Of a DNA stretch of 64,000 nucleotides, positions 1 to 64,000 are shown piece by piece. Below the pieces are notes generated by a model. That model was not told the DNA's origin. It did no database searches and saw nothing but the letters and a program-made list of their open reading frames with translations. The translations under genes were made by a program, and so were the position numbers. Within the stretch, counting starts at the first letter, position 1. Every line of letters begins with the position of its first letter. Source of the stretch: Cephalotus follicularis (Eukaryota; Streptophyta; Magnoliopsida; Oxalidales; Cephalotaceae); NCBI GenBank assembly GCA_001972305.1, contig BDDD01001612.1, positions 62,001 through 126,000 on the forward strand, in the 5' to 3' direction.

Positions 1-734
1 TTTCCATTCAGTGAAATACGGATGTTCAAGTTTAGGAGTGTTAAACGTGTTTGATGTTGGTTTGTGCTGTTTGCCAATTTGAGTATATAATCAAGTATGT
101 GAAAACTAGCAACCTATATGAGAAAAAGAAAGAGAATATTAACGGATCATTCCATTTATGTTATTACCATAATCATTGGTCTTTTGTAATTATGGCTCCT
201 ACCACTATTATAATCGTATCCCACACCTCCATGTGGAATTCGAGAAGCCTCTTGCCTCCTAGTGGGGATCGGAATCTATCTCTCTTTATCATGACCCCAG
301 CCGTGTGCATGAATCGCCATAATATCAAGATAGTGTGCTCGCAGGCAACCAAATTACAGACCAAATAAAAGCACAAGTTAACAAAGCAGATTAAACCATC
401 CACAAAAGAAATCAAAAGCTAGGTCCAGTCCCATAACAAGCCATCATGCATAAGACATTTAAAATCTACATTCACTATAGACTTTAAATAAACACAAGTA
501 ATTTCAATTTCCGATGCCCAATCGAAATAATTTCACAAGTGCGCCGACACTCCAATAAAACTCCCACTAGATTATTTAAAACCTAGTTTTCTAAAAAATA
601 AAAAAATTTATTTTATAAAACGACCATGGGAAGGGAATTAAACCAGAATTTCAGGTACTTTAATTATTCCAAAATAGTCACCAAAACCGAAATTAAAGTC
701 CAATTGAAATTAAACGGATCGCTCTGGTACCACC
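1..734 (-). other. Noncoding interior of a minus-strand LTR element running off the left edge
   Basis: This stretch lies just inside the LTR at 735-3921 and next to its primer site, so by position it is the 5' internal region of a minus-strand LTR element whose remainder is outside the window. It is AT-rich, and neither strand shows a reading frame with a recognisable gag, protease or polymerase motif. A leader before gag, or the interior of a noncoding large retrotransposon derivative, would both look like this. Confidence 0.55.
721..732 (-). other. Primer binding site of the left-edge LTR element
   Basis: On the minus strand this reads TGGTACCAGAGC, one base different from the plant initiator Met-tRNA complement TGGTATCAGAGC. 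It lies two bases from the TG/CA boundary of the LTR at 735, the expected position, and it fixes the element's orientation as minus. Confidence 0.75.
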
Positions 735-3700
735 TGTTGGAAACCTGGCAAGGGTTCCCCATCGATTTGGTCCTAGGACGCAAGTCTGTATAATTTTAAT
801 TTTTCAAAAACACTAAGACTAAAAGTCATGGTCCACACTTACATCATAGTAACAAATTAAAAAGCCTAGGATATCCGTTTAATTAACAAGCGAACTAAAA
901 GCAAGAACAAGCATGCATATAATGCTAAACCGAACACACGTCGGTAACAGTAAAAGTAAGAGTGAAGCAATCATACCAACGTTGGAGGCTCCACCACTTT
1001 GCCGCTACACGCTTGCAGTAGCAACTGCCGATCACCGGGAACACCACCGGTTTTCGGACAGTCCACGTTTTATCCGATGTTGACACCAATGGACTCCAAA
1101 AAATCTGCTCAACCCGAATCTGGTGGAGACAAGCCCGGAACCGCGCCAAAACACGGCGACCAGAGGCGGTGACTCACTGAGTTCAGACTCAGAGAGTCTC
1201 GGTCAACTCGCCATTGACCGGCTTTGACATATGTGGACGCCAACACCACGACGAACACACCGGTGGCCGAGACTCGGTAAGACTCGGCCAGGAATGCAGA
1301 GAACGGAAGGCGGCGAGTCACGGGGTAGACTAGTCGTTCGTCATCAGCGGCCGCCAAGCCACCAAACGGCTCAGCGACACCAGCCCAACAAACCCCGACC
1401 CAAGACTCGCCGTGACTCGGCGCGGAACGCCAAGTCACAGCAGGCCGACGCGTCAACTCGCACAGTTGACTCACCAAACACAAAACGGCCAAAAAACGAC
1501 CGGAAAACGCAAAACAAAGATCAAAATGGATAGAGCCATTGATTGGCTCCACCCACTGTGATCATCGGCGGTGGAAGAGACGCCGGGAGCAAGAATCGGC
1601 CAAAAAACGCAAACGACCGAGAGGGAGAAACGGGGGAGAAGAAGGGAGAAAACGGGAGAGAGAAGGGAGGAGGCTTACCAGGGATGGACGCCCGCCTTCT
1701 CACGGCCTCCGGCGCGAAGCGCCGGTCTCTCCTCCGGCCAGAACGCGCCCCTGCGCGCCAAACGCCATGTGCGTCTCTTTTCTGCCCAAAACGCACGAGT
1801 CGTGCATTATAAGATGAAGAAAAGGGAGAGATGGGAGAGATTGGTGGGAGAGAGTGTGAGAGAGATTAGGAGAGAGATATTTAAAAAATATTTTAAAATG
1901 CATTTTGACTTAATAAAAATTAAGTCTCTCTCTCTCTCTCTCTTATTTCTCTTTTTCTCCTTTAATTAAAATCTCTTTCAATTTTAATTTTGTTTCTACA
2001 AAACGGCCAAAAAACGACCGGAAAACGCAAAACAAAGATCAAAATGGATAGAGCCATTGATTGGCTCCACCCACTGTGATCATCGGCGGTGGAAGAGACG
2101 CCGGGAGCAAGAATCGGCCAAAAAACGCAAACGACCGAGAGGGAGAAACGGGGGAGAAGAAGGGAGAAAACGGGAGAGAGAAGGGAGGAGGCTTACCAGG
2201 GATGGACGCCCGCCTTCTCACGGCCTCCGGCGCGAAGCGCCGGTCTCTCCTCCGGCCAGAACGCGCCCCTGCGCGCCAAACGCCATGTGCGTCTCTTTTC
2301 TGCCCAAAACGCACGAGTCGTGCATTATAAGATGAAGAAAAGGGAGAGATGGGAGAGATTGGTGGGAGAGAGTGTGAGAGAGATTAGGAGAGAGATATTT
2401 AAAAAATATTTTAAAATGCATTTTGACTTAATAAAAATTAAGTCTCTCTCTCTCTCTCTCTTATTTCTCTTTTTCTCCTTTAATTAAAATCTCTTTCAAT
2501 TTTAATTTTGTTTCTTCTTTCTCCTTTAATTAAAATCTCTTTCAATTAATTAAACATGTTTCTCTCTTTAATGATTTAATTAAAGTCTCTCACTTTAAAT
2601 AATTAAAGACCCTCTCTTTAATTAATTTAATTAAAATTAAATCGTGCTCCGGCTGTAAAATCTCTTATACATCAAAATGACTATTAGTAGAACGAAATAC
2701 AAACCACTAATGTCAAAATAATATATACTAGTTAAAAACTAGATTTACCACCAAGCGAGCATGTGTGCAGCATACGTCACTTTTTCAATAATCAGGCGGG
2801 ACCCAAAAGCCCGGTGGATTTCCGATACGATGATAAATTTCTCAGAACATCCCTAAGTTCTGGTATGACTATCCAGCAAATAGTCCCAGTGTGATCTATA
2901 ATCACCCCCGGATCCGCGGACCAAAAAGTACCACGTCTATCAATCGTTAACCGGTTCCCCAGTACTTTATCACTATCATCGGTTTGAGTGCCGCGTATCC
3001 TTCGTCATCTCAGCTCCGACCGCGGACTAGGGTTTGGATAAATGTCACCCCTAGGAAAAACCGCGATAACTATAATTCTATGAACGCCCTGAGACTATGG
3101 GAGATATCCCTGGAAACCTCTCGTTCCCAATCTCCCAGTGCCTGGCCAGGACTTTAAGTCTTCAACGGTCACAGATGTTATAGAGCCTATAACCCTCAAC
3201 ACGGGTATGATGATCCCATCTTGCGAACTCGCCCACACATCTCAATGCAGCTCCCACAAGGCCCAAAGACAACCCTTTTGCCAGCACGTGGCTAGTGCTG
3301 GGGAAGGCGGAAATCAAAGCCAAGCAGTTACTACACAACATATGCCAGCCGCTCAGGTCTACCGATACAACATAAATCACGTATGATCTACTAGTCACCT
3401 TTGACTAAGCACTACCGCGACAATAGGAACTCTATTGACAGAGGTGTTTACTCTCCAAATAGATAACCTATGGTGGGTCGGTTCAGTGTCGTGCCTCTGG
3501 ACTCACCCCACATCAGCTTTAGGATAAAACCCAAATGGCAATGAGATGATCCATCCTCCTATACCATTCATAGCAAGCATAACATGGCAAGTCTTTACGG
3601 TTCATCAATTGCCCTAAGAAAGTGAACCTATGACTTGGAACTTTTGTCACAATGGAGTAAGGATCTCATTCTCATAACCACTCAGGCACAAGATCCAACC

Positions 3701-3921
3701 CTTTACGGACAGGGCGTAATATGTGTATTCTATTGACATGGTGATCAACTGATCCGTAGAGACGGTATGGGATAATACATATAGCAAAATTCCAATCTTT
3801 ACTGAAATATGCACAATAGAACACGAATGGAACTAAGAATGTACGATTCAAGAGTGTGTCATTTGCTAAGAACATATGTCTGCAGCCTCGTCGTGGCTTG
3901 TAGGGACACCCTAATCTAACA
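735..3921 (-). mobile_element. 3.2 kb LTR of a minus-strand LTR retrotransposon inserted in the CACTA element
   Basis: The segment begins TGTTGGAAACC next to the primer site and ends TCTAACA, giving TG...CA termini on both strands. The right edge cuts the CACTA transposase homology, so the LTR element inserted into the CACTA. The partner LTR and target duplication lie outside the window and cannot be checked. It contains no gene. It carries a perfect 518-bp tandem duplication, a purine-rich stretch near 1620-1670 and (CT)n tracts. Its length fits large noncoding elements (LARD-type) or long-LTR Copia elements of the Angela/SIRE kind, but the clade cannot be set without coding sequence. Confidence 0.7.
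1480..2515. repeat. Perfect 518-bp tandem duplication inside the LTR
   Basis: Copy 1 is 1480-1997 and copy 2 is 1998-2515, with a constant offset of 518 bases. All long open frames in copy 1 recur in copy 2 with identical translations, and I see no difference between the copies. Each contains the purine-rich block, a GC-rich block and a (CT)n tract. Immediately after copy 2 a further partial repeat of its last ~45 bases follows (from about 2516). The identity implies a very recent duplication or an assembly duplication. Confidence 0.9.
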
Positions 3922-4929
3922 CATATTACCGAACGAATTGATCACTTGCTAAAGCGAGCCTAGCATTCCGAGTGTCACTTATGAAGATTGGATTTCGTTC
4001 ATAAAATTTTTTCCATGCAAGAGAATCTGCATGATGCCTCATGACACCGTCATCAATGCGTTTGTCTGCATGCCATCTCATGAGGGGAGCAGTTTTTGTT
4101 GACCAAAAATATCTCTACAATCTCGGCTTCATTGGTAAGTACCTCAATTTTTTAACAGCTATCTTTAAGTCGTTACTCGCATTATTTGTTATATCTTGAA
4201 GCATTACAAATGTCACACTTCTCAAGATCTACAGTATCATTACCGAACAACAAAAAACTATTAGGACATGCATCCCATGTTTCATACTTGAACCCTCATT
4301 CTGAAGTCATCTTGTAAGCCTGATGGTATGACGTCGGAATCTTGACATCGAGCCAAACTTTTTGAAAGAATTACAATAACATAGTAAAAGACTTACCTGT
4401 CCATCCATTAAGCACATTTAAGTGTAATAGTTCAATGATAAATGATAGTGTCGTGAACTCCTTACAATTCGGGAACAACTCTGTTTTCGCATCTTTTAAA
4501 AGTTTTAAAAACTTTGCACTATCTTCATCAGTCCCCACAACAGTGTCAAGTTCTGGTTCTTCATTGTCAACAATATTTCCTTCTACTGCTGGAATCCCTA
4601 TTCTCTCGCGTACCATTTCTATCATATTAGCTCCCAAAGTTGATTCAACTTGTACATCATCTCATGTATTATGATTTACAATCATAGTATCACTCACATT
4701 AACTGTATTTCCAATATTACCTTCACCATGTCCTGTCCATTTCCTATAACTCGTTAGAAAACCATCTAGGATCAACTGCTCATTGATAGTATATCTACCA
4801 TGATAATAACGATTAGCACATTTGATACATGGGCAATAGATAAATTCATCCTGATTTTTATTCATATATGCAAAGTTCAATAACATTCTAACCCCTAGAA
4901 CATATGCTCTTAGATTTATTCTGCGTAAA
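3922..4929 (-). pseudogene. TNP2-like CACTA transposase, N-terminal half (decayed)
   Basis: The minus strand encodes the TNP2 family in order. First comes the transposase-associated domain near 4929-4730 (motifs FAYMNKN, CPCIKCANRYY, ILDGFLTSYRKWTGHGE). Next are an acidic linker and LNGWTGKSFTMLL near 4640-4371, then CPNSFLLFGN and CDICNASR near 4270-4200. The last block is MRHHADSLAWKKFYERNP with ARLALASDQF near 4070-3925. The 4929-4662 block ends in an in-frame stop, and later blocks lie in shifted frames, so the gene is broken. The protein would act in the nucleus to cut and paste the element at its CACTA ends. The catalytic half is not in the window. Confidence 0.8.
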
Positions 4930-6848
4930 TGTAACACCCCCGAGCTTTGGGAGCCCTTACAGGTCATAATACATAAACATAACATAATAAAAGGCTCGGC
5001 TTTATTAAAAACGTGATGGTTTAAAACTTAACTGATAGTATACTGGAACTGATCATAAACTGATTACTTATTCATAATCCAAAATTCATAGACTGAAATT
5101 AACATATTATTCATAAAAACAGACCCTACAATGACCATAAGTAACCTAAACATAGTGGAATAAACTCCTAGGTGATATCAAATTGACTTCATTTCGAAGC
5201 ATATCAAAATACGAAATATACATAGTTCATAAAGCCAGAGAAAACATATTCATAAAACTGAATTCATTTCAAATAATTCAGATGTCCAAAACTGATTTTA
5301 TTTGGAAAAAATCGAAGAGAGTAGCAAAAAGCAGAATATCTGTACCTTGCACGATAACAGATTAACTTACGAATATCAGGTAAATCAAATAGTCCCATGT
5401 TGTACAATAATCTATACAATATAAAAGTATTCATATAAGGGTCTAAAAAAAATCATTTTGGGCATAAATCAGAATCATAATGATGTTTAAAAAGACTTGA
5501 ATTCATCGGACGAGCAAACGGATGAGAAGATATGAAAATAGAAAGTTACAGGACAAACCAGCCGACTGTTTCAGGACTCCAGTCGACTGTCCAAAGGGTG
5601 GCAGTCGACTGTATAGCATAGGCAGTCGACTACGCAAATTGAACTGGAGGCAGTCGACTATGACAAGGGTCCAGTGGACTACTCAACATAAAATAGCCGA
5701 CTGTTCATGCGGGCAGCCGACTGTTCTGGGTGACAGAAAAGCAGTTTAAGACAGTTTTGTGCAGTCTCGCTGCCAAAACTCAGATTTCTCAACACTAGAA
5801 GACTACCGACACCTAAAATAACTTTGTAAATCATATAAAAAGATGATATAACACTGAATTCAAAAGAGATACATAGACAGTAATTTATCTTAAAGTGATA
5901 GATGACTTAAACCATATGATACATATGCACAATTCAATTTCTGTCCACTTATCATTATCATATGCATCAAAACCAGATTATACAACACTTTCTAGGTGTC
6001 TAATACGTACTGACAGATTCAGGACCATGGCAGAGTTTAGAATTTCAGGAAACCAAAACTAACAACCTTAAACAACCCATATAACAAAGCACCAGATTGA
6101 CATAAGACCAACATCGGTTACTAAGCTAATAACAACAGAGGAAACCAACCTGAATGGATGCCAAACAGTTGCAAAGACCAAGAAAATCAGAAGTGTGCAA
6201 AGGCTGTTCACAAAGAAAAAGAGAGAGACAAACGAAATTCAAAACCTATCGAAACTATACATATCAATGTGAAACGATTCCTACACTTAACCGTGGAAAA
6301 CAAACGTACCTTGATGCAATCACGCAGAGAGAACAACGAGTTCACAACTTGCAAAACGGCAGCAACCAAACGAAGGAGAAAGGCAGAAAATTTATTGGCA
6401 TTGACCAACTTAAATAGGAAGAAGAAGCAATTTAGGCAAGATAGGAATTAAGGAAACCAAAATCTGATTTGATAATGAAATGAATAGGATTTTTAGGGGA
6501 TACAATTGGGAAGAGGGAGAGATTCGGGGAAGAGATAGAGATAGAGGAGGGAGTTACGGGAAAGGAGAGTTTGAGAAGGTGAGGGAAAGAATTAAGGAAA
6601 TAAAATAGAAATAGGAAAATAAAATAAAATAATTTTGTTTTAAAAGGTTTACAAAAGTATATTTTATAAAATTGATTTGTAATTATAAAATAACCTAAAC
6701 CTTACCAAAACACATATTCATACTAACATACCCAAAACCAAGGCTGGTATCAGTCAGCCCAAAATCATCAACCCAACATAAAGTAGACAACTACTAATGA
6801 AACAAATAAACACCCGTAAAAGTACGTACAGGCAAACAGGGTATTACA
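4930..6848 (-). repeat. Left LTR (3' LTR) of Gypsy element A
   Basis: Starts TGTAACACCCCCGAG and ends GGGTATTACA on the plus strand. Aligns along its length with 11615-13636 and is about 100 bases shorter. Contains a GTCGACT motif array at 5558-5727. Confidence 0.92.
5558..5727. repeat. GTCGACT motif array in the left LTR of element A
   Basis: About eight copies of CAGTCGACT or one-base variants (CAGCCGACT, CAGTGGACT), spaced roughly 17-28 bases. The homologous array in the other LTR is at 12348-12516, where the palindromic core GTCGAC is better preserved. Confidence 0.8.
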
Positions 6849-6866
6849 TCCACCCCCCCTAAAAAG
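6849..6866 (-). other. Polypurine tract of Gypsy element A
   Basis: The minus strand is a purine run rich in G (AGGGGGGGTGGA) directly before the left LTR, the expected plus-strand priming site. Confidence 0.7.
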
Positions 6867-6925
6867 AAGATTTTGTCCCGAAATCATAAACACACACACA
6901 TACCTTAAACAAACAAGTGAGGGTA

Positions 6926-8763
6926 TCATTCTCGCATGTGCTCCTCCATCTCCCAAGTAGCTTCACGTTTGGGATGGTTCTTCCACAAAACCTTCACAGA
7001 AGGAACGGTCTTGCTACGCGTATCCCGCACCTGTCGGTCCAGAATAGCCTCCGCCTCCTCATCACAAGACAGATCCTCTCGAATGCTGTCCAGAGGCAAG
7101 GATAGATGGAACACATTATGGACATGTGCTAACTGTGGAGGCAAGGCTAACTGATACGCAACTGCGCCAACCCTCTCCAGAACTTCAAACGGTCCTATAA
7201 ACCGAGGACTCAACTTTCCCTTCAACCCAAACCGTTGGACGCCTTTCCAAGGTGAAACTTTTAAGAATACATGTTCACCTACTTTGAACTCCAAGTCCTT
7301 TCGGTGTCTGACTGCATAACTTTTCTGTCGAGATTGAGCTGCCTTCAACCTCTCCCTTGCTATTGCCACTTTCTCAATAGTGATTTGCACTAGCTCGGGT
7401 CCCTCGATAACTCTTTCCCCGACTTCATCCCAACACGTTGGAGCTCGACATTTCCTCCCATAAAGAGCTTCAAACGGAGCCATACGAATACTAGCATGCC
7501 AACTGTTATTGTAGGTGAACTCCACTAGGCTCAGATAATCATCTCAGCTTCCAGTCCACTCTAAAGCACATGACCTCAACATATCTTCTAAGGTCTGAAT
7601 GGTCCTCTCAGTTTGCCCATCTATCTATGGATGGAAAGCTGTATTGAAATTGAGCCTCGTACCCCAGGCTTTCTGAAATCCCTTCCAAACCATGAAGTGA
7701 AACGGGGATCCCTATCCGAAATAATAGATACAGGAGTCCCATGAAGTCACACAATCTCCCGCTGGAAAACCTTCGCCAAGCGGTCCACAGAGAAGTCCTC
7801 TCGGATTGCCAAGAAGTGATCCGATTTGGTCAACCAATCCACTACAACCCAAATAGCATCGTTCCTCCTGTAAGTTCTCGGTAAACCTATAACAAAATCC
7901 ATCGCAATACTCTCCCATTTCCATACTGGAACTTCCAAGGGCTGTAACAAACCACTAGCACGCTGATGTTCGATCTTGACCTGCTGACAGACCAAACACT
8001 TCCCAACAAACTCTGCTACATCCCTCTTCATTCCGTTCCACCAGAAATTTTCCTTTAAGTCTCTATACATTTTTGTAGAACCCGGATGTATAGAAAATGG
8101 AGGACAATGTGCTTCAGACAAAACAGCTTCTCTCAAAGTAGGATCAACTGGAACACATAATTGACTACCCAACCATATTACACCATGCTCATCTACTTGG
8201 AACTCTGATTGCTTACCCTTTTCAACATTCTGGACTAAGGCCCAAAGTTCACGATCATCACTCTGAGCTGACTTAATTCGAGATATAAGAGTAGGCTCCA
8301 TACTCATTCCAGCCATATACAAATCTGAACCCCGAACAAACAGGCTCAAATCCAACCGCTCCATATCTGCTATCAAATGTGACTGAGTAACTAAAGCCGC
8401 CACACTCCCAGAACTCTTCCTACTAAGAGCATCAGCTACCACGTTTGCTTTACCAGGGTGGTACTGAATATTCAGATCATAATCCTTCAAAAGCTCCAAC
8501 CAACGCCTCTGACGCATATTCAACTCTTTCTGCGTGAAAATGTACTTCAGACTCTTATGATCGGTAAAGACGTCACAAGTTTCTCCGTACAAGTAGTGTC
8601 TCCAAATCATCAATGTAAACACAATTGCCGCCAACTCGAGATCATGTGTAGGGTAATTCAATTCATAAGGCTTCAACAGTCTCGAAGCATATGCTATCAC
8701 ATGACCATGTTGCATCAGAACACACCCCAAACCCTTTTTAGAAGCATCATTGTAAGTATCCAC
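6926..8763 (-). pseudogene. RNase H and integrase region of Gypsy element A
   Basis: Reading leftward: RNase H ([39 protein letters not shown]), the integrase H2C2 finger (CLVCQQVK), the integrase core start ([20 protein letters not shown]), the later core (YNNSWHASIRMAPFEALYGR), the GPFEVLERVGAVAYQL segment and a chromodomain-like tail. These are the expected Pol domains of a Tekay/Del chromovirus. The copy is decayed. Confidence 0.87.
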
Positions 8764-9517
8764 CCGACCCAGATGGTAAACGAAGAATCGATGCAGTCAC
8801 AAGACTGTTCTTCAGTTTTTCAAAACTTGCCTCCCGTTCATCATTCCACACAAATTTTACTCCCTTCCTCATAAGCTGAGTCAGTGGCAAGGCTATAGAG
8901 GAGAAGCCTTCCAAGAACCACCTATAGTAACCAGCCAAACCCAAGAAGCTCCTAACCTCCGATACCGTAGTAGGTCTTAGCCATTTAGTAATAGCTTCAA
9001 CCTTAGCAGGATCCACACTAATACCTTCCGCTATAACCACATGGCCTAAAAACGCCACATGTTCCAACCAGAACTCACATTTCAAAAACTTTGCGTATAG
9101 CTGATTCTTCCTCAAAATACCAAGCACTATACGAAGTTGATCTTCACGTTCCTCCTTCGACTTCGAATACACAAGGATATCATTGATGAATACAATGACA
9201 AACCGATCCAAAAACTCATAAAATACCCATTTCATCAGGTCCATGAAAACTGTCAGCGCATTCGTAAGCCCAAATGGCATCACCAGAAATTCATAATGCC
9301 CATACCGTGTACGGAAAGCAGTCTTCGGCACATCTTCATCTTTTATCCACAACTGATGATATCCAGACCTCAAATCGATCTTAGAAAAAAACCATGCACC
9401 TTGGAGTTGAGCAAATAGGTCATCAATCCTAGGCAAAGGGTACTTATTACGAACAGTGATCCGATTTAGTTCTCTATAGTCAATACAAAGCCTCATAGAT
9501 CCGTCTTTCTTCTTCAC
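8747..9517 (-). pseudogene. Reverse transcriptase region of Gypsy element A
   Basis: A 256-residue frame containing the RT order [52 protein letters not shown], and [11 protein letters not shown] near the start of the connection domain. The match to the Gypsy RT family is unambiguous; the copy is a fossil. Confidence 0.88.
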
Positions 9518-9672
9518 AAATCACACCGGAGCTCCCCACGGCGAAACACTCGGACGGATAAAACCCTAATCTAACAACTCTTGTAACTGCTCCTTCAGCT
9601 CTTGCAACTCAAGTGGTGCCATCCTATACGGTGCTTTAGATATAGGTGCCGCCCCAGGAATGAGCAATGAGC

Positions 9673-10374
9673 TCAATGGTAAACTCCATTTCCCGTTGCG
9701 GTGGCAAACCCGGTAACTCCTCCAGGAAAAACATAAAAAAACTCTCTAACCACATGATAATCTTCAAGGCGAGGCTCAACCCTTGAGACGTCTTTGACAA
9801 CAGCTAGGAACCCCTCAGCGCCCTTAGCTACCAACTTCTGAGCTTTCATAACAAATATAACCTTAACATCTTTCATAGGCCGTGAACCCTGATAAATAAA
9901 ATCAGGTCGATTCACGTCTCCAAACAAAATCCTCCGAGCATGACAATCAATCGTAGTCCGATGGCGATCCAACCAATCTATTCCCAGAATCATATCAAAA
10001 TCATACATATCAATAGGATGAAGATCCGCATCACGAATCCGATCATTGAAAACAATAAGGCAAGCACAAAAACACTCAGATATCATAACAGATGTCCCCA
10101 TAGGGGTAGAAAGAACCAAAGCTGGATCAAACAACTGCAAAGGCATCCCCAGATGCCGAACAAAAGATCTCGCTACTACCGAGTGAGTCAATCCAGTATC
10201 ATATAACACATAAGCTCTACGATTACCAACAGAAATAAAACTCGAAACCATACCTGGAGCATTAGATGCCTGATGAGTCGTAATGGCGAAGACTCTGCCG
10301 CCCACATTGCATTGCCCAGCATCAGCACCATTACCCTTCCTTTCCTTCGCACGAGGATCCAGACAATCCTTCAC
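9673..10374 (-). pseudogene. Aspartic protease region of Gypsy element A
   Basis: A 233-residue minus-strand frame. ARVFAITHQ-like spacer sequence is followed by a retropepsin segment with the active-site motif YDTG (residues about 58-61) and the downstream ILGIDWLDRHRTTIDC motif typical of Gypsy proteases. The family enzyme cleaves the Gag-Pol precursor. Confidence 0.82.
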
Positions 10375-11442
10375 AAAGTGACCCGTCTGTCCACATACAA
10401 AGCAGGCCCCACTGGCTTTATAACAGACCCCAAATGGATGATACCTACCACAAGTATCACATCGAGCAATTTGAACATTGGGGTTACCCCCACCACCTGC
10501 TCCCTGTGCATTCCTCTGATCATTTCCTTGCTGACGTTGTTGACCACCATCTTTATTCTGCTTATGGTCTTTCTTATGTTGTTTACCACTTCAGCCTCTA
10601 TTCCATGAACTGCCTTGACCCTTATTCTGCTGTCCAGCATCTTGCTCATTCCTATTTCGCTTCATGTCCCCCTCCTGGAGTGCTGCCTGGAAGTCTAATC
10701 TCTCCAATTCAATGTTTTTCGCAGCATTTGCAACTTCAGCTACATCAGCAAACTTGGACTTTATCAGCTTTCCCCTAAACTGGTAATGTAACTTCCACTT
10801 GAACCTTTCAGCTTGCTCCGATGCTAACCCCGCCACGAATCCAGCAAACCCAACCAATCTAGTGAAACGGGCCAAGAACTCCGAAACTGTTTCTCCATCC
10901 TTCTGTCTGGTGTTAACGAACTCCCTAGCATAGGCCTCCTTATCAGCAGTGGGGAAATACTGCTAATAGAAGACTTCCCAGAACTCATACCATAACAGAG
11001 CATCAGCATAATCTCCACCCTTAGCCAAATTCAATGTATTCCACCACTTCTGAGCGTCTCCTTCGAGTTTGTAAGCAGCCAACCTTACCTTCTGCTGATC
11101 ATCACATCTAAGTACACTAAAAATCTTCTCCATGTGCGCTATCCAGTGTTCAGCTTCCACAGGTGTCAGAGCTGAACTGAAAGACTGCGGCCTCTGTTTC
11201 TGAAACCGCTCAAGCCAAACATAGGCAGGTGTCCCAAGCCTATCCCCAGCTTCCATACCCACCTGAACATCTGCCGGAGCATTCTCCTCAGTAATTTGTT
11301 CCCGATTCTATTGTTGCATTACACGATTCACCTCCTGAGCAACTGCCTGACGTACTATCTCTTCCACAGAAGGCTCATTTCTGACTTCATCCCGAGCCCC
11401 AGCTGGTGCAGTTCTCTGAGGGGTGTTTCTTGTAGGCACCAT
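10371..11442 (-). pseudogene. Gag region of Gypsy element A
   Basis: Minus-strand coding remnant starting near an ATG at 11442 (MVPTRNTPQR). It contains the retrotransposon gag core near 11150-11020 (AHWIAHMEKIF, KLEGDAQKWW), a basic spacer near 10650-10600, and a CCHC zinc-knuckle segment near 10400 (ACFVCGQTGHFVKDC). Gag would form the virus-like particle. It is a fossil with interruptions. Confidence 0.82.
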
Positions 11443-11599
11443 CTACAAAAGCAAACCGAAACACGAGACATCAAACCGAAACACAAAAATCAGAACAGAA
11501 AACATATTAAAAAGGTCATAACATAACAGCCCTAACCCAAGTCTACCCAATCTCACAGGTCAAACCTAGTTAGGTCTTCTAAGGAACAAAACCTATTTA

Positions 11600-11609
11600 T
11601 CTGATACCA
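11600..11609 (-). other. Primer binding site of Gypsy element A
   Basis: Minus-strand TGGTATCAGA, matching the initiator Met-tRNA 3' end complement, five bases from the LTR edge at 11615. Confidence 0.8.
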
Positions 11610-11614
11610 TAAAC

Positions 11615-13636
11615 TGTAACACCCCCGAGCTGTGGGAGACCTTACAGGTCATAATAAAGAAACATGACATAACATAATAAAAGGATCTGCTTTATTAAAA
11701 ACGTAATGGTTTAAAACTTAACTCATAGTATACTGGAATTGATCATAAACTGATTACTTATTCATAATCCAAAAGTCATAAACTGAAATTAACATATTAT
11801 TCATAAAAACAGGCCCTACAATGACCATAAGTAACCTAAACATAGTGGAATCAACTCCTACGTGATCCTCAACATCAGGTAGTCACTCTTATCACACATT
11901 GCCCCATTGCTCCTGATAACCTGCCGCATGGAAACAAAAACGTGGCTGAGCAAACCTCAGTACGAATATAGAATGTAAAACAGTAAGCAATCTTTTAAAG
12001 CAAGAAGATTTCAAAAGTACTTCAGAACAAAATTCTTAACATAAAACTGAATTCATTTCCAATAATTCAGATGTCCAAAACTGATTTTATTTCGATAAAA
12101 TCGAAGAGAGTAGCAAAGAGCAGAATATCCGTACCTTACGTGATCATAGATTAACTTACGAATATTCGGTAAATATAATAGTCCCACGTTGCACAATAAT
12201 CTATACGATATAACAATATTCATATAAGGGTCTAAAAAAATCATTTTGGGCATAAATCAGAATCATAATGATGTTTAAAACAGACTCGGATTCATCGGAC
12301 GAGCAAACGGATGAGAAGATATGAAAACAAAAAGTTTTAGGACTAACCAGCCAACTGTTTCAGGACTCCAGTCGACTATCCAAAGGGTGGCAGTCGACTG
12401 TATAGCATAGGCAGTCGACTACGCAAATTGAACTGTAGGCAGTCGACTATGACAGGGGTCCAGTCGACTACTCAACACAAAACAGTCGACTGTTCATGCG
12501 GGCAGCCGACTGTTCTGGGTGACCAAACAGCAGTTTAAGGCAGTTTTGTGCAATCTAGCTGCCAAAACTCAGATTTCTCAACACTAGAAGACTACCGACA
12601 CCTAAAATAACTTTGTATGGCATGTAAAACGATGATATAACACTGGATTCAAAAGAGATACTTAGACAGTAATTTATCTTAGAGTGACAGATGACTTAAA
12701 CCATATCATACATATGCACAATTCAACTTCCGTCCACTTATCATTATCATATGCATCAAAACCAGATTATACAACACTTTCTAGGTGTCTAACACGAGCT
12801 GATAGATTCAAGACCGTGACAGAGTTTAGAATTTCAAGAAACCAAAACTAACAACCTTAAAGAGCCCATATAACAAAGCACCAGATTGACATAAAACCAA
12901 CATCGGTTACTAAGCTAATAACAACAGAGGAAACCAATCTGAATGGATGCCAAACAGTTGCAGAGACCAAGAAAATCAGAAGTGTGCAAAGGCTGTTCAC
13001 AAAAAAAATGGGAGAGACAAACGAAATTCAAAACCTGCCGAAGCTATACATATCAATGTGAAATGATTCCTACACTTAACCATGGAAAACAAACCTACCT
13101 TGATGCAATCACGCAGATAGCACAACGAGTTCACAACTTGCAAAACGGTAGCAACCAAACGAAGGAGAAAGGTAGAAAATTTATTGGCATTGACCAACTT
13201 AAATAGGAAGAAGAAGCAATTTAGGCAAGATCGGAATTAAGGAAACCAAAATCTGATTTGATAAGGAAAAGAGTAGGATTTTTAGGGGATAAAATTGGGA
13301 AGAGGGAGAGATTCGGGGAAGAGATAGAGATAGAGGAGGGAGTTACGGGAAAGGAAAGTTTGAGAGGGAAAGGGAAAGAATTAAGGAAATAAAATAGAAA
13401 TAGGAAAATAAAATAAAATAATTTTTTTTAAAAGGTTTATAAAAGTATATTTTATAAAACTGATTTGTAAATATAAAATAACCTAAACCTTACCAAAACA
13501 CATATTCATACTAACATGCCCAAAACCAAGGCTGGAATCAGTCAGCCCAAAATCATCAACCCAACGTAAAGTAGACAACTACTAACGAAACAAATAAAAA
13601 CCCGTAAAATTATGTACAGGCAAACAGGGTATTACA
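11615..13636 (-). repeat. Right LTR (5' LTR) of Gypsy element A
   Basis: Begins TGTAACACCCCCGAG next to the primer site and ends GGGTATTACA before the gtaaa duplication. Carries the matching GTCGACT array at 12348-12516. Confidence 0.92.
12348..12516. repeat. GTCGACT motif array in the right LTR of element A
   Basis: Eight CAGTCGACT-type sites, six with a perfect GTCGAC core. Counterpart of the array at 5558-5727. Confidence 0.8.
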
Positions 13637-13661
13637 GTAAATCAATCCAACTCTTATCCAT
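13637..13661 (-). pseudogene. Start of the CACTA transposase reading frame (MDKSWIDL)
   Basis: On the minus strand an ATG at 13661 reads MDKSWIDL up to the Gypsy boundary. MDKSWI is the usual start of the CACTA transposase-associated domain (PF13963 type), and the family continuation (R..NLRAYVLGV) is found on the far side of the Gypsy element at 4929. The 5-bp target duplication gtaaa is shared by both flanks, so the Gypsy element landed about eight codons into this gene. Confidence 0.8.
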
Positions 13662-14166
13662 CTCTATCTTATGACTTTTGATCCCTAACAACAAAAACAC
13701 AAACAGTAACAATTAGACATGCATAAACTGATTTAGTTATCCTAAGCAAGAAAGTTTCAAAATTCAGTGTTTTTTTTATTTAATATAAGTTTGAGCACAC
13801 AGCAAACCAAAAAAATATAAGTATCTACAAAACCCTGACTTTAAACAAATTACAAAAACGAATGATCAATCCTAGAAACGGCCACAAATAAAATAATAAA
13901 TAATAAATCGAATATGTACCTAAATGTGAATCCTCTCAAATTTCTATTTTACCAAACATAACATAAGTCTCTAATGTGAAAACTAGCTAGTCTCTATATG
14001 AGGTGCATATAAAGACACAATGACTCAAATGGGGGTTACAAAAGTCCTCCTCCTTTCACTCCTAACCACAAGCGGAGCTCAAAAAGATTATATAGACAAA
14101 TGATTCCAAGTATAAAGGTCAGTTGATCCTTTAGTTTATTTAATTTGAGAAAAGTGGTTATGTTAT

Positions 14167-14660
14167 CTGTCCGTATTTTTTGTACATTTATGTGTTAAAC
14201 TGGCACATAAGAGTTTGTGCTGAGGTATCAAAGACATGGACAAGTATCTATCTAAGCTAGTACTATCATTATCTAAATATAGAAATGTAGTTTTCCACTA
14301 CATAGTGTTGGCTTAAAGTCACTACAAAAGTATAGTGATCAAAAGCAAATATGCCATTCATTTCACTGTACAAAAGGCATACATGGGATATAGGTGGTAC
14401 ATCTGTCCGTATTTTTTGTACATTTATATGTTAAACAGGCACATAAGAGTTTGTGCAGAGGTATCAAAGACATTGAGAAGTAGCTATCTAAGCTAGTACT
14501 ATCCTTATCTAAATATAGAAATATAGTTTTCCACTACATAGTGTTGCCTTAAAGTCACTATACAAGTATAGTGATCAAAAGCAAATATGCCCTTCATTTC
14601 ACTGTACAATCTCTCTCTATTTCACTATACAAAAGGCATACATGGGATCTAGGTGGTACA
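14167..14660. repeat. Tandem duplication, period about 236 bp
   Basis: The block starting ctgtccgtattttttgtac at 14167 is repeated from 14403 with a few substitutions and one short internal insertion near 14610. It lies in CACTA noncoding DNA and includes inverted AT-rich motifs such as the CACTATAC/GTATAGTG pair. Confidence 0.85.
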
Positions 14661-15273
14661 TTTATGTTTTCCATCTCTCTCTCTTTTATATATATATATA
14701 TATCCTCACAAGTCTCTCCTTGATTCCTTCTCAATAATATATGCTTCCTTCTTTGATTTGTCATGCCCCTTTTGCCACCAACTTGCCTATAGAATACAAG
14801 ATGCTCTACTCACTTCAGAAAGCTAGCTTCTAAATAGAACTTGGTAAACTTGATTGAGAAACTTATAAAATATCTGTAAACATGACACAGACATATACCT
14901 TACTTTTTAGACATTGGTAATTGCTTTGAGCTTCATTTTGGATTTTACATTGTACATTTTGTTTTTATTGACAGTTTTATGCAATGCACAAGAGCATTAA
15001 TTATGACTGAATGTAAGATTTGACTAACATTCCATTGAATTGGACTACACAATCATGAATACAGGATTTTGATAGGAAATCCATACAAAAACCCTCGAAA
15101 GTTCTATGGCATGCCACCATAATTAATCATCAACAAATTCCAAATTAGTGTCGCCTTGCATTACTTAGTCTTTTTCTAATTGCCTTCTCTTTGAGGTGTT
15201 ATTCCCTTTTTCTAAACCTATATCTGTACCTATTTTTCATTTTGTAGGTTTTTATGCTACTATATTTAGCAAG

Positions 15274-15276
<3 letters not shown>

Positions 15277-15304
<28 letters not shown>
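15277..15304. repeat. (CA)n microsatellite
   Basis: Fourteen uninterrupted CA dinucleotides inside the CACTA element. Confidence 0.95.
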
Positions 15305-16355
15305 ACTAACCCTTTAAGCCATGAATTTTGTATAACTAATGATCAAAATCTATGTTAATCATTAATGATAGTTATATTTCTCTCTCCCGATTTTAGGTAT
15401 TGCTAGTTACTCTAGCAACAATAAGCTAATAAAAAAATATTAACTCTAAATTTAACAATATCATTTCATACACCAGACAGAGAGACACTTCTCCATGTTA
15501 GTATAAATAAATATCACAAAAAGGACTATAATGCTCAAAACCAAAAACTAAATTTGCCCACTCTACATCCCTAGTAATCAGCAGATTGGATCAGGCAAGA
15601 AGAGGTGCAACCCGGATCTATAATGCTCAAGAAACAATGAAAATAATAAATAAAGATAGACTACGATATCAAAAAGAACAAGCCAAACAAGAAAAAACCA
15701 AAAGATTATCCTCCTATGAAAAGTGATGCATATAGCATGATAGTAAAAGCTAACATAATGAGCCAAACAATATATTCCTTATTTAATTCAACAGCAAAAG
15801 AAGGACCAGATTCACCTCCTCTGAAGATGCTGGCTCCAGAAATCCAGACAGAGATTGGCTGACAGGTGGTTGCCTCAAAACTGGTTTACGCTTGTTGTAG
15901 GATTTTTCTTCTATAACAGCAGCACCTGTCAGTTGATTACTGTAAACTGTTTCACCAAGACTGTCATACTCAACAACTCAACACCAGAGAGAGACAGAGA
16001 GACACTTCTCCATGTTAGTATAGATAAATATAACAAAAAAAAATGAAGATTGGATCTAGAAATCAATACCTGAAATCGGGAGCTTGATTATGGCTGAATA
16101 TTACAGGTATATGCAGAGTTGGAGAAGAAGAAGACCACTTCGACTAAGAACAGCATCCTTATTAAGATAAAGAGTGAAATAGTGGAGGACAGAGACTCGA
16201 GATTTATAGGTTATTTGTAGAGAAATTGGTATTAATTTTTAGGGATTTACTGATTTGGAATTGGGGTTGGGGTTTCAGATTTGATATTGAGTATGAGAGA
16301 TGGAATGAGCGAAATGAGAGGAAAAGTGAAGCTCGGTATACTGATATCACTTGCC

Positions 16356-16463
16356 TTTTGAAACAGTAATGATCGACCGTTTCAAATAGCTATGGCTTTT
16401 TGAAACGGTTGATCAAATGCCGTTTCAAAAGGGGTGTTTCAAAAAAGCAATTTTCTTGTAGTG
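16356..16463 (-). repeat. CACTA subterminal repeats and terminal inverted repeat
   Basis: At least five copies of the motif TTTGAAAC(A/G)G or its complement CCGTTTCAAA, in both orientations, lie within 110 bases of the end. The 16-bp terminus CAATTTTCTTGTAGTG follows at 16448-16463. In the En/Spm family such subterminal repeats bind the element's TNPA-type protein; that role is inferred from the family. Confidence 0.85.
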
Positions 16464-16868
16464 ATTCTCTGAGTACATCTATATAAGTTGACCATGAGAT
16501 TGTACATGCAGATGAATGATGGATGTGAATGTTTTGTCCCCCGTCAAGATTTACATTCATTGATTCATCGTATGTTTAATGGTGGGTTAAACTTGACTAG
16601 AATACATATGGCGTTTTGGTCCCCGTCAAGGTCATATGTACACTAGAGGCAAAAGCAATGATCAGGAATCATACTATTGTATGGTTGGCAAGAGTTTTGC
16701 CTAACTGCAAGTTTCAGTATAATATTTTGGCCCCCGTCAAGGTTATATTGAATATGTTGCAGGACACCGATCCCCACTCGGAAATAAGATCCATGAGACT
16801 TGGATTATTGTTTCCCGTCTCCCATATTTATGAGAATTATGGGATTCGCAAAAAACAGTTGGAGCCTG
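16464..16868. other. Unassigned segment between CACTA end and Gypsy element B, rich in hairpins
   Basis: No family could be recognised. The segment holds three long imperfect hairpins with a shared loop (16511-16764) and a further inverted pair, AGGCAAAA near 16646 and TTTTGCCT near 16695. It is the DNA into which the CACTA inserted on its left and Gypsy element B on its right. It could be part of the Copia element that resumes at 23782, or an unrelated LTR or noncoding element. Confidence 0.5.
16511..16764. repeat. Three hairpins with conserved loop TTTTGGYCCCCGTCAAG and different stems
   Basis: Hairpin 1 has core stem 16526-16532/16553-16559 (tgaatgt/acattca), extended by gatgaat/attcatc. 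Hairpin 2 has stem 16603-16610/16633-16640 (tacatatg/catatgta), extending outward to ctag on both sides with two mismatches. Hairpin 3 has stem 16714-16722/16743-16751 (tcagtataa/ttatattga, one G-T pair), extending outward to ctgcaa/ttgcag. Loops of 20-22 bases share TTTTG(G)(T/C)CCCCGTCAAG. Stem sequences are unrelated between units but complementary within each. Confidence 0.85.
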
Positions 16869-17295
16869 TGTGATGACCCGTCCCTCAGGGTAGCCACCAC
16901 GGATGAATCGTCCAGCAGGAAGGAGGAATTTCCCATTTCCTCTGAGCCAAAAACGCCACGCATGCCAGAAGAAACACACGGCAGAGAATGGACAAAAAAG
17001 GAAATGGCAAAACTGTAAATAACCCTTACATAAAACCATTCCAAAAACTCACCGTTTAACTAAAGGGAACACAACAGCCACAGCCCAAACACACCGTTCC
17101 ACTAAAGGAACGTGCCAGGGGAGGGAGCCGGGACAGAGAATGTAACACTACGTCTTGCCAGGGGACTCGGGCAGGGGATGCCAACATCACACAACAAAAC
17201 ACGACAAACACAATCCAGATCTGCACCTCCATCCTAAGACATGCGTTCCCCGGACGAGCCATCCTCGGGCATGTCCTCATTGGAAACCTAATCGC

Positions 17296-17470
17296 GAACA
17301 TGTCCTCCCCGGGCCTGTCCTCCCCGGGCATGTCCTCCTCGGGAATGACCTCCTCGGGCATGGCCTCTCAAGGCATGTCATCCCCGGGCACGTCCTCCTC
17401 AAGCATGTCCTCCCTCGACAACACGTTCTCCTCGGACAACATGTTCTCCTCGGACAGAGCCCGACAACAA
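17296..17470. repeat. 15-bp minisatellite in the LTR of element B
   Basis: About ten imperfect units of GGGCATGTCCTCCCC, then a TCCTCGGACAACATGTTC pair. The homologous array in the other LTR is at 21530-21720 and differs in unit number and order. Confidence 0.75.
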
Positions 17471-18279
17471 GTGCCAGACCACAACATAAACCAACCCAGC
17501 CTTAACAACCCTGAGGTCAGGACACGAGCCCCACAGGCTGACCCCCGCCCCGGGGAGATCCCCCAACCTGCCCGACCTCGGGTAACCTTCTCGGTAAACA
17601 AGCAGAAGATCATAACTCAGCGTTTCAAGTAAAAACACGAAATCTCATCATTAAACACCACAAATCATCTCAAGAATACATCATATTATCATTTCAAAAT
17701 AATATATATCATGTTCACAAAATATCGTCCCCTATTCAAAAGCCGAGGACTCATACAAAAGAATATCATTTCCTCCTCAGGCCGAGGACCATACAACAAA
17801 AGAATAAAACCCATATGCCCCATAAATGCAAGCAAGGACGAGCCCGTGAAGCCGACAGCTCAGCTCATCCCCCGCAGACTACCTTATCAACCCAAAAGAC
17901 TGCCCTGGCAGCCACAGCAGCTTCCTTTGCAAAACAACTGGAAGGGGATTAGTCCAAATAACTAGTGAGCAAGAACAAGCATTCTCCAGAGCATCCACAA
18001 CCACTGGACGCACAATGAAAATATAAAATCAAGCCCCACTAGGCAAAACAGAACAAGGCAGAGGTAAATAAAAGGAACACAAACTCAGCAATATCACAAG
18101 GCTCCACTCCTCGAAGTCTGCCAAAGGAAAAAAGAGTCAAACATGAATAAGCGGAGGATTCTAACAAAAGATAACATCACAAGTAAAACAATTGTGCCCA
18201 AGATAAACAAGAGAAGAGGAACAACACCACAATATCCCGTGGTCAGCCGCCATACCAGGCAAAACACACACATCTATCT

Positions 18280-18510
18280 AGGCCACAGCCCACTAACATC
18301 TTTCCGGACCTCGTCCGCTAGTATCTATCCGAGCCAGAGCTCGCTATCCACCATAGTATCCGTGGTCTGCCGCCATACCAGGGCCAAACACACACACACA
18401 CACCACCTATCCAGGCCTCACCCGCTAGAATCTATCTGGACCTCGTCCGCTAGTATCTATCTGAGCCACAGCTCGCTAGTATCTATCCGAGCCACAGCTC
18501 GCTAACCCCG
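18280..18510. repeat. ~28-bp repeat array in the LTR of element B
   Basis: Imperfect units built on CGCTAGTATCTATCCGAGCC, interspersed with variants ending CTCGTCC. The homologous array is at 22530-22770. Confidence 0.75.
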
Positions 18511-19544
18511 CCCAAATGGGAAGGAACGGAGGACTCCCCTGCACTCACACTCAGCATACCATCATAGACAATAGTACACCGCAGATCCAGGTATGGAACC
18601 CAGGGGCAGTTCCCATATAGCATCCCATCATACACAATGAGAACACTAAGGAGAGTTGATCGTCGGACGTACCCTTTACCACCGACCATAACCCATGCAT
18701 CCCGTCCGCACATCCCAGTGCATCCCACATATCAGAGGAACCAAAAATAAACAAAGAGATCGTCTGACACAAACAACAACCGTCAGAGGAACAACATACA
18801 TTCAACCCAAGAACCATCCGAGCTCTCAAGCTCTGCCAAGAATAGGATTACAACATAAACAAGGGTAACAAGGATCCAAATCCCACGAAAAACGTTCAAC
18901 CAGAGGATAACAATAGGCACACAAAATATCAAGTAAAAGAAAGAGGAGAATGTCCCACTCACAAATTGCCTCAAGCTACTGTCGACCAACCCCAAGATGC
19001 TCCGTCACAGCAACAAGTTCCTCGTATGCAAGCTAACACATATCAGATCGAGAAGAAGACATAACACATACATGAGCAGAAAACACAACCAACCAAACCA
19101 GGCTATCATCCTCCTCCTCGGCCCCAGCGTAACGTGCCACCACTCTACACAAACCAGGGAAGAGGAGAGCTCACCTTCACAGCTCAAAAGCAAAAGAGGG
19201 CAACCAAAACGCTCACGGAAGAAGGGAAAAGAAGAAGAAGAAACCAGCTCTCTCTCACTTCTCTCTCTCAAAGCCGAACTCCACTAACCAAGAAAGCACT
19301 GCCAGCCCACTTACCAACTCCCATCTTATCATCAACACCTTGGGAAAAACACAAAGCTTCTCCAAGAAGCTAATCCATATATCATATAATAATCCAAACT
19401 AATCATGTCCACATGTTTAAATAACTTACCATAATTCCCACTTAAGTCCTTTCCATGTGCCAAACAAGGCCTTAATTTATAATCCTCTAAAATAGGTACG
19501 GGGTATTACATCCACCACACCCTAGGAAATTTTGTCACCAAAAT

Positions 19545-20958
19545 TTAAAACACAGGTGGAACACTTATAACCAAAACATGATCCAAAGAAACAAACTTAC
19601 CTTCATCCTCAGCAGGAGTGGTAAGGCCTGACCCCGTCTTCAAATTGTACACCCTTGCAGTGGCCATAGGTCTTCCAGGTGGTCTACTACTACTAGCTCT
19701 CGAACCAGAGGCTTGCCGAGCAGCCGCTCCACTACCCGGTGCACCCAACTGATTGGTCCTCTACGTTGGTTCTCTGGCCTTTCACTGTACATCCGAGGAT
19801 GTAAATCCTTGTGTCCCCGTTGCACCCTGCAACCTCAATGGACATCGATTCCTCAAATGCCCGGTCTGACCACATTGGTAACAAGAACGTGTCTCCACTC
19901 CACACTCACCAACATGGTGTCGACCACACTGCTAACAACGTGAGGGTGATGAAAAAGTCGATGCACTCTCCATCTCAGGAGTTCCATGAGAAAAACTAGG
20001 GACCGAAGCCTGAGTCCACTGCTGGGGTGATCCTCCCCAACTCCCCTTACCAACTGGTCCACTGGCAGACGAAGGTCCCCTCGTCCTCTGATTCTTGGAG
20101 GAACTCTCCTCCACTTCAAGATTCGAAGCACACCGTTTCTGTCCTCGATTCTGTCTGCTCCTCTGCTCATTTATGCTTAGCTTGACCCTCATGGCCGACT
20201 CCACCAGATTACCAAAAACATTCCAATCAATTGTTGCTACAGAATGCCGTATCTTCGGCATTAAGCCGTTCAAAAACCTCTGGCATCTCTCCTTCTGGTC
20301 AGCCACCAAGGCAGGAGCAAAATGAGACAACTCCAAAAACTTATGCTCATACTGTGACACCGACATAGAACCTTGATACAAATGCAAGAATTCCCTCCTC
20401 CTCTCCTGGACATAGGTACAAGGAAGAAAATGCTGAAGAAAGTCCTTCTTGAACAAAGTCCAGGTGATCTCCAGGGGATCCTCAAACCTAGCACTCAAAG
20501 CTTCCCACCAACGCAAGGCTCCTTGCTCCAACAAAAAGGATGCATTGCCCACCCATTAGTCCACGGATATATCAATCCTTTCAAATATCCACTCCAAACA
20601 GTTTAACCAAGTCTCTGCATCAGCGGGGTTCCCAGATCCTTCAAAAACAACCGCTCCAAGGCATTGCATACGCTCAAGTGGAAAAGGTTAAGGTTTTTAC
20701 TGCCCCAACAGTTTGAGCCCAAATGGTAAAAGCCTGTAACAACTCATACTGACTTCCCGCAACAATCGGAGGAGGTACTTGAGCAGTAGACTGCCCAGCA
20801 TGGTCCTCGACCTCTGCCGGCCTGCTTTCCCTAGCCTCAACTCCAGGATTTGCCTGCACATCTGGCTGAACATTCTGTGGTTCCCGATCCCCAGCTGGTC
20901 TAGAGGTTGCCCTGCCCCCAATCCGACCACGACCTCTGGTGCCACTACGGCGCATCAT
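19545..20958 (-). pseudogene. Gag region of element B
   Basis: Reading leftward: an N-terminal segment (20958-20674, MMRRSGTRGRGR), a retrotransposon gag core (20552-19932) with LEQGALRWWEAL, EYEHKFLELSHFAP-type motifs and a basic tail, then zinc-knuckle sequence near 19900-19820 (CYQCGQTGHLRNRCP). The frame ends soon after a TARVYNLKTG spacer that precedes protease in autonomous relatives. No protease, RT, RNase H or integrase follows before the LTR. The copy is broken. Confidence 0.82.
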
Positions 20959-21106
20959 CCTTCACACAGAAGGCAAGAAACCACCGTAACAACATGTTCT
21001 ATATGTATGTCACTCATGATATGCAAAACCCAACATATAAAACCCCAGAAAGCATCAACACACAACAAGAAGGAAGAAAAACATGCACTATAACCACAAA
21101 CCGGTC

Positions 21107-21118
21107 GCTCTGATACCA
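21107..21118 (-). other. Primer binding site of element B
   Basis: Minus-strand TGGTATCAGAGC, a perfect initiator Met-tRNA match, two bases from the LTR at 21121. Confidence 0.85.
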
Positions 21119-21120
21119 AC

Positions 21121-23776
21121 TGTGACGATCCGTCCCTCAGGGTAGGCACCACGGACGAATCACCCGGCATGAAGGAGGAATTTCCCATCTCCTCTAAGCC
21201 AAAAACGCCACACATGCCAGAAGAAACACACGACAGAGAAGGGACAAAGAAGGAAATGGCACAACTGTAAATAACCCTTACATAAAACCATTCCAAAAAC
21301 TCACCGTTTAACTAAAGGGAACACAACAGCCACTGCCCAAATGCACCGTTCCATTAAAGGAACGTGCTAGGGGAGGGAGCCGGGGCAAAGAACGTAACAC
21401 TACGTCTTGCCAGGGGTCCCGGGCAGGGGATGCCAACATCACACAACACAACACGACAAACATAAGACAGGCCTGCACCTCCATCCTAAGACATGCCTTC
21501 CCCGGACGAGCCACCCTTGAGCATGTCCTCATTGGACAACTAACCGCGGACATGTCCTCATTGGACAACTAACCGCGGACATGTCCTCCCCGGGCATGTC
21601 CTCCCTGGGCATGACCTCCCCGGTCATGCCACCCTGGGCATGTCCTCCTCGGGCATTTCCTCCCTCGACAACAAGTTCTCCTCGGACGTCTCCTCAGACA
21701 ACATGTTTCTCCTCTGACAGAGCCCGATGACCAGTGCTAAACCACAACATAAACCAACCCAGCATTAACAACCCCGAGGTCAGGACACGAGACCCACAGG
21801 TCCCGCCCCGGGGAGATCCCCCAACCTGCCGGACCTCAGGTAACCTTCTCGGTAAACAAGCAGAAGATCGTAACACAACGTTTCAAGTAAAAACACGAAA
21901 TCTCATCATTAAACACCATAAATCATCTCAAGAATACATCATATTATCATTTCAAAATAATATATATCATGTTCACAAAATATCATCCCCTATTCAAAAG
22001 CCGAGGACCCATACAAAAGAATATCATTTCCTCCTCAGGTCGAGGACCATACAATAAAAGAATAAAACCCATATGCCCCATGAATGCACGCAAGGACGAG
22101 CCCGCGAAGCTGGCAGCTCTGCTCATCCCCTGTAGACTACCTTATCAACCTAAAAGACTGCCATGGCAGCCACAACAGCTTCCTCTACAAAACAACTGGG
22201 AGGGGATTAGTCCGAATGACTAGTGAGCAAGAACAAGCATTCTCCAGAGCATCGATAACCACTGGACGCACAATGAAAATATATAATCAAGCCCCACTGA
22301 GGAAAACAGAACAAGTCAGAGGTAAACAAAAGGAACACAAACTCAGCAATATCACAAGGCTCCACTCCTCGGAGTCTGCCAAAGGAAAAGAGAGTCAAAC
22401 ATCAATAAGCGGAGGATTCCAACAAAAGATAACATCACAAGTAAAAAAACTGTGCCCAAGATAAACAAGAGAAGAGGAACAACACCACAATATCCTGTGG
22501 TCAGCCGCTATACCAGGCAAAACACACACATCTATCCAGGCCACAGCCCGCTAACATCTATCCGTACCTCATCCGCTAGTATCTATCCGAGCCACACCTT
22601 ACTATCCACCAAAGTATCCGTGGTCTACTGCCATACCAGGCCAAACACACACACACACACACACACCACCTATCCAGGCCTCGCCCGCTAAAATCTATTT
22701 GGACCTCGTCCGCTAGTATCTATCTGAGCCACAGCTCGCTAGTATCTATCAAAGCCACAGGTCGCTAACCCCGGCCAAATGGGAAGGAACGGAGGACTCC
22801 CCTGCACTCACACTCAGCATATCATCATAGACAATAGTACACAGAAGATCCAGGTCTAGAACCCAGGGGCAGTTCCCACATAGCATCCCATCATAGACAA
22901 TGAGAACACTAAGGAGAGTTGATCCTCGGACGTACCCTTTACCACCGACAGTAACCCATGCATCCTGTCCGCACATCCCAGTGCATCCCACATATCAGAG
23001 GAACAAGGAATAAAGAAAGAGATCGTCTGACACAAACAACAACCGTCAGAGGAACAACATACATTCAACCTAAGAACCATCCGAGCTCTCAAGCTCTGCC
23101 AAGAACTGGATTACAAAATAAACAAGGGTAACAGGGATTCAAATCCCACAGAAAATGTTCAACCAGAGGATAACAACAGGCACACGAAATATCAAGTAAA
23201 AGAAAGAGGAGAATGTCCCACTCACAAATCACCTCAAACTACCGTTGACCAACCCCAAGATGCTCTGTCACAGCAACAGGTTCCTCGTCTGCAGGCTAAC
23301 ACATATCAAATCAAGAAGAAGACATAACACATGCATGAACAGAAAACACAACCAGCCAAACCAGGCTATCATCCTCCTTCTCAGCCCCAGCGCAACGTGC
23401 CACCACACAACACAAACCAGGGAAGAGGAAAGCTCACCTTCATAACTCAAACGCAAAAGAGGGCAACCAAAACTCTCACGGAAGAAGTGGAAAGAAGAAG
23501 AAGAAGAAACCAGCTCTCTCTCACTTCTCTCTCTCAAAGCCAAACTCCACTAACCAAGAAAGCACTGTCAGCCCACTTACCAACTCCCATCTTATCATCA
23601 TCACCTTGGGAAAAACACAAAGCTTCTCCAAGAAGCTAATCCATATATCATATAATAATCCAAACTAATCATGTCCACATGTTTAAATAACTTACCAAAA
23701 TTCCCACTTAAGTCATTTCCATGTGCTAAACAAGGCCTTAACTTATAATCCTCTAAAACAGGTACGGGGTATCACA
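21121..23776 (-). repeat. Right LTR (5' LTR) of element B
   Basis: Starts TGTGACGATCCGTCCC directly after the primer site and ends GGGGTATCACA. Carries the same two arrays (21530-21720 and 22530-22770) and a (CA)n run near 22646-22667. Confidence 0.9.
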
Positions 23777-23781
23777 GCCTA

Positions 23782-24950
23782 AGAGGCAAACATACCTAAA
23801 ATATTAAAGACCAAATCTTTTAAACATTGAAGAAACGGGAGATTGTTTTCAATATGCAAAAAGACAATAACAGAGCGAGATGAAAGTAATCATTCTTACC
23901 TATGGCACTGTAGACTTTCTCATATTGGTGAGAAAATAGTTCACAGGTTGATCTCGGATTGATACTTTGATTTTTCAGAGTATCAACCATTTCCAACTTG
24001 TGAACCATGTCTAAAAGGAAAAATGACCAAATCTCTCTTCACATGGAAAGGGGAAAGGTCCCCAGAACTATTAGGTCTAATGCACACAGATGTGTGTGGA
24101 CCAATGACAGTGGATGCCAGAGATGGATATTCCTACTTCATAACCTTTACTGATGATCATTCTCGTTTTGGTTATTTATACCTAATGCGGTATAAATCTA
24201 AAGCCTTTGATAAATTTAAGGAGTTCAGACTAGAAGTAGAAAAAAAGATTGGAAAGTGTCTGAAAACACTTCGATCAGATCGAGGTTGTAAGTATCTCTC
24301 CACTGAGTTTTTAACTTATCTTAGAGATAATGGGATTATCTCTCAATGGACGCCTCCTGGAACACCACACCATAATGGTGTGTCTGAAAGGAGAAATCGC
24401 ACCTTGCTTGACATGGTATAGAGCATGATGAGTGATGATGAACTTTCACTATCTTTCTGGGGTTATGCCTTGGAGACTGCTGTTCTCATATTAAACAGGA
24501 CTCCAACAAAATCTGCTCTCAAGACTCCATATGAGATATGAAACTAAAAAAAACACAATCTTATTTATCTGAGAATATGGGGCTGCTCTGAATTTGTCAA
24601 GCAGGCAGCAGCAAATAAATTGAATTTTAGGTCCGTAAAATGTAAACTTGTAGGATATCCTAAAGAAACAAGAGGATATTATTTCTATAACCCACCTGAC
24701 AACAAAGTGTTTGTAGCCAGGCAAGCTACTTTTCTTGAAAAGAACTTCATGTTGGAAGACAATAGCGGGAGTATGATAGAGCTGGATGAGCAATCCACAG
24801 CACCACGAGTTGAGAACCAATCCTCTCCTTTTCAAATTAATGAGCCTGAAACAACCACAGACACACTACCTCTGCGTAGAACTATCCGAATACCTAGGGA
24901 ACCCGAGATATACAATTGTAGTTTTCTCATTGAAGGAACCCAAGAGGTAA
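23782..24950 (+). mobile_element. Copia element A, left visible part: pre-integrase and integrase
   Basis: Plus-strand Ty1/Copia homology begins with the gag-pre-integrase HHCC segment near 23905-24020 (LWHCRLSHIGEKI, CEPCLKGK). The integrase core follows at 24023-24421 (GLMHTDVCGPM, FITFTDDHSRFGYLYL, LRSDRG, PHHNGVSERRNRTLLDM) and the integrase C-terminal part at 24620-24950 (KLVGYPKETRGYYFYNP). The style resembles the Angela/BARE group. The 5' LTR, gag and protease are not recognised; the element resumes at 27724 after an inserted Gypsy element. It is broken in several places. Confidence 0.85.
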
Positions 24951-26462
24951 TGTAACGCCCCTGATCCGAGTTCACTCTAGGCTCAAAGTGAGTCTCAAGG
25001 ATCCGGTGCGTTACATGGGGTGTGACCATTAACCATTTTAACCAGATAACTTATTATTAACATTTATTCTTAAATACTCATAATTTCAATATATCTTATC
25101 ACATTCTATATTAATTCTTAATATTACATTCCATAATAATAATTGTCAACATCTTATGTTTACAAAGGATCTGTCATAAAACGTTTCACAGCGAAACATA
25201 TTAACTTATTACATCATCACTAGTTTATACAAAATATTATTGTATAACGTAATTTCTTTCCAAAACATCTTTTGTGAGCTCCTTCTAAGGCTCGACTTTC
25301 CACATTCAATCGTTTCCTGAAAATTTATTTGAAAACCAAAAACATTGAAAGGAATGAGCATAAATAGCCCAGTAAGGTTTTCAAAATAACATACTTCATA
25401 ACATTCCTTATTCTGATCATATTTCATAAATCAAAAATCATTTCATAAAACTGAGGGTCATAAAATTGTAAAGAACTCCTTTCTGAACCACGCTTCACCG
25501 ACATTACTAAACCTTAGCATCAAAACACATGATATAATTAAACTTAAAACACTAGAGTGCTAGAAACTTCAAGTCGTCCTCTGACCTCTCGTTTCTTGGA
25601 TCCTCTGACTATGAAATCCTCTGTCATGCCATCCCCTGCCATGTGGTCCTCCGCCATGGGTCCTCTGCCATGCAGTCCTCCACCATGGTTCCTCTGCCAT
25701 GAGTCCTCTGCCATGGTTCCTCTACCATGGCTCCTCCACCACGCGTCCTCCGCCATGGTTCCTCCGCCATGGGTCCTCCGCCACGGGTCCTCAGCCACGC
25801 GTCCTCCGTCGCGTGTCCTCTGCCATGGTTCATCCGCCGCACGTCCTCCGTCGCGCGTCCTCTGCCGCACGTCCTCCGCCATGCCGTCCTCGGCCATGGT
25901 TCCTCCACCATGGGTCCTCCGCCACGGGTCCTCCGCCACCTCCGCCATTGTTCCTCCGCCATGGTTCCTCCACCATGGTTCCTCCGCCACGCGTCCTCCG
26001 CCACGCGTCCTCCGCCCTGTCGTCCTCTGCCATGGTTCCTCCGCCACAGGTCCTCCGCCACGGTTCCTCCACCACGGGTCCTCTGCCACACATCCTCCGC
26101 CGCGCGACCTCTGCCATGCGTCCTCCGCCCTGCCATCCTCTGCCATGGTTCCTCCGCCACGGGTCCTCCGCCACGTGTCCTCTGCCACACGTCCTCCGCC
26201 GCGTGACCTCTGCCATGTGTCCTCCGCCCTGCCGTCCTCTGCCATGGTTCCTCCGCCACGGGTCCTCCGCCACGTGTCCTTTGCCACACGTCCTCCACCG
26301 CGTGACCTCTGCCATGCGTCCTCCGCCCTGCCGTCCTATGCCATGGTTCCTCCGCCATGTAAAGGAATATTGTGATAGTTACTTTACTCCACAACCAATA
26401 AGACTTAGAACCAGCACACTTCCATAAATAATAACTTAAATAAAAAAATTCTGGTTATTACA
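24951..26462 (-). repeat. Left LTR of Gypsy element C
   Basis: Runs from TGTAACGCCCCTGATCCG to CTGGTTATTACA; its last ~265 bases are nearly identical to 27460-27723. More than half of it is the 14-bp minisatellite at 25570-26360. Confidence 0.9.
25570..26360. repeat. 14-bp GC-rich minisatellite with a 98-bp higher-order period
   Basis: Roughly 55 tandem units of CCTCCGCCAYGGGT and variants fill the LTR. Between about 26090 and 26340 they are organised in a seven-unit, 98-bp higher-order repeat. Because the unit has almost no stop triplets in either direction, long frames stay open on both strands and in several phases; these are not genes. Confidence 0.9.
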
Positions 26463-26499
26463 ATCTTCCCTCCTTACAAAATTTTGTCCTCAAAATTTG

Positions 26500-27459
26500 C
26501 TACATTGCAGAATTAAAAAGATGAGGATATTCTCGTTCCATCGTTTCTTCTAATTCCCATGTAGCTTCATCGACTCCATGATTCCTCCATAGTACTTTTA
26601 CCAAAGGAATTGTCTTAGTCCGCAGTATTTGTTCTTTATAATCCAGGATTTCCAACGGTTGGTCGTTGTATGATAAATCTTCATGCACTTGTATTGGTTC
26701 AGCACTTAAAATATGAGATGCGTTGGCCATATATTTCCGGAGAAGAGATACATGGAACACATTGTGTATGTGAGAGAGACATGGTGGTAATGCAAGCCTA
26801 TACGCAACCTCTCCAATTCTTTCCAGAATCTCAAATGGTCCAATGTATCGAGGACTAAGCTTTCCCTTCTTGCCAAATCTCATCACTCCCTTCCATGGCG
26901 ATACTTTTAGAAATACTAAATCTCCTATTTCAAACTCCAACTCCCTTCGTCTCCTATCTGCATAACTTTTCTGTCTACTTTGGGCTGTTAAAAGGCGTTT
27001 CCTCATCTGCCTTACCTTTTCCGTAGTTACTTGTACTATTTCCGGTCCCAATAGTTTCCGTTCTCCTACCTCCTCCCAACAGATAGGCGTTCGACACCTC
27101 CGTCCGTAAAGTGCTTCGAAAGGTGCCATCTGTATGCTAGCTTGGAAACTATTATTGTAGGCAAACTCGACCAAAGTGACATACTGTTCATAACTTCCTT
27201 GAAAATCTACAACACAAGCTCTTAGCATGTCTTCCAATATTTGGATAGTCCGTTCTGATTGTCCATCGGTCTGGGGGTGGTACGCCGTACTAAAGTTCAA
27301 CCTTGTACCCAAAGCATCTTGTAGGCTTTTCCAAAATCTAGATGTGAAACGAGGGTCTCGATCTGAAACAATTGATACCAGTACGCCATGCAATCTGATA
27401 ATCTCCTGTTCATAAATCCTTGCTAATTGACACAATGTATGATTGTCCTTGATCGGCTG
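26500..27459 (-). pseudogene. Integrase C-terminal region of Gypsy element C
   Basis: Minus-strand frame with the integrase core (VSIVSDRDPRFTSRFW, FSTAYHPQTDGQSERTIQ, FAYNNSFQASIQMAPFEALY), the GPFEILERIGEVAYRLALP segment and a chromodomain-like tail ending REYPHLF. This is a well-preserved part of an otherwise incomplete Pol. Confidence 0.88.
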
Positions 27460-27723
27460 CCGCGTGACCTCTGCCATGCATCCTCCGCCCTGCCGTCCTC
27501 TGCCATGGTTCCTCTGCCACGGGTCCTCCGCCACGTGTCCTCTGCCACACGTCCTCCGCCGCGTGACCTCTGCCATGCGTCCTCCGCCCTGCCGTCCTCT
27601 GCCATGGTTCCTCCGCCATGTAAAGAAATATTGTGATAGTTACTTTACTCCACAACCAATAAGACTTAGAGCAAGCACACTTCCATAAATAATAACTTAA
27701 ATAAAAAAATTCTTGTTATTACA
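27460..27723 (-). repeat. Right LTR remnant of Gypsy element C
   Basis: Matches the right-hand end of 24951-26462, including the last minisatellite units and the terminal CTTGTTATTACA, next to the ggtaa duplication. Confidence 0.88.
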
Positions 27724-29322
27724 GGTAAACCTCGTGAATGATGATCCGGTTAGCTACAAAGAGGCCATATCAAATATGGACTCAAAGAAGTGGCTTAAAA
27801 CCATGAATTCCGAAATGGAATCCATGTACTCCAACCAAGTTTGGAATCTAGTGGATGCACCCGAGGGAGTTAAACCCTTAGGTTGCAAATGGATTTTCAA
27901 AAGAAAGCTTCGAGATGATGGGAAGGTGAAAACCTTCAAATCTAGGCTCATAGCCAAAGGCTACAATCAACGATAGGGGATCGATTATGAGGAAACTTTC
28001 TCCACCATGGCCATGCTTAAATCCATTCGGATTTTACTTGCTATAACTGCACATCTTGACTATGAGATATGGTAAATGGATGTGAAAACTACCTTCCTTA
28101 ATGGAAACATTGATGAAGACATATATATGACCCAACCTGAGAGTTTCATATCGGCTGGTAAGGACCAGAAAGTGTGCAAACTTCAAAAGTCCATTTATGG
28201 ACTAAAGCAAGCTTTGAGAAACTGGAATATCCGATTCGATGAAACAATCAAAGAGTTTGGTTTCATAAAGAATCGAGATGAATCCTGTGTGTACAAAAAG
28301 CTTAGTGGAAGATCAGTGACTTTTGTTGTCGTGTACGTTGATGACATGATGCTTATCGAAAATGATGTAATCATGTTGTCCAGCGTAAAGACCTGGCTAT
28401 CCACAGTTTTCTCCATGAAAGACTTAGGAGAAGCCTCCTATATCCTAGATATAAAGGTCTATCGGGATAGATCAAAAAGGATGATAGGGTTGTCCTAGTC
28501 TTTATATATTGACAGAGTGCTTAAGCGTTTTAGCATGAAAAATTCCAAGAGAGGTTACCTATCTCTCTGTCATGGGTTTTCACTTTCCAAACAGATGTCT
28601 CCCAAGACAGGTGAAGAAAGACAAAGGATGATGCATATTCCTTATGCTTCAGTAATTGGAAGTATCATGTATGCTATGCTTTGCACCATACCTAATATCA
28701 CCTACGCTGTAAGTGTTACAAGAAAATATCAGTCAGATCCAGGTGAGCAACACTGGAAAGCTGTAAAAGATATCCTCAAGTACCTTAACAGGACTAAGGA
28801 TTTATTCCTAATATATGGAGGAAAAGGTTTGAAGATTGAGGGTTATACTGACTCTAATTTTCAAACATATGTGGATGATTTAAAGTCAACCTCGAGGTTT
28901 GTATTCACCTTAAATAGTAGACCAGTGAGCTGGAAGAGTTCCAAATAGCCTACCACTGCGGATTCAGTCACAAAAGCTGAATACATTGCGACATCGAAAG
29001 TTTCCAAGGAAGGTGTATAGATGAAGAAGTTCATCGAAGATTTGGGTGTAGTTCCTGGCATTGACGATCTGGTATCTTTATACTGAGACAACAATGGAGC
29101 CATAGCGCAGGCCAAGGAGCCAAGATCACACTCAAAATCTAAACACATTCTCAGGCGTTTCCACCTTATACGTGAGAAAATTGATCATGGAAATATAAAA
29201 GTGGAGCGTTTACCAGGGGAAGACAACACTGCAGACCCGCTTACTAAAGCATTACCAAATGCAGTCTTTGACCGACACCTGGAAGACACTACGGCAACTG
29301 GCTTTAGTCCTTAGTTGGGGAT
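27724..29322 (+). mobile_element. Copia element A, right part: reverse transcriptase and RNase H
   Basis: Plus-strand Copia RT starts at 27724 (WNLVDAPEGVKPLGCKWIFK), continues with MDVKTTFLNGNIDEDIYM, SIYGLKQALRNWN and VVYVDDMMLI, then DLGEASYILDIKVYRDRS to about 28498. RNase H follows from about 28517 (YTDSNF, RPVSWKSSK, ADPLTKAL) to near 29310. A short G-rich tract (ttagttggggat) lies before the LTR. The frame is interrupted in several places. Confidence 0.87.
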
Positions 29323-31035
29323 TGTTAGAGATAAAGTCCTCCAAGACAGTGCCAAGCTTGCATTTACTTTATCCTGTATATAACGATTTATATTCAATAA
29401 AGATGTTTATATTTTATCATTGGCTATGAGTTCATTATTTTAATACATGTTTATTTAATAATAAATGAATGCCCTGTAATAAAGTTAGAGAATCAAGTTC
29501 ATGATGAGATCATGATGTGAGAATTGGAATCTCCATATACTTTATTTCGAATCTTCCTGGTTATAAGATTGACACCTAGGGCATAATCAATCTGGATAAA
29601 CCAGCACGTACTGTCGGATCGGTAAGCAGAGATTGAATGATCTCACACTCACTCGCATGGTCGATGCTATGAAAACTACGTGGGTGCTCGTTGACTGATT
29701 AACGAGTTCACTAAAGGTGACTAGAAAATAGAATGTATGTATGGAGTTTTACATACATGTCAGACAGAATTCTAGTCTTACAACAGTGCAAGTGGTCCTT
29801 AGACATGAGCCGTCACTGGATGTCTTGTGCATAGGACGCTTTGTTTTGATGGTGCTTAAATACATATTCAATGAAATGTATACAGGCATTAGTTGGACAT
29901 AGTATGCTTATGTATGGAGACATGTGAACGTGCAATAATGAATACATTGCTTCTAGTAAAGGAAGATTATGCTCATAATGTTTTTCGTTAGTAATTTAGT
30001 GCATGACCAGGCTAGCCACAATATCAAGTGTCTGACATCGTTGGTAAAATATTAGAGGGGCACCTTTAATATTATTTAAAGCTGACGAAAGATAATCAAG
30101 TAGCTAAAGATTAAGTTATTAGGGTCCGACATAATCCATACCATAGATTTAATCAGAGTATTGTCAATGGAAAGACTATACGTGCATGTACCTGTAAATC
30201 GTTGTTCATGGATAATTCATATTACCATGGGGTCGTTATGCATTGCTAGATGTTGATGTCGACCTGTAGGATGCCCAAGATTAAATTGATAATTAATCTT
30301 GGAAGAAAAGAATTAAAAGAGTTTTAATTTGAAAAATCCGAGAGGGTGTTTTCCTTTTATGTGATAATAAATACCTAAATGGATAATCGTGGGTTTCACG
30401 ATTTAATCCTATGGACAGCGTAATAGTGAACCCATAGGGTCACATGCAATACAGACTAATATTCTCAACACCATATGAGAGAAAAATAATTTAGGATATT
30501 ATTTTCTAATTACATTTAATAACATTAAATGGCCTTAATGATGATTAAGGAAAGTAAATAGTTATCTATGGAAAGGAAGGTTATTTATGCTAAGTAGGAT
30601 ACTTTTCCAAAATAGGAGATTGAGGATTAGTGTTAACACGTTTTTGACTAGCATCGAAAACTGAGAACACGTCTTCTTCTTTGTCTTCACTTAAACTCTC
30701 TCAAACAAAAAGAAAAAGTAGTGACCTGCAAAAGAAACAAAGAAGGCTTGAAAGAAGTCCTATGTTAGATATTAGAAGCTCAGTATGGATACCTTGGAGG
30801 CCTGCCTATATTGGAGGCTAGAACCCATGATTGTCAATGAAGGAACCGCTCCATTTTGTGAGTAAATTCCGCATGTTCCTCCTTATTTAATCTCTATATT
30901 TCTAACTGTGTATATATGCTCAATGATCCTGGACTGGACTTTATGGTTTGTTGATTATGAGATGATAACGGATTTTTTCAGGTTGCATGCATCTAGATTT
31001 TTAATTAGTTGTTTGCTCACCATAAGGTTCCAACA
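29323..31035 (+). repeat. 3' LTR of Copia element A
   Basis: TGTTAGAGATAAAG at the polypurine tract through GGTTCCAACA, about 1.7 kb, followed by gagga as the presumed target duplication. Length and layout fit the Angela/BARE group. It contains two adjacent perfect hairpins (29687-29706, ctcgtt/aacgag; 29733-29758, atgtatgt/acatacat). The partner 5' LTR was not found in the window. Confidence 0.8.
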
Positions 31036-31040
31036 GAGGA

Positions 31041-31992
31041 GTCCCCATGACACTAGATAGATCACAAAAGCCCTGAGGTGTCCAATACTCTATAGGAATA
31101 TTCATAAGCTTCACCCATATGGGATTTTGGTGAAACCACTTCTGATAGGTGGCAAATCCATTTCCCATAGTCTTAAGGCCAGGTGGACACCCCACACATC
31201 CCGAGGGCCATTATCCATTATCCAATCCCTCACAGCAGGTGATTAATATTTAAACAAAAAAATACCATTATCAACGGTGTGGATTGAGAACTTACCAGCC
31301 AAGCTCCACTTTTTGTTCAGGTCAGATTGCAGAGACTAAAACAAAATTTTCTTCCCTACGAAGAACCCCACTAATGCATGTTCCCAATCCTTGGCTCCTT
31401 CCTCCAGCACTTCTTCTGGCATTTCTGCCATAACCTACCCGTTGCAAACTGTCGGTGCTATGTAGGTTAGTTTTTGGGATTCCCTTCGGGTGTTGTGGAA
31501 AAGTTGAGTCCACGGCTTCCTTCCAACCACAACTGGGATATGGGAGCTCCCACTCTCTTCTCCTTTGTCACCATGGGATTTGTCTACTTCAACCCTATTT
31601 GAAACACTCGTTACAATCATAGGTACCTGCACCCTGGTGTTGCCAGCTTTGGGGGCGCTCATGTTTGCTCTCACAGCTCTGTTAATAGCCTGATTGATAA
31701 CTTTCTTCAACTCCATTGGATTTGAATTTAAGCTACCTGCAATTCTCCTCACAATGGAAGGTCCTTTCTTGCCTTCCATGGTTTTATCCATAGCTTGGCA
31801 TACCCTAAGTTCCATAGAGCTAGACCAACCACTGAGCTCACCTTGTTTCATAGGGATAAAGATATCCCCCTAGGCTTTACTGACTTCGGCCGGTGTTTCC
31901 ACTACCATCGTATCACCAGAGAAGGTTGGTAACGGATCTGGGGAAACAACGTCTTGCGAGCCCATCCCAGCTTCCATCAAAGAGCAACTCAT
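31041..31992 (-). pseudogene. LINE ORF1 with DUF4283-type domain (broken)
   Basis: An ATG at 31992 opens a frame reading MSCSLMEAGMG. An in-frame stop occurs after about 44 residues, and the frame resumes as MKQGELSGWSS near 31851. PWTQLFHNTRRESQKLTYIAP (31530-31470), a WEHALVGFFVGKK-like segment near 31390 and [18 protein letters not shown] near 31110 are the successive blocks of the DUF4283 domain of plant LINE ORF1 proteins, which bind RNA. Frame changes separate the blocks, so it is a pseudogene. It ends at the Copia LTR. Confidence 0.75.
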
Positions 31993-32231
31993 CCCAAAGA
32001 AGCTAGGTCAACCATCGAAGGAGGAAAGGGGAAAGAAAACCGGGAAAGGGGTAGGGCCTGAGAGGAAGTGCCCAGGAAGAAGCAAGGGGAAGAGGGAAAC
32101 GAAGATTTAAATTTGGAAAAGAAAAGATGAAACGGCAGCTAGGGTATGGGAAGGGGAAAAAGGTTAGAGAGGAGGAGCTTCTATTTTTAACCCATTTTTG
32201 AGATCTATACCAACTTGCATTCTCATCCTTG
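31041..32231 (-). mobile_element. LINE fragment with ORF1, minus strand
   Basis: The minus strand encodes a plant L1-type LINE ORF1 preceded by about 240 bases of 5' sequence. Copia A inserted at its left edge (31035), and the solo LTR at 32237 lies just past its 5' side. The endonuclease-reverse transcriptase ORF2 and the 3' tail are not present in the window. Confidence 0.7.
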
Positions 32232-33079
32232 GTAGCTGTCACGGGGTCAAATTTGCACCTGAATTTTTACCTGTGATGGCGCTAGACTCCGGCCTAGCCT
32301 CAACCAATTTTCTGAGCAACACCCCTTATAGAGGCTATGTTCACTTGCACAAAGAGATTTATCCACAGCAACAATGTTAAGTCACGCTCACACACAATTT
32401 ACGGAAATATTTCAACCTTTATTTACTCCACCGAAAGTATACAAAGGAATTACAAGCACTCAACAGTTGCCTAGAGAATTCACACCCGAATTCTCCTTTC
32501 AATACACCAAGCTCTCACTTATGCCGCTCATGTGTTTTCTCTATACTCACACAAGTGGCTCAAGTCGCTCCTCAGGTCATCCCTTAGACATGTCTGCCTA
32601 CTTGCCTATTTATAGTGCACCTACACTATTTTGCAGCTAACACCCCTAGCTGCTAGGACATTTGGCAATCATGCCTTACAATTAGCACCTACTAATTGCT
32701 AAGTCTACACAGATGGCTCATCAGGCCTTAGAACACATCAAGACTATGTCACAAGTGGCCACAAGTCTAGCCTAAAATGTAGGAACCACTCCCCACGTTC
32801 TTTGACTTGCATGCATCATAACTCCGCATTTTGTGCGCCCACTTCCTCATGTTGCGCACCTGTTCTGCCTGCATGCGCCATGGTCCCTGGTTTTGTGCCC
32901 CATGTCCTCATGTTGCGCCTATGTTATGCCTGTATGTGCCATGGTCCCAGATTTTGCGCCCCATGTCCTCATATTGCACCCATGTTGTGCGCTTTGAGCT
33001 TCCAGGTTGTGCGAACATGCCCACCTAAAGTGCGCACCTGCCCGCATGATGTGCGCCATGCTCGACATGATGTGCGCCA

Positions 33080-33612
33080 TGTAACGCCCCAAAACCCAAG
33101 GGTCAACCCCCAAGGTTTGACGCACTACGAACAGTACCATTCATTTACAATTTAGCGGAATAATTAAAAACTTTCAACAAAATAATCATGCATGCGAAAT
33201 AAATCCAATAAATAATCACTTGTGTGGATATTACCAAATGTTATACAATGATGTTCATAAAAGCTCTGCCACAAGTCGGCAGGTCAAGAAATACAATATT
33301 CAAAAATATAAATAAGTTGGTCGTCGATCTGCTGTGGAGGAGACTCACCCGGGGCTTCAATCATCGGCTAGCTGCGAAGCTCCACCTGTACCTGACCCAT
33401 TACATTAAAATGCAATGGGTCAGCGACCACTGGTCGTGTAGGAACTACCACCATGCATTTATGGAATGCAAATGCAGCAAGCATATGCAATGCAATGAGA
33501 TGCAATAATAACGGCACAGTATAACACTTCATCATTTGCTACTAGCAATCAATAACAGTACGATCCATTCCGTATCATTCCTTAACAGTCATTCACAATC
33601 ATTAACCGTCAG
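33080..33612 (-). repeat. Left LTR of element D, visible part
   Basis: Aligns with 36412 to about 36945 with only a handful of differences, then runs into the assembly gap. Confidence 0.88.
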
Positions 33613-33637
33613 NNNNNNNNNNNNNNNNNNNNNNNNN
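33613..33637. other. Assembly gap (25 Ns)
   Basis: Runs of N join LTR sequence on the left to integrase-like sequence on the right. About 2.1 kb of LTR plus the polypurine tract and integrase end would be expected between them, so the true gap is probably much longer than 25 bases. Confidence 0.95.
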
Positions 33638-35460
33638 CCTTGGGACTGAAAACAGTGTTGGAACACTGTTGAGTACTGAGAGTTGCTTGTAGTTTTCTCG
33701 GAATCGGGACGTAATAACGAGGGTCCCTATCAAATATTACATGGATCGGCACTCCATGAAGCCTTACATTCTCTGCAATGTACAAGGCTGCTATCCGTTC
33801 CAAGAGAGTATAGGGTTTTGATTGCAAGGAGAAGAGCACTTTTAGAGAGGCGGTCAGCAATTATTCATGTAACATTCGGGTTAGTCGTTGTTCTTGGTAA
33901 ACAAAGACACTGCCCATTATACTACTCTGTTTCACGGTATACACTTTACCTTCCAGGGTAGGCATCGATTCCGTAAGTTGAGGGCAAGGAAACTTGTGGT
34001 AACGGTGCCTGCTCTTTCCTCATATCGTTCAACTAAAAATAAGCTCCAGATCCCAGTACATCTTGCTAATCGTCAGATGCATCAAAATTCTGGAGCGGTG
34101 AGCGTATGATAACAGCTCATCCTGTAATTATATAAATGATACAAACTCTATCTCGGGATCTTATTAATTCCTCACCAGGAATCTAGAAACACATTTCCAT
34201 TCACCTTGATCATTCATTGTAGCCTTAAGCAGCAATCCTTCCGTACATTGAGTTTTTCAGTAACATTGGCGTACCTGTATACAAGAAGACGTTAAGCAGG
34301 CTAACTGGCGACGTAGTACGTCTGCCACAACATTACCTTGGCTTGGATGGTATTAGGTTCATAATTATAGTCATTGGGTAACTCCGTGAGGCGTATATGG
34401 TCACCATTTCATTCTGCATCGAGACACATCCCAAGCCACTGCCTGATGCATCACTGTGCACTACAAACCTTCACTGCCATCCGGCAAGCCAAGATAGACG
34501 CAGAAGTCAAACGATGGTTGAGCTCCTGGAAGCTCCATTCACATTATCCATTCCATTCAAAAGCTATATTCTTCTGCGTCAATCGAGTCAGAGGAGTAGC
34601 TGTGCATGAGCATCTTCTAACAAAATGACAATAGCATCCTGCCACGCCAAGGAAGCTTCCTCACATTATTGGGCATGTATGCAAGGCAATGGTCCGGATT
34701 ACATCACGCACAGAAGGGGGAGCTCGTAGTTGCCAGGGAAAATCTCAGCGATGTATGCTTACAACGTGAAGCGTCCGGCATGCCTAGAAGAGCTCTGGAC
34801 AGTGCTCTGTGCTATGCTATGTTTAGGACACTAGGTGTTCATCCTCGGATTTATACGCCATATGTAGCAGAGGAGAGTTCTTATGCAAGAGGGCTACTAT
34901 GTAATACACCATTGTGTCCTCGGATGCCTGAATTAGAGCTCAGGACATAGACTTGGCATGCATGGCAGAGAAAAGCTCAGTGCATGCTGGCGCATAGTTG
35001 CTATGTTTATAGTTGCCAGTGGAGAGCTTGGCATGGCATAGCATGCTCGGACATTACCAGAGGAGAGCCACACGCGATACCATAGACGCATCGGCCCTCG
35101 GACCTCCATCATATTCATTGGCCGTTTCTAGGCTTTAACCGTTTCAATCTTTGGAGGATCCACTTGACAATCCGGCACTGGATATGATATGTCCCAGAAA
35201 GGCCACCTCTGAAAATCAGAGTTTTCATTCACAGACCTTGGCATATAGCCGCCAATCCCTGAGGGTTTACGATGCCAAGTGTAAATGTTCTCCATGCTCT
35301 CTTATTATCATTAAGTACACCAGGATATCATTAATATGGATTACGACAAAGCAATCAAGATATGGACTGTACACTTGATTCATCAAACTCAGAAATGTAG
35401 CAGGGCATTGGTCACCCCAACGACATTACTACAACGTTCATAGTGTCCGGGTATTCACTA
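33638..35460 (-). pseudogene. Decayed Pol remnants of element D (RT, RNase H, integrase)
   Basis: On the minus strand, reading leftward: RT-like sequence around 35460-35130 (FLSLMNQVYSP, NDILVY), RNase H-like sequence around 34450-34330 (GLGCVSMQNEMVTIYASR), and integrase-like sequence at 33860-33640 (ALYIAENVRLHGVPIHVIFDRDP). Order and motifs are Gypsy. The region is interrupted many times and lacks any long intact domain. Confidence 0.75.
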
Positions 35461-36395
35461 ATTACCGTGACAGCCTCAAATTCCAGTACTCATCTGCTAC
35501 TATTCATAACATGTGCCAGGAAAGTATCACAACTTTGCCTTATGAGTCTATGAGTCTTCATAGTGGACATTATTTGGTTCGGTTAGCGTTCCAGGGCTGG
35601 AACGGAGACTGCTCTGGCACATCAAAGGTCACACCTTACTGTCTCAATCCTCGCACGCATTACGTGCAATAGCCCATCATTCCATAATCATTCCGTGACC
35701 GTACAATCCGTAATCATTCAATTCGTTTATTCACAGTCCATTCAATCGTAATCCATTCATTCTTAGTCCATTCAGTCTCATTCCACTATCTTAGCATTCT
35801 ATCGGGAATCTAGAAGCTGACTAGGTATATATATGTCGTCCCATTCCAACATATACATAAATAGTTAATATCTAGTGGTTGACTAAATATATATATACCG
35901 TCCCATACCAGTATATATACAAGTAGTTAACCGCATCCCCTTTTTAATCAGTCATTTATTTACTTAGTCGTCCAATCAATCATTCCTACTTTCAATCATT
36001 CATTATGCAGTCATACATTCAGTCCTTCATTCCGTCAATCCATTACGTAATCAATCATTTACCCAATTACTCATTAGCTAGTCCCCGAGGGTTCTAGCTT
36101 AGTATCTATTAAACTATTCACTCAATCAATCATTTAATCAGTCACTTATCCATTTCATACGTCATGGACCTCGCTACCATTTCTTGGGTAACATTCACTT
36201 CTTCTGCATCTCTCAGAGTTCGAGTACGTCCATACGACGTCTCGGTTCTAGATCCTCGTGCAATTCTATTTCGACGACCGTCTAATTTCACCTTTTGTAC
36301 AACTTCAAAGGGTTAATATCCACTCGTTTGTCCGCATGCAGTAACTTTATAAGCCAAGGACTCCTTACTGGGGTATCCAGAATAGGAGAACCTCA
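35461..36395 (-). other. 5' internal region of element D with CATTC-rich repeats
   Basis: Holds a low-complexity stretch built of CATTCA/CAATCA words (about 35680-36170), a tandem pair of ~62-bp AT-palindromic units at 35812-35935, and near 36300-36170 a short minus-strand basic segment (ARGSRTETSYGRTRTLRDAEE) that may be a gag start. Protease and most of gag are not recognisable. Confidence 0.55.
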
Positions 36396-36407
36396 GCTCT
36401 GATACCA
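36396..36407 (-). other. Primer binding site of element D
   Basis: Minus-strand TGGTATCAGAGC, a perfect initiator Met-tRNA match, four bases from the LTR start at 36412. Confidence 0.85.
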
Positions 36408-36411
36408 AGAC

Positions 36412-39036
36412 TGTAACGCCCCAAAACCCAAGGGTCAACTCCCAAGGTTTGACGCGCTACGAACAGTACCATTCATTTACAATTTAGCGGAATAATTAAA
36501 AACTTTCAACAATATAATCATGCATGCGAAATAAATCCAATAAATAATCACTTGTGTGGATATTACCAAATGTTATACAATGTTGTTCATAAAAGCTCTG
36601 CCACAAGTCGGCAGGTCAAGAAATACAATATTCAAAAATATAAATAAGTTGGTCGTCGATCTGCTGTGGAGGAGACTCACCCGGGGCTTCAATCATCGGC
36701 TAGCTGCGAAGCTCCACCTGTACCTGACCCATTACATTAAAATGCAATGGGTCAGCGACCACTGGTCATGTAGGAACTACCACCATGCATTTATGAATGC
36801 AAATGCAGCAAGCATATGCAATGCAAATGAGATGCAATAATAACGGCACAGTATAACACTTCATCATTTGCTACTAGCAATCAATAACAGTACGATCCAT
36901 TCCGTATCATTCCTTAACAGTCATTCACAATCATTAACCATCAGAATAAATCCTTCCTCGGCATCCCCTACTGAAGGAGGAGTAATAACGCACTCCAGAC
37001 GTTAAGGCAAGGGAGCAGGGACAGGAATAATCATTACATTTTAGGCAGACCGGTTCCTCGGATTCCTCGGCCGTAGGAAGAGCGATGTACGCGCTCTAGA
37101 CGTTAAAGGCAGAGGAGAGGAACACAAGCATTATACAGTATCGGTAACAATCATTCAGTACACTATACAATAACATTAACAGTCAGTGTGGCTCATCTCG
37201 ATCGGTGATCAGTCGGCTCATCTCAGTTGGTGATCCGTCGGCTCATCTCGGTCGGTGATCCATTGGGCTATCTCGGTGATCCTTCAGGCTCATCTCAAAG
37301 ATAGCCTTACCGGCTCATCTCAATTGGTGATCTGACGGCTCATCTCAATTGGTGATCAGTCAGCTCATCTCAATCGGTGATCAGGCACAGTACGACACTT
37401 TGACGCTACACTATATTAACATTACACTATACTAACATTACACTACATTAACAATACATTAGGGGGGGTCTGCCTTTATTTATTTATAATTATGGTGCAT
37501 CCTCGGACATGCGCCAGTGGTCAGTGGAGAGCCAAGGTTGGCACGCTTTGGACGCATGCCACGCTGGGAGATCTCAACACTATCACTTCGAGCATTGACA
37601 GAGGAGTTCGGCATGTGCCATGCGCGACCATTAGTAGTGGAGCTTGGTATCTCGGAAGCTTAGGCATGGCAGTTCAGCACCTGTACTCCTCGGCGCCTGC
37701 TAACCATGAAAACTCAGGCATGAGGATGCATGCTCGGGTCGCATGCACATGGAAAGCTTAGGCTCCTCAGCACACAGCTCCTCGGACGCCTGGCTCCTCA
37801 GTTCATGGTAATGGCACCACGGCGTCCTCGGAACAACAGTGGAAGCCATGGTGGCCATCTCGAACGCAAGCAAAGGACAGCGGGGACCTCAGTGCCTAGT
37901 ATGGGCAGTGGAGAACAACACCTAACATTCTCGTCACTTGGGCATGCTTAAAACGAATGCAGAGGACAGTGGTTGCAAGGTACAATGTGGCATCCACGGC
38001 GCCATAGTCAGTGGAACGCTTCCTCGGCACATGCATAGCAGAGGACAACTTGGTGCATGCCAGGGAGTTATGGTGCATCCTCGGGTGCCTAGCAGAGGAT
38101 GACGCATGGTAAATTTGTGTCCTCGGCACATGGTAGAGGACAACGCACGCATGGGAGTTCAGGACTCATGCCATGCTTAGTATGCACAACGTTGCCTCCT
38201 TGGACGTATGGCTTTGCGTCCTCGGCACCTGGGCGCCTATGGTAATATACGCGCGCCACAACTTGCCAGGGCATGCCTTCAATCACTTCAGCGGCGTATA
38301 TATGTAGGTGTAGCAAAATCTCAATAAACATTCACTAATCTAATTCCCATCCATTTCAGAGGACCATTTAATCTATAACATTCATCTAATTATAGCATGA
38401 GCAATCAAAATTTATAACAATACACACAGACAATAAGGCTGAGTAGGAAGTAGATCCTACCTGGATCAAACGAGGTTACAGCGCTTCCTTCACTGGTTCC
38501 TCCTTTGCCGTCATTGCTTCTTCTTCTTAGCTCCTTCATTTCACTGTGGCTTCTCTTTGTCTCTTTCACTCCCCAAAAGTTCAGCAGCAACAGCCAACAA
38601 CTCACTCTCCCATACCTTTAAATAGCCAATCCGTGGAAGGCTCTGGAACCACCCACAAAATTCCAGTAATTCTTTTACTAAATGGGCTGAGGATCAAGGA
38701 GTGACCCAATTCTCTTTTTCCTCTTTTAAACCCAATTCCAGCCCAAAAGGTATTAATATATTAACATATTTCAAACCAAAATACCATTCATCCATTTCCT
38801 CATTTATTTATCATAATTTAGCCCAAATACCATAAGGCTCAATTCCGAGTCCAAAACACCATTTCTTCATTTCAATCTAATAACAGTATTCTATTTTGGG
38901 TCCAATTCCATCCTTTAATATTTATAAAATTCCAGGTATTACATTTTTGGGCCCGATTTCCATTAAACAATTTCGGCCTAGCATCCGGTCCAGTCCAGCG
39001 GTCATTCTTTTATATAATAAAATTTCAGGTGTTACA
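36412..39036 (-). repeat. Right LTR (5' LTR) of element D
   Basis: TGTAACGCCCCAAAACCC next to the primer site through CAGGTGTTACA before the cgcca duplication; 2.6 kb. Contains a 25-bp array at 37190-37383 and many scattered TCCTCGG words between 37490 and 38240. Confidence 0.9.
37190..37383. repeat. 25-bp tandem array in the LTR of element D
   Basis: Eight units of GGCTCATCTC-RNTYGGTGATC-nGTC type, two of them shortened. The GGTGATC and GGCTCATCTC words are nearly invariant. Confidence 0.88.
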
Positions 39037-39641
39037 CGCCATGCCCTACGCATGCCCTGCACAATGTGTGTCATGCTCCGCACAATGTGCGCACTGCCTT
39101 GCCTGATGCGTGCACCTGTCTCGCACGTTGCGCGCCCCTGCCGCGCAATGCCTGCCTGATGTGCGCATGATGTGTGCCCCTGTCGCACCATGTCTGCATG
39201 ATGTGCGCACCCCAGCGCACAATGCCTACCTGTTGCTCACATATGCTGCCCGCCATATCTGAGCTAAACCATCTGCCATGAAATGGCCTCACCATGTACT
39301 TGTTTCCCTGTAGCATGCCTCCCCATGCCATAGTTACTAGGCCCACATAGGTTTAGGTCTCCGAACCAATGCTAGTTGTGCCCATGCCTACACACATATC
39401 TGCCTGATGTGCGCCCCCACGCATCCCTGCCTCATCATGTGCGTGCTCTCCCGCACACTAAGCCAACCAGCTGCATCCTATCGAGCCATCCTTACCAGAA
39501 CCAAGCCACATGATTTTTCCTTGTCCCAACATAGCTTGCTTCCTCCATAGCATGCCTCCCCATGCCATGATCTAACATAAGTGCAGGTTATGAAACCTAC
39601 ATTGGCCAGCCGCGCCCCAAACCTATGGGTCTAACAGTAGC

Positions 39642-40750
39642 CATAGTAAGTTTATCTAGGTTGTACCTACTATTAGCTATTGCTGCAGGAACGGGGCTTG
39701 GCCCAACTCAGTTTATTAGCAATTTACATGCTTATGCTTGAAAATAATGACCTTCGGCTTCACTCCTGACGGCTAATCATCCGTCCGTACCAAAATTGAA
39801 ATTAAAAGAGTTACTAAAAACCCAATACTAGAAAATTTAAAATTTCCCCGTCTTACATAATAAGCACACAAATTGTAAACCAGTTTAATGCTGATCAATT
39901 CTCCACTGTCAAAGTTAATCCAAGACTTAATGAGTGTGGTTAAACCCTATCCAGATGGTTAACCAGTATAGTTGCATGGACTGCATGGTTAAGCGTCATT
40001 AAATTAACAAAAAAATAACTCATAAATTAGTTCACAAATAAATAAACAAACTCATCATATCCCACCTCACTGTTGGCTTGGAGGAGCCTGTAATTGTCCA
40101 CATATACGTATTATAAATTGTTTAAAAAAAAAACGATCCTCCCATAACCATACACATCTCTCCCTTATGGGCATCTACTCACTGACAAATTGCATCAAAT
40201 CACCCCAATACGCACCCCTTAAAAAGGACTATAAAGAAGAAAAAAAAAGGAAAGATCACACACATCCATTATGTGAAGGCCATGGAACAAGTTATGTTCA
40301 GTGTCGAATTCCATCCAAAAATATGAAGGCTAGTCTTGCTCTGGAGAAAGTACAATTACTATGAAAATGAATACATCCACACACCTTCGACTTTGCAATA
40401 TGGCTCAACTTAGTGCTGTATAAACCCAGCAAACATGTGCCTTTTCCCCAGAGTGCTTCAAACCCAAATAGGCCATAAAAGGCATAAAGAAAAAAGCATG
40501 CCCCTGATTCGATCACGGTAGCACCAATGTACACCTTTGGCCCTATTTCCACCAAATATGAGAACCCTATATTGACTAGCAACAAATACAAACCTGTACT
40601 ATGATTTTGAAACTGGTGAAGGAAGTTCCATGAAAACATCCCTGCAATTGCACTTGCCGGCATTGGGGGTAACTTTTATTGAAAAATTGCCAGCGGAAGA
40701 CCACAACAGCAATTGAACTTGAAAGTCCCAAACCTTGCTGTGTGACTAGT
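39642..40750. other. Intergenic DNA and 3' UTR downstream of the AP-4 epsilon gene
   Basis: AT-rich with no gene recognised. The part next to 40750 must contain the 3' UTR of the minus-strand host gene. A minus-strand frame at 40663-40298 has no family resemblance and lies in this 3' region. Confidence 0.6.
40675..40680 (-). terminator. Candidate poly(A) signal AATAAA of the AP-4 epsilon gene
   Basis: AATAAA on the minus strand about 70 bases after the stop codon. Plants often use weaker variants, so this is only the best visible candidate. Confidence 0.35.
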
Positions 40751-43700
40751 TTAGCCCAACAAATCTTTGAACAAGTTGGGATTTTGACTCATGGTGTTCA
40801 CACCCATCTGCCTGACTAGTGCATCCTTTTCCAATGAATTTCTAGGATCTGGACCCTTACTAAATTGTGTGGTTGCCATAACTATAGTTCCTCCATGAGC
40901 AGATCGGCTAGTGGAATTCAACAACCCAGATAAAACATTGGCATGGTCCTTATTAGAAGGTAGCTGATTTTCTATATCAATACTCTGCCCGCTAGAAGGT
41001 GTGTCTGCATACAGGGCCATAATATTAGGTGCTTTAGTAGCGCCACCAGCTTCATGATTCACACTTGCAGGAACTTGGTTTGGATCGAGAAGCCCCTCCA
41101 ATTGCGTAAATGGATCCACAGATGACGCAATGCTTACGGCAGTAAGTTCGCCCAAGTCAAGCAAGTCCGGAGCCGGCTGAATAGCTGTTTTCTCCACAGA
41201 CATTCCATTAGAAGATCCAACTCCTGCTTTTGACACTTGAGACTTCTGTGGAACATGGATGCTTGCCTTTTCACCCTTCTGGCCAGAAGAAGATGGTCTT
41301 TTCTCTGATTTTGATGAGGGCCCAAATAATGAAGCAGCAAGCTTCTGTTTTTCAGGAGAAATCTCAACTTGTGGTCTCCTAGAATCATAAGGCGACTCAC
41401 GTGGTTTTGAATTTACAGTACCCATCACAGCTAATTGCATGGCCCCATTTACTGTCTTCTGGGAAGTAGAGTTTGAGGTAGATGGTGCAGAAGTGGAAGA
41501 AGTTGGTCTACCCCACTTCTTTTGCACCCCATCAAGTCGTAGCTTGAGTTCTGACGATCCCGCATCTGGCATAGCTAAAACAGATGTAGGTTGGTGTATC
41601 TCCCTTGGATAAGATGGCTCAGGTACTGGGACAAATTCAGTTGATGATGTGAGTGAAACAGCAGGAATTCTTGATGGAACTACAGGTTTTGGAACCTCGT
41701 AAGCCTCGAACCTAAGACCATGCATGGAAGCTTCATGATCATCTTGGTTTCTTAAACTGCTGATATTTAGCATTCCATCACGCTCATTCTCAGGGATATA
41801 GGGTTGTGCCCCTTTCTCCAGGGCTTGCTGAACATAACTGTTAAGGAATGAAAGGTCTTTATCAATCTGCAAGGAGAATTTCAGAGTATTAGCACTGTGC
41901 AATAAAACTAAAGGTCTGCCAATACCTAAGCACACACAACATATGCAGAAGACCCAAACCAGAACAAGTTACGGTTCTCTCATCAATAAGAGTGGCATCC
42001 CAGTGATCTTAAAATAAAGTTAAATTTAATTAATTCACAATAAAAATTGCAATAACACCAAACTTATTTTAATAGTTTATTGTCAAGAAGTAAGGTTCTC
42101 AAGCAAAATAACAAACAATGCTTCATCCCTTTTACAGAAAGAAGTACCAAATAATGTTTAAGCAGCACAGATGAATAGCTAACAATAGTACAAGTACAAT
42201 TAGACCTAAACATTCATAATGCAGATAGGTAGTTTATGCTTCAGCATACTTGGCAGCACACATCAAATTCAGCAACATAAAAGGGTTCTACCATCCAGAC
42301 AGCAAATTGAATGCAACACATATTGATGCATGAGCATGAAATGGACCAGTTTTTTTTCGAATGATAACCAAAAAGTTACCATGGCCATGTGCTTCTTTTG
42401 GAAATGATCATAATTCAATCAACCAGTTGGCCAATTGTCACCAACCCTCTCCATGTTCTTGTTGACTATGTGCTTGCCTGATCAAAGATCTAAGGTTCAA
42501 GGGTTGCAAGAAAACAAATTGGCCAACAGGACTGTGTCAAACTCATCAAGCTCCAACAATATTTTCACAAAACATCAGAAGTTCTGATTGAGTTAGACCT
42601 ATTCCAAAATAATTTTTAATTAGATTCATTTTGGTTCAGCCAGCTAATCTGGTCCATTTTCCAAAATTTTATGAAAAGCATCTTTAAAAATGGCTGCAAA
42701 ATTAATCAAATGCATTTGCAAAGATCTAATGTATAGTTTTGTCAACCCAATGTCAACGCGGAAGCCTGAGTTTTTTCGAAGACAACTCATTACTTTGTAT
42801 GATTTCTATGTTATACAACTATTTACAGCAACTCTTATCCATTCATGGTGTTCAAAAAGGAGAAACATATAATGTCTAAATGTGTAAGACAGTCAACTAA
42901 GGTGTAATTTATATTCCATTGAGGATTTCTGTGACAAATCTCAGCCAACGGAAAAGTTCTTTGTATTATAAAAAAGAGATCAATGACAGACAACAACTAG
43001 CAGTCACCTGTAACTTTGATTTCTATGTTAGAGAAATTTTCCTTCAGTCAAGAAGTACTTTAAAGTTATAACGTTCAAATCACTAAAGAGCACACAAATG
43101 AAACAGGTCAAGTCTTCAAAAACTTTGGAAATGCATATCAATCGTCAAAGCATAATTACAGAATTATCAGAATAGGACTCGATAAATCTTAAATGTCCTG
43201 TATCCTAGATGGTTTAGTGGCCATCTTTTCAAATGAATTAAAATTCAAAATAATGATTCACAATATGTTATCAGTAATTCATAAAATATACCACATGGCA
43301 GGAGTGATTGACCACTAACTTCAACAGTTCAACCACAAGGAAGCTGAAAATATTCGTCAAGGGGTGGAGGAACACAAGAATATTAAAAAAAAAAAGGAAG
43401 AAGAAGAAGAAGAAGCAGCATTTTAGATACTGCCCAAGAAAAACATAACGCTCTGGATCCACAAGCAAGACTAATCAACTTTGAGACAGTCGAGGAGAGG
43501 TACGTTAAAAAGCAGCCCCCATGCAAAAAAAATGGAGTAAAGCGTATATAAGATCACCTCAATGTCTTCGCAGCTGGCATCTGATGGCATGATACTCTCA
43601 ACAGCATTAGCATCAAGGCTTATTACTGTTTGGAGTTCATAGGCACGTTGCTGCAAGTCTGTTGAGTGGGAAGCTGATAATTCTTCAATCAATGATTGGC

Positions 43701-45402
43701 ACTGCACCAAGAAAATAGTTAACAATCTGAGATATCTCTCTATATTGTCAACAAATTAAAAAAAAAAAGGAATCTTATATGGTGACAAAATAGTTGATGC
43801 AAGATAAATATATGTATTGATCATATGCTCAGAAAGCAATCCGTCCGATGGTAAAGGCATTAAAGTTATCAGCTTATGAGAGTTGGTAGTGGGGAAGGCT
43901 GTAAATGATAAAGAATGCATTACTAATCCGACTAAAAAAGGATAAATGAAATTTTCTCAACTTCATTACATTAAAGAGATAGATAGAGAGGAAGAGTATT
44001 TCTCATATTAAAAGTGATTTTCTTCCATGGAGGTATTCTAATCTTAACGCCGAATATGCCTCCCCATGCACAAATCTGGACCATCCTCATGATAAACTTT
44101 TAAGTACACATGATAAAAATTCAACCACTACCATAGCCTCACTTTCATAGCTTGGTATACTGCTCACTAAGTACCACTTATCAGTATTTAGTTATTTACC
44201 ATAAACAGCTGAAGCATTTGCACAGTTCTGTTTACTTAGGCATTCAAACAAAAAATGAATCAGAATGAGTAATACATTGATAATTGGATAATTTAGTCAA
44301 GTGTCATACCTCAGGTAGCATGTCCACTTTTCTACCAGTGGCTATTCCAAATGCATATATTTTCACGAGGGCCGTCAGTGCATATGCCTTCACAAGTAAG
44401 CAAGGAATCATTCCCATTTCAGAATGTAGATAGGTCACATAATCACGCATGCATGCACAAACACACGGACACCTATGCACGCGCACAAGTTTATACATCT
44501 AAGCATGATCACCTATTCCCAGTTTATAAAAAGTTTATGCATGACTACAAAATAATGTTGCAACTTATATTATCATTTTAAAAAAAATTCAAATGGCTAA
44601 GGACTAAGATCTGTAGATACAAAGTCAGTAGTAAAACAAATCATACATAAAATAGTCCATTCCAAATTTCATAGCACAACTGAAGCTCACAGACAGGTTT
44701 ACCATAAAAAAAATAAAACATAAAGTATTGTGATAGAATAGTCCAGCCAACAAAACCTAATGTACTCATTACAAACAATACTTCTGAAGTTTGAATGATA
44801 CCTTTACTGTTTCATCATTTGAATATGCCTCTGCCACATCACACAGCTTCCCAGTAATATAGGAAGCTGGAAACTTTTCATCAGCAGTTCCATATTCCCC
44901 CAAGACCCAACAAATGACCTGTCACCAGAACGAGCAATAAATATAATAAACAAAAATGTAGTTCGAGGAATATCTACACGCACTGATTAGTATTATAAGA
45001 AAGAAAGTTTGACCGGATCCAACATGCCTGAAGAAAAATGGATGGAAGCTTCGGTTCTCCTACTATACGCAAATATGACTCTACCTGCCGCCCAAAAAAT
45101 CAAATTCCAATTCAGTGAACAGAAAGAAATAAACAAGAAATAAAGGCATGGCAGGAGAACATGATTCATTGATTGCTGCATCCATGGAACTACAATAAAA
45201 GTATAAAATTCCTATTAAACATAGCTTAATTTGGCAAGAGTCATTATATGCCAAATTGCATTGTCTTTTAGATATAATTGATATCAGAAACTGCATATGG
45301 ATCACCAATTCATTGTCTGGATTGAAAAGTTGGAACATCCAAAAACTCCAATTTACTTGCAACTTTTTTTATACCAATATAAAAGTTAAACGTAATTGAT
45401 TT

Positions 45403-45448
<46 letters not shown>

Positions 45449-46511
45449 AACAGTAAAACTGTGTGTCTTAACATACAGCAGATGATCTCAGTTGACTATC
45501 TGCACTATCATCATCCTCTCCAAATCCCTCAGCAATCAACCGCATTAAGTTATGTGCCACCTTAACATTCACCAGATCTCCAGCATGCTCGAAAACTCTA
45601 TTCATGGTCTGCAGAAAAATACATCAGAGCTGTTTAAGGCTAACATCGAAATCGTATAAATAACATTGAAAATGCTATCATATGAACCGAAAAAACCGAA
45701 GGCAACAAAGTAATTACCTGGATAAACCAGTGGTTACTTGGTGCAAATTGCTCTGCAAGTTCAACACATCGAGATGCTATGTCGGTTTTGTAATGATTAT
45801 CGTTTATACTAATCATGTAGTCAATCATTCGGTCAACAATTACTTCCACATTAGAGGACTTGGTCATTTTATACAATAATTCAAAGGTCTTTCGCTTTAG
45901 AGTATCGTCAGGGTCCTGTATCAAGCACATGCATGTTTAAAACGAAACAGAGATGATAAGTAATCTACGAGAAGAACTCCAAGGCAAGGGAATATACCAA
46001 TTAGGCTTATAGACCTTGAAAAGATGGTCTGATAAGCATTTGGGTAGAAAACCTCTCTCACCTCTAAGCAATCAATGACAGCAAGTTGGTGCTGTTCAGC
46101 AATCTCTGGACTAATCTTTATAAGTCGGCCAAGGGCATCAATGCCCACGTACTTTAAGTTATGACTGTCACTCTGCTTACAAGATAATAAAGTATTTACA
46201 CAAATCACTGCAAATGATAGACAAAAGCTATGCATAATACGGTTCATATTCTACAAATACAGAACTGCAAAAATCAACGTCCAAGCTGCTCTCACCTTCA
46301 GAAATCTGGATATTACATCAGCAGCAGCTTCTAATAACTTAGGGTTGGGATATATTGACGAGACACAGCATATGCACTCATACAAAACAGCATTTCCTAT
46401 ATTGCTTGATGAATCACTCTTCCTAAACATGTCATTGACAACAGTATACATGTTCTCGCTTGCTTGCTTGTCACCACTTCCCAGCAATGCGAGAATTTTC
46501 AGCAACCTAAT
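40751..46511 (-). CDS. AP4E: AP-4 adaptor complex subunit epsilon (C-terminal 722 residues; 5' exons outside the window)
   Basis: Nine minus-strand exons: 46511-46296, 46172-46062, 45915-45718, 45608-45477, 45084-45028, 44918-44802, 44387-44310, 43701-43558 and 41866-40751 (stop TAA). All have lengths divisible by three, and all introns are phase 0. The first eight encode the adaptin alpha-solenoid trunk (RLLKILALLGSGDKQASE, DPDDTLKRKTFELLYKMTK, YALTALVKIYAFGIATGRK, CQSLIEELSASHSTDLQQ). The last encodes the disordered hinge and ear-like tail, ending QNPNLFKDLLG, a conserved plant AP4E end. The large subunit, with beta, mu and sigma-4, forms the AP-4 coat at the trans-Golgi network and sorts vacuolar cargo (family knowledge). 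About 250 N-terminal residues are missing. Splice sites are canonical except one GC donor. No stop or frameshift was seen. Confidence 0.95.
41867..43557 (-). other. Last intron of the AP-4 epsilon gene
   Basis: 1.69 kb between exon ends GAG|GTGATC (43558) and TTGCAG|ATTGAT (41866). AT-rich, with no recognisable coding or transposon features and a short GA-rich run near 43385-43420. Confidence 0.85.
45027..45028 (-). other. GC donor splice site in the AP-4 epsilon gene
   Basis: The exon 45084-45028 ends CTTCAG and the intron begins GCATGT. The next exon (44918) follows after GACAG, and the protein reads FLQ|VICWVLGEYG, the expected family continuation. The nearest GT, five bases downstream, would shift the frame, so a GC-AG intron (or a base error) is the simplest reading. 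Confidence 0.75.
45407..45445. repeat. (CT)n microsatellite in an AP-4 epsilon intron
   Basis: About 39 bases of uninterrupted TC repeats just upstream (plus strand) of exon 45477-45608. On the transcript it is a GA tract near the start of the intron. Confidence 0.95.
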
Positions 46512-47290
46512 CTGCACGCTTAAGCAACACTCAATAAACAATAAATCCAAAAAATTATTGATTGAAGAGGAAAAGTGTCCAGAATAGAATAAGAAGCTGA
46601 CAAAGAAGCTACCCTCTCCTCATTAAAATACAAGCTCCTCTTCTAACCAAGGACTTTGATTAACAATTATGTGAACGCAAGTGAAATTAATTTATATAAG
46701 GCACCAAAGTCTCCAAAACAGTGTGACATTTTTAGATGAGGCATCGAGATCATCACATTCGATTGAAAAATGTGAGAAAAAATGGGAATTCCTTTATCTA
46801 ATGGTTACAAGAAGAGACAAAAACCTCATGTCTCATAGTCAGTGCAGGTGACCCACTTGTTCAACCCAAAGTGACGAGAAAATAATCAGGCCAACAAAAT
46901 TACCGATACAATAAAGTAAAATGGAACAACTCTAACTGTAAAGGTACAAGCAAGTGCATAGGACACAACGACATGTTTTCACCTCGTTTCCCATATTATA
47001 TTGTCACTCATACCATGTTCTTTTTTTATCCCAATTCCATTCTTCCCAATAAGAAGTTGCAAAGTTTCATGACACTTTGCTCTAGCACTCCAATACGAAG
47101 AATAGAGAATAACAAGCGAGAGATAATGCCACATCACATCAATCTCTAAACATTCAGCTTATAAGCTCTTTTCGACGTCAATAACCCCAAAAGACCCCAG
47201 TTTGTGATTAATCTCTAAACTTTTGGTCTGTGGCTATATTGACAAATCATAATGATGGTAAGCATTGACACGATGGCAAAGCATTTCCAT

Positions 47291-47440
47291 TGTTAGTATA
47301 CATTAGTGTTAGTGGGCTTGGCCCATCAGTTCTTTTAGGTTAAATGTGTAGGGAGCAAGTAACCTATCACTATGTATATGCAATCACCGTATAATAACAA
47401 CATTAAGAAAGTATTCTCCCTCTCACTCTGATAATTAACA
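47291..47440 (+). repeat. 5' LTR of Copia element B
   Basis: TGTTAGTATACATTAG to GATAATTAACA, directly followed by the primer site. Confidence 0.88.
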
Positions 47441-50400
47441 TGGTACCAGAGCAAACAAAACTCTAAAAAAACACAAAAACGACATGCAAAAAAAACCCTA
47501 ATTTTTTCTTCTCTCTCGCGCCTCTTGTCGTCTGTCAGTACTAGAGCCGCATTGCGACTAGTGGTAACAGCAGGTACTGACGTGGTGATCCTCTGCTGCT
47601 CTCATGGCTATCATGTCACGCCGCTGCTTCCTGGACGTCGCAATCACGCCCACATCACAACCACCCCTTCTTCCAGTGTCACTGACATCGCGTCGGACAG
47701 TCACATCAGTCCACTAATCTCACACCAATCAGTCATGTCCTCTGCCTCCATGATCTAAACAAGGGGCGTCTCGTCTCTAAAAGCAATCTCTTCTTCCACT
47801 CTGTGCTTTCAGATCATGCAACTCTCTATCATCATGACAGACAACAAAGATCTTGCCAGCACAAGTTCGCATGGCGACTCTAAAAACATATCTTTAACTG
47901 TTCGTCTCACAGATCAGAAGTTGATGGGATGAATTATTATAAGTGGAAGAAAATCATATATGTCGTTCTTCGTGGTCAGAAAACCACAAACATCTCACTG
48001 ATGATCCGCCTGATAGCCAGACCAAGCCTATTGAGTATGAGGCTTGGATGGATATTGATGCTTGTATACTTGGTTAGCTCTACAATTCCATGGACCGGAA
48101 GATCACATGCATTATTCATCATTTGGATACTGTCAGACAGGTACTGGATTACAATGAGTTAACGATATTCAGGGAAGCAGAATTTATCCCGAGTTTATGG
48201 TCTCAAGTCCCTGTTTAAGATCAAGCAACAAGGTAAATCTGATATTGAATGTTACACCACCTTCAAAGTAATCTTTGAAGAGTTCCAAGATATCTGTTCT
48301 GCTAATACTGATGCCACTACAGTTAGAAAGTGGCAGGAACAGTAGAGTATTGTTGCTTTTCTTGCAAGAATGCAGTTCAAGCATGCCACTGCTCGATCAC
48401 AGATTCTGTCTAATTATTAGGTCACTTCGTTATCAAATCCTTTCTCCTCGGTTCTTGGATCTGCTTCTGATGTGTTTGCATTCGATGCCTCTTCATAGTT
48501 TGGTGATCGCACAACTTTGGTTGGTCAGAGTTCCCCTCACAACAGCCATGCGAGTCAATCTAGTAGTCATGGTGGTAGAAATGTTCATCCCTCTTGTACA
48601 CATTGTGGCTGCCAAGGACATTATAGGGATACATGTTGGAAACTTCATGACAAACCATCTACTCAGCCATATGCAGCAATGTCCCATACGATGAGTATTT
48701 CCTCTGATGAGTATTCACAGCTCACATAGTTTCGTGCACAACAGGGCTTCTCTTGCTAATTCTAACCATACGGGTAATTCTGGGGGTAATTCAACAGCCT
48801 GTCTTCAAGTCTCTTAACGAGACTGGTTGATTGATTCCGGTGCATTGGATCATACTACAGGATGCACAGGTATATTACGTGCTTATTCCACTTCCTCTAG
48901 TTTACCTGCCATCACTAATGCTAAAGACTCCAGTATTCAGGTTGCAGGGAGCAGGTCTGCTCACCCGACTCCTTCCATATCTTTATCTACTTGCATAGAC
49001 CTGGTTCTCCCTTTAATTTATTATGAGTGACTCATATCACACGACAGCTACATTGCAATGTGTCATTTTCCCTTGATTATTATGTCTTTGAGGATCTTAC
49101 GACGAGGAATGAGATTGGTAGGGAAAGCGTTCGAGGGGGTCTCTACGTATTAAACACTGATCCGGATATCGGTTCCACTCTATCCAATGCTGCCCTCGAT
49201 GTGCAATCCCGTTTAGGTCATCCATCACTTTCCAGTTTAAAATGACTTTGTCCTAGTGTATCTACCCTTGACAGTTTGTTTTGAGTCACGTGAGTTTGCG
49301 AAACATCATCGCAAAACTTATCCATCTAGTGTAAATAAAAGAGGTGATGCTCCTTTACATTTAGTTCATTCATACATTTGGGGTCCGTTTTCTGTCGTTG
49401 CAAAATTAGGTTTTCGCTATTTTGTTACCTTTGTGGATGGTCATTCTCGTGTAACTTAGATTTGTTTAATAAAAGATCATTCCGAATTGCTTTCTATTTT
49501 TACTGGTTTTTGTGCTAAGGTTAAACCCATTTTGGTATTTCTATTCGGGTATAACATAGTAATATTGCACGAGAATATGTATCTATTCATTCAAACGTTT
49601 GAGGTCCATGTCCTGTCGTTGCAAAATTAGGTTTTCGCAATTTTGTTACCTTGTGGATGGTGATTCTCGTGTGACTTGGATTTTTTTAATGATCGTTCCG
49701 AATTATTTTCTATTTTTACTGGTTTTTGTGCAGAGATTAAAACTCATTTTGGTATTTCTATTCGAGTTACACAGTGATAATGCACAGGAATATGAATCTG
49801 TTCCTTATACCAAATTCATGGTTGATAACGGAATCTATCATCAGACCTCATGTCCTTACACTTCACAACATAATGGTGTTGTTAACGAAAAAATCGGCAC
49901 ATCATGGAGGTTGCTAGGGCTCTTTTGTTTCATAAAGTAGTACCCCATGAATTCTGTGGTGAGGGCATCAAAACTGCATGTCATCTTATTAATCAAATGT
50001 CATTGTATCTACTTAAGGGGGAGAACCCTCATTCTACATGTAACCTGTTCCGGCTCGTATCTTTTGATGTGTTTGTTATGTTTGGGATACTTGTCCCCAG
50101 CCTTCCAAACTTGAACACCGATCCCTTCGGTGCATATTTGTTGGTTAGTTTCGAACACAAAAGGGATACTGATATTTTTCCCCGAATCTTGGTCACTTTC
50201 AAGTTTCCAAGGATGTTAATTCATGTAAGTCTACTTCATTCTCTGATGTCTCTGAGTTCTTTGGTCCCTCATCGCTTGATGAGATTCTAGTCTATTCGGA
50301 TCCTCTGGTGGGCAACTTACCTATCTTTATTCTTCCATCTACGTCTTCAAACCAATCACCACCATCACCACCTCCACCTCCTACTATCCATATTTATCTT

Positions 50401-50791
50401 GAGGCCCTCACCTTCCTACTTTGCCTAGTTGTCAGATTCTCTAGTGACTGAGACACCTTCTAATCTTGATATTCCGATCGTTCTTCGAAAAAGGGAACGC
50501 AGTTGCACTTAGCATTCGGCTCAGGCCGTTGTTTCTTCTTCTAGGATATCTGTTGTCCACCAAACCTTTATTTCTATTATTCTCTGCCTACGATATTTAT
50601 TGTGGCTGTTACCCATTCGAATTGGCAGGCTACGATGGTTCAGTTGATTCATGCCTTAAAGCAGAATTCTACCTGGGATCTTGTGCCATCGCTTCATGGT
50701 AAAACTGATTATGATTGTAAATGGTTTATACTATTAACGTAAATCCAAATGGTACTCTGGCTCGCCTAGTTGCCAACGGTTGTGTTCAAAC

Positions 50792-51654
50792 CTGGGTTAC
50801 CTAATTCGCCACCCACTCCCCTCCCCCCCCCCCCCCAAACACCTCGTACGGCGATCCAGATCGCGCGACCCGAAACGTCGGGCGTTCGCAATCTAGGTCG
50901 CCAAAAGTGACAATCCGACGGCGATGAAACTCTGGTGCAACGAAACATGACCCTTTCTGGGATGCCTAGGCAAGAATAAGCTCTGTAGCTTCCAATCGAT
51001 GCTGCAACCAGAGCCCGATGTCGCCGATATGAACTCTAGTGCGATGAATAGTCTGATGAGATGGGATGAACTTGAATCTTCTATTTCTTTTTTTATTCCA
51101 TCGCATGGCATGAACCCAATGGGTCTGTGTTTCTTTTATGTTTTCATGGCGTGAACTGTGTTATGGTGCAATGGGTGAAGTGTTGAAGTTGAATGGTGAA
51201 GGTTGGAAAGTGGAAAAGACAAGGGAGAAAAGGGGGGAGTGCAAAAGATATTATAGAAACGTGTGATTGTGAATCAGCATCTAATCTAGAATTCTAGATT
51301 CTAGAGAAACGTTTTGATTCACACGCTTAAGTTATAATGAGAAAAGATAAATTTAAATTATTAATATTAATATAGTAATTGATGAGTCATTAAAGGAGGC
51401 CCAGCCACTGAGGTCCACTGTCCACAATTATAACTAAATGGGTAAAACCGTAAAAGTTGGCTTAGTTTTAAGAAGAAATAAAAAAAGAAGCAAACTCTCC
51501 ATAGTCCATACTCCATATATCTACTGAACCCAACAAAAAATCAAAATTGTTCAACTTTCAATCGTGGCATTTGGAAAAAAATCAAAATGATTCAAGTATT
51601 TAATTATGTTTCCCATAATTTTTTAAATAAGTAGTAGATTTAGATATTCTTCTT

Positions 51655-51698
<44 letters not shown>

Positions 51699-51850
51699 CA
51701 GGCAAATTCTCCTATGCGTACCGCAACCCCAAGTAGTGATCCGAATAAGACTACCCTTGTCGTACCCCGTACCGAGAAAAACAATGTATCCCGACCCCTA
51801 CCCCGTCCCCGTACCGCATATCCTACCGTACCACGAATTAGGTAACACTG
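50792..51850. mobile_element. Nonautonomous hAT element inserted in Copia B
   Basis: Terminal inverted repeats are CTGGGTTACCTAATTCG on the left and, read inward from the right, CAGTGTTACCTAATTCG. An 8-bp duplication gttcaaac/gttcagac (50784-50791 and 51851-51858) surrounds it, and Copia RT homology resumes on both sides. Subterminal CGTACC/GGTACG words recur near both ends. No transposase frame is present, so it is a 1.06 kb nonautonomous hAT. It includes a 14-base C run at 50823 and a (TA)16 tract at 51663-51694. Confidence 0.82.
51663..51694. repeat. (TA)n microsatellite inside the hAT element
   Basis: Sixteen uninterrupted TA dinucleotides. Confidence 0.95.
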
Positions 51851-53112
51851 GTTCAGACCTATGGCCTTGATTTGCAGGGGACTATCTCACCAATGCCCAA
51901 GATAGCCTTTGTTCGCTAAATGCTCTCTTCATATGCATTTCACCGTTGGTCTTTGCATCAATTAAATGTCAAGAATGTCTTTCTTCATGGTGATCTTCAT
52001 TTTATATGGAGCAACTATTTGGCTTCTTTACTCAATGGGAGTTTGGTAGGGTTTGTCGTCTTCGGAAATCGCTATATGGCCTCAAGCAGTCTCCTCATGC
52101 TGGGTTTGGGCCTTTTACCCAGGTTCTTAAAGAATTTGGTTTGCAACGGTGAGAGGGAGATCAATCCGTTTTCTTTCGTATTTCTCCGACAGGGAGTATT
52201 CTTCTAGTTATCTATGTCGACAACTTTATTACGATAGGGGGAGATAAAGATGGTACTGATGCCTTGAGGATCTTTCTAAAGTCTAAGTTTCAGACGAAAG
52301 ATCTCGGTTCCCTTCGGTATTTTCTTGGCATTGAGATAGCCAAATTGGTGTAAGGCATTTTAATCTCTCAACGCAAGTATGTTATAGACTTGCTAAGACA
52401 GGGATGCTTGGTGTTACACCAAGTGACTCATTCATGGACACTAATGTGAAACTTTATCATCATAAGGGTGGTGATGTTTTATCAAATCCAGGCAGAGAGC
52501 TACCGTCGATTAGTTGGAAAGCTTAATTATCTTGTGGTTACACGGCCCAATATTGCCTTTTCCGTTAGTGTGGTGAGTCGAAAAGGCTCTTGGAAAAAGA
52601 GACCTCTTTCAAAATCAGGGACATACAGATGTTGAGGGATATTCTGTTGCAGATTGGGCAAATCACCCTTAGACAAAAAATCACTTATTCCTACTATGAG
52701 TTTGTAGGGGAAAACTTGGTTACATGGAAAAGTATGAAATAGGATGTTGCTCGGTCCAGTGCTGAGGCAAAGTATCGCACCATTGATCTTGCGAGTATTG
52801 AGATTATGTGGATTCGACAACTTCTTAGCGAGTTAGGTATTATTGTATCTCAACCGACTCGGCTATGGTGTGACAATCAGGTAACTATTCACATTGCTTT
52901 CAATCTAGTGTTTCATGAGCGTACCAAACACATTGAGGTGAATTGTCACTTTATTCGTGAGAAGGTAGAAGCAAAAATTATCTCACTTAGTCACATCAAA
53001 ACCAGTGATCAGCTAGCAGACATCTTCACCAAGTCATTATGGGAGCCTCGGGTGGAATATGATTGTAAAAAGCTGAACATGCATAATATTCATGCTCCAA
53101 CTTGAGGGGGAA

Positions 53113-53256
53113 TGTTAGTACATATTAGTATTAGTGGGTTTGACCCATTAGCCCTGTTAAGTTCAATGTGTAAGGAGCAAGTAACCCATCACTGTTAAGT
53201 TCTTGTCTAAAAATAGAATTAAGAAAGTATTCTCCTTGTCACTCGGATAATTAACA
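53113..53256 (+). repeat. 3' LTR of Copia element B
   Basis: TGTTAGTACATATTAG to GATAATTAACA after the purine tract; pairs with 47291-47440. Confidence 0.88.
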
Positions 53257-53941
53257 TCCCTCAAAGGAGAGAGTACCATAGGCTCATATAAAGTCAATAA
53301 TCATAATAATAATTGTTATAACATTGTTCAGCTCCGAGGTCTCAATGTCCAGATAATAAAATAGGCAAGCAAGAGTATCAGGAAACCAAACTGATTCATC
53401 ATGGGTACAATAGAACCAAGCACGCCAAATCAATCCTCTAAATATTCTTCGCTTAGCCAGCCTTTTCAAAGCTCAAGCATCAATCCTAAGGTCATTATCT
53501 CAACTCAAGCTTACCTAAATTATACATGAAACTTTAAAATCACTTAGCCTGTTTAAAGGGAAGGTTTACCCAAGCTTTTGACAAAAAGCTAAAGCTCAAA
53601 AGCACAAAAAGTTGGAAGCTCTATTTTCAAGTTTCTTGAGTTTTTAGTAAACTGTAGTCCCCGGAATTTCATAAATGATTGTTTTAATATTGGCACAGTG
53701 TATTGCCGTAATGAGCCGATGGAGCCCGAATCGATAAAAGGCATCGCGTATTGGAGCCATAATTATGAGGCCCAAAATGGCCAATAAAGCCCATTTTTAA
53801 TACGCAACAATAAGGCCCTATGTTCGCATTATTATTACGGTTATTTTGGTAGCCGTTTGGATAATTTATGTTGCAATACGTGGAATAATCGGGACCTAGA
53901 CCTTAGTATTTTGCCAGTAAATACTAAGAGGACGCCAGATG

Positions 53942-53949
53942 ATATAAAG
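53942..53949 (+). promoter_or_regulatory. Candidate TATA box of the S2 LTR
   Basis: TATAAAGA about 290 bases into the LTR, followed within 40 bases by GC-rich and purine-rich sequence, as expected around the transcription start of a plant LTR. Motif only. Confidence 0.4.
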
Positions 53950-55095
53950 AGAGGGAGAGGACACGGGCGCATCACGCACCCGTGCGAGAAAGAAAGAAAG
54001 AGGCGAGAGAGAGGGAGCCGGGGGAGAGAACCAGGGAGAGAAAGGGAGAGAGAGCGCCGGAGACGACGCTAGAGCTAGCCACCAGACCAAGAGAGGACGG
54101 CGAGCAGCCCAGGACCTCCAGCCGACGGTAACTTCTCCTTTCCTCTTCTCTTTTCCACATTTTCTTCTCCTCTCTTTCCCCGACATTGTCGCCTTTGCCG
54201 TGCTTTTCGCAACCGGTTAACGTCGCGGATGGTGCCGGTCTTCGTCTAGAAGGCTAGCTCCGCCCATTTTGACCATTGTTGAGGCGTATTTCGGCCGGAA
54301 TCGGTCTGAATCAGTTGGCCGAGTCGACTCAGCGAGTTGACTCACTGCCACCTTTAACCGCACGTTGGGCGCCGATTCTCGGCGAGTTAAGGGCATGGAT
54401 ATGTAGAGCTCATGATTGTGAGGCGTTTTTGGGTGGTGACCGGAATTGTGGTTGACCGCCGAGTCAACTCAGTGAGTTGAACTCACTGCCGCCTGTGACA
54501 CGGCGTTTGTCGCCGATTCACGGCAAGTCTTGAGCGGTTCTGTGTAGATCGTTCAATGAGAAGTCTGTTTATGGCTTTCGCCGGAGCTGAGTGAGTTGGC
54601 CGGAAACTGGCCGAAGCTCCGTTGGCGACTGTGCTTGGTTTTCGTGAGTAGAGTGTAATGGAAACATGTTGTACATGCAGGGAAAAGGAGATAGTCGATG
54701 ATGGAGAGTTACGAGCTCAATTGCTAAGAGGTAGGTTATACTATTGCTTGCATTCATGCATTTTAAATGAATTGTATACCCATGTTTGCTCATGGATGAT
54801 TGTGTGCTAGACGCATGGTTAGAGTTATGCATGGTTTATGGCACAGAGTATACAGTATGGTTTATACATGAGGGCAATGGAGATTGGAGGGAATCGGAGG
54901 ATTTGGAGCATTTTAGCCCAATTCCCGTTTCTCCCTCAATCTCAGGGTTATAGACATGATTTAAAAGTTTAAAAGTTGTTTTCAAGTCCATTTGGATGGT
55001 GGGAGCTTGTAGCTTGCTTTGATTTGATTTAAAAACAATTTTAAGAGATTTTCAAAGGATTTTCAAGTGATTTCTGCATTTGACAGCAGCCCAGG

Positions 55096-55400
55096 GCGTC
55101 AACGTGTTTCGTATACGTTGACGTGTTCCTGGGTTCACCAGCACGTCGACGCCATCAGTTAAGCGTCGACGCCTATATGCTTTATGCGTTAGTGCACGAC
55201 CTTGTGTTGCACGTTAACGCCAGAGAGAAGAGACTTAGACGTCAACGCCTTCGTTAGACGTCGACGCCTTCGGTATAGTTAGCAGTTGACGCTTATAGCA
55301 CGAGTTGAAATAAGGCCTTGTGCCTAAGCATCGACGCCTAGCCAAAGCGTCGACGCTCAGAGCTTATACGTCGACACGTAAATTCTACACGTCAACGCCT
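55096..55400. repeat. CGTCRACGCC motif array in the S2 LTR
   Basis: About twelve copies of CGTCGACGCC, CGTCAACGCC and close variants, irregularly spaced by 15-45 bases. Several contain the perfect palindrome GTCGAC. Confidence 0.8.
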
Positions 55401-55849
55401 AAAGCTTCTGTCCGGGTTGGCCAAATTTTATGATTTTCACCCCAAATTATCCCCTCTTCGTATGGATTCCATGGGAAGCCTCCCTAAATCCTTGTAGCCT
55501 ATGAAAATTCTAATTTGGCACTTTTAAATCCCAAGACTAGCTTTTAAAGAAGTTATTATAAAAGGAAAGGAGTTTTAGCTTTTAAACCCTAAAACCAATT
55601 TTTAAAGAGGCTTTTATAGAGAGAAGGATTTTTATATATAAATTGGTTTTCAAGAATGGTTGGGATAGTTCAACTGGACGTCTGGACGCAGATTTCCTAG
55701 TTAGTCTTTCCCCTTCATTGTTTTCAGCTTCGATAGGGACCAACAAAGAAGTATGATTTATAGAAAAAGGAGAAGAGAAGTAGTGTTTATATGATTTGAC
55801 GGATGTGGATCCTACGAGATCCTTTATAGCAGGTCCCTATCTTTTACAT

Positions 55850-57100
55850 GGAATATTGTTATAGAGTCCTCCTGTGCCAGTAGACCTTCGGGAGTCCCCG
55901 CATAATTGAGTGACATATTATAGACAAGGTACGGCTATGCCTGTTGATTGTCATGTTTGAGACCTTACAGGATAACCCGTTCATAATCTTCATTTCCGTC
56001 ATGAAGTATTATGGATGCAGGCCACACATTATGATCATGGATTCCTCCTGTGCCAGTGGACCTTCGGGAGTCCCCACACAGTCGAGTGACATATTATAGT
56101 TGATGAGTAGATCGTACACATCCCCATGCTATGATTTTTGGGTCAGAGCTTATATAGATCCCCATATCATGGTTATTGGGTTTGAGCTTACGGATCCTCA
56201 TTTTAGTCATTGGGTAGTATCGTATAGATCCCCATATCATAGTCGTTGGGTATAGTATCGTATCGATCCCCACATCATGACTACTAGGTATGAGCTTACA
56301 AATCCCCATATTGTAGTTGTTGAGTAGATCTTACAGATCCTCATTTTGGGCTGCTTTGCCCCCTCAGGAGACCGACATTATGATCTTATGGCCAGTGTTA
56401 TCCTATGCCCACACAGCTATGACACGGAGAGTGTTTGGACTGTGATGGATGTACCTCATGGTTGATTGTTCCCATGGTATGATTATGGTATGAATATAGT
56501 GTCTGCAGGCCATTGGCCTTTGATGTGACATTTGGACTAGCTACGTATACCACTGCTTAGGGACGGTCGGTATACAGGAGCAGTTCGCACTTGCTATTTA
56601 TGCATATGACTTGCCATGTGCACAGGATCATTGTATTGCACGCATATCATACTATTATGCTGGTACGTCTCTAAGCATTTATACAAATGACATGCCACGC
56701 ATATATTATTATACTGTTGCAAGCATTACATACTATTATGCTGTTGCATTAGAGGGCATGCATCGTTATACTGTTGCACGCATAACATACTATTATGCTG
56801 TTGCATTAAAGGACATACATTATTATATTGTTGCATGCATAGCATAGTATACCTACACGACATTATGTCGCCGACCCATTTCCCCTGTATGCGGAATGGG
56901 TCACGCTCAAGCCCAGGTGATGGATTGCTTTGAGGCAGGCTGAGACGGATGGGTTCTCTACAGCAGGTTTGGTTAGCCATGTTGCTTATGGATTTGTATA
57001 TGAATTGTATAAAAGGGGTCTTGAGTTTACAAGGCCTGTTATGTAAAAGAGACAAATGTAAAGGTATTATATAGTTATGTTTTATTCAGCTATCGACCTG
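55850..57100 (+). other. Downstream part of the S2 LTR with degenerate repeats
   Basis: Contains a series of AGATCCCCATATCATG-type words (about 56100-56350) and CATACTATTATGCTGTTGCA words (about 56630-56850). Both are degenerate tandem structures in LTR sequence, with no gene seen. Confidence 0.6.
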
Positions 57101-57619
57101 TCGGCATGTGGCAATGCTTAAAATATGGGTGTTGATGTATTATATATTCTGGATTTCCTCCTTCGGGAGTGTGGCTGTTGAGGACCGAGCCCTATATAAA
57201 ATGTGTTTTCTTTACAGGAGGCCGATAAACGAATACATCATGCCCGATTTTCGGGAGATTATAAGAGTTAGTTTTATATGGATTGCTTATTCCGTTGATG
57301 TCATATGATTGACTTAAGTTTTAAATTTATAGCACTTTTTTTGTAGTGAAGGATAGTATGCCACGTGTCGGATCGTGGGGGTTTCCTCACGGTTCGAGGC
57401 GCGACATAAACACTTTTTGTTTGTTTTTTCTTGAATACCCTTACATTTTTCATATAATATCTAAAGTGCACATATAAATAATATAACACTTAGATTATCA
57501 AATGTCTGTTTCGATAAATTTACTTTGTAAAAACATATTTCAATATTAATCATCCAAACACTACCCTTTTCAAAAATGTTCTATTTGCCAAAAGCACAAG
57601 TCCCCAAACAGCCCCTTAG

Positions 57620-58085
57620 TGTACGATTTTGATATCTCTGTCAAGCAATCAATCACACAGAAAATAATGATAAAGTAAAAGACACAGAATTACCCAGGTT
57701 TACCCCAATTCAGGGCCACGTCCTGCACAATGAGATTTTACTATAGATTTAATAGCCTCCTCACACCACTCTCTGTTATAATGAGAAACTCTCATAAGAG
57801 ATTTGTTTATATAGGCAATACTATGAAACCCTAGTATTCACGTAGCATTCATGGGCCAAGCCAAAACTACTAATAATTAATATATAATAATTAATATATA
57901 AAACCAGGCATGCATTCGATTAAGAAAATCTTGTGTCCTTTCAGGGGCGCTACCCCTGAGCCCTTGCCCATTGACTGGGCAACGGACCCCCGTCCGCTCA
58001 CCGAGAAGAGCAGAACCGCTGGTATTCCACACAATAAGGTCATAATTGTATTGTTGATATGTCGAAGTAGATACAAACTCCAACA
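57620..58085 (-). repeat. Left LTR (3' LTR) of Copia element C
   Basis: TGTACGATTTTGATATC to GATACAAACTCCAACA; followed inward by the complement of a purine tract (atctcccacttggtgg). Confidence 0.9.
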
Positions 58086-59934
58086 ATCTCCCACTTGGTG
58101 GATACTTCGCACAAATGAGAACTTTCCTAGTATGACCATTCTTCAAACCAATCTTGACAACACACCACTCAAACTTTGCCTTACTAACTGCTTTAGTCAA
58201 CAAATCTGAGCTGTTCACGGCCGTATCTATTTTCTCTAACCCTATCACCTTCTTTTCCACATTTTCTCTGATGAAGTGATATTGAATATCAATGTGCTTC
58301 GTACGTGAATGAAACGTCGGATTCTTCACCAAGTAAATAGCACTTTGACTTTCACATTTCATCTTCACAACATCCTGCCTAAAACCAAGCTCCGCACACA
58401 ACCTACGAAGCCAAATAGCTTATTTCTCAGCATGTGTCAAAGCCATGTATTCCGCCTCAGTAGAAGATAAAGCAACAACACTTTGTCTCTTACTCATCCA
58501 ACTAACTGCAGCACCATACAAAGTAAAGGCATAGCCAATAGTAGACCTCCTCCCATCAATGTCTCCTCCCCAATCAACATCAACGAAGCCTACTACAACA
58601 AGTTTATCCCCACATCCTGTACCCTCATAACACAAAGAATAATCTGAAGTTCCACGAAGATACCTGAGGACTCTCTTGACTGTAGTCCAATGCTCTTTCC
58701 CTGGATTTGACATATAACGGCTCAATACTCCCAATGCTTGGGCAATATCTGGTCTCGTGCAAACCATAGCATACATTAGGCTACCGACGGCACTGGCATA
58801 TGGCACATCTCTCATCTCTTCAATTTCTTCCTCTATTTTCGGGCACTGTTCTGCAGATAGCTTGGTACCCAAAGGCATGGGAGTACCAACTGGCTTGCAA
58901 TTAGTCATATTGAATTTCTTGAGCACCTCTTCAATATCCTTTTTCTGCCCTAGCCACAATTTCCGCTTCTCACGATCCCTTTTAATCCGCATGCTCAAAA
59001 TAAAATTTGCTGGCCCAAGATCCTTCATATCGAACTGTTTTGCCATCAAACCCTTCACAGACTTGATCATCTTCATGTTACTGCCAAGTAACAAGATATC
59101 ATCAACATACAATGTTAAGATTACAAAGTTGTTACCTAACCTCTTCACATAAACACAGTGATCTGAATTGCTTCGAATAAAGCCAAGATGTAGAGTGTAC
59201 GTATCGAACTTCTAGTACCACATCCTTGGTGACTGCTTAAGTCCATACAGGGACTTCTTCAATTTACAAACCAGATCTTCCTTTCCCTTGACCTGAAAGC
59301 CATCTGGTTGCTTCATGTAAATCTCCTCCTCCAAATCTCCATGAAGGAAAGCTGTCTTCACATCTATTTGTTCAATCTCTAGATTATGTGCAGCTGCCAC
59401 AAACAGAACAAACCTGATTGAGGTCAACTTTGCCACTGGGGAAAATATCTCATCATAGTCAACTCCTTCAATCTGTGAGTACCCCTTCGCCACTAGCCTT
59501 ACCTTGTATTTCTCAACTGTTCCATCTGCAGTTAACTTCCGTTTGAATACCCACTTACACCCAACTGCCTTATGGTTCTTAGGTAGTTTACAAAGATCCC
59601 ATGTCTCATTTCGATCCAGTGATTGCATTTCCTCTGTCATGGCAAGCTCCCACAAATTTGCATCAGCCATGGATCTTGCCTCTTTCACACTTCTCGATTC
59701 ATCACCAGTGATATTCAAAGCATGCAATGCACTCAAAGCACTAGGAGAGTACCGATCTGGTATCCTCCTCTCACGTGCCGATCTCCTGAGCACCAGTGGA
59801 GTCTTTACATCTTCATCTGAAATAGCATCTTCAATGTCATCAACCTGATCATTATGCTCAGACTTAGAATCAAAATCTTCTAGTGCAACATGTGGAACCT
59901 TTGTACTGTTTTCCACATGTTCTTCTGGCTTCAC
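57877..59934 (-). pseudogene. Reverse transcriptase and RNase H region of Copia element C
   Basis: RT from 59934 ([49 protein letters not shown]) through LYVDDILLLGS near 59120 and LGPANFILSMRI. RNase H follows (ALSSTEAEYMALTHAEK near 58440; TKHIDIQYHFIRENVEKK near 58300). The last frame runs on into the left LTR. Confidence 0.87.
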
Positions 59935-59982
59935 ATCAAACTGAATTTTCTTGGGCTGTTCTTGAACCTCCTGAACTGCCTC

Positions 59983-61173
59983 CTAATTTTGTGGTTCTCT
60001 AAACACAACATCTTTGCTAAAAAAAATCTTCCTGGTCTCTAGATTCCACAGCTTGTACCCCTTGACACCATCTTTGTAGCCAACAAACTTACACTTTTCA
60101 GATTTGCTATCAAGCTTGCTCCTTTTCTCATTAGGCACATGGATACATGCATCACAACCAAACACTCGCAAATGTGACAGATTTGGCTTCCTCCCAAACA
60201 ATGCCTCAAATGGTGTTTGATCCTTCACCGCTGATGTGGGTGACCTGTTCTTCAAATAACATGTTGTGCCTACAGCTTCCGCCCAGAACTCAGGCTCCGA
60301 GCGTGCCCAACTCAACATACATCTCGCCTTTTCCATGAGTGACCGATTTAGGCTTTCGGCCACCCCATTCTGTTGAGGTGTATATGGAGTAGTCTTCTAT
60401 CTTGCAATGTCGTTCAACACACAGAATTTTTCAAAATTGCCTGAACAAAATTCTCCTCCGTTATCTGAACGCAACACTTTAATTTTCCTGTCCAATTGAT
60501 TTTCAACCAATGCCTTAAATTCACGAAATTTATCAGAAACTTCAAATTTATTTTGCATAAAATAAATCCAACAATATCTTGAATAATCATCTATGAATGA
60601 TACATAGTACCTGGATTTTCCGAGAGATTGGACCGGAGCTGACCCAAATACATCACTGTGTATCAACTCCAAGACCTTTGTTGTCCTCGTGCTAGTGGAC
60701 TGAAATTTAACCCGGGCCTGGTTCCCATGAAGACAATGCTCACAGAACCCGAAACCTAAGGAACAATCTGGAACCCCCAGTACCATCTGATTCCACATCA
60801 AAGTAGACAACCCCTTTTCACCGATATGTCCCAACCTATGATGCCAAAGCATGGAAGTATCTTCTCTTTCCTCTGTCTTCTTAGCAACATAAGCACCACA
60901 GTACGAGCTTCTAACTATATCCGCTAACAACCTGTACAAGTTCCCATACCGAACAACACGTGCAATAACAATCGAACCACATGTGAACTTACATGAGGTT
61001 TTATCGGAATCAAAATTGACACCAGCATCAGCCATTGTCCCAACTGACACTAGATTCCTGGTGATCTTTGGGATGTGCATCACATCTGGAAGGGTCCTTA
61101 TGGTCCCATCGCCCATCTTCAATTTCACTTTCCCACGACCAACGATCTGAACAGCCGTGTCATCTCCTAACAA
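59983..61173 (-). pseudogene. Protease end and integrase region of Copia element C
   Basis: The minus strand shows the protease C-terminal part (LPDVMHIPKITRNLVSVG), the HHCC pre-integrase (LWHHRLGHIGEKG, CEHCLHGNQ), the integrase core (LIHSDVFGSAPV, YVSFIDDYSRYCWIYFM, VLRSDNGGEF) and later core (AEAVGTTCYLKNRSPTSA, LFGRKPNLSHLRVFGCDA). Confidence 0.87.
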
Positions 61174-62033
61174 GATGTCACCCCCATTATACTCCTCGTA
61201 CTCACAAAACCAGTCTCTATATGATAGGTCATATGTTCAGATGCACCCGTATCGATATACCAGACGTCCCTATCTGACTTAGCCACACATGTCGCAGCTA
61301 CGTACATATCACCGTCGTCTTCTTTCTTGGTGCCTGAAGATGATTCTGCTTGCTTCCCTTTGACAGATTTGCCCTTGCAATCCTTTTTCACATGACCAAG
61401 TTCCTGACACTTCCAGGATCTGACCCCAGATTTATCCCTTTCCTTCAATTTTCCCCAAGACTTTGATATATCACCAGACCGTTAAGAATTTTAATCCATG
61501 GTTCGGCCTCTAGCAGTTAAAGCCTCCTTTGAGGAATTTTCAGATCCCTTGCGTCGCATATCTTCTGACAATAATGTCGAGCACACGTTCTCATAAGACA
61601 GTTCAGTCATACCGCCCCCAATCATAACAATCAGATTTTCCTAGGAATTAGGCAGTGAACATAACAACGTCGTAGCTCTATCATCATCCGAAATATTAAC
61701 ACCAATAGACACTAGCTGGCTTATTGCTATGTTAAATTCATGGAGATGTGCAGCAAACGAATCTCCCTCATGCATACGAAGATTATATAGTTTCCTATGA
61801 AGAAACAATTTATTAACCAACGACTTACTTTGATACAGGCTCTCCAGCTTGCGCCACAAGTCGTTTGCCGTTGATTCATTCAACACGTTTGTCAAAACCG
61901 AATCTGCCAGGCAAAGTTGAATCAAACCCTTGGCTTTCCGATCCAACCTTTCCCATTCTTCCACTGCTGCCTTAGCCGCAGCAATTGCAATGGCAGTCTC
62001 CGTGGCCTCAGCCAACTTTGGTTTTTCCTTCAC
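61167..62033 (-). pseudogene. Gag and protease-start region of Copia element C
   Basis: Gag segment at 62033-61641 (WERLDRKAKGLIQLCLADSV, LWRKLESLYQSKSLVNKLFL, MHEGDSFAAHLHEF), then near 61448-61167 a zinc-knuckle (CQELGHVKKDC) and the protease motif VWYIDTGASEHMT. Standard Copia Gag-Pol front end; fossil copy. Confidence 0.85.
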
Positions 62034-62194
62034 GATGGGAGATCACAGATCTCAATCACCGAGAAGATCCTCCATCTTCATCTTCCAAAATCAAACCTTT
62101 TACCATCGAATTTCTCTATTTCGATCCGTAAACCACCACTTGACATCTTTAAATCGCAGATTACACCAGGTCAGAACCTCGTTTTGATACCAAT

Positions 62195-62646
62195 TGTACG
62201 ATTTTGATATCCCTGTCAAGCAATCAATCACATAGAAAATAACAATAAAGTAAAAGATACTGAGTTATCCAGGTTCACCCCAATTCAGGGCTACGTCCTA
62301 CACAAGGAGATTTTACTATAGATTCAATAGCCTCCTCACACCACTGTCTCTGTTACAATGAGAAACCCTCATAAGAGATTTGTTTATATAAGCAATACTA
62401 GAAAACCCAGTATTCAAGTAATTATTCATGGGCCAAGCCCAAACTACTAATAATTAATATATAAAACCAGGCATGCACTCGATTAAGAAAACCTGGTGTC
62501 CTCTCGGGGGCGCTGCCCCCGAGCCCCGGCCCACTGACCGGGCAGCGGACCCCCGTCCACTCACTGGGGAGCGGAACCCCCGATATTCCACGCGATAAGG
62601 TCATTGTCGTACTGTTGTTATATCGAAGTAGATACCAACTCCAACA
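62195..62646 (-). repeat. Right LTR (5' LTR) of Copia element C
   Basis: TGTACGATTTTGATATC beside the primer site to GATACCAACTCCAACA before cttag. Confidence 0.9.
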
Positions 62647-62651
62647 CTTAG

Positions 62652-64000
62652 TTGGGCAGCCAGGTTGGCAGGTCTCTAAATGACTTAAACGTAGTCCATC
62701 TTCGATACAAACATAATTACAGTAGAGCGAGGAGACATTTATAAAGGACTCACCAATCCCATTTCCCATTCTCCTTTCATGTGGATTGCAATAAATACCA
62801 TAAAAAAGGAGGGAGAATGAGCGCATCCTTTACCAAAGTTCACTGAACTCTCGTATAAGCTACCAGTGTCACATGTGCCATCTTTCTCGTAATATAGAGA
62901 ATAGTTCTGTAGATTGCAGTAGCCAAAGAATGATTTATCAATCGCACCCGTTATAATTTAGTTAAAATAATGTAGAGAAAAGGTGAGCCATGATGTCAAC
63001 CATTCTTGTCAGCCTAAGCCAAATGGGTCTAACTTTTCGTAGGTTGAGCTCATCTCACTTGTACTAACAACCCTAATTTCAGTTGCAGCCTGCATGCAAC
63101 CCTAAAGAATTAAGACTAGCTCACAGCTAGGCACTAAGTATTAAGGGAATTATTGACTGTTGTTTCATATTTCTCCCAAGTCTTTATGTTTTTTTTTAGC
63201 TCCTATCAAAACATCAGTGACAGCAATAGGACTACCACTCTGAGTAATCCAAGTTAGGGGAATGTAGCAAAGAAGTCACTCATGAATGACCAGTTTTATA
63301 AGGTGTATAATTAGGAAAAGTAAATGCAAAAACTAAAATATAATAGCAAATAGACCAGTTAAATTCTAAGAGCTCGACGACAGCAAACAAGAATCTTCTC
63401 TTTAGCATCAGTGCTTGAATGTTCTATTTTCAGCACCTCTTTAGGCCAGATGTTCCAAGGGCTCCATGGAATCCTCTGATTCATACTTTTTCCGCACACC
63501 ATTTCTTCATTTCATATTTTTTGCACCTCTTTAGACCAGATGTTCCAAGGGCTCCATAGAATCCTTTGATTCATACTTTTTCCTCCTACAATTTGTTCCC
63601 TTCATATTTCTTGAACTCAATATTTGCCCCTGTGCGTCCAATAGTAAGATAACGAAGAACATGCACAGAGAAAAATGTCTCTAGGCAGCGCAACTGATGC
63701 ATGAAGCCTATCAAACTAGATGACCAAAACCACATTAAAAGAAGACAATAGACACAGAGGAACAATTGGTCAGTCAACATATTACTCTTTCTATATTCAT
63801 TTGTCTATTCCGATCTTTAATTCCAAATATCAATACAATAACACTCACAAGACCCCAAACTCTAATTAAGAGAAAGTATCACAATCCATCAGGGGCATTT
63901 GGCTATGTAAACCATAGAAGAAAACTGTCGTCCATTAATGCCAAGACTCAAGAGTCTTGTGAATCGTATGGCACCTCTTTATGCTGACTAATGTGGATGA
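62652..64000. other. Noncoding DNA at the right edge, probably AP-4 epsilon intron
   Basis: AT-rich, with no transposon domain and no minus-strand match to an AP-4 epsilon N-terminal exon. Contains the tandem pair at 63433-63612. Confidence 0.5.
63433..63612. repeat. 90-bp tandem duplication
   Basis: gcacctctttaggccagatg at 63433 recurs at 63523 (gcacctctttagaccagatg) with the following ~70 bases conserved, then diverges. Confidence 0.85.

What the first reader, a model, noticed from the sequence alone, without database searches (positions are those of the whole stretch)
16511..16764. Three hairpins with one shared loop and three unrelated but self-complementary stems
Each unit has a 20-22 base loop carrying TTTTG(G)(T/C)CCCCGTCAAG, closed by perfect or G-T-paired stems of 7, 8 and 9 bp that extend outward to about 14-18 bp with few mismatches. 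The stems share no sequence between units. Simple duplication would keep stems alike; random drift would break pairing. A conserved loop with covarying stems suggests either selection on RNA or DNA structure, or an insertion mechanism that generates palindromes around a fixed core. No annotated feature explains it, and it lies between a CACTA end and a Gypsy LTR.
Basis: seen in the sequence. Interest (0 to 1): 0.72.

Follow-up and report, generated by a model that had tools for sequence, protein, structure and literature searches.

The report
Four-hairpin RNA array in retrotransposon leader
The three hairpins are the surviving part of a fixed set of four RNA hairpins, all ending in the same 18-letter tip, in the untranslated leader of an abundant jumping gene of what looks like a plant; they probably mark its RNA for packaging or a similar step, a kind of signal that is poorly known in plants.

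Summary
The window (1.58 Gb genome, plant-like by its elements) holds hairpins 2-4 of a fixed array of four in the 1.6-1.8 kb leader of a Copia LTR retrotransposon, between primer-binding site and gag. A CACTA end replaces most of hairpin 1; a Gypsy element inserted downstream. The cap occurs 6701 times (two mismatches allowed) against 74 for a reversed control. In 53 of 58 places examined the same four recur in order and spacing, so stems are not made anew. Each "loop" folds: GU bulge, UUUGGC/GUCAAG, CCCC tetraloop. The inner stems pair in 95% of cells against 39% at random places. Sense folds better than antisense in 55 of 55 copies (window z -5.5 against -0.65), and G-T cells far exceed A-C: the selected molecule is sense RNA. 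Nine other Copia leaders lack the array. One clade of gag-deleted copies has multiplied; 14 of 21 such loci show all four caps. I read it as a cis-acting, multivalent signal on the genomic RNA, most likely for packaging or dimerization (0.5). Export and translation remain open. No RNA or binding data were available.

The parts
16436..16463 (-). Terminal inverted repeat of a CACTA element abutting the 3' arm of hairpin 1; the element's other end was not found in the window
   Evidence: Exact match to CACTACAAGAAAATTGCTTTTTTGAAAC on the - strand, none expected by shuffles. Copia leader homology starts at 16465. The TIR scan with one mismatch found no + strand partner. That CACTACAAGAAAA is typical of CACTA ends is recalled.
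16465..16504 (+). Remnant of hairpin 1 (part of its 3' arm) and spacer; cap absent
   Evidence: Aligns to L016 from 3018 on and to the hairpin 1 3' arm in A1.
16505..16575 (+). Hairpin 2; cap 16531-16548
   Evidence: Fold; alignment A1; unit list.
16597..16646 (+). Hairpin 3; cap 16613-16630
   Evidence: Fold; A1; unit list.
16705..16762 (+). Hairpin 4; cap 16724-16741
   Evidence: Fold; A1; unit list.
16763..16868 (+). Rest of the conserved Copia leader up to the Gypsy insertion
   Evidence: Part of the 16465-16868 match, 87% to L016 and 91% to L025.
16869..23776 (-). Later insertion of a Gypsy-type LTR element (LTRs 16869-19510 and 21121-23776, 91.6% alike), gag frame on the - strand; flanks GCCTG/GCCTA look like a 5-bp target duplication with one change
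   Evidence: Self-BLAST; PF03732 and PF19259 in the 206-aa frame; flanks read.
23776..24950 (+). Copia element resumes: end of leader, a deletion of gag and protease, then gag-pre-integrase/integrase region
   Evidence: BLAST against L016 and L025; the deletion junction has one match in the genome at up to three mismatches, this one.
27723..28070 (+). Further Copia pol segment after another insertion
   Evidence: 88% to L016 and 92% to L025.
29554..31035 (+). Probable 3' LTR of the same Copia element
   Evidence: 82.6% to L025 265-1752, which ends just before its PBS at 1755.

Best explanation
The three units are hairpins 2-4 of a four-hairpin RNA array in the 5' leader of a high-copy Copia LTR retrotransposon. 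Inferred: the array is a multivalent cis-acting recognition element on the genomic RNA. The cap (GU bulge, UUUGGC/GUCAAG, CCCC tetraloop) would be read by a protein, most likely the element's Gag, while the stems only present it, so stems are free to change if both arms change. Four copies would give avidity, sorting this RNA into virus-like particles and perhaps assisting dimerization. Gag-deleted copies would be packaged in trans by full-length relatives, as reported for BARE-2.
For: Four or more caps in 53 of 58 distinct places held, three caps in 4 (window included), none in one chance hit; spacings 89-93, 81-83 and 109-112 except L059, a copy with deletions. Caps in the genome 6701 against 74 reversed-pattern controls, two mismatches allowed. 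Over 29 units of four paralogous hairpins, 95.7% of cells pair against 75.1% shuffled and 23-43% slid; covariation score 0.593 against 0.220. Inner six pairs 1261 of 1320 in 56 copies, 38.5% at random places. Window sense z -5.5, antisense -0.65; sense more stable in 55 of 55 copies; G-T 501, A-C 76 cells at fixed geometry. Among 12 copies the second half of the leader is 0.81-0.94 identical and the first part of gag 0.81-0.89. Nine other Copia gag loci have the PBS close to gag and no array. Gag-deletion junction: 35 matches in 21 loci, control 0; counting L001, 14 of 21 loci show four caps, 3 three, 1 two, 1 one, 2 none; inner pairs 374 of 384; the 18 copies placed form one clade.
Against: No expression, binding or packaging data. 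Within single hairpins the evidence for compensation is moderate: common variants keep pairs 30 to 7 and rare ones 54 to 153, but random canonical partners show the same contrast (0.688 and 0.305), and 7 of 500 controls reach the observed 0.811. The paralogue signal rests on four stems, and the count of pairs changed on both sides (10) is reached by 19 of 500 shuffles. Cap sites are only a little less variable than others (0.18 against 0.20-0.24 of sites with a common variant). The whole second half of the leader is conserved, not the hairpins alone. The gag-deleted clade fits any cis-acting role; its support is 0.835, and outer flanks were not checked to show separate insertions. The array begins about 1.1 kb downstream of the PBS, farther than the 380-nt 5' region sufficient in yeast Ty1 (passage in PMC4974528).
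Confidence: 0.5

Rival explanations
1. RNA export element: the repeated caps recruit a host export factor so that unspliced genomic RNA leaves the nucleus, as the retroviral CTE and the IAP RTE do (both recalled).
For: Repeated recognition modules, sense-RNA specificity and presence in gag-deleted copies fit it. A leader that may be an intron would need such an element: an acceptor-like AG just upstream of the gag ATG in 9 of 12 aligned copies and GTGAGT in U5 in 7 of 12. Passages of PMC12786077 describe structured elements (RTE, MTE) that promote export of retrotransposon RNA and say that CAR-like motifs in plant elements remain unclear.
Against: No host-factor motif was tested and splicing was not shown; the predicted spliced junction has no genomic copy, which is uninformative.
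Confidence: 0.2
2. Translation control: the array shapes ribosome movement (shunt, internal entry or repression) through a leader with many upstream ATGs.
For: Leaders of 10 copies hold 47-59 upstream ATGs over 1.57-1.84 kb.
Against: Four like caps suggest a repeated binding module more than a single ribosome path; splicing could remove the leader altogether (inference).
Confidence: 0.15
3. Dicer substrates or small-RNA source: the hairpins persist as precursors of regulatory RNAs or as silencing decoys.
For: Long hairpins of 27-35 pairs, cap included, in one copy.
Against: What the four share is the cap, not the stems, the opposite of what small RNAs need (inference).
Confidence: 0.05
4. DNA palindromes: cruciforms, or an insertion process that makes inverted flanks round a fixed core.
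For: Inverted flanks round a shared core in the window.
Against: Strand asymmetry of folding and of G-T against A-C; the same four units at 53 of 58 places.
Confidence: 0.02
5. No function: an old tandem duplication of a hairpin that hitch-hikes in a conserved leader.
For: Diverged-duplicate look of stems 1/2 and 3/4; the whole second half of the leader is conserved, not only the hairpins; within-hairpin compensation is only moderate.
Against: Four diverged stems all still pair, 95.7% against 75.1% shuffled.
Confidence: 0.08

Closest known systems
BARE-1/BARE-2 (barley Copia): packaging and dimerization signals, and gag-less BARE-2
   Same: Copia element with an untranslated leader; a gag-defective subfamily that has multiplied and keeps packaging and dimerization signals. 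Seen as abstract and passages of PMC3735527.
   Different: The paper on the BARE signals (Tanskanen 2007) was seen only as a citation. BARE-2 lacks the gag start codon by an 8-bp deletion; here about 700 nt of gag are gone. No four-fold array is mentioned in the passages read.
Retroviral packaging signals (psi)
   Same: Structured hairpins near PBS and gag on genomic RNA (recalled; PMC5035971 and PMC8096270 seen as search listings only).
   Different: Here one cap is repeated four times at fixed spacing and lies over 1 kb from the PBS.
CTE of MPMV and RTE of IAP (export elements)
   Same: Repeated recognition modules in one RNA element (CTE recalled; RTE named in a passage of PMC12786077).
   Different: CTE sites are internal loops in one stem (recalled); here they are four separate hairpin tips.
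Yeast Ty1 5' cis-acting region
   Same: Cis-acting RNA needed for retrotransposition (passage in PMC4974528).
   Different: The minimal Ty1 keeps 380 nt of the 5' end; the array here is farther in and repeated.

Membership tests
Ty1/Copia LTR retrotransposon | Copia gag, integrase before reverse transcriptase | tested here: met
   PF14223, PF00098, PF22936, then PF13976, PF00665, then PF25597, PF07727 in three successive stop-free frames of L015
Ty1/Copia LTR retrotransposon | LTR followed by a PBS for tRNA-iMet | tested here: met
   TGGTATCAGAGC with at most one mismatch upstream of the array in 12 of 20 loci, and at another place in L022; that this is the iMet PBS is recalled
Angela/BARE lineage | Lineage-specific reverse transcriptase/integrase phylogeny | not tested
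   Resemblance judged from memory only
Packaging signal | Lies on the genomic RNA in cis, sense strand, near gag | tested here: met
   Between PBS and gag; sense strand folds. Genomic RNA itself was not seen
Packaging signal | Kept in a gag-defective subfamily that has multiplied | tested here: met
   14 of 21 gag-deleted loci show all four caps; 18 copies placed form one clade; mobilisation in trans is inferred, outer flanks not checked
Packaging signal | Binds Gag and is needed for RNA entry into particles | not testable with these tools
   Needs RNA and protein
Known Rfam RNA family | Match above gathering score | tested here: not met
   In window 16000-17000 one hit, 18.8 bits against a gathering score of 60, on the other strand and outside the caps
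Leader intron | Donor and acceptor sites used in RNA | tested here: inconclusive
   Acceptor-like AG in 9 of 12 copies, GTGAGT in U5 in 7 of 12, near variants in 2, no aligned letters in 3; no RNA data

The most novel reading that the evidence does not exclude
The leader, PBS included, is an intron of the Gag mRNA, spliced from U5 to a few bases before the gag ATG. The array sits inside it, so only unspliced RNA carries both the primer site and four like Gag-binding caps. Splicing would thus sort each transcript into message or genome, and gag-deleted relatives would compete for Gag through the same caps.
Probability: 0.2. Interest if true: 0.68.

Novelty: new variant of a known kind. Interest (0 to 1): 0.52.

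Why it matters
How plant LTR retrotransposons, which fill much of large plant genomes, choose their own RNA for packaging is little known; a 2025 review of the plant life cycle has no occurrence of the term packaging signal in its main text (find in PMC12786077). A short cap repeated four times on diverged stems is a concrete, testable candidate, and the gag-deleted clade is a natural trans-complementation test. If the caps bind Gag, one 18-nt module explains both selective packaging and parasitism.

Tried and rejected
Palindrome-making insertion and DNA cruciforms were rejected on strand asymmetry and on the constancy of the four units. A non-standard spacing at C49 suggested a second family; L059 proved to be the same family with deletions. 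Paired opposite 10-mers at C35 were chance hits (L060). Generality over Copia was tested on nine of the 150 listed gag loci, chosen by me among high scorers, and not found; the nearest things were one pair of hairpins with like 11-nt loops in L068 and one place with at most five mismatches to the cap in L072. The window's second Copia element near 62 kb also has a leader of about 50 nt by eye. Genomic copies of a predicted spliced junction were sought and not found. The window's own gag deletion is private to this copy. The exact cap was absent from viral contigs, and three strings of it from the paper library. The listing for retrotransposon, gag, hairpins, conserved loop, leader and plant showed no title of the kind. 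No other plant genome was searched, so spread beyond this genome is unknown.

The contrast between common and rare variants (Fisher 3e-10) looked like strong support at first; the partner-shuffled control shows most of the same contrast, so I do not lean on it.

Rows dropped before counts: L004, L005 repeat L025 and L006, L007 repeat L024 (58 places of 62 loci). L004-L007, L029 (the window), L060 (chance hit) and L059 (deletions) were left out of the 56-sequence set, which holds L001 and the window. Two of 83 units were skipped before the unit list, and 29 of the remaining 81 were used for A2. The window was too short for the sense/antisense test, 55 of 56 remaining. Three of 20 fetched gag-deleted loci (L080, L085, L092) were left out of the tree.

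Full report
OBSERVATION. The three units are present at the stated place. The sense strand of 16505-16768 folds at z -5.5 with no shuffle of 200 as good. Among hairpin groups with like loops in the window, the others lie in a tandem array at 25.6-26.4 kb or form one weaker group near 56.7 kb.

WHAT IT IS. The window is part of contig C1612 of an unnamed 1.58 Gb genome; that it is a plant is inferred from its elements. The 10-mer of the loop occurs in clusters with repeated spacings. Twenty clusters fetched with about 3 kb flanks share a longer element, which runs from a tRNA-type primer-binding site (12 of 20 loci) through a long leader into Copia gag and pol. Pfam gives Retrotran_gag_2, zinc knuckle, gag-pre-integrase, integrase core and RVT_2 in Copia order in L015. 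In L016 the hairpins lie 0.2-0.6 kb upstream of the gag ATG. In the 21 copies aligned each position has its own stem, the same in each copy. Of 58 distinct places held, 53 show four or more caps with at most four mismatches, four show three (the window among them), and one is a chance hit. In the window a CACTA end abuts the 3' arm of hairpin 1 and a Gypsy-type element inserted after hairpin 4; the Copia remnant continues to a probable 3' LTR near 31 kb.

ANATOMY. Folded, each unit has a stem, then a GU bulge on the 5' side, a 6-bp helix UUUGGC/GUCAAG and a CCCC tetraloop (single copies give the same cap in most hairpins, while decayed hairpins 1 and 3 of L059 do not). Within 56 copies the cap positions have the same majority letter in all four hairpins; apart from one change in hairpin 2 (position 17, 15 of 56) the commonest changes are at the CpG, as expected of decaying methylated copies. 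Within two mismatches the 18-nt cap occurs 6701 times against 74 for the reversed pattern, the equivalent of about 1,700 arrays of four.

SELECTION ON RNA. Over 29 units from the four positions, 95.7% of cells pair against 75.1% when partners are shuffled and 23-43% when slid; ten of 16 pairs change on both sides, which 19 of 500 shuffles also reach. These are effectively four independent stems, not 29. Within single positions, variants found in at least 10% of copies keep pairing 30 to 7 while those under 5% do so 54 to 153 (Fisher 3e-10), but random canonical partners give 0.688 and 0.305 for the two classes and 7 of 500 reach the observed 0.811 for the common class, so this part is moderate. 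At fixed geometry, without choosing pairs, G-T cells number 501 and A-C 76. All 55 copies tested fold better in sense than antisense; of six of them tested by 40 shuffles, sense z was -5.66, -5.60, -6.56, -3.36, -1.63 and -5.80, antisense between -1.97 and 0.34. The window gives -5.5 and -0.65. The selected molecule is therefore most likely the sense RNA.

CONTEXT. Among 12 copies the second half of the leader is as conserved as the first part of gag (0.81-0.94 from L016:2292 to 3541, against 0.81-0.89 from 3542 to 4091; the aligned ends beyond that fall to 0.60-0.70), while the LTR end and first half of the leader are mostly 0.58-0.70, with 0.79-0.86 round the PBS. The leader measures 1.57-1.84 kb in ten copies and holds 47-59 ATGs. 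Just upstream of the gag ATG stands a pyrimidine-rich stretch with an acceptor-like AG in 9 of 12 copies; U5 has GTGAGT in 7 of 12, near variants in 2 and no aligned letters in 3. Other donor-like sites exist inside the leader. This suggests, without proving it, a leader intron. Nine other Copia gag loci have the PBS within about 250 nt of the gag match and no array.

A NATURAL TEST. L001 lacks most of gag but keeps the array. Its deletion junction occurs 35 times in 21 loci, often twice per locus 119 bases apart, with no control match. Of 20 further loci fetched, 13 show four caps, 3 three, 1 two (its fetched piece ends there), 1 one and 2 none; with L001, 14 of 21 show four. Inner pairs hold in 374 of 384 cells against 1261 of 1320 in the 56 copies and 38.5% at random places. 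The 18 copies placed in a tree of 73 form one clade (support 0.835, midpoint root), 88-98% alike. A gag-less lineage has thus multiplied with its array, as BARE-2 is reported to have done (passages of PMC3735527). This points to a signal used in cis and served in trans; it does not choose between packaging, dimerization and export.

MECHANISM. Most likely the caps are four like binding sites for Gag (or a partner) that select this RNA for particles. A loop-loop contact through the GGCC of an opened cap could aid dimerization; this is inference. Export and translation control are the main rivals.

NOVELTY. Structured packaging regions are known in retroviruses (recalled) and reported as conserved signals in BARE. 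A four-fold array of one cap on diverged stems in a plant Copia leader was not met in the listings, and three strings of the cap are in no held paper. The library lacks most subscription journals; the BARE-2 paper was seen only as a citation.

Noticed in passing
L016:2040-2240: The first half of the leader is packed with variants of the palindrome AAGCGTCGACGCTT and is hypervariable among copies. Palindromes near the PBS could act in RNA dimerization.
   Followed up: no
L001 and L076-L095: Gag-deleted, multiplied subfamily, often with a duplication 119 bases apart at the deletion junction.
   Followed up: partly
window 16869-23776: Gypsy-type element with 2.65 kb LTRs and only about 1.6 kb inside, carrying a gag frame: looks like a non-autonomous gag-only element.
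   Followed up: partly
window 25544-26427: G+C-rich tandem array with long open frames on both strands, inside the Copia remnant.
   Followed up: no
window 56671-56881: On the - strand, several TGCAACA-type repeats, three of them as hairpin loops.
   Followed up: no
cap of the hairpins (e.g. window 16724-16741): The complement TTGACGGGGGCC resembles a universal stretch of bacterial and plastid 16S rRNA (recalled, not tested); probably coincidence but a trap for motif searches.
   Followed up: no
L073:2740-2940: A second copy of the hairpin 4 region 2.4 kb after a full array: rearrangement or nested fragment.
   Followed up: partly
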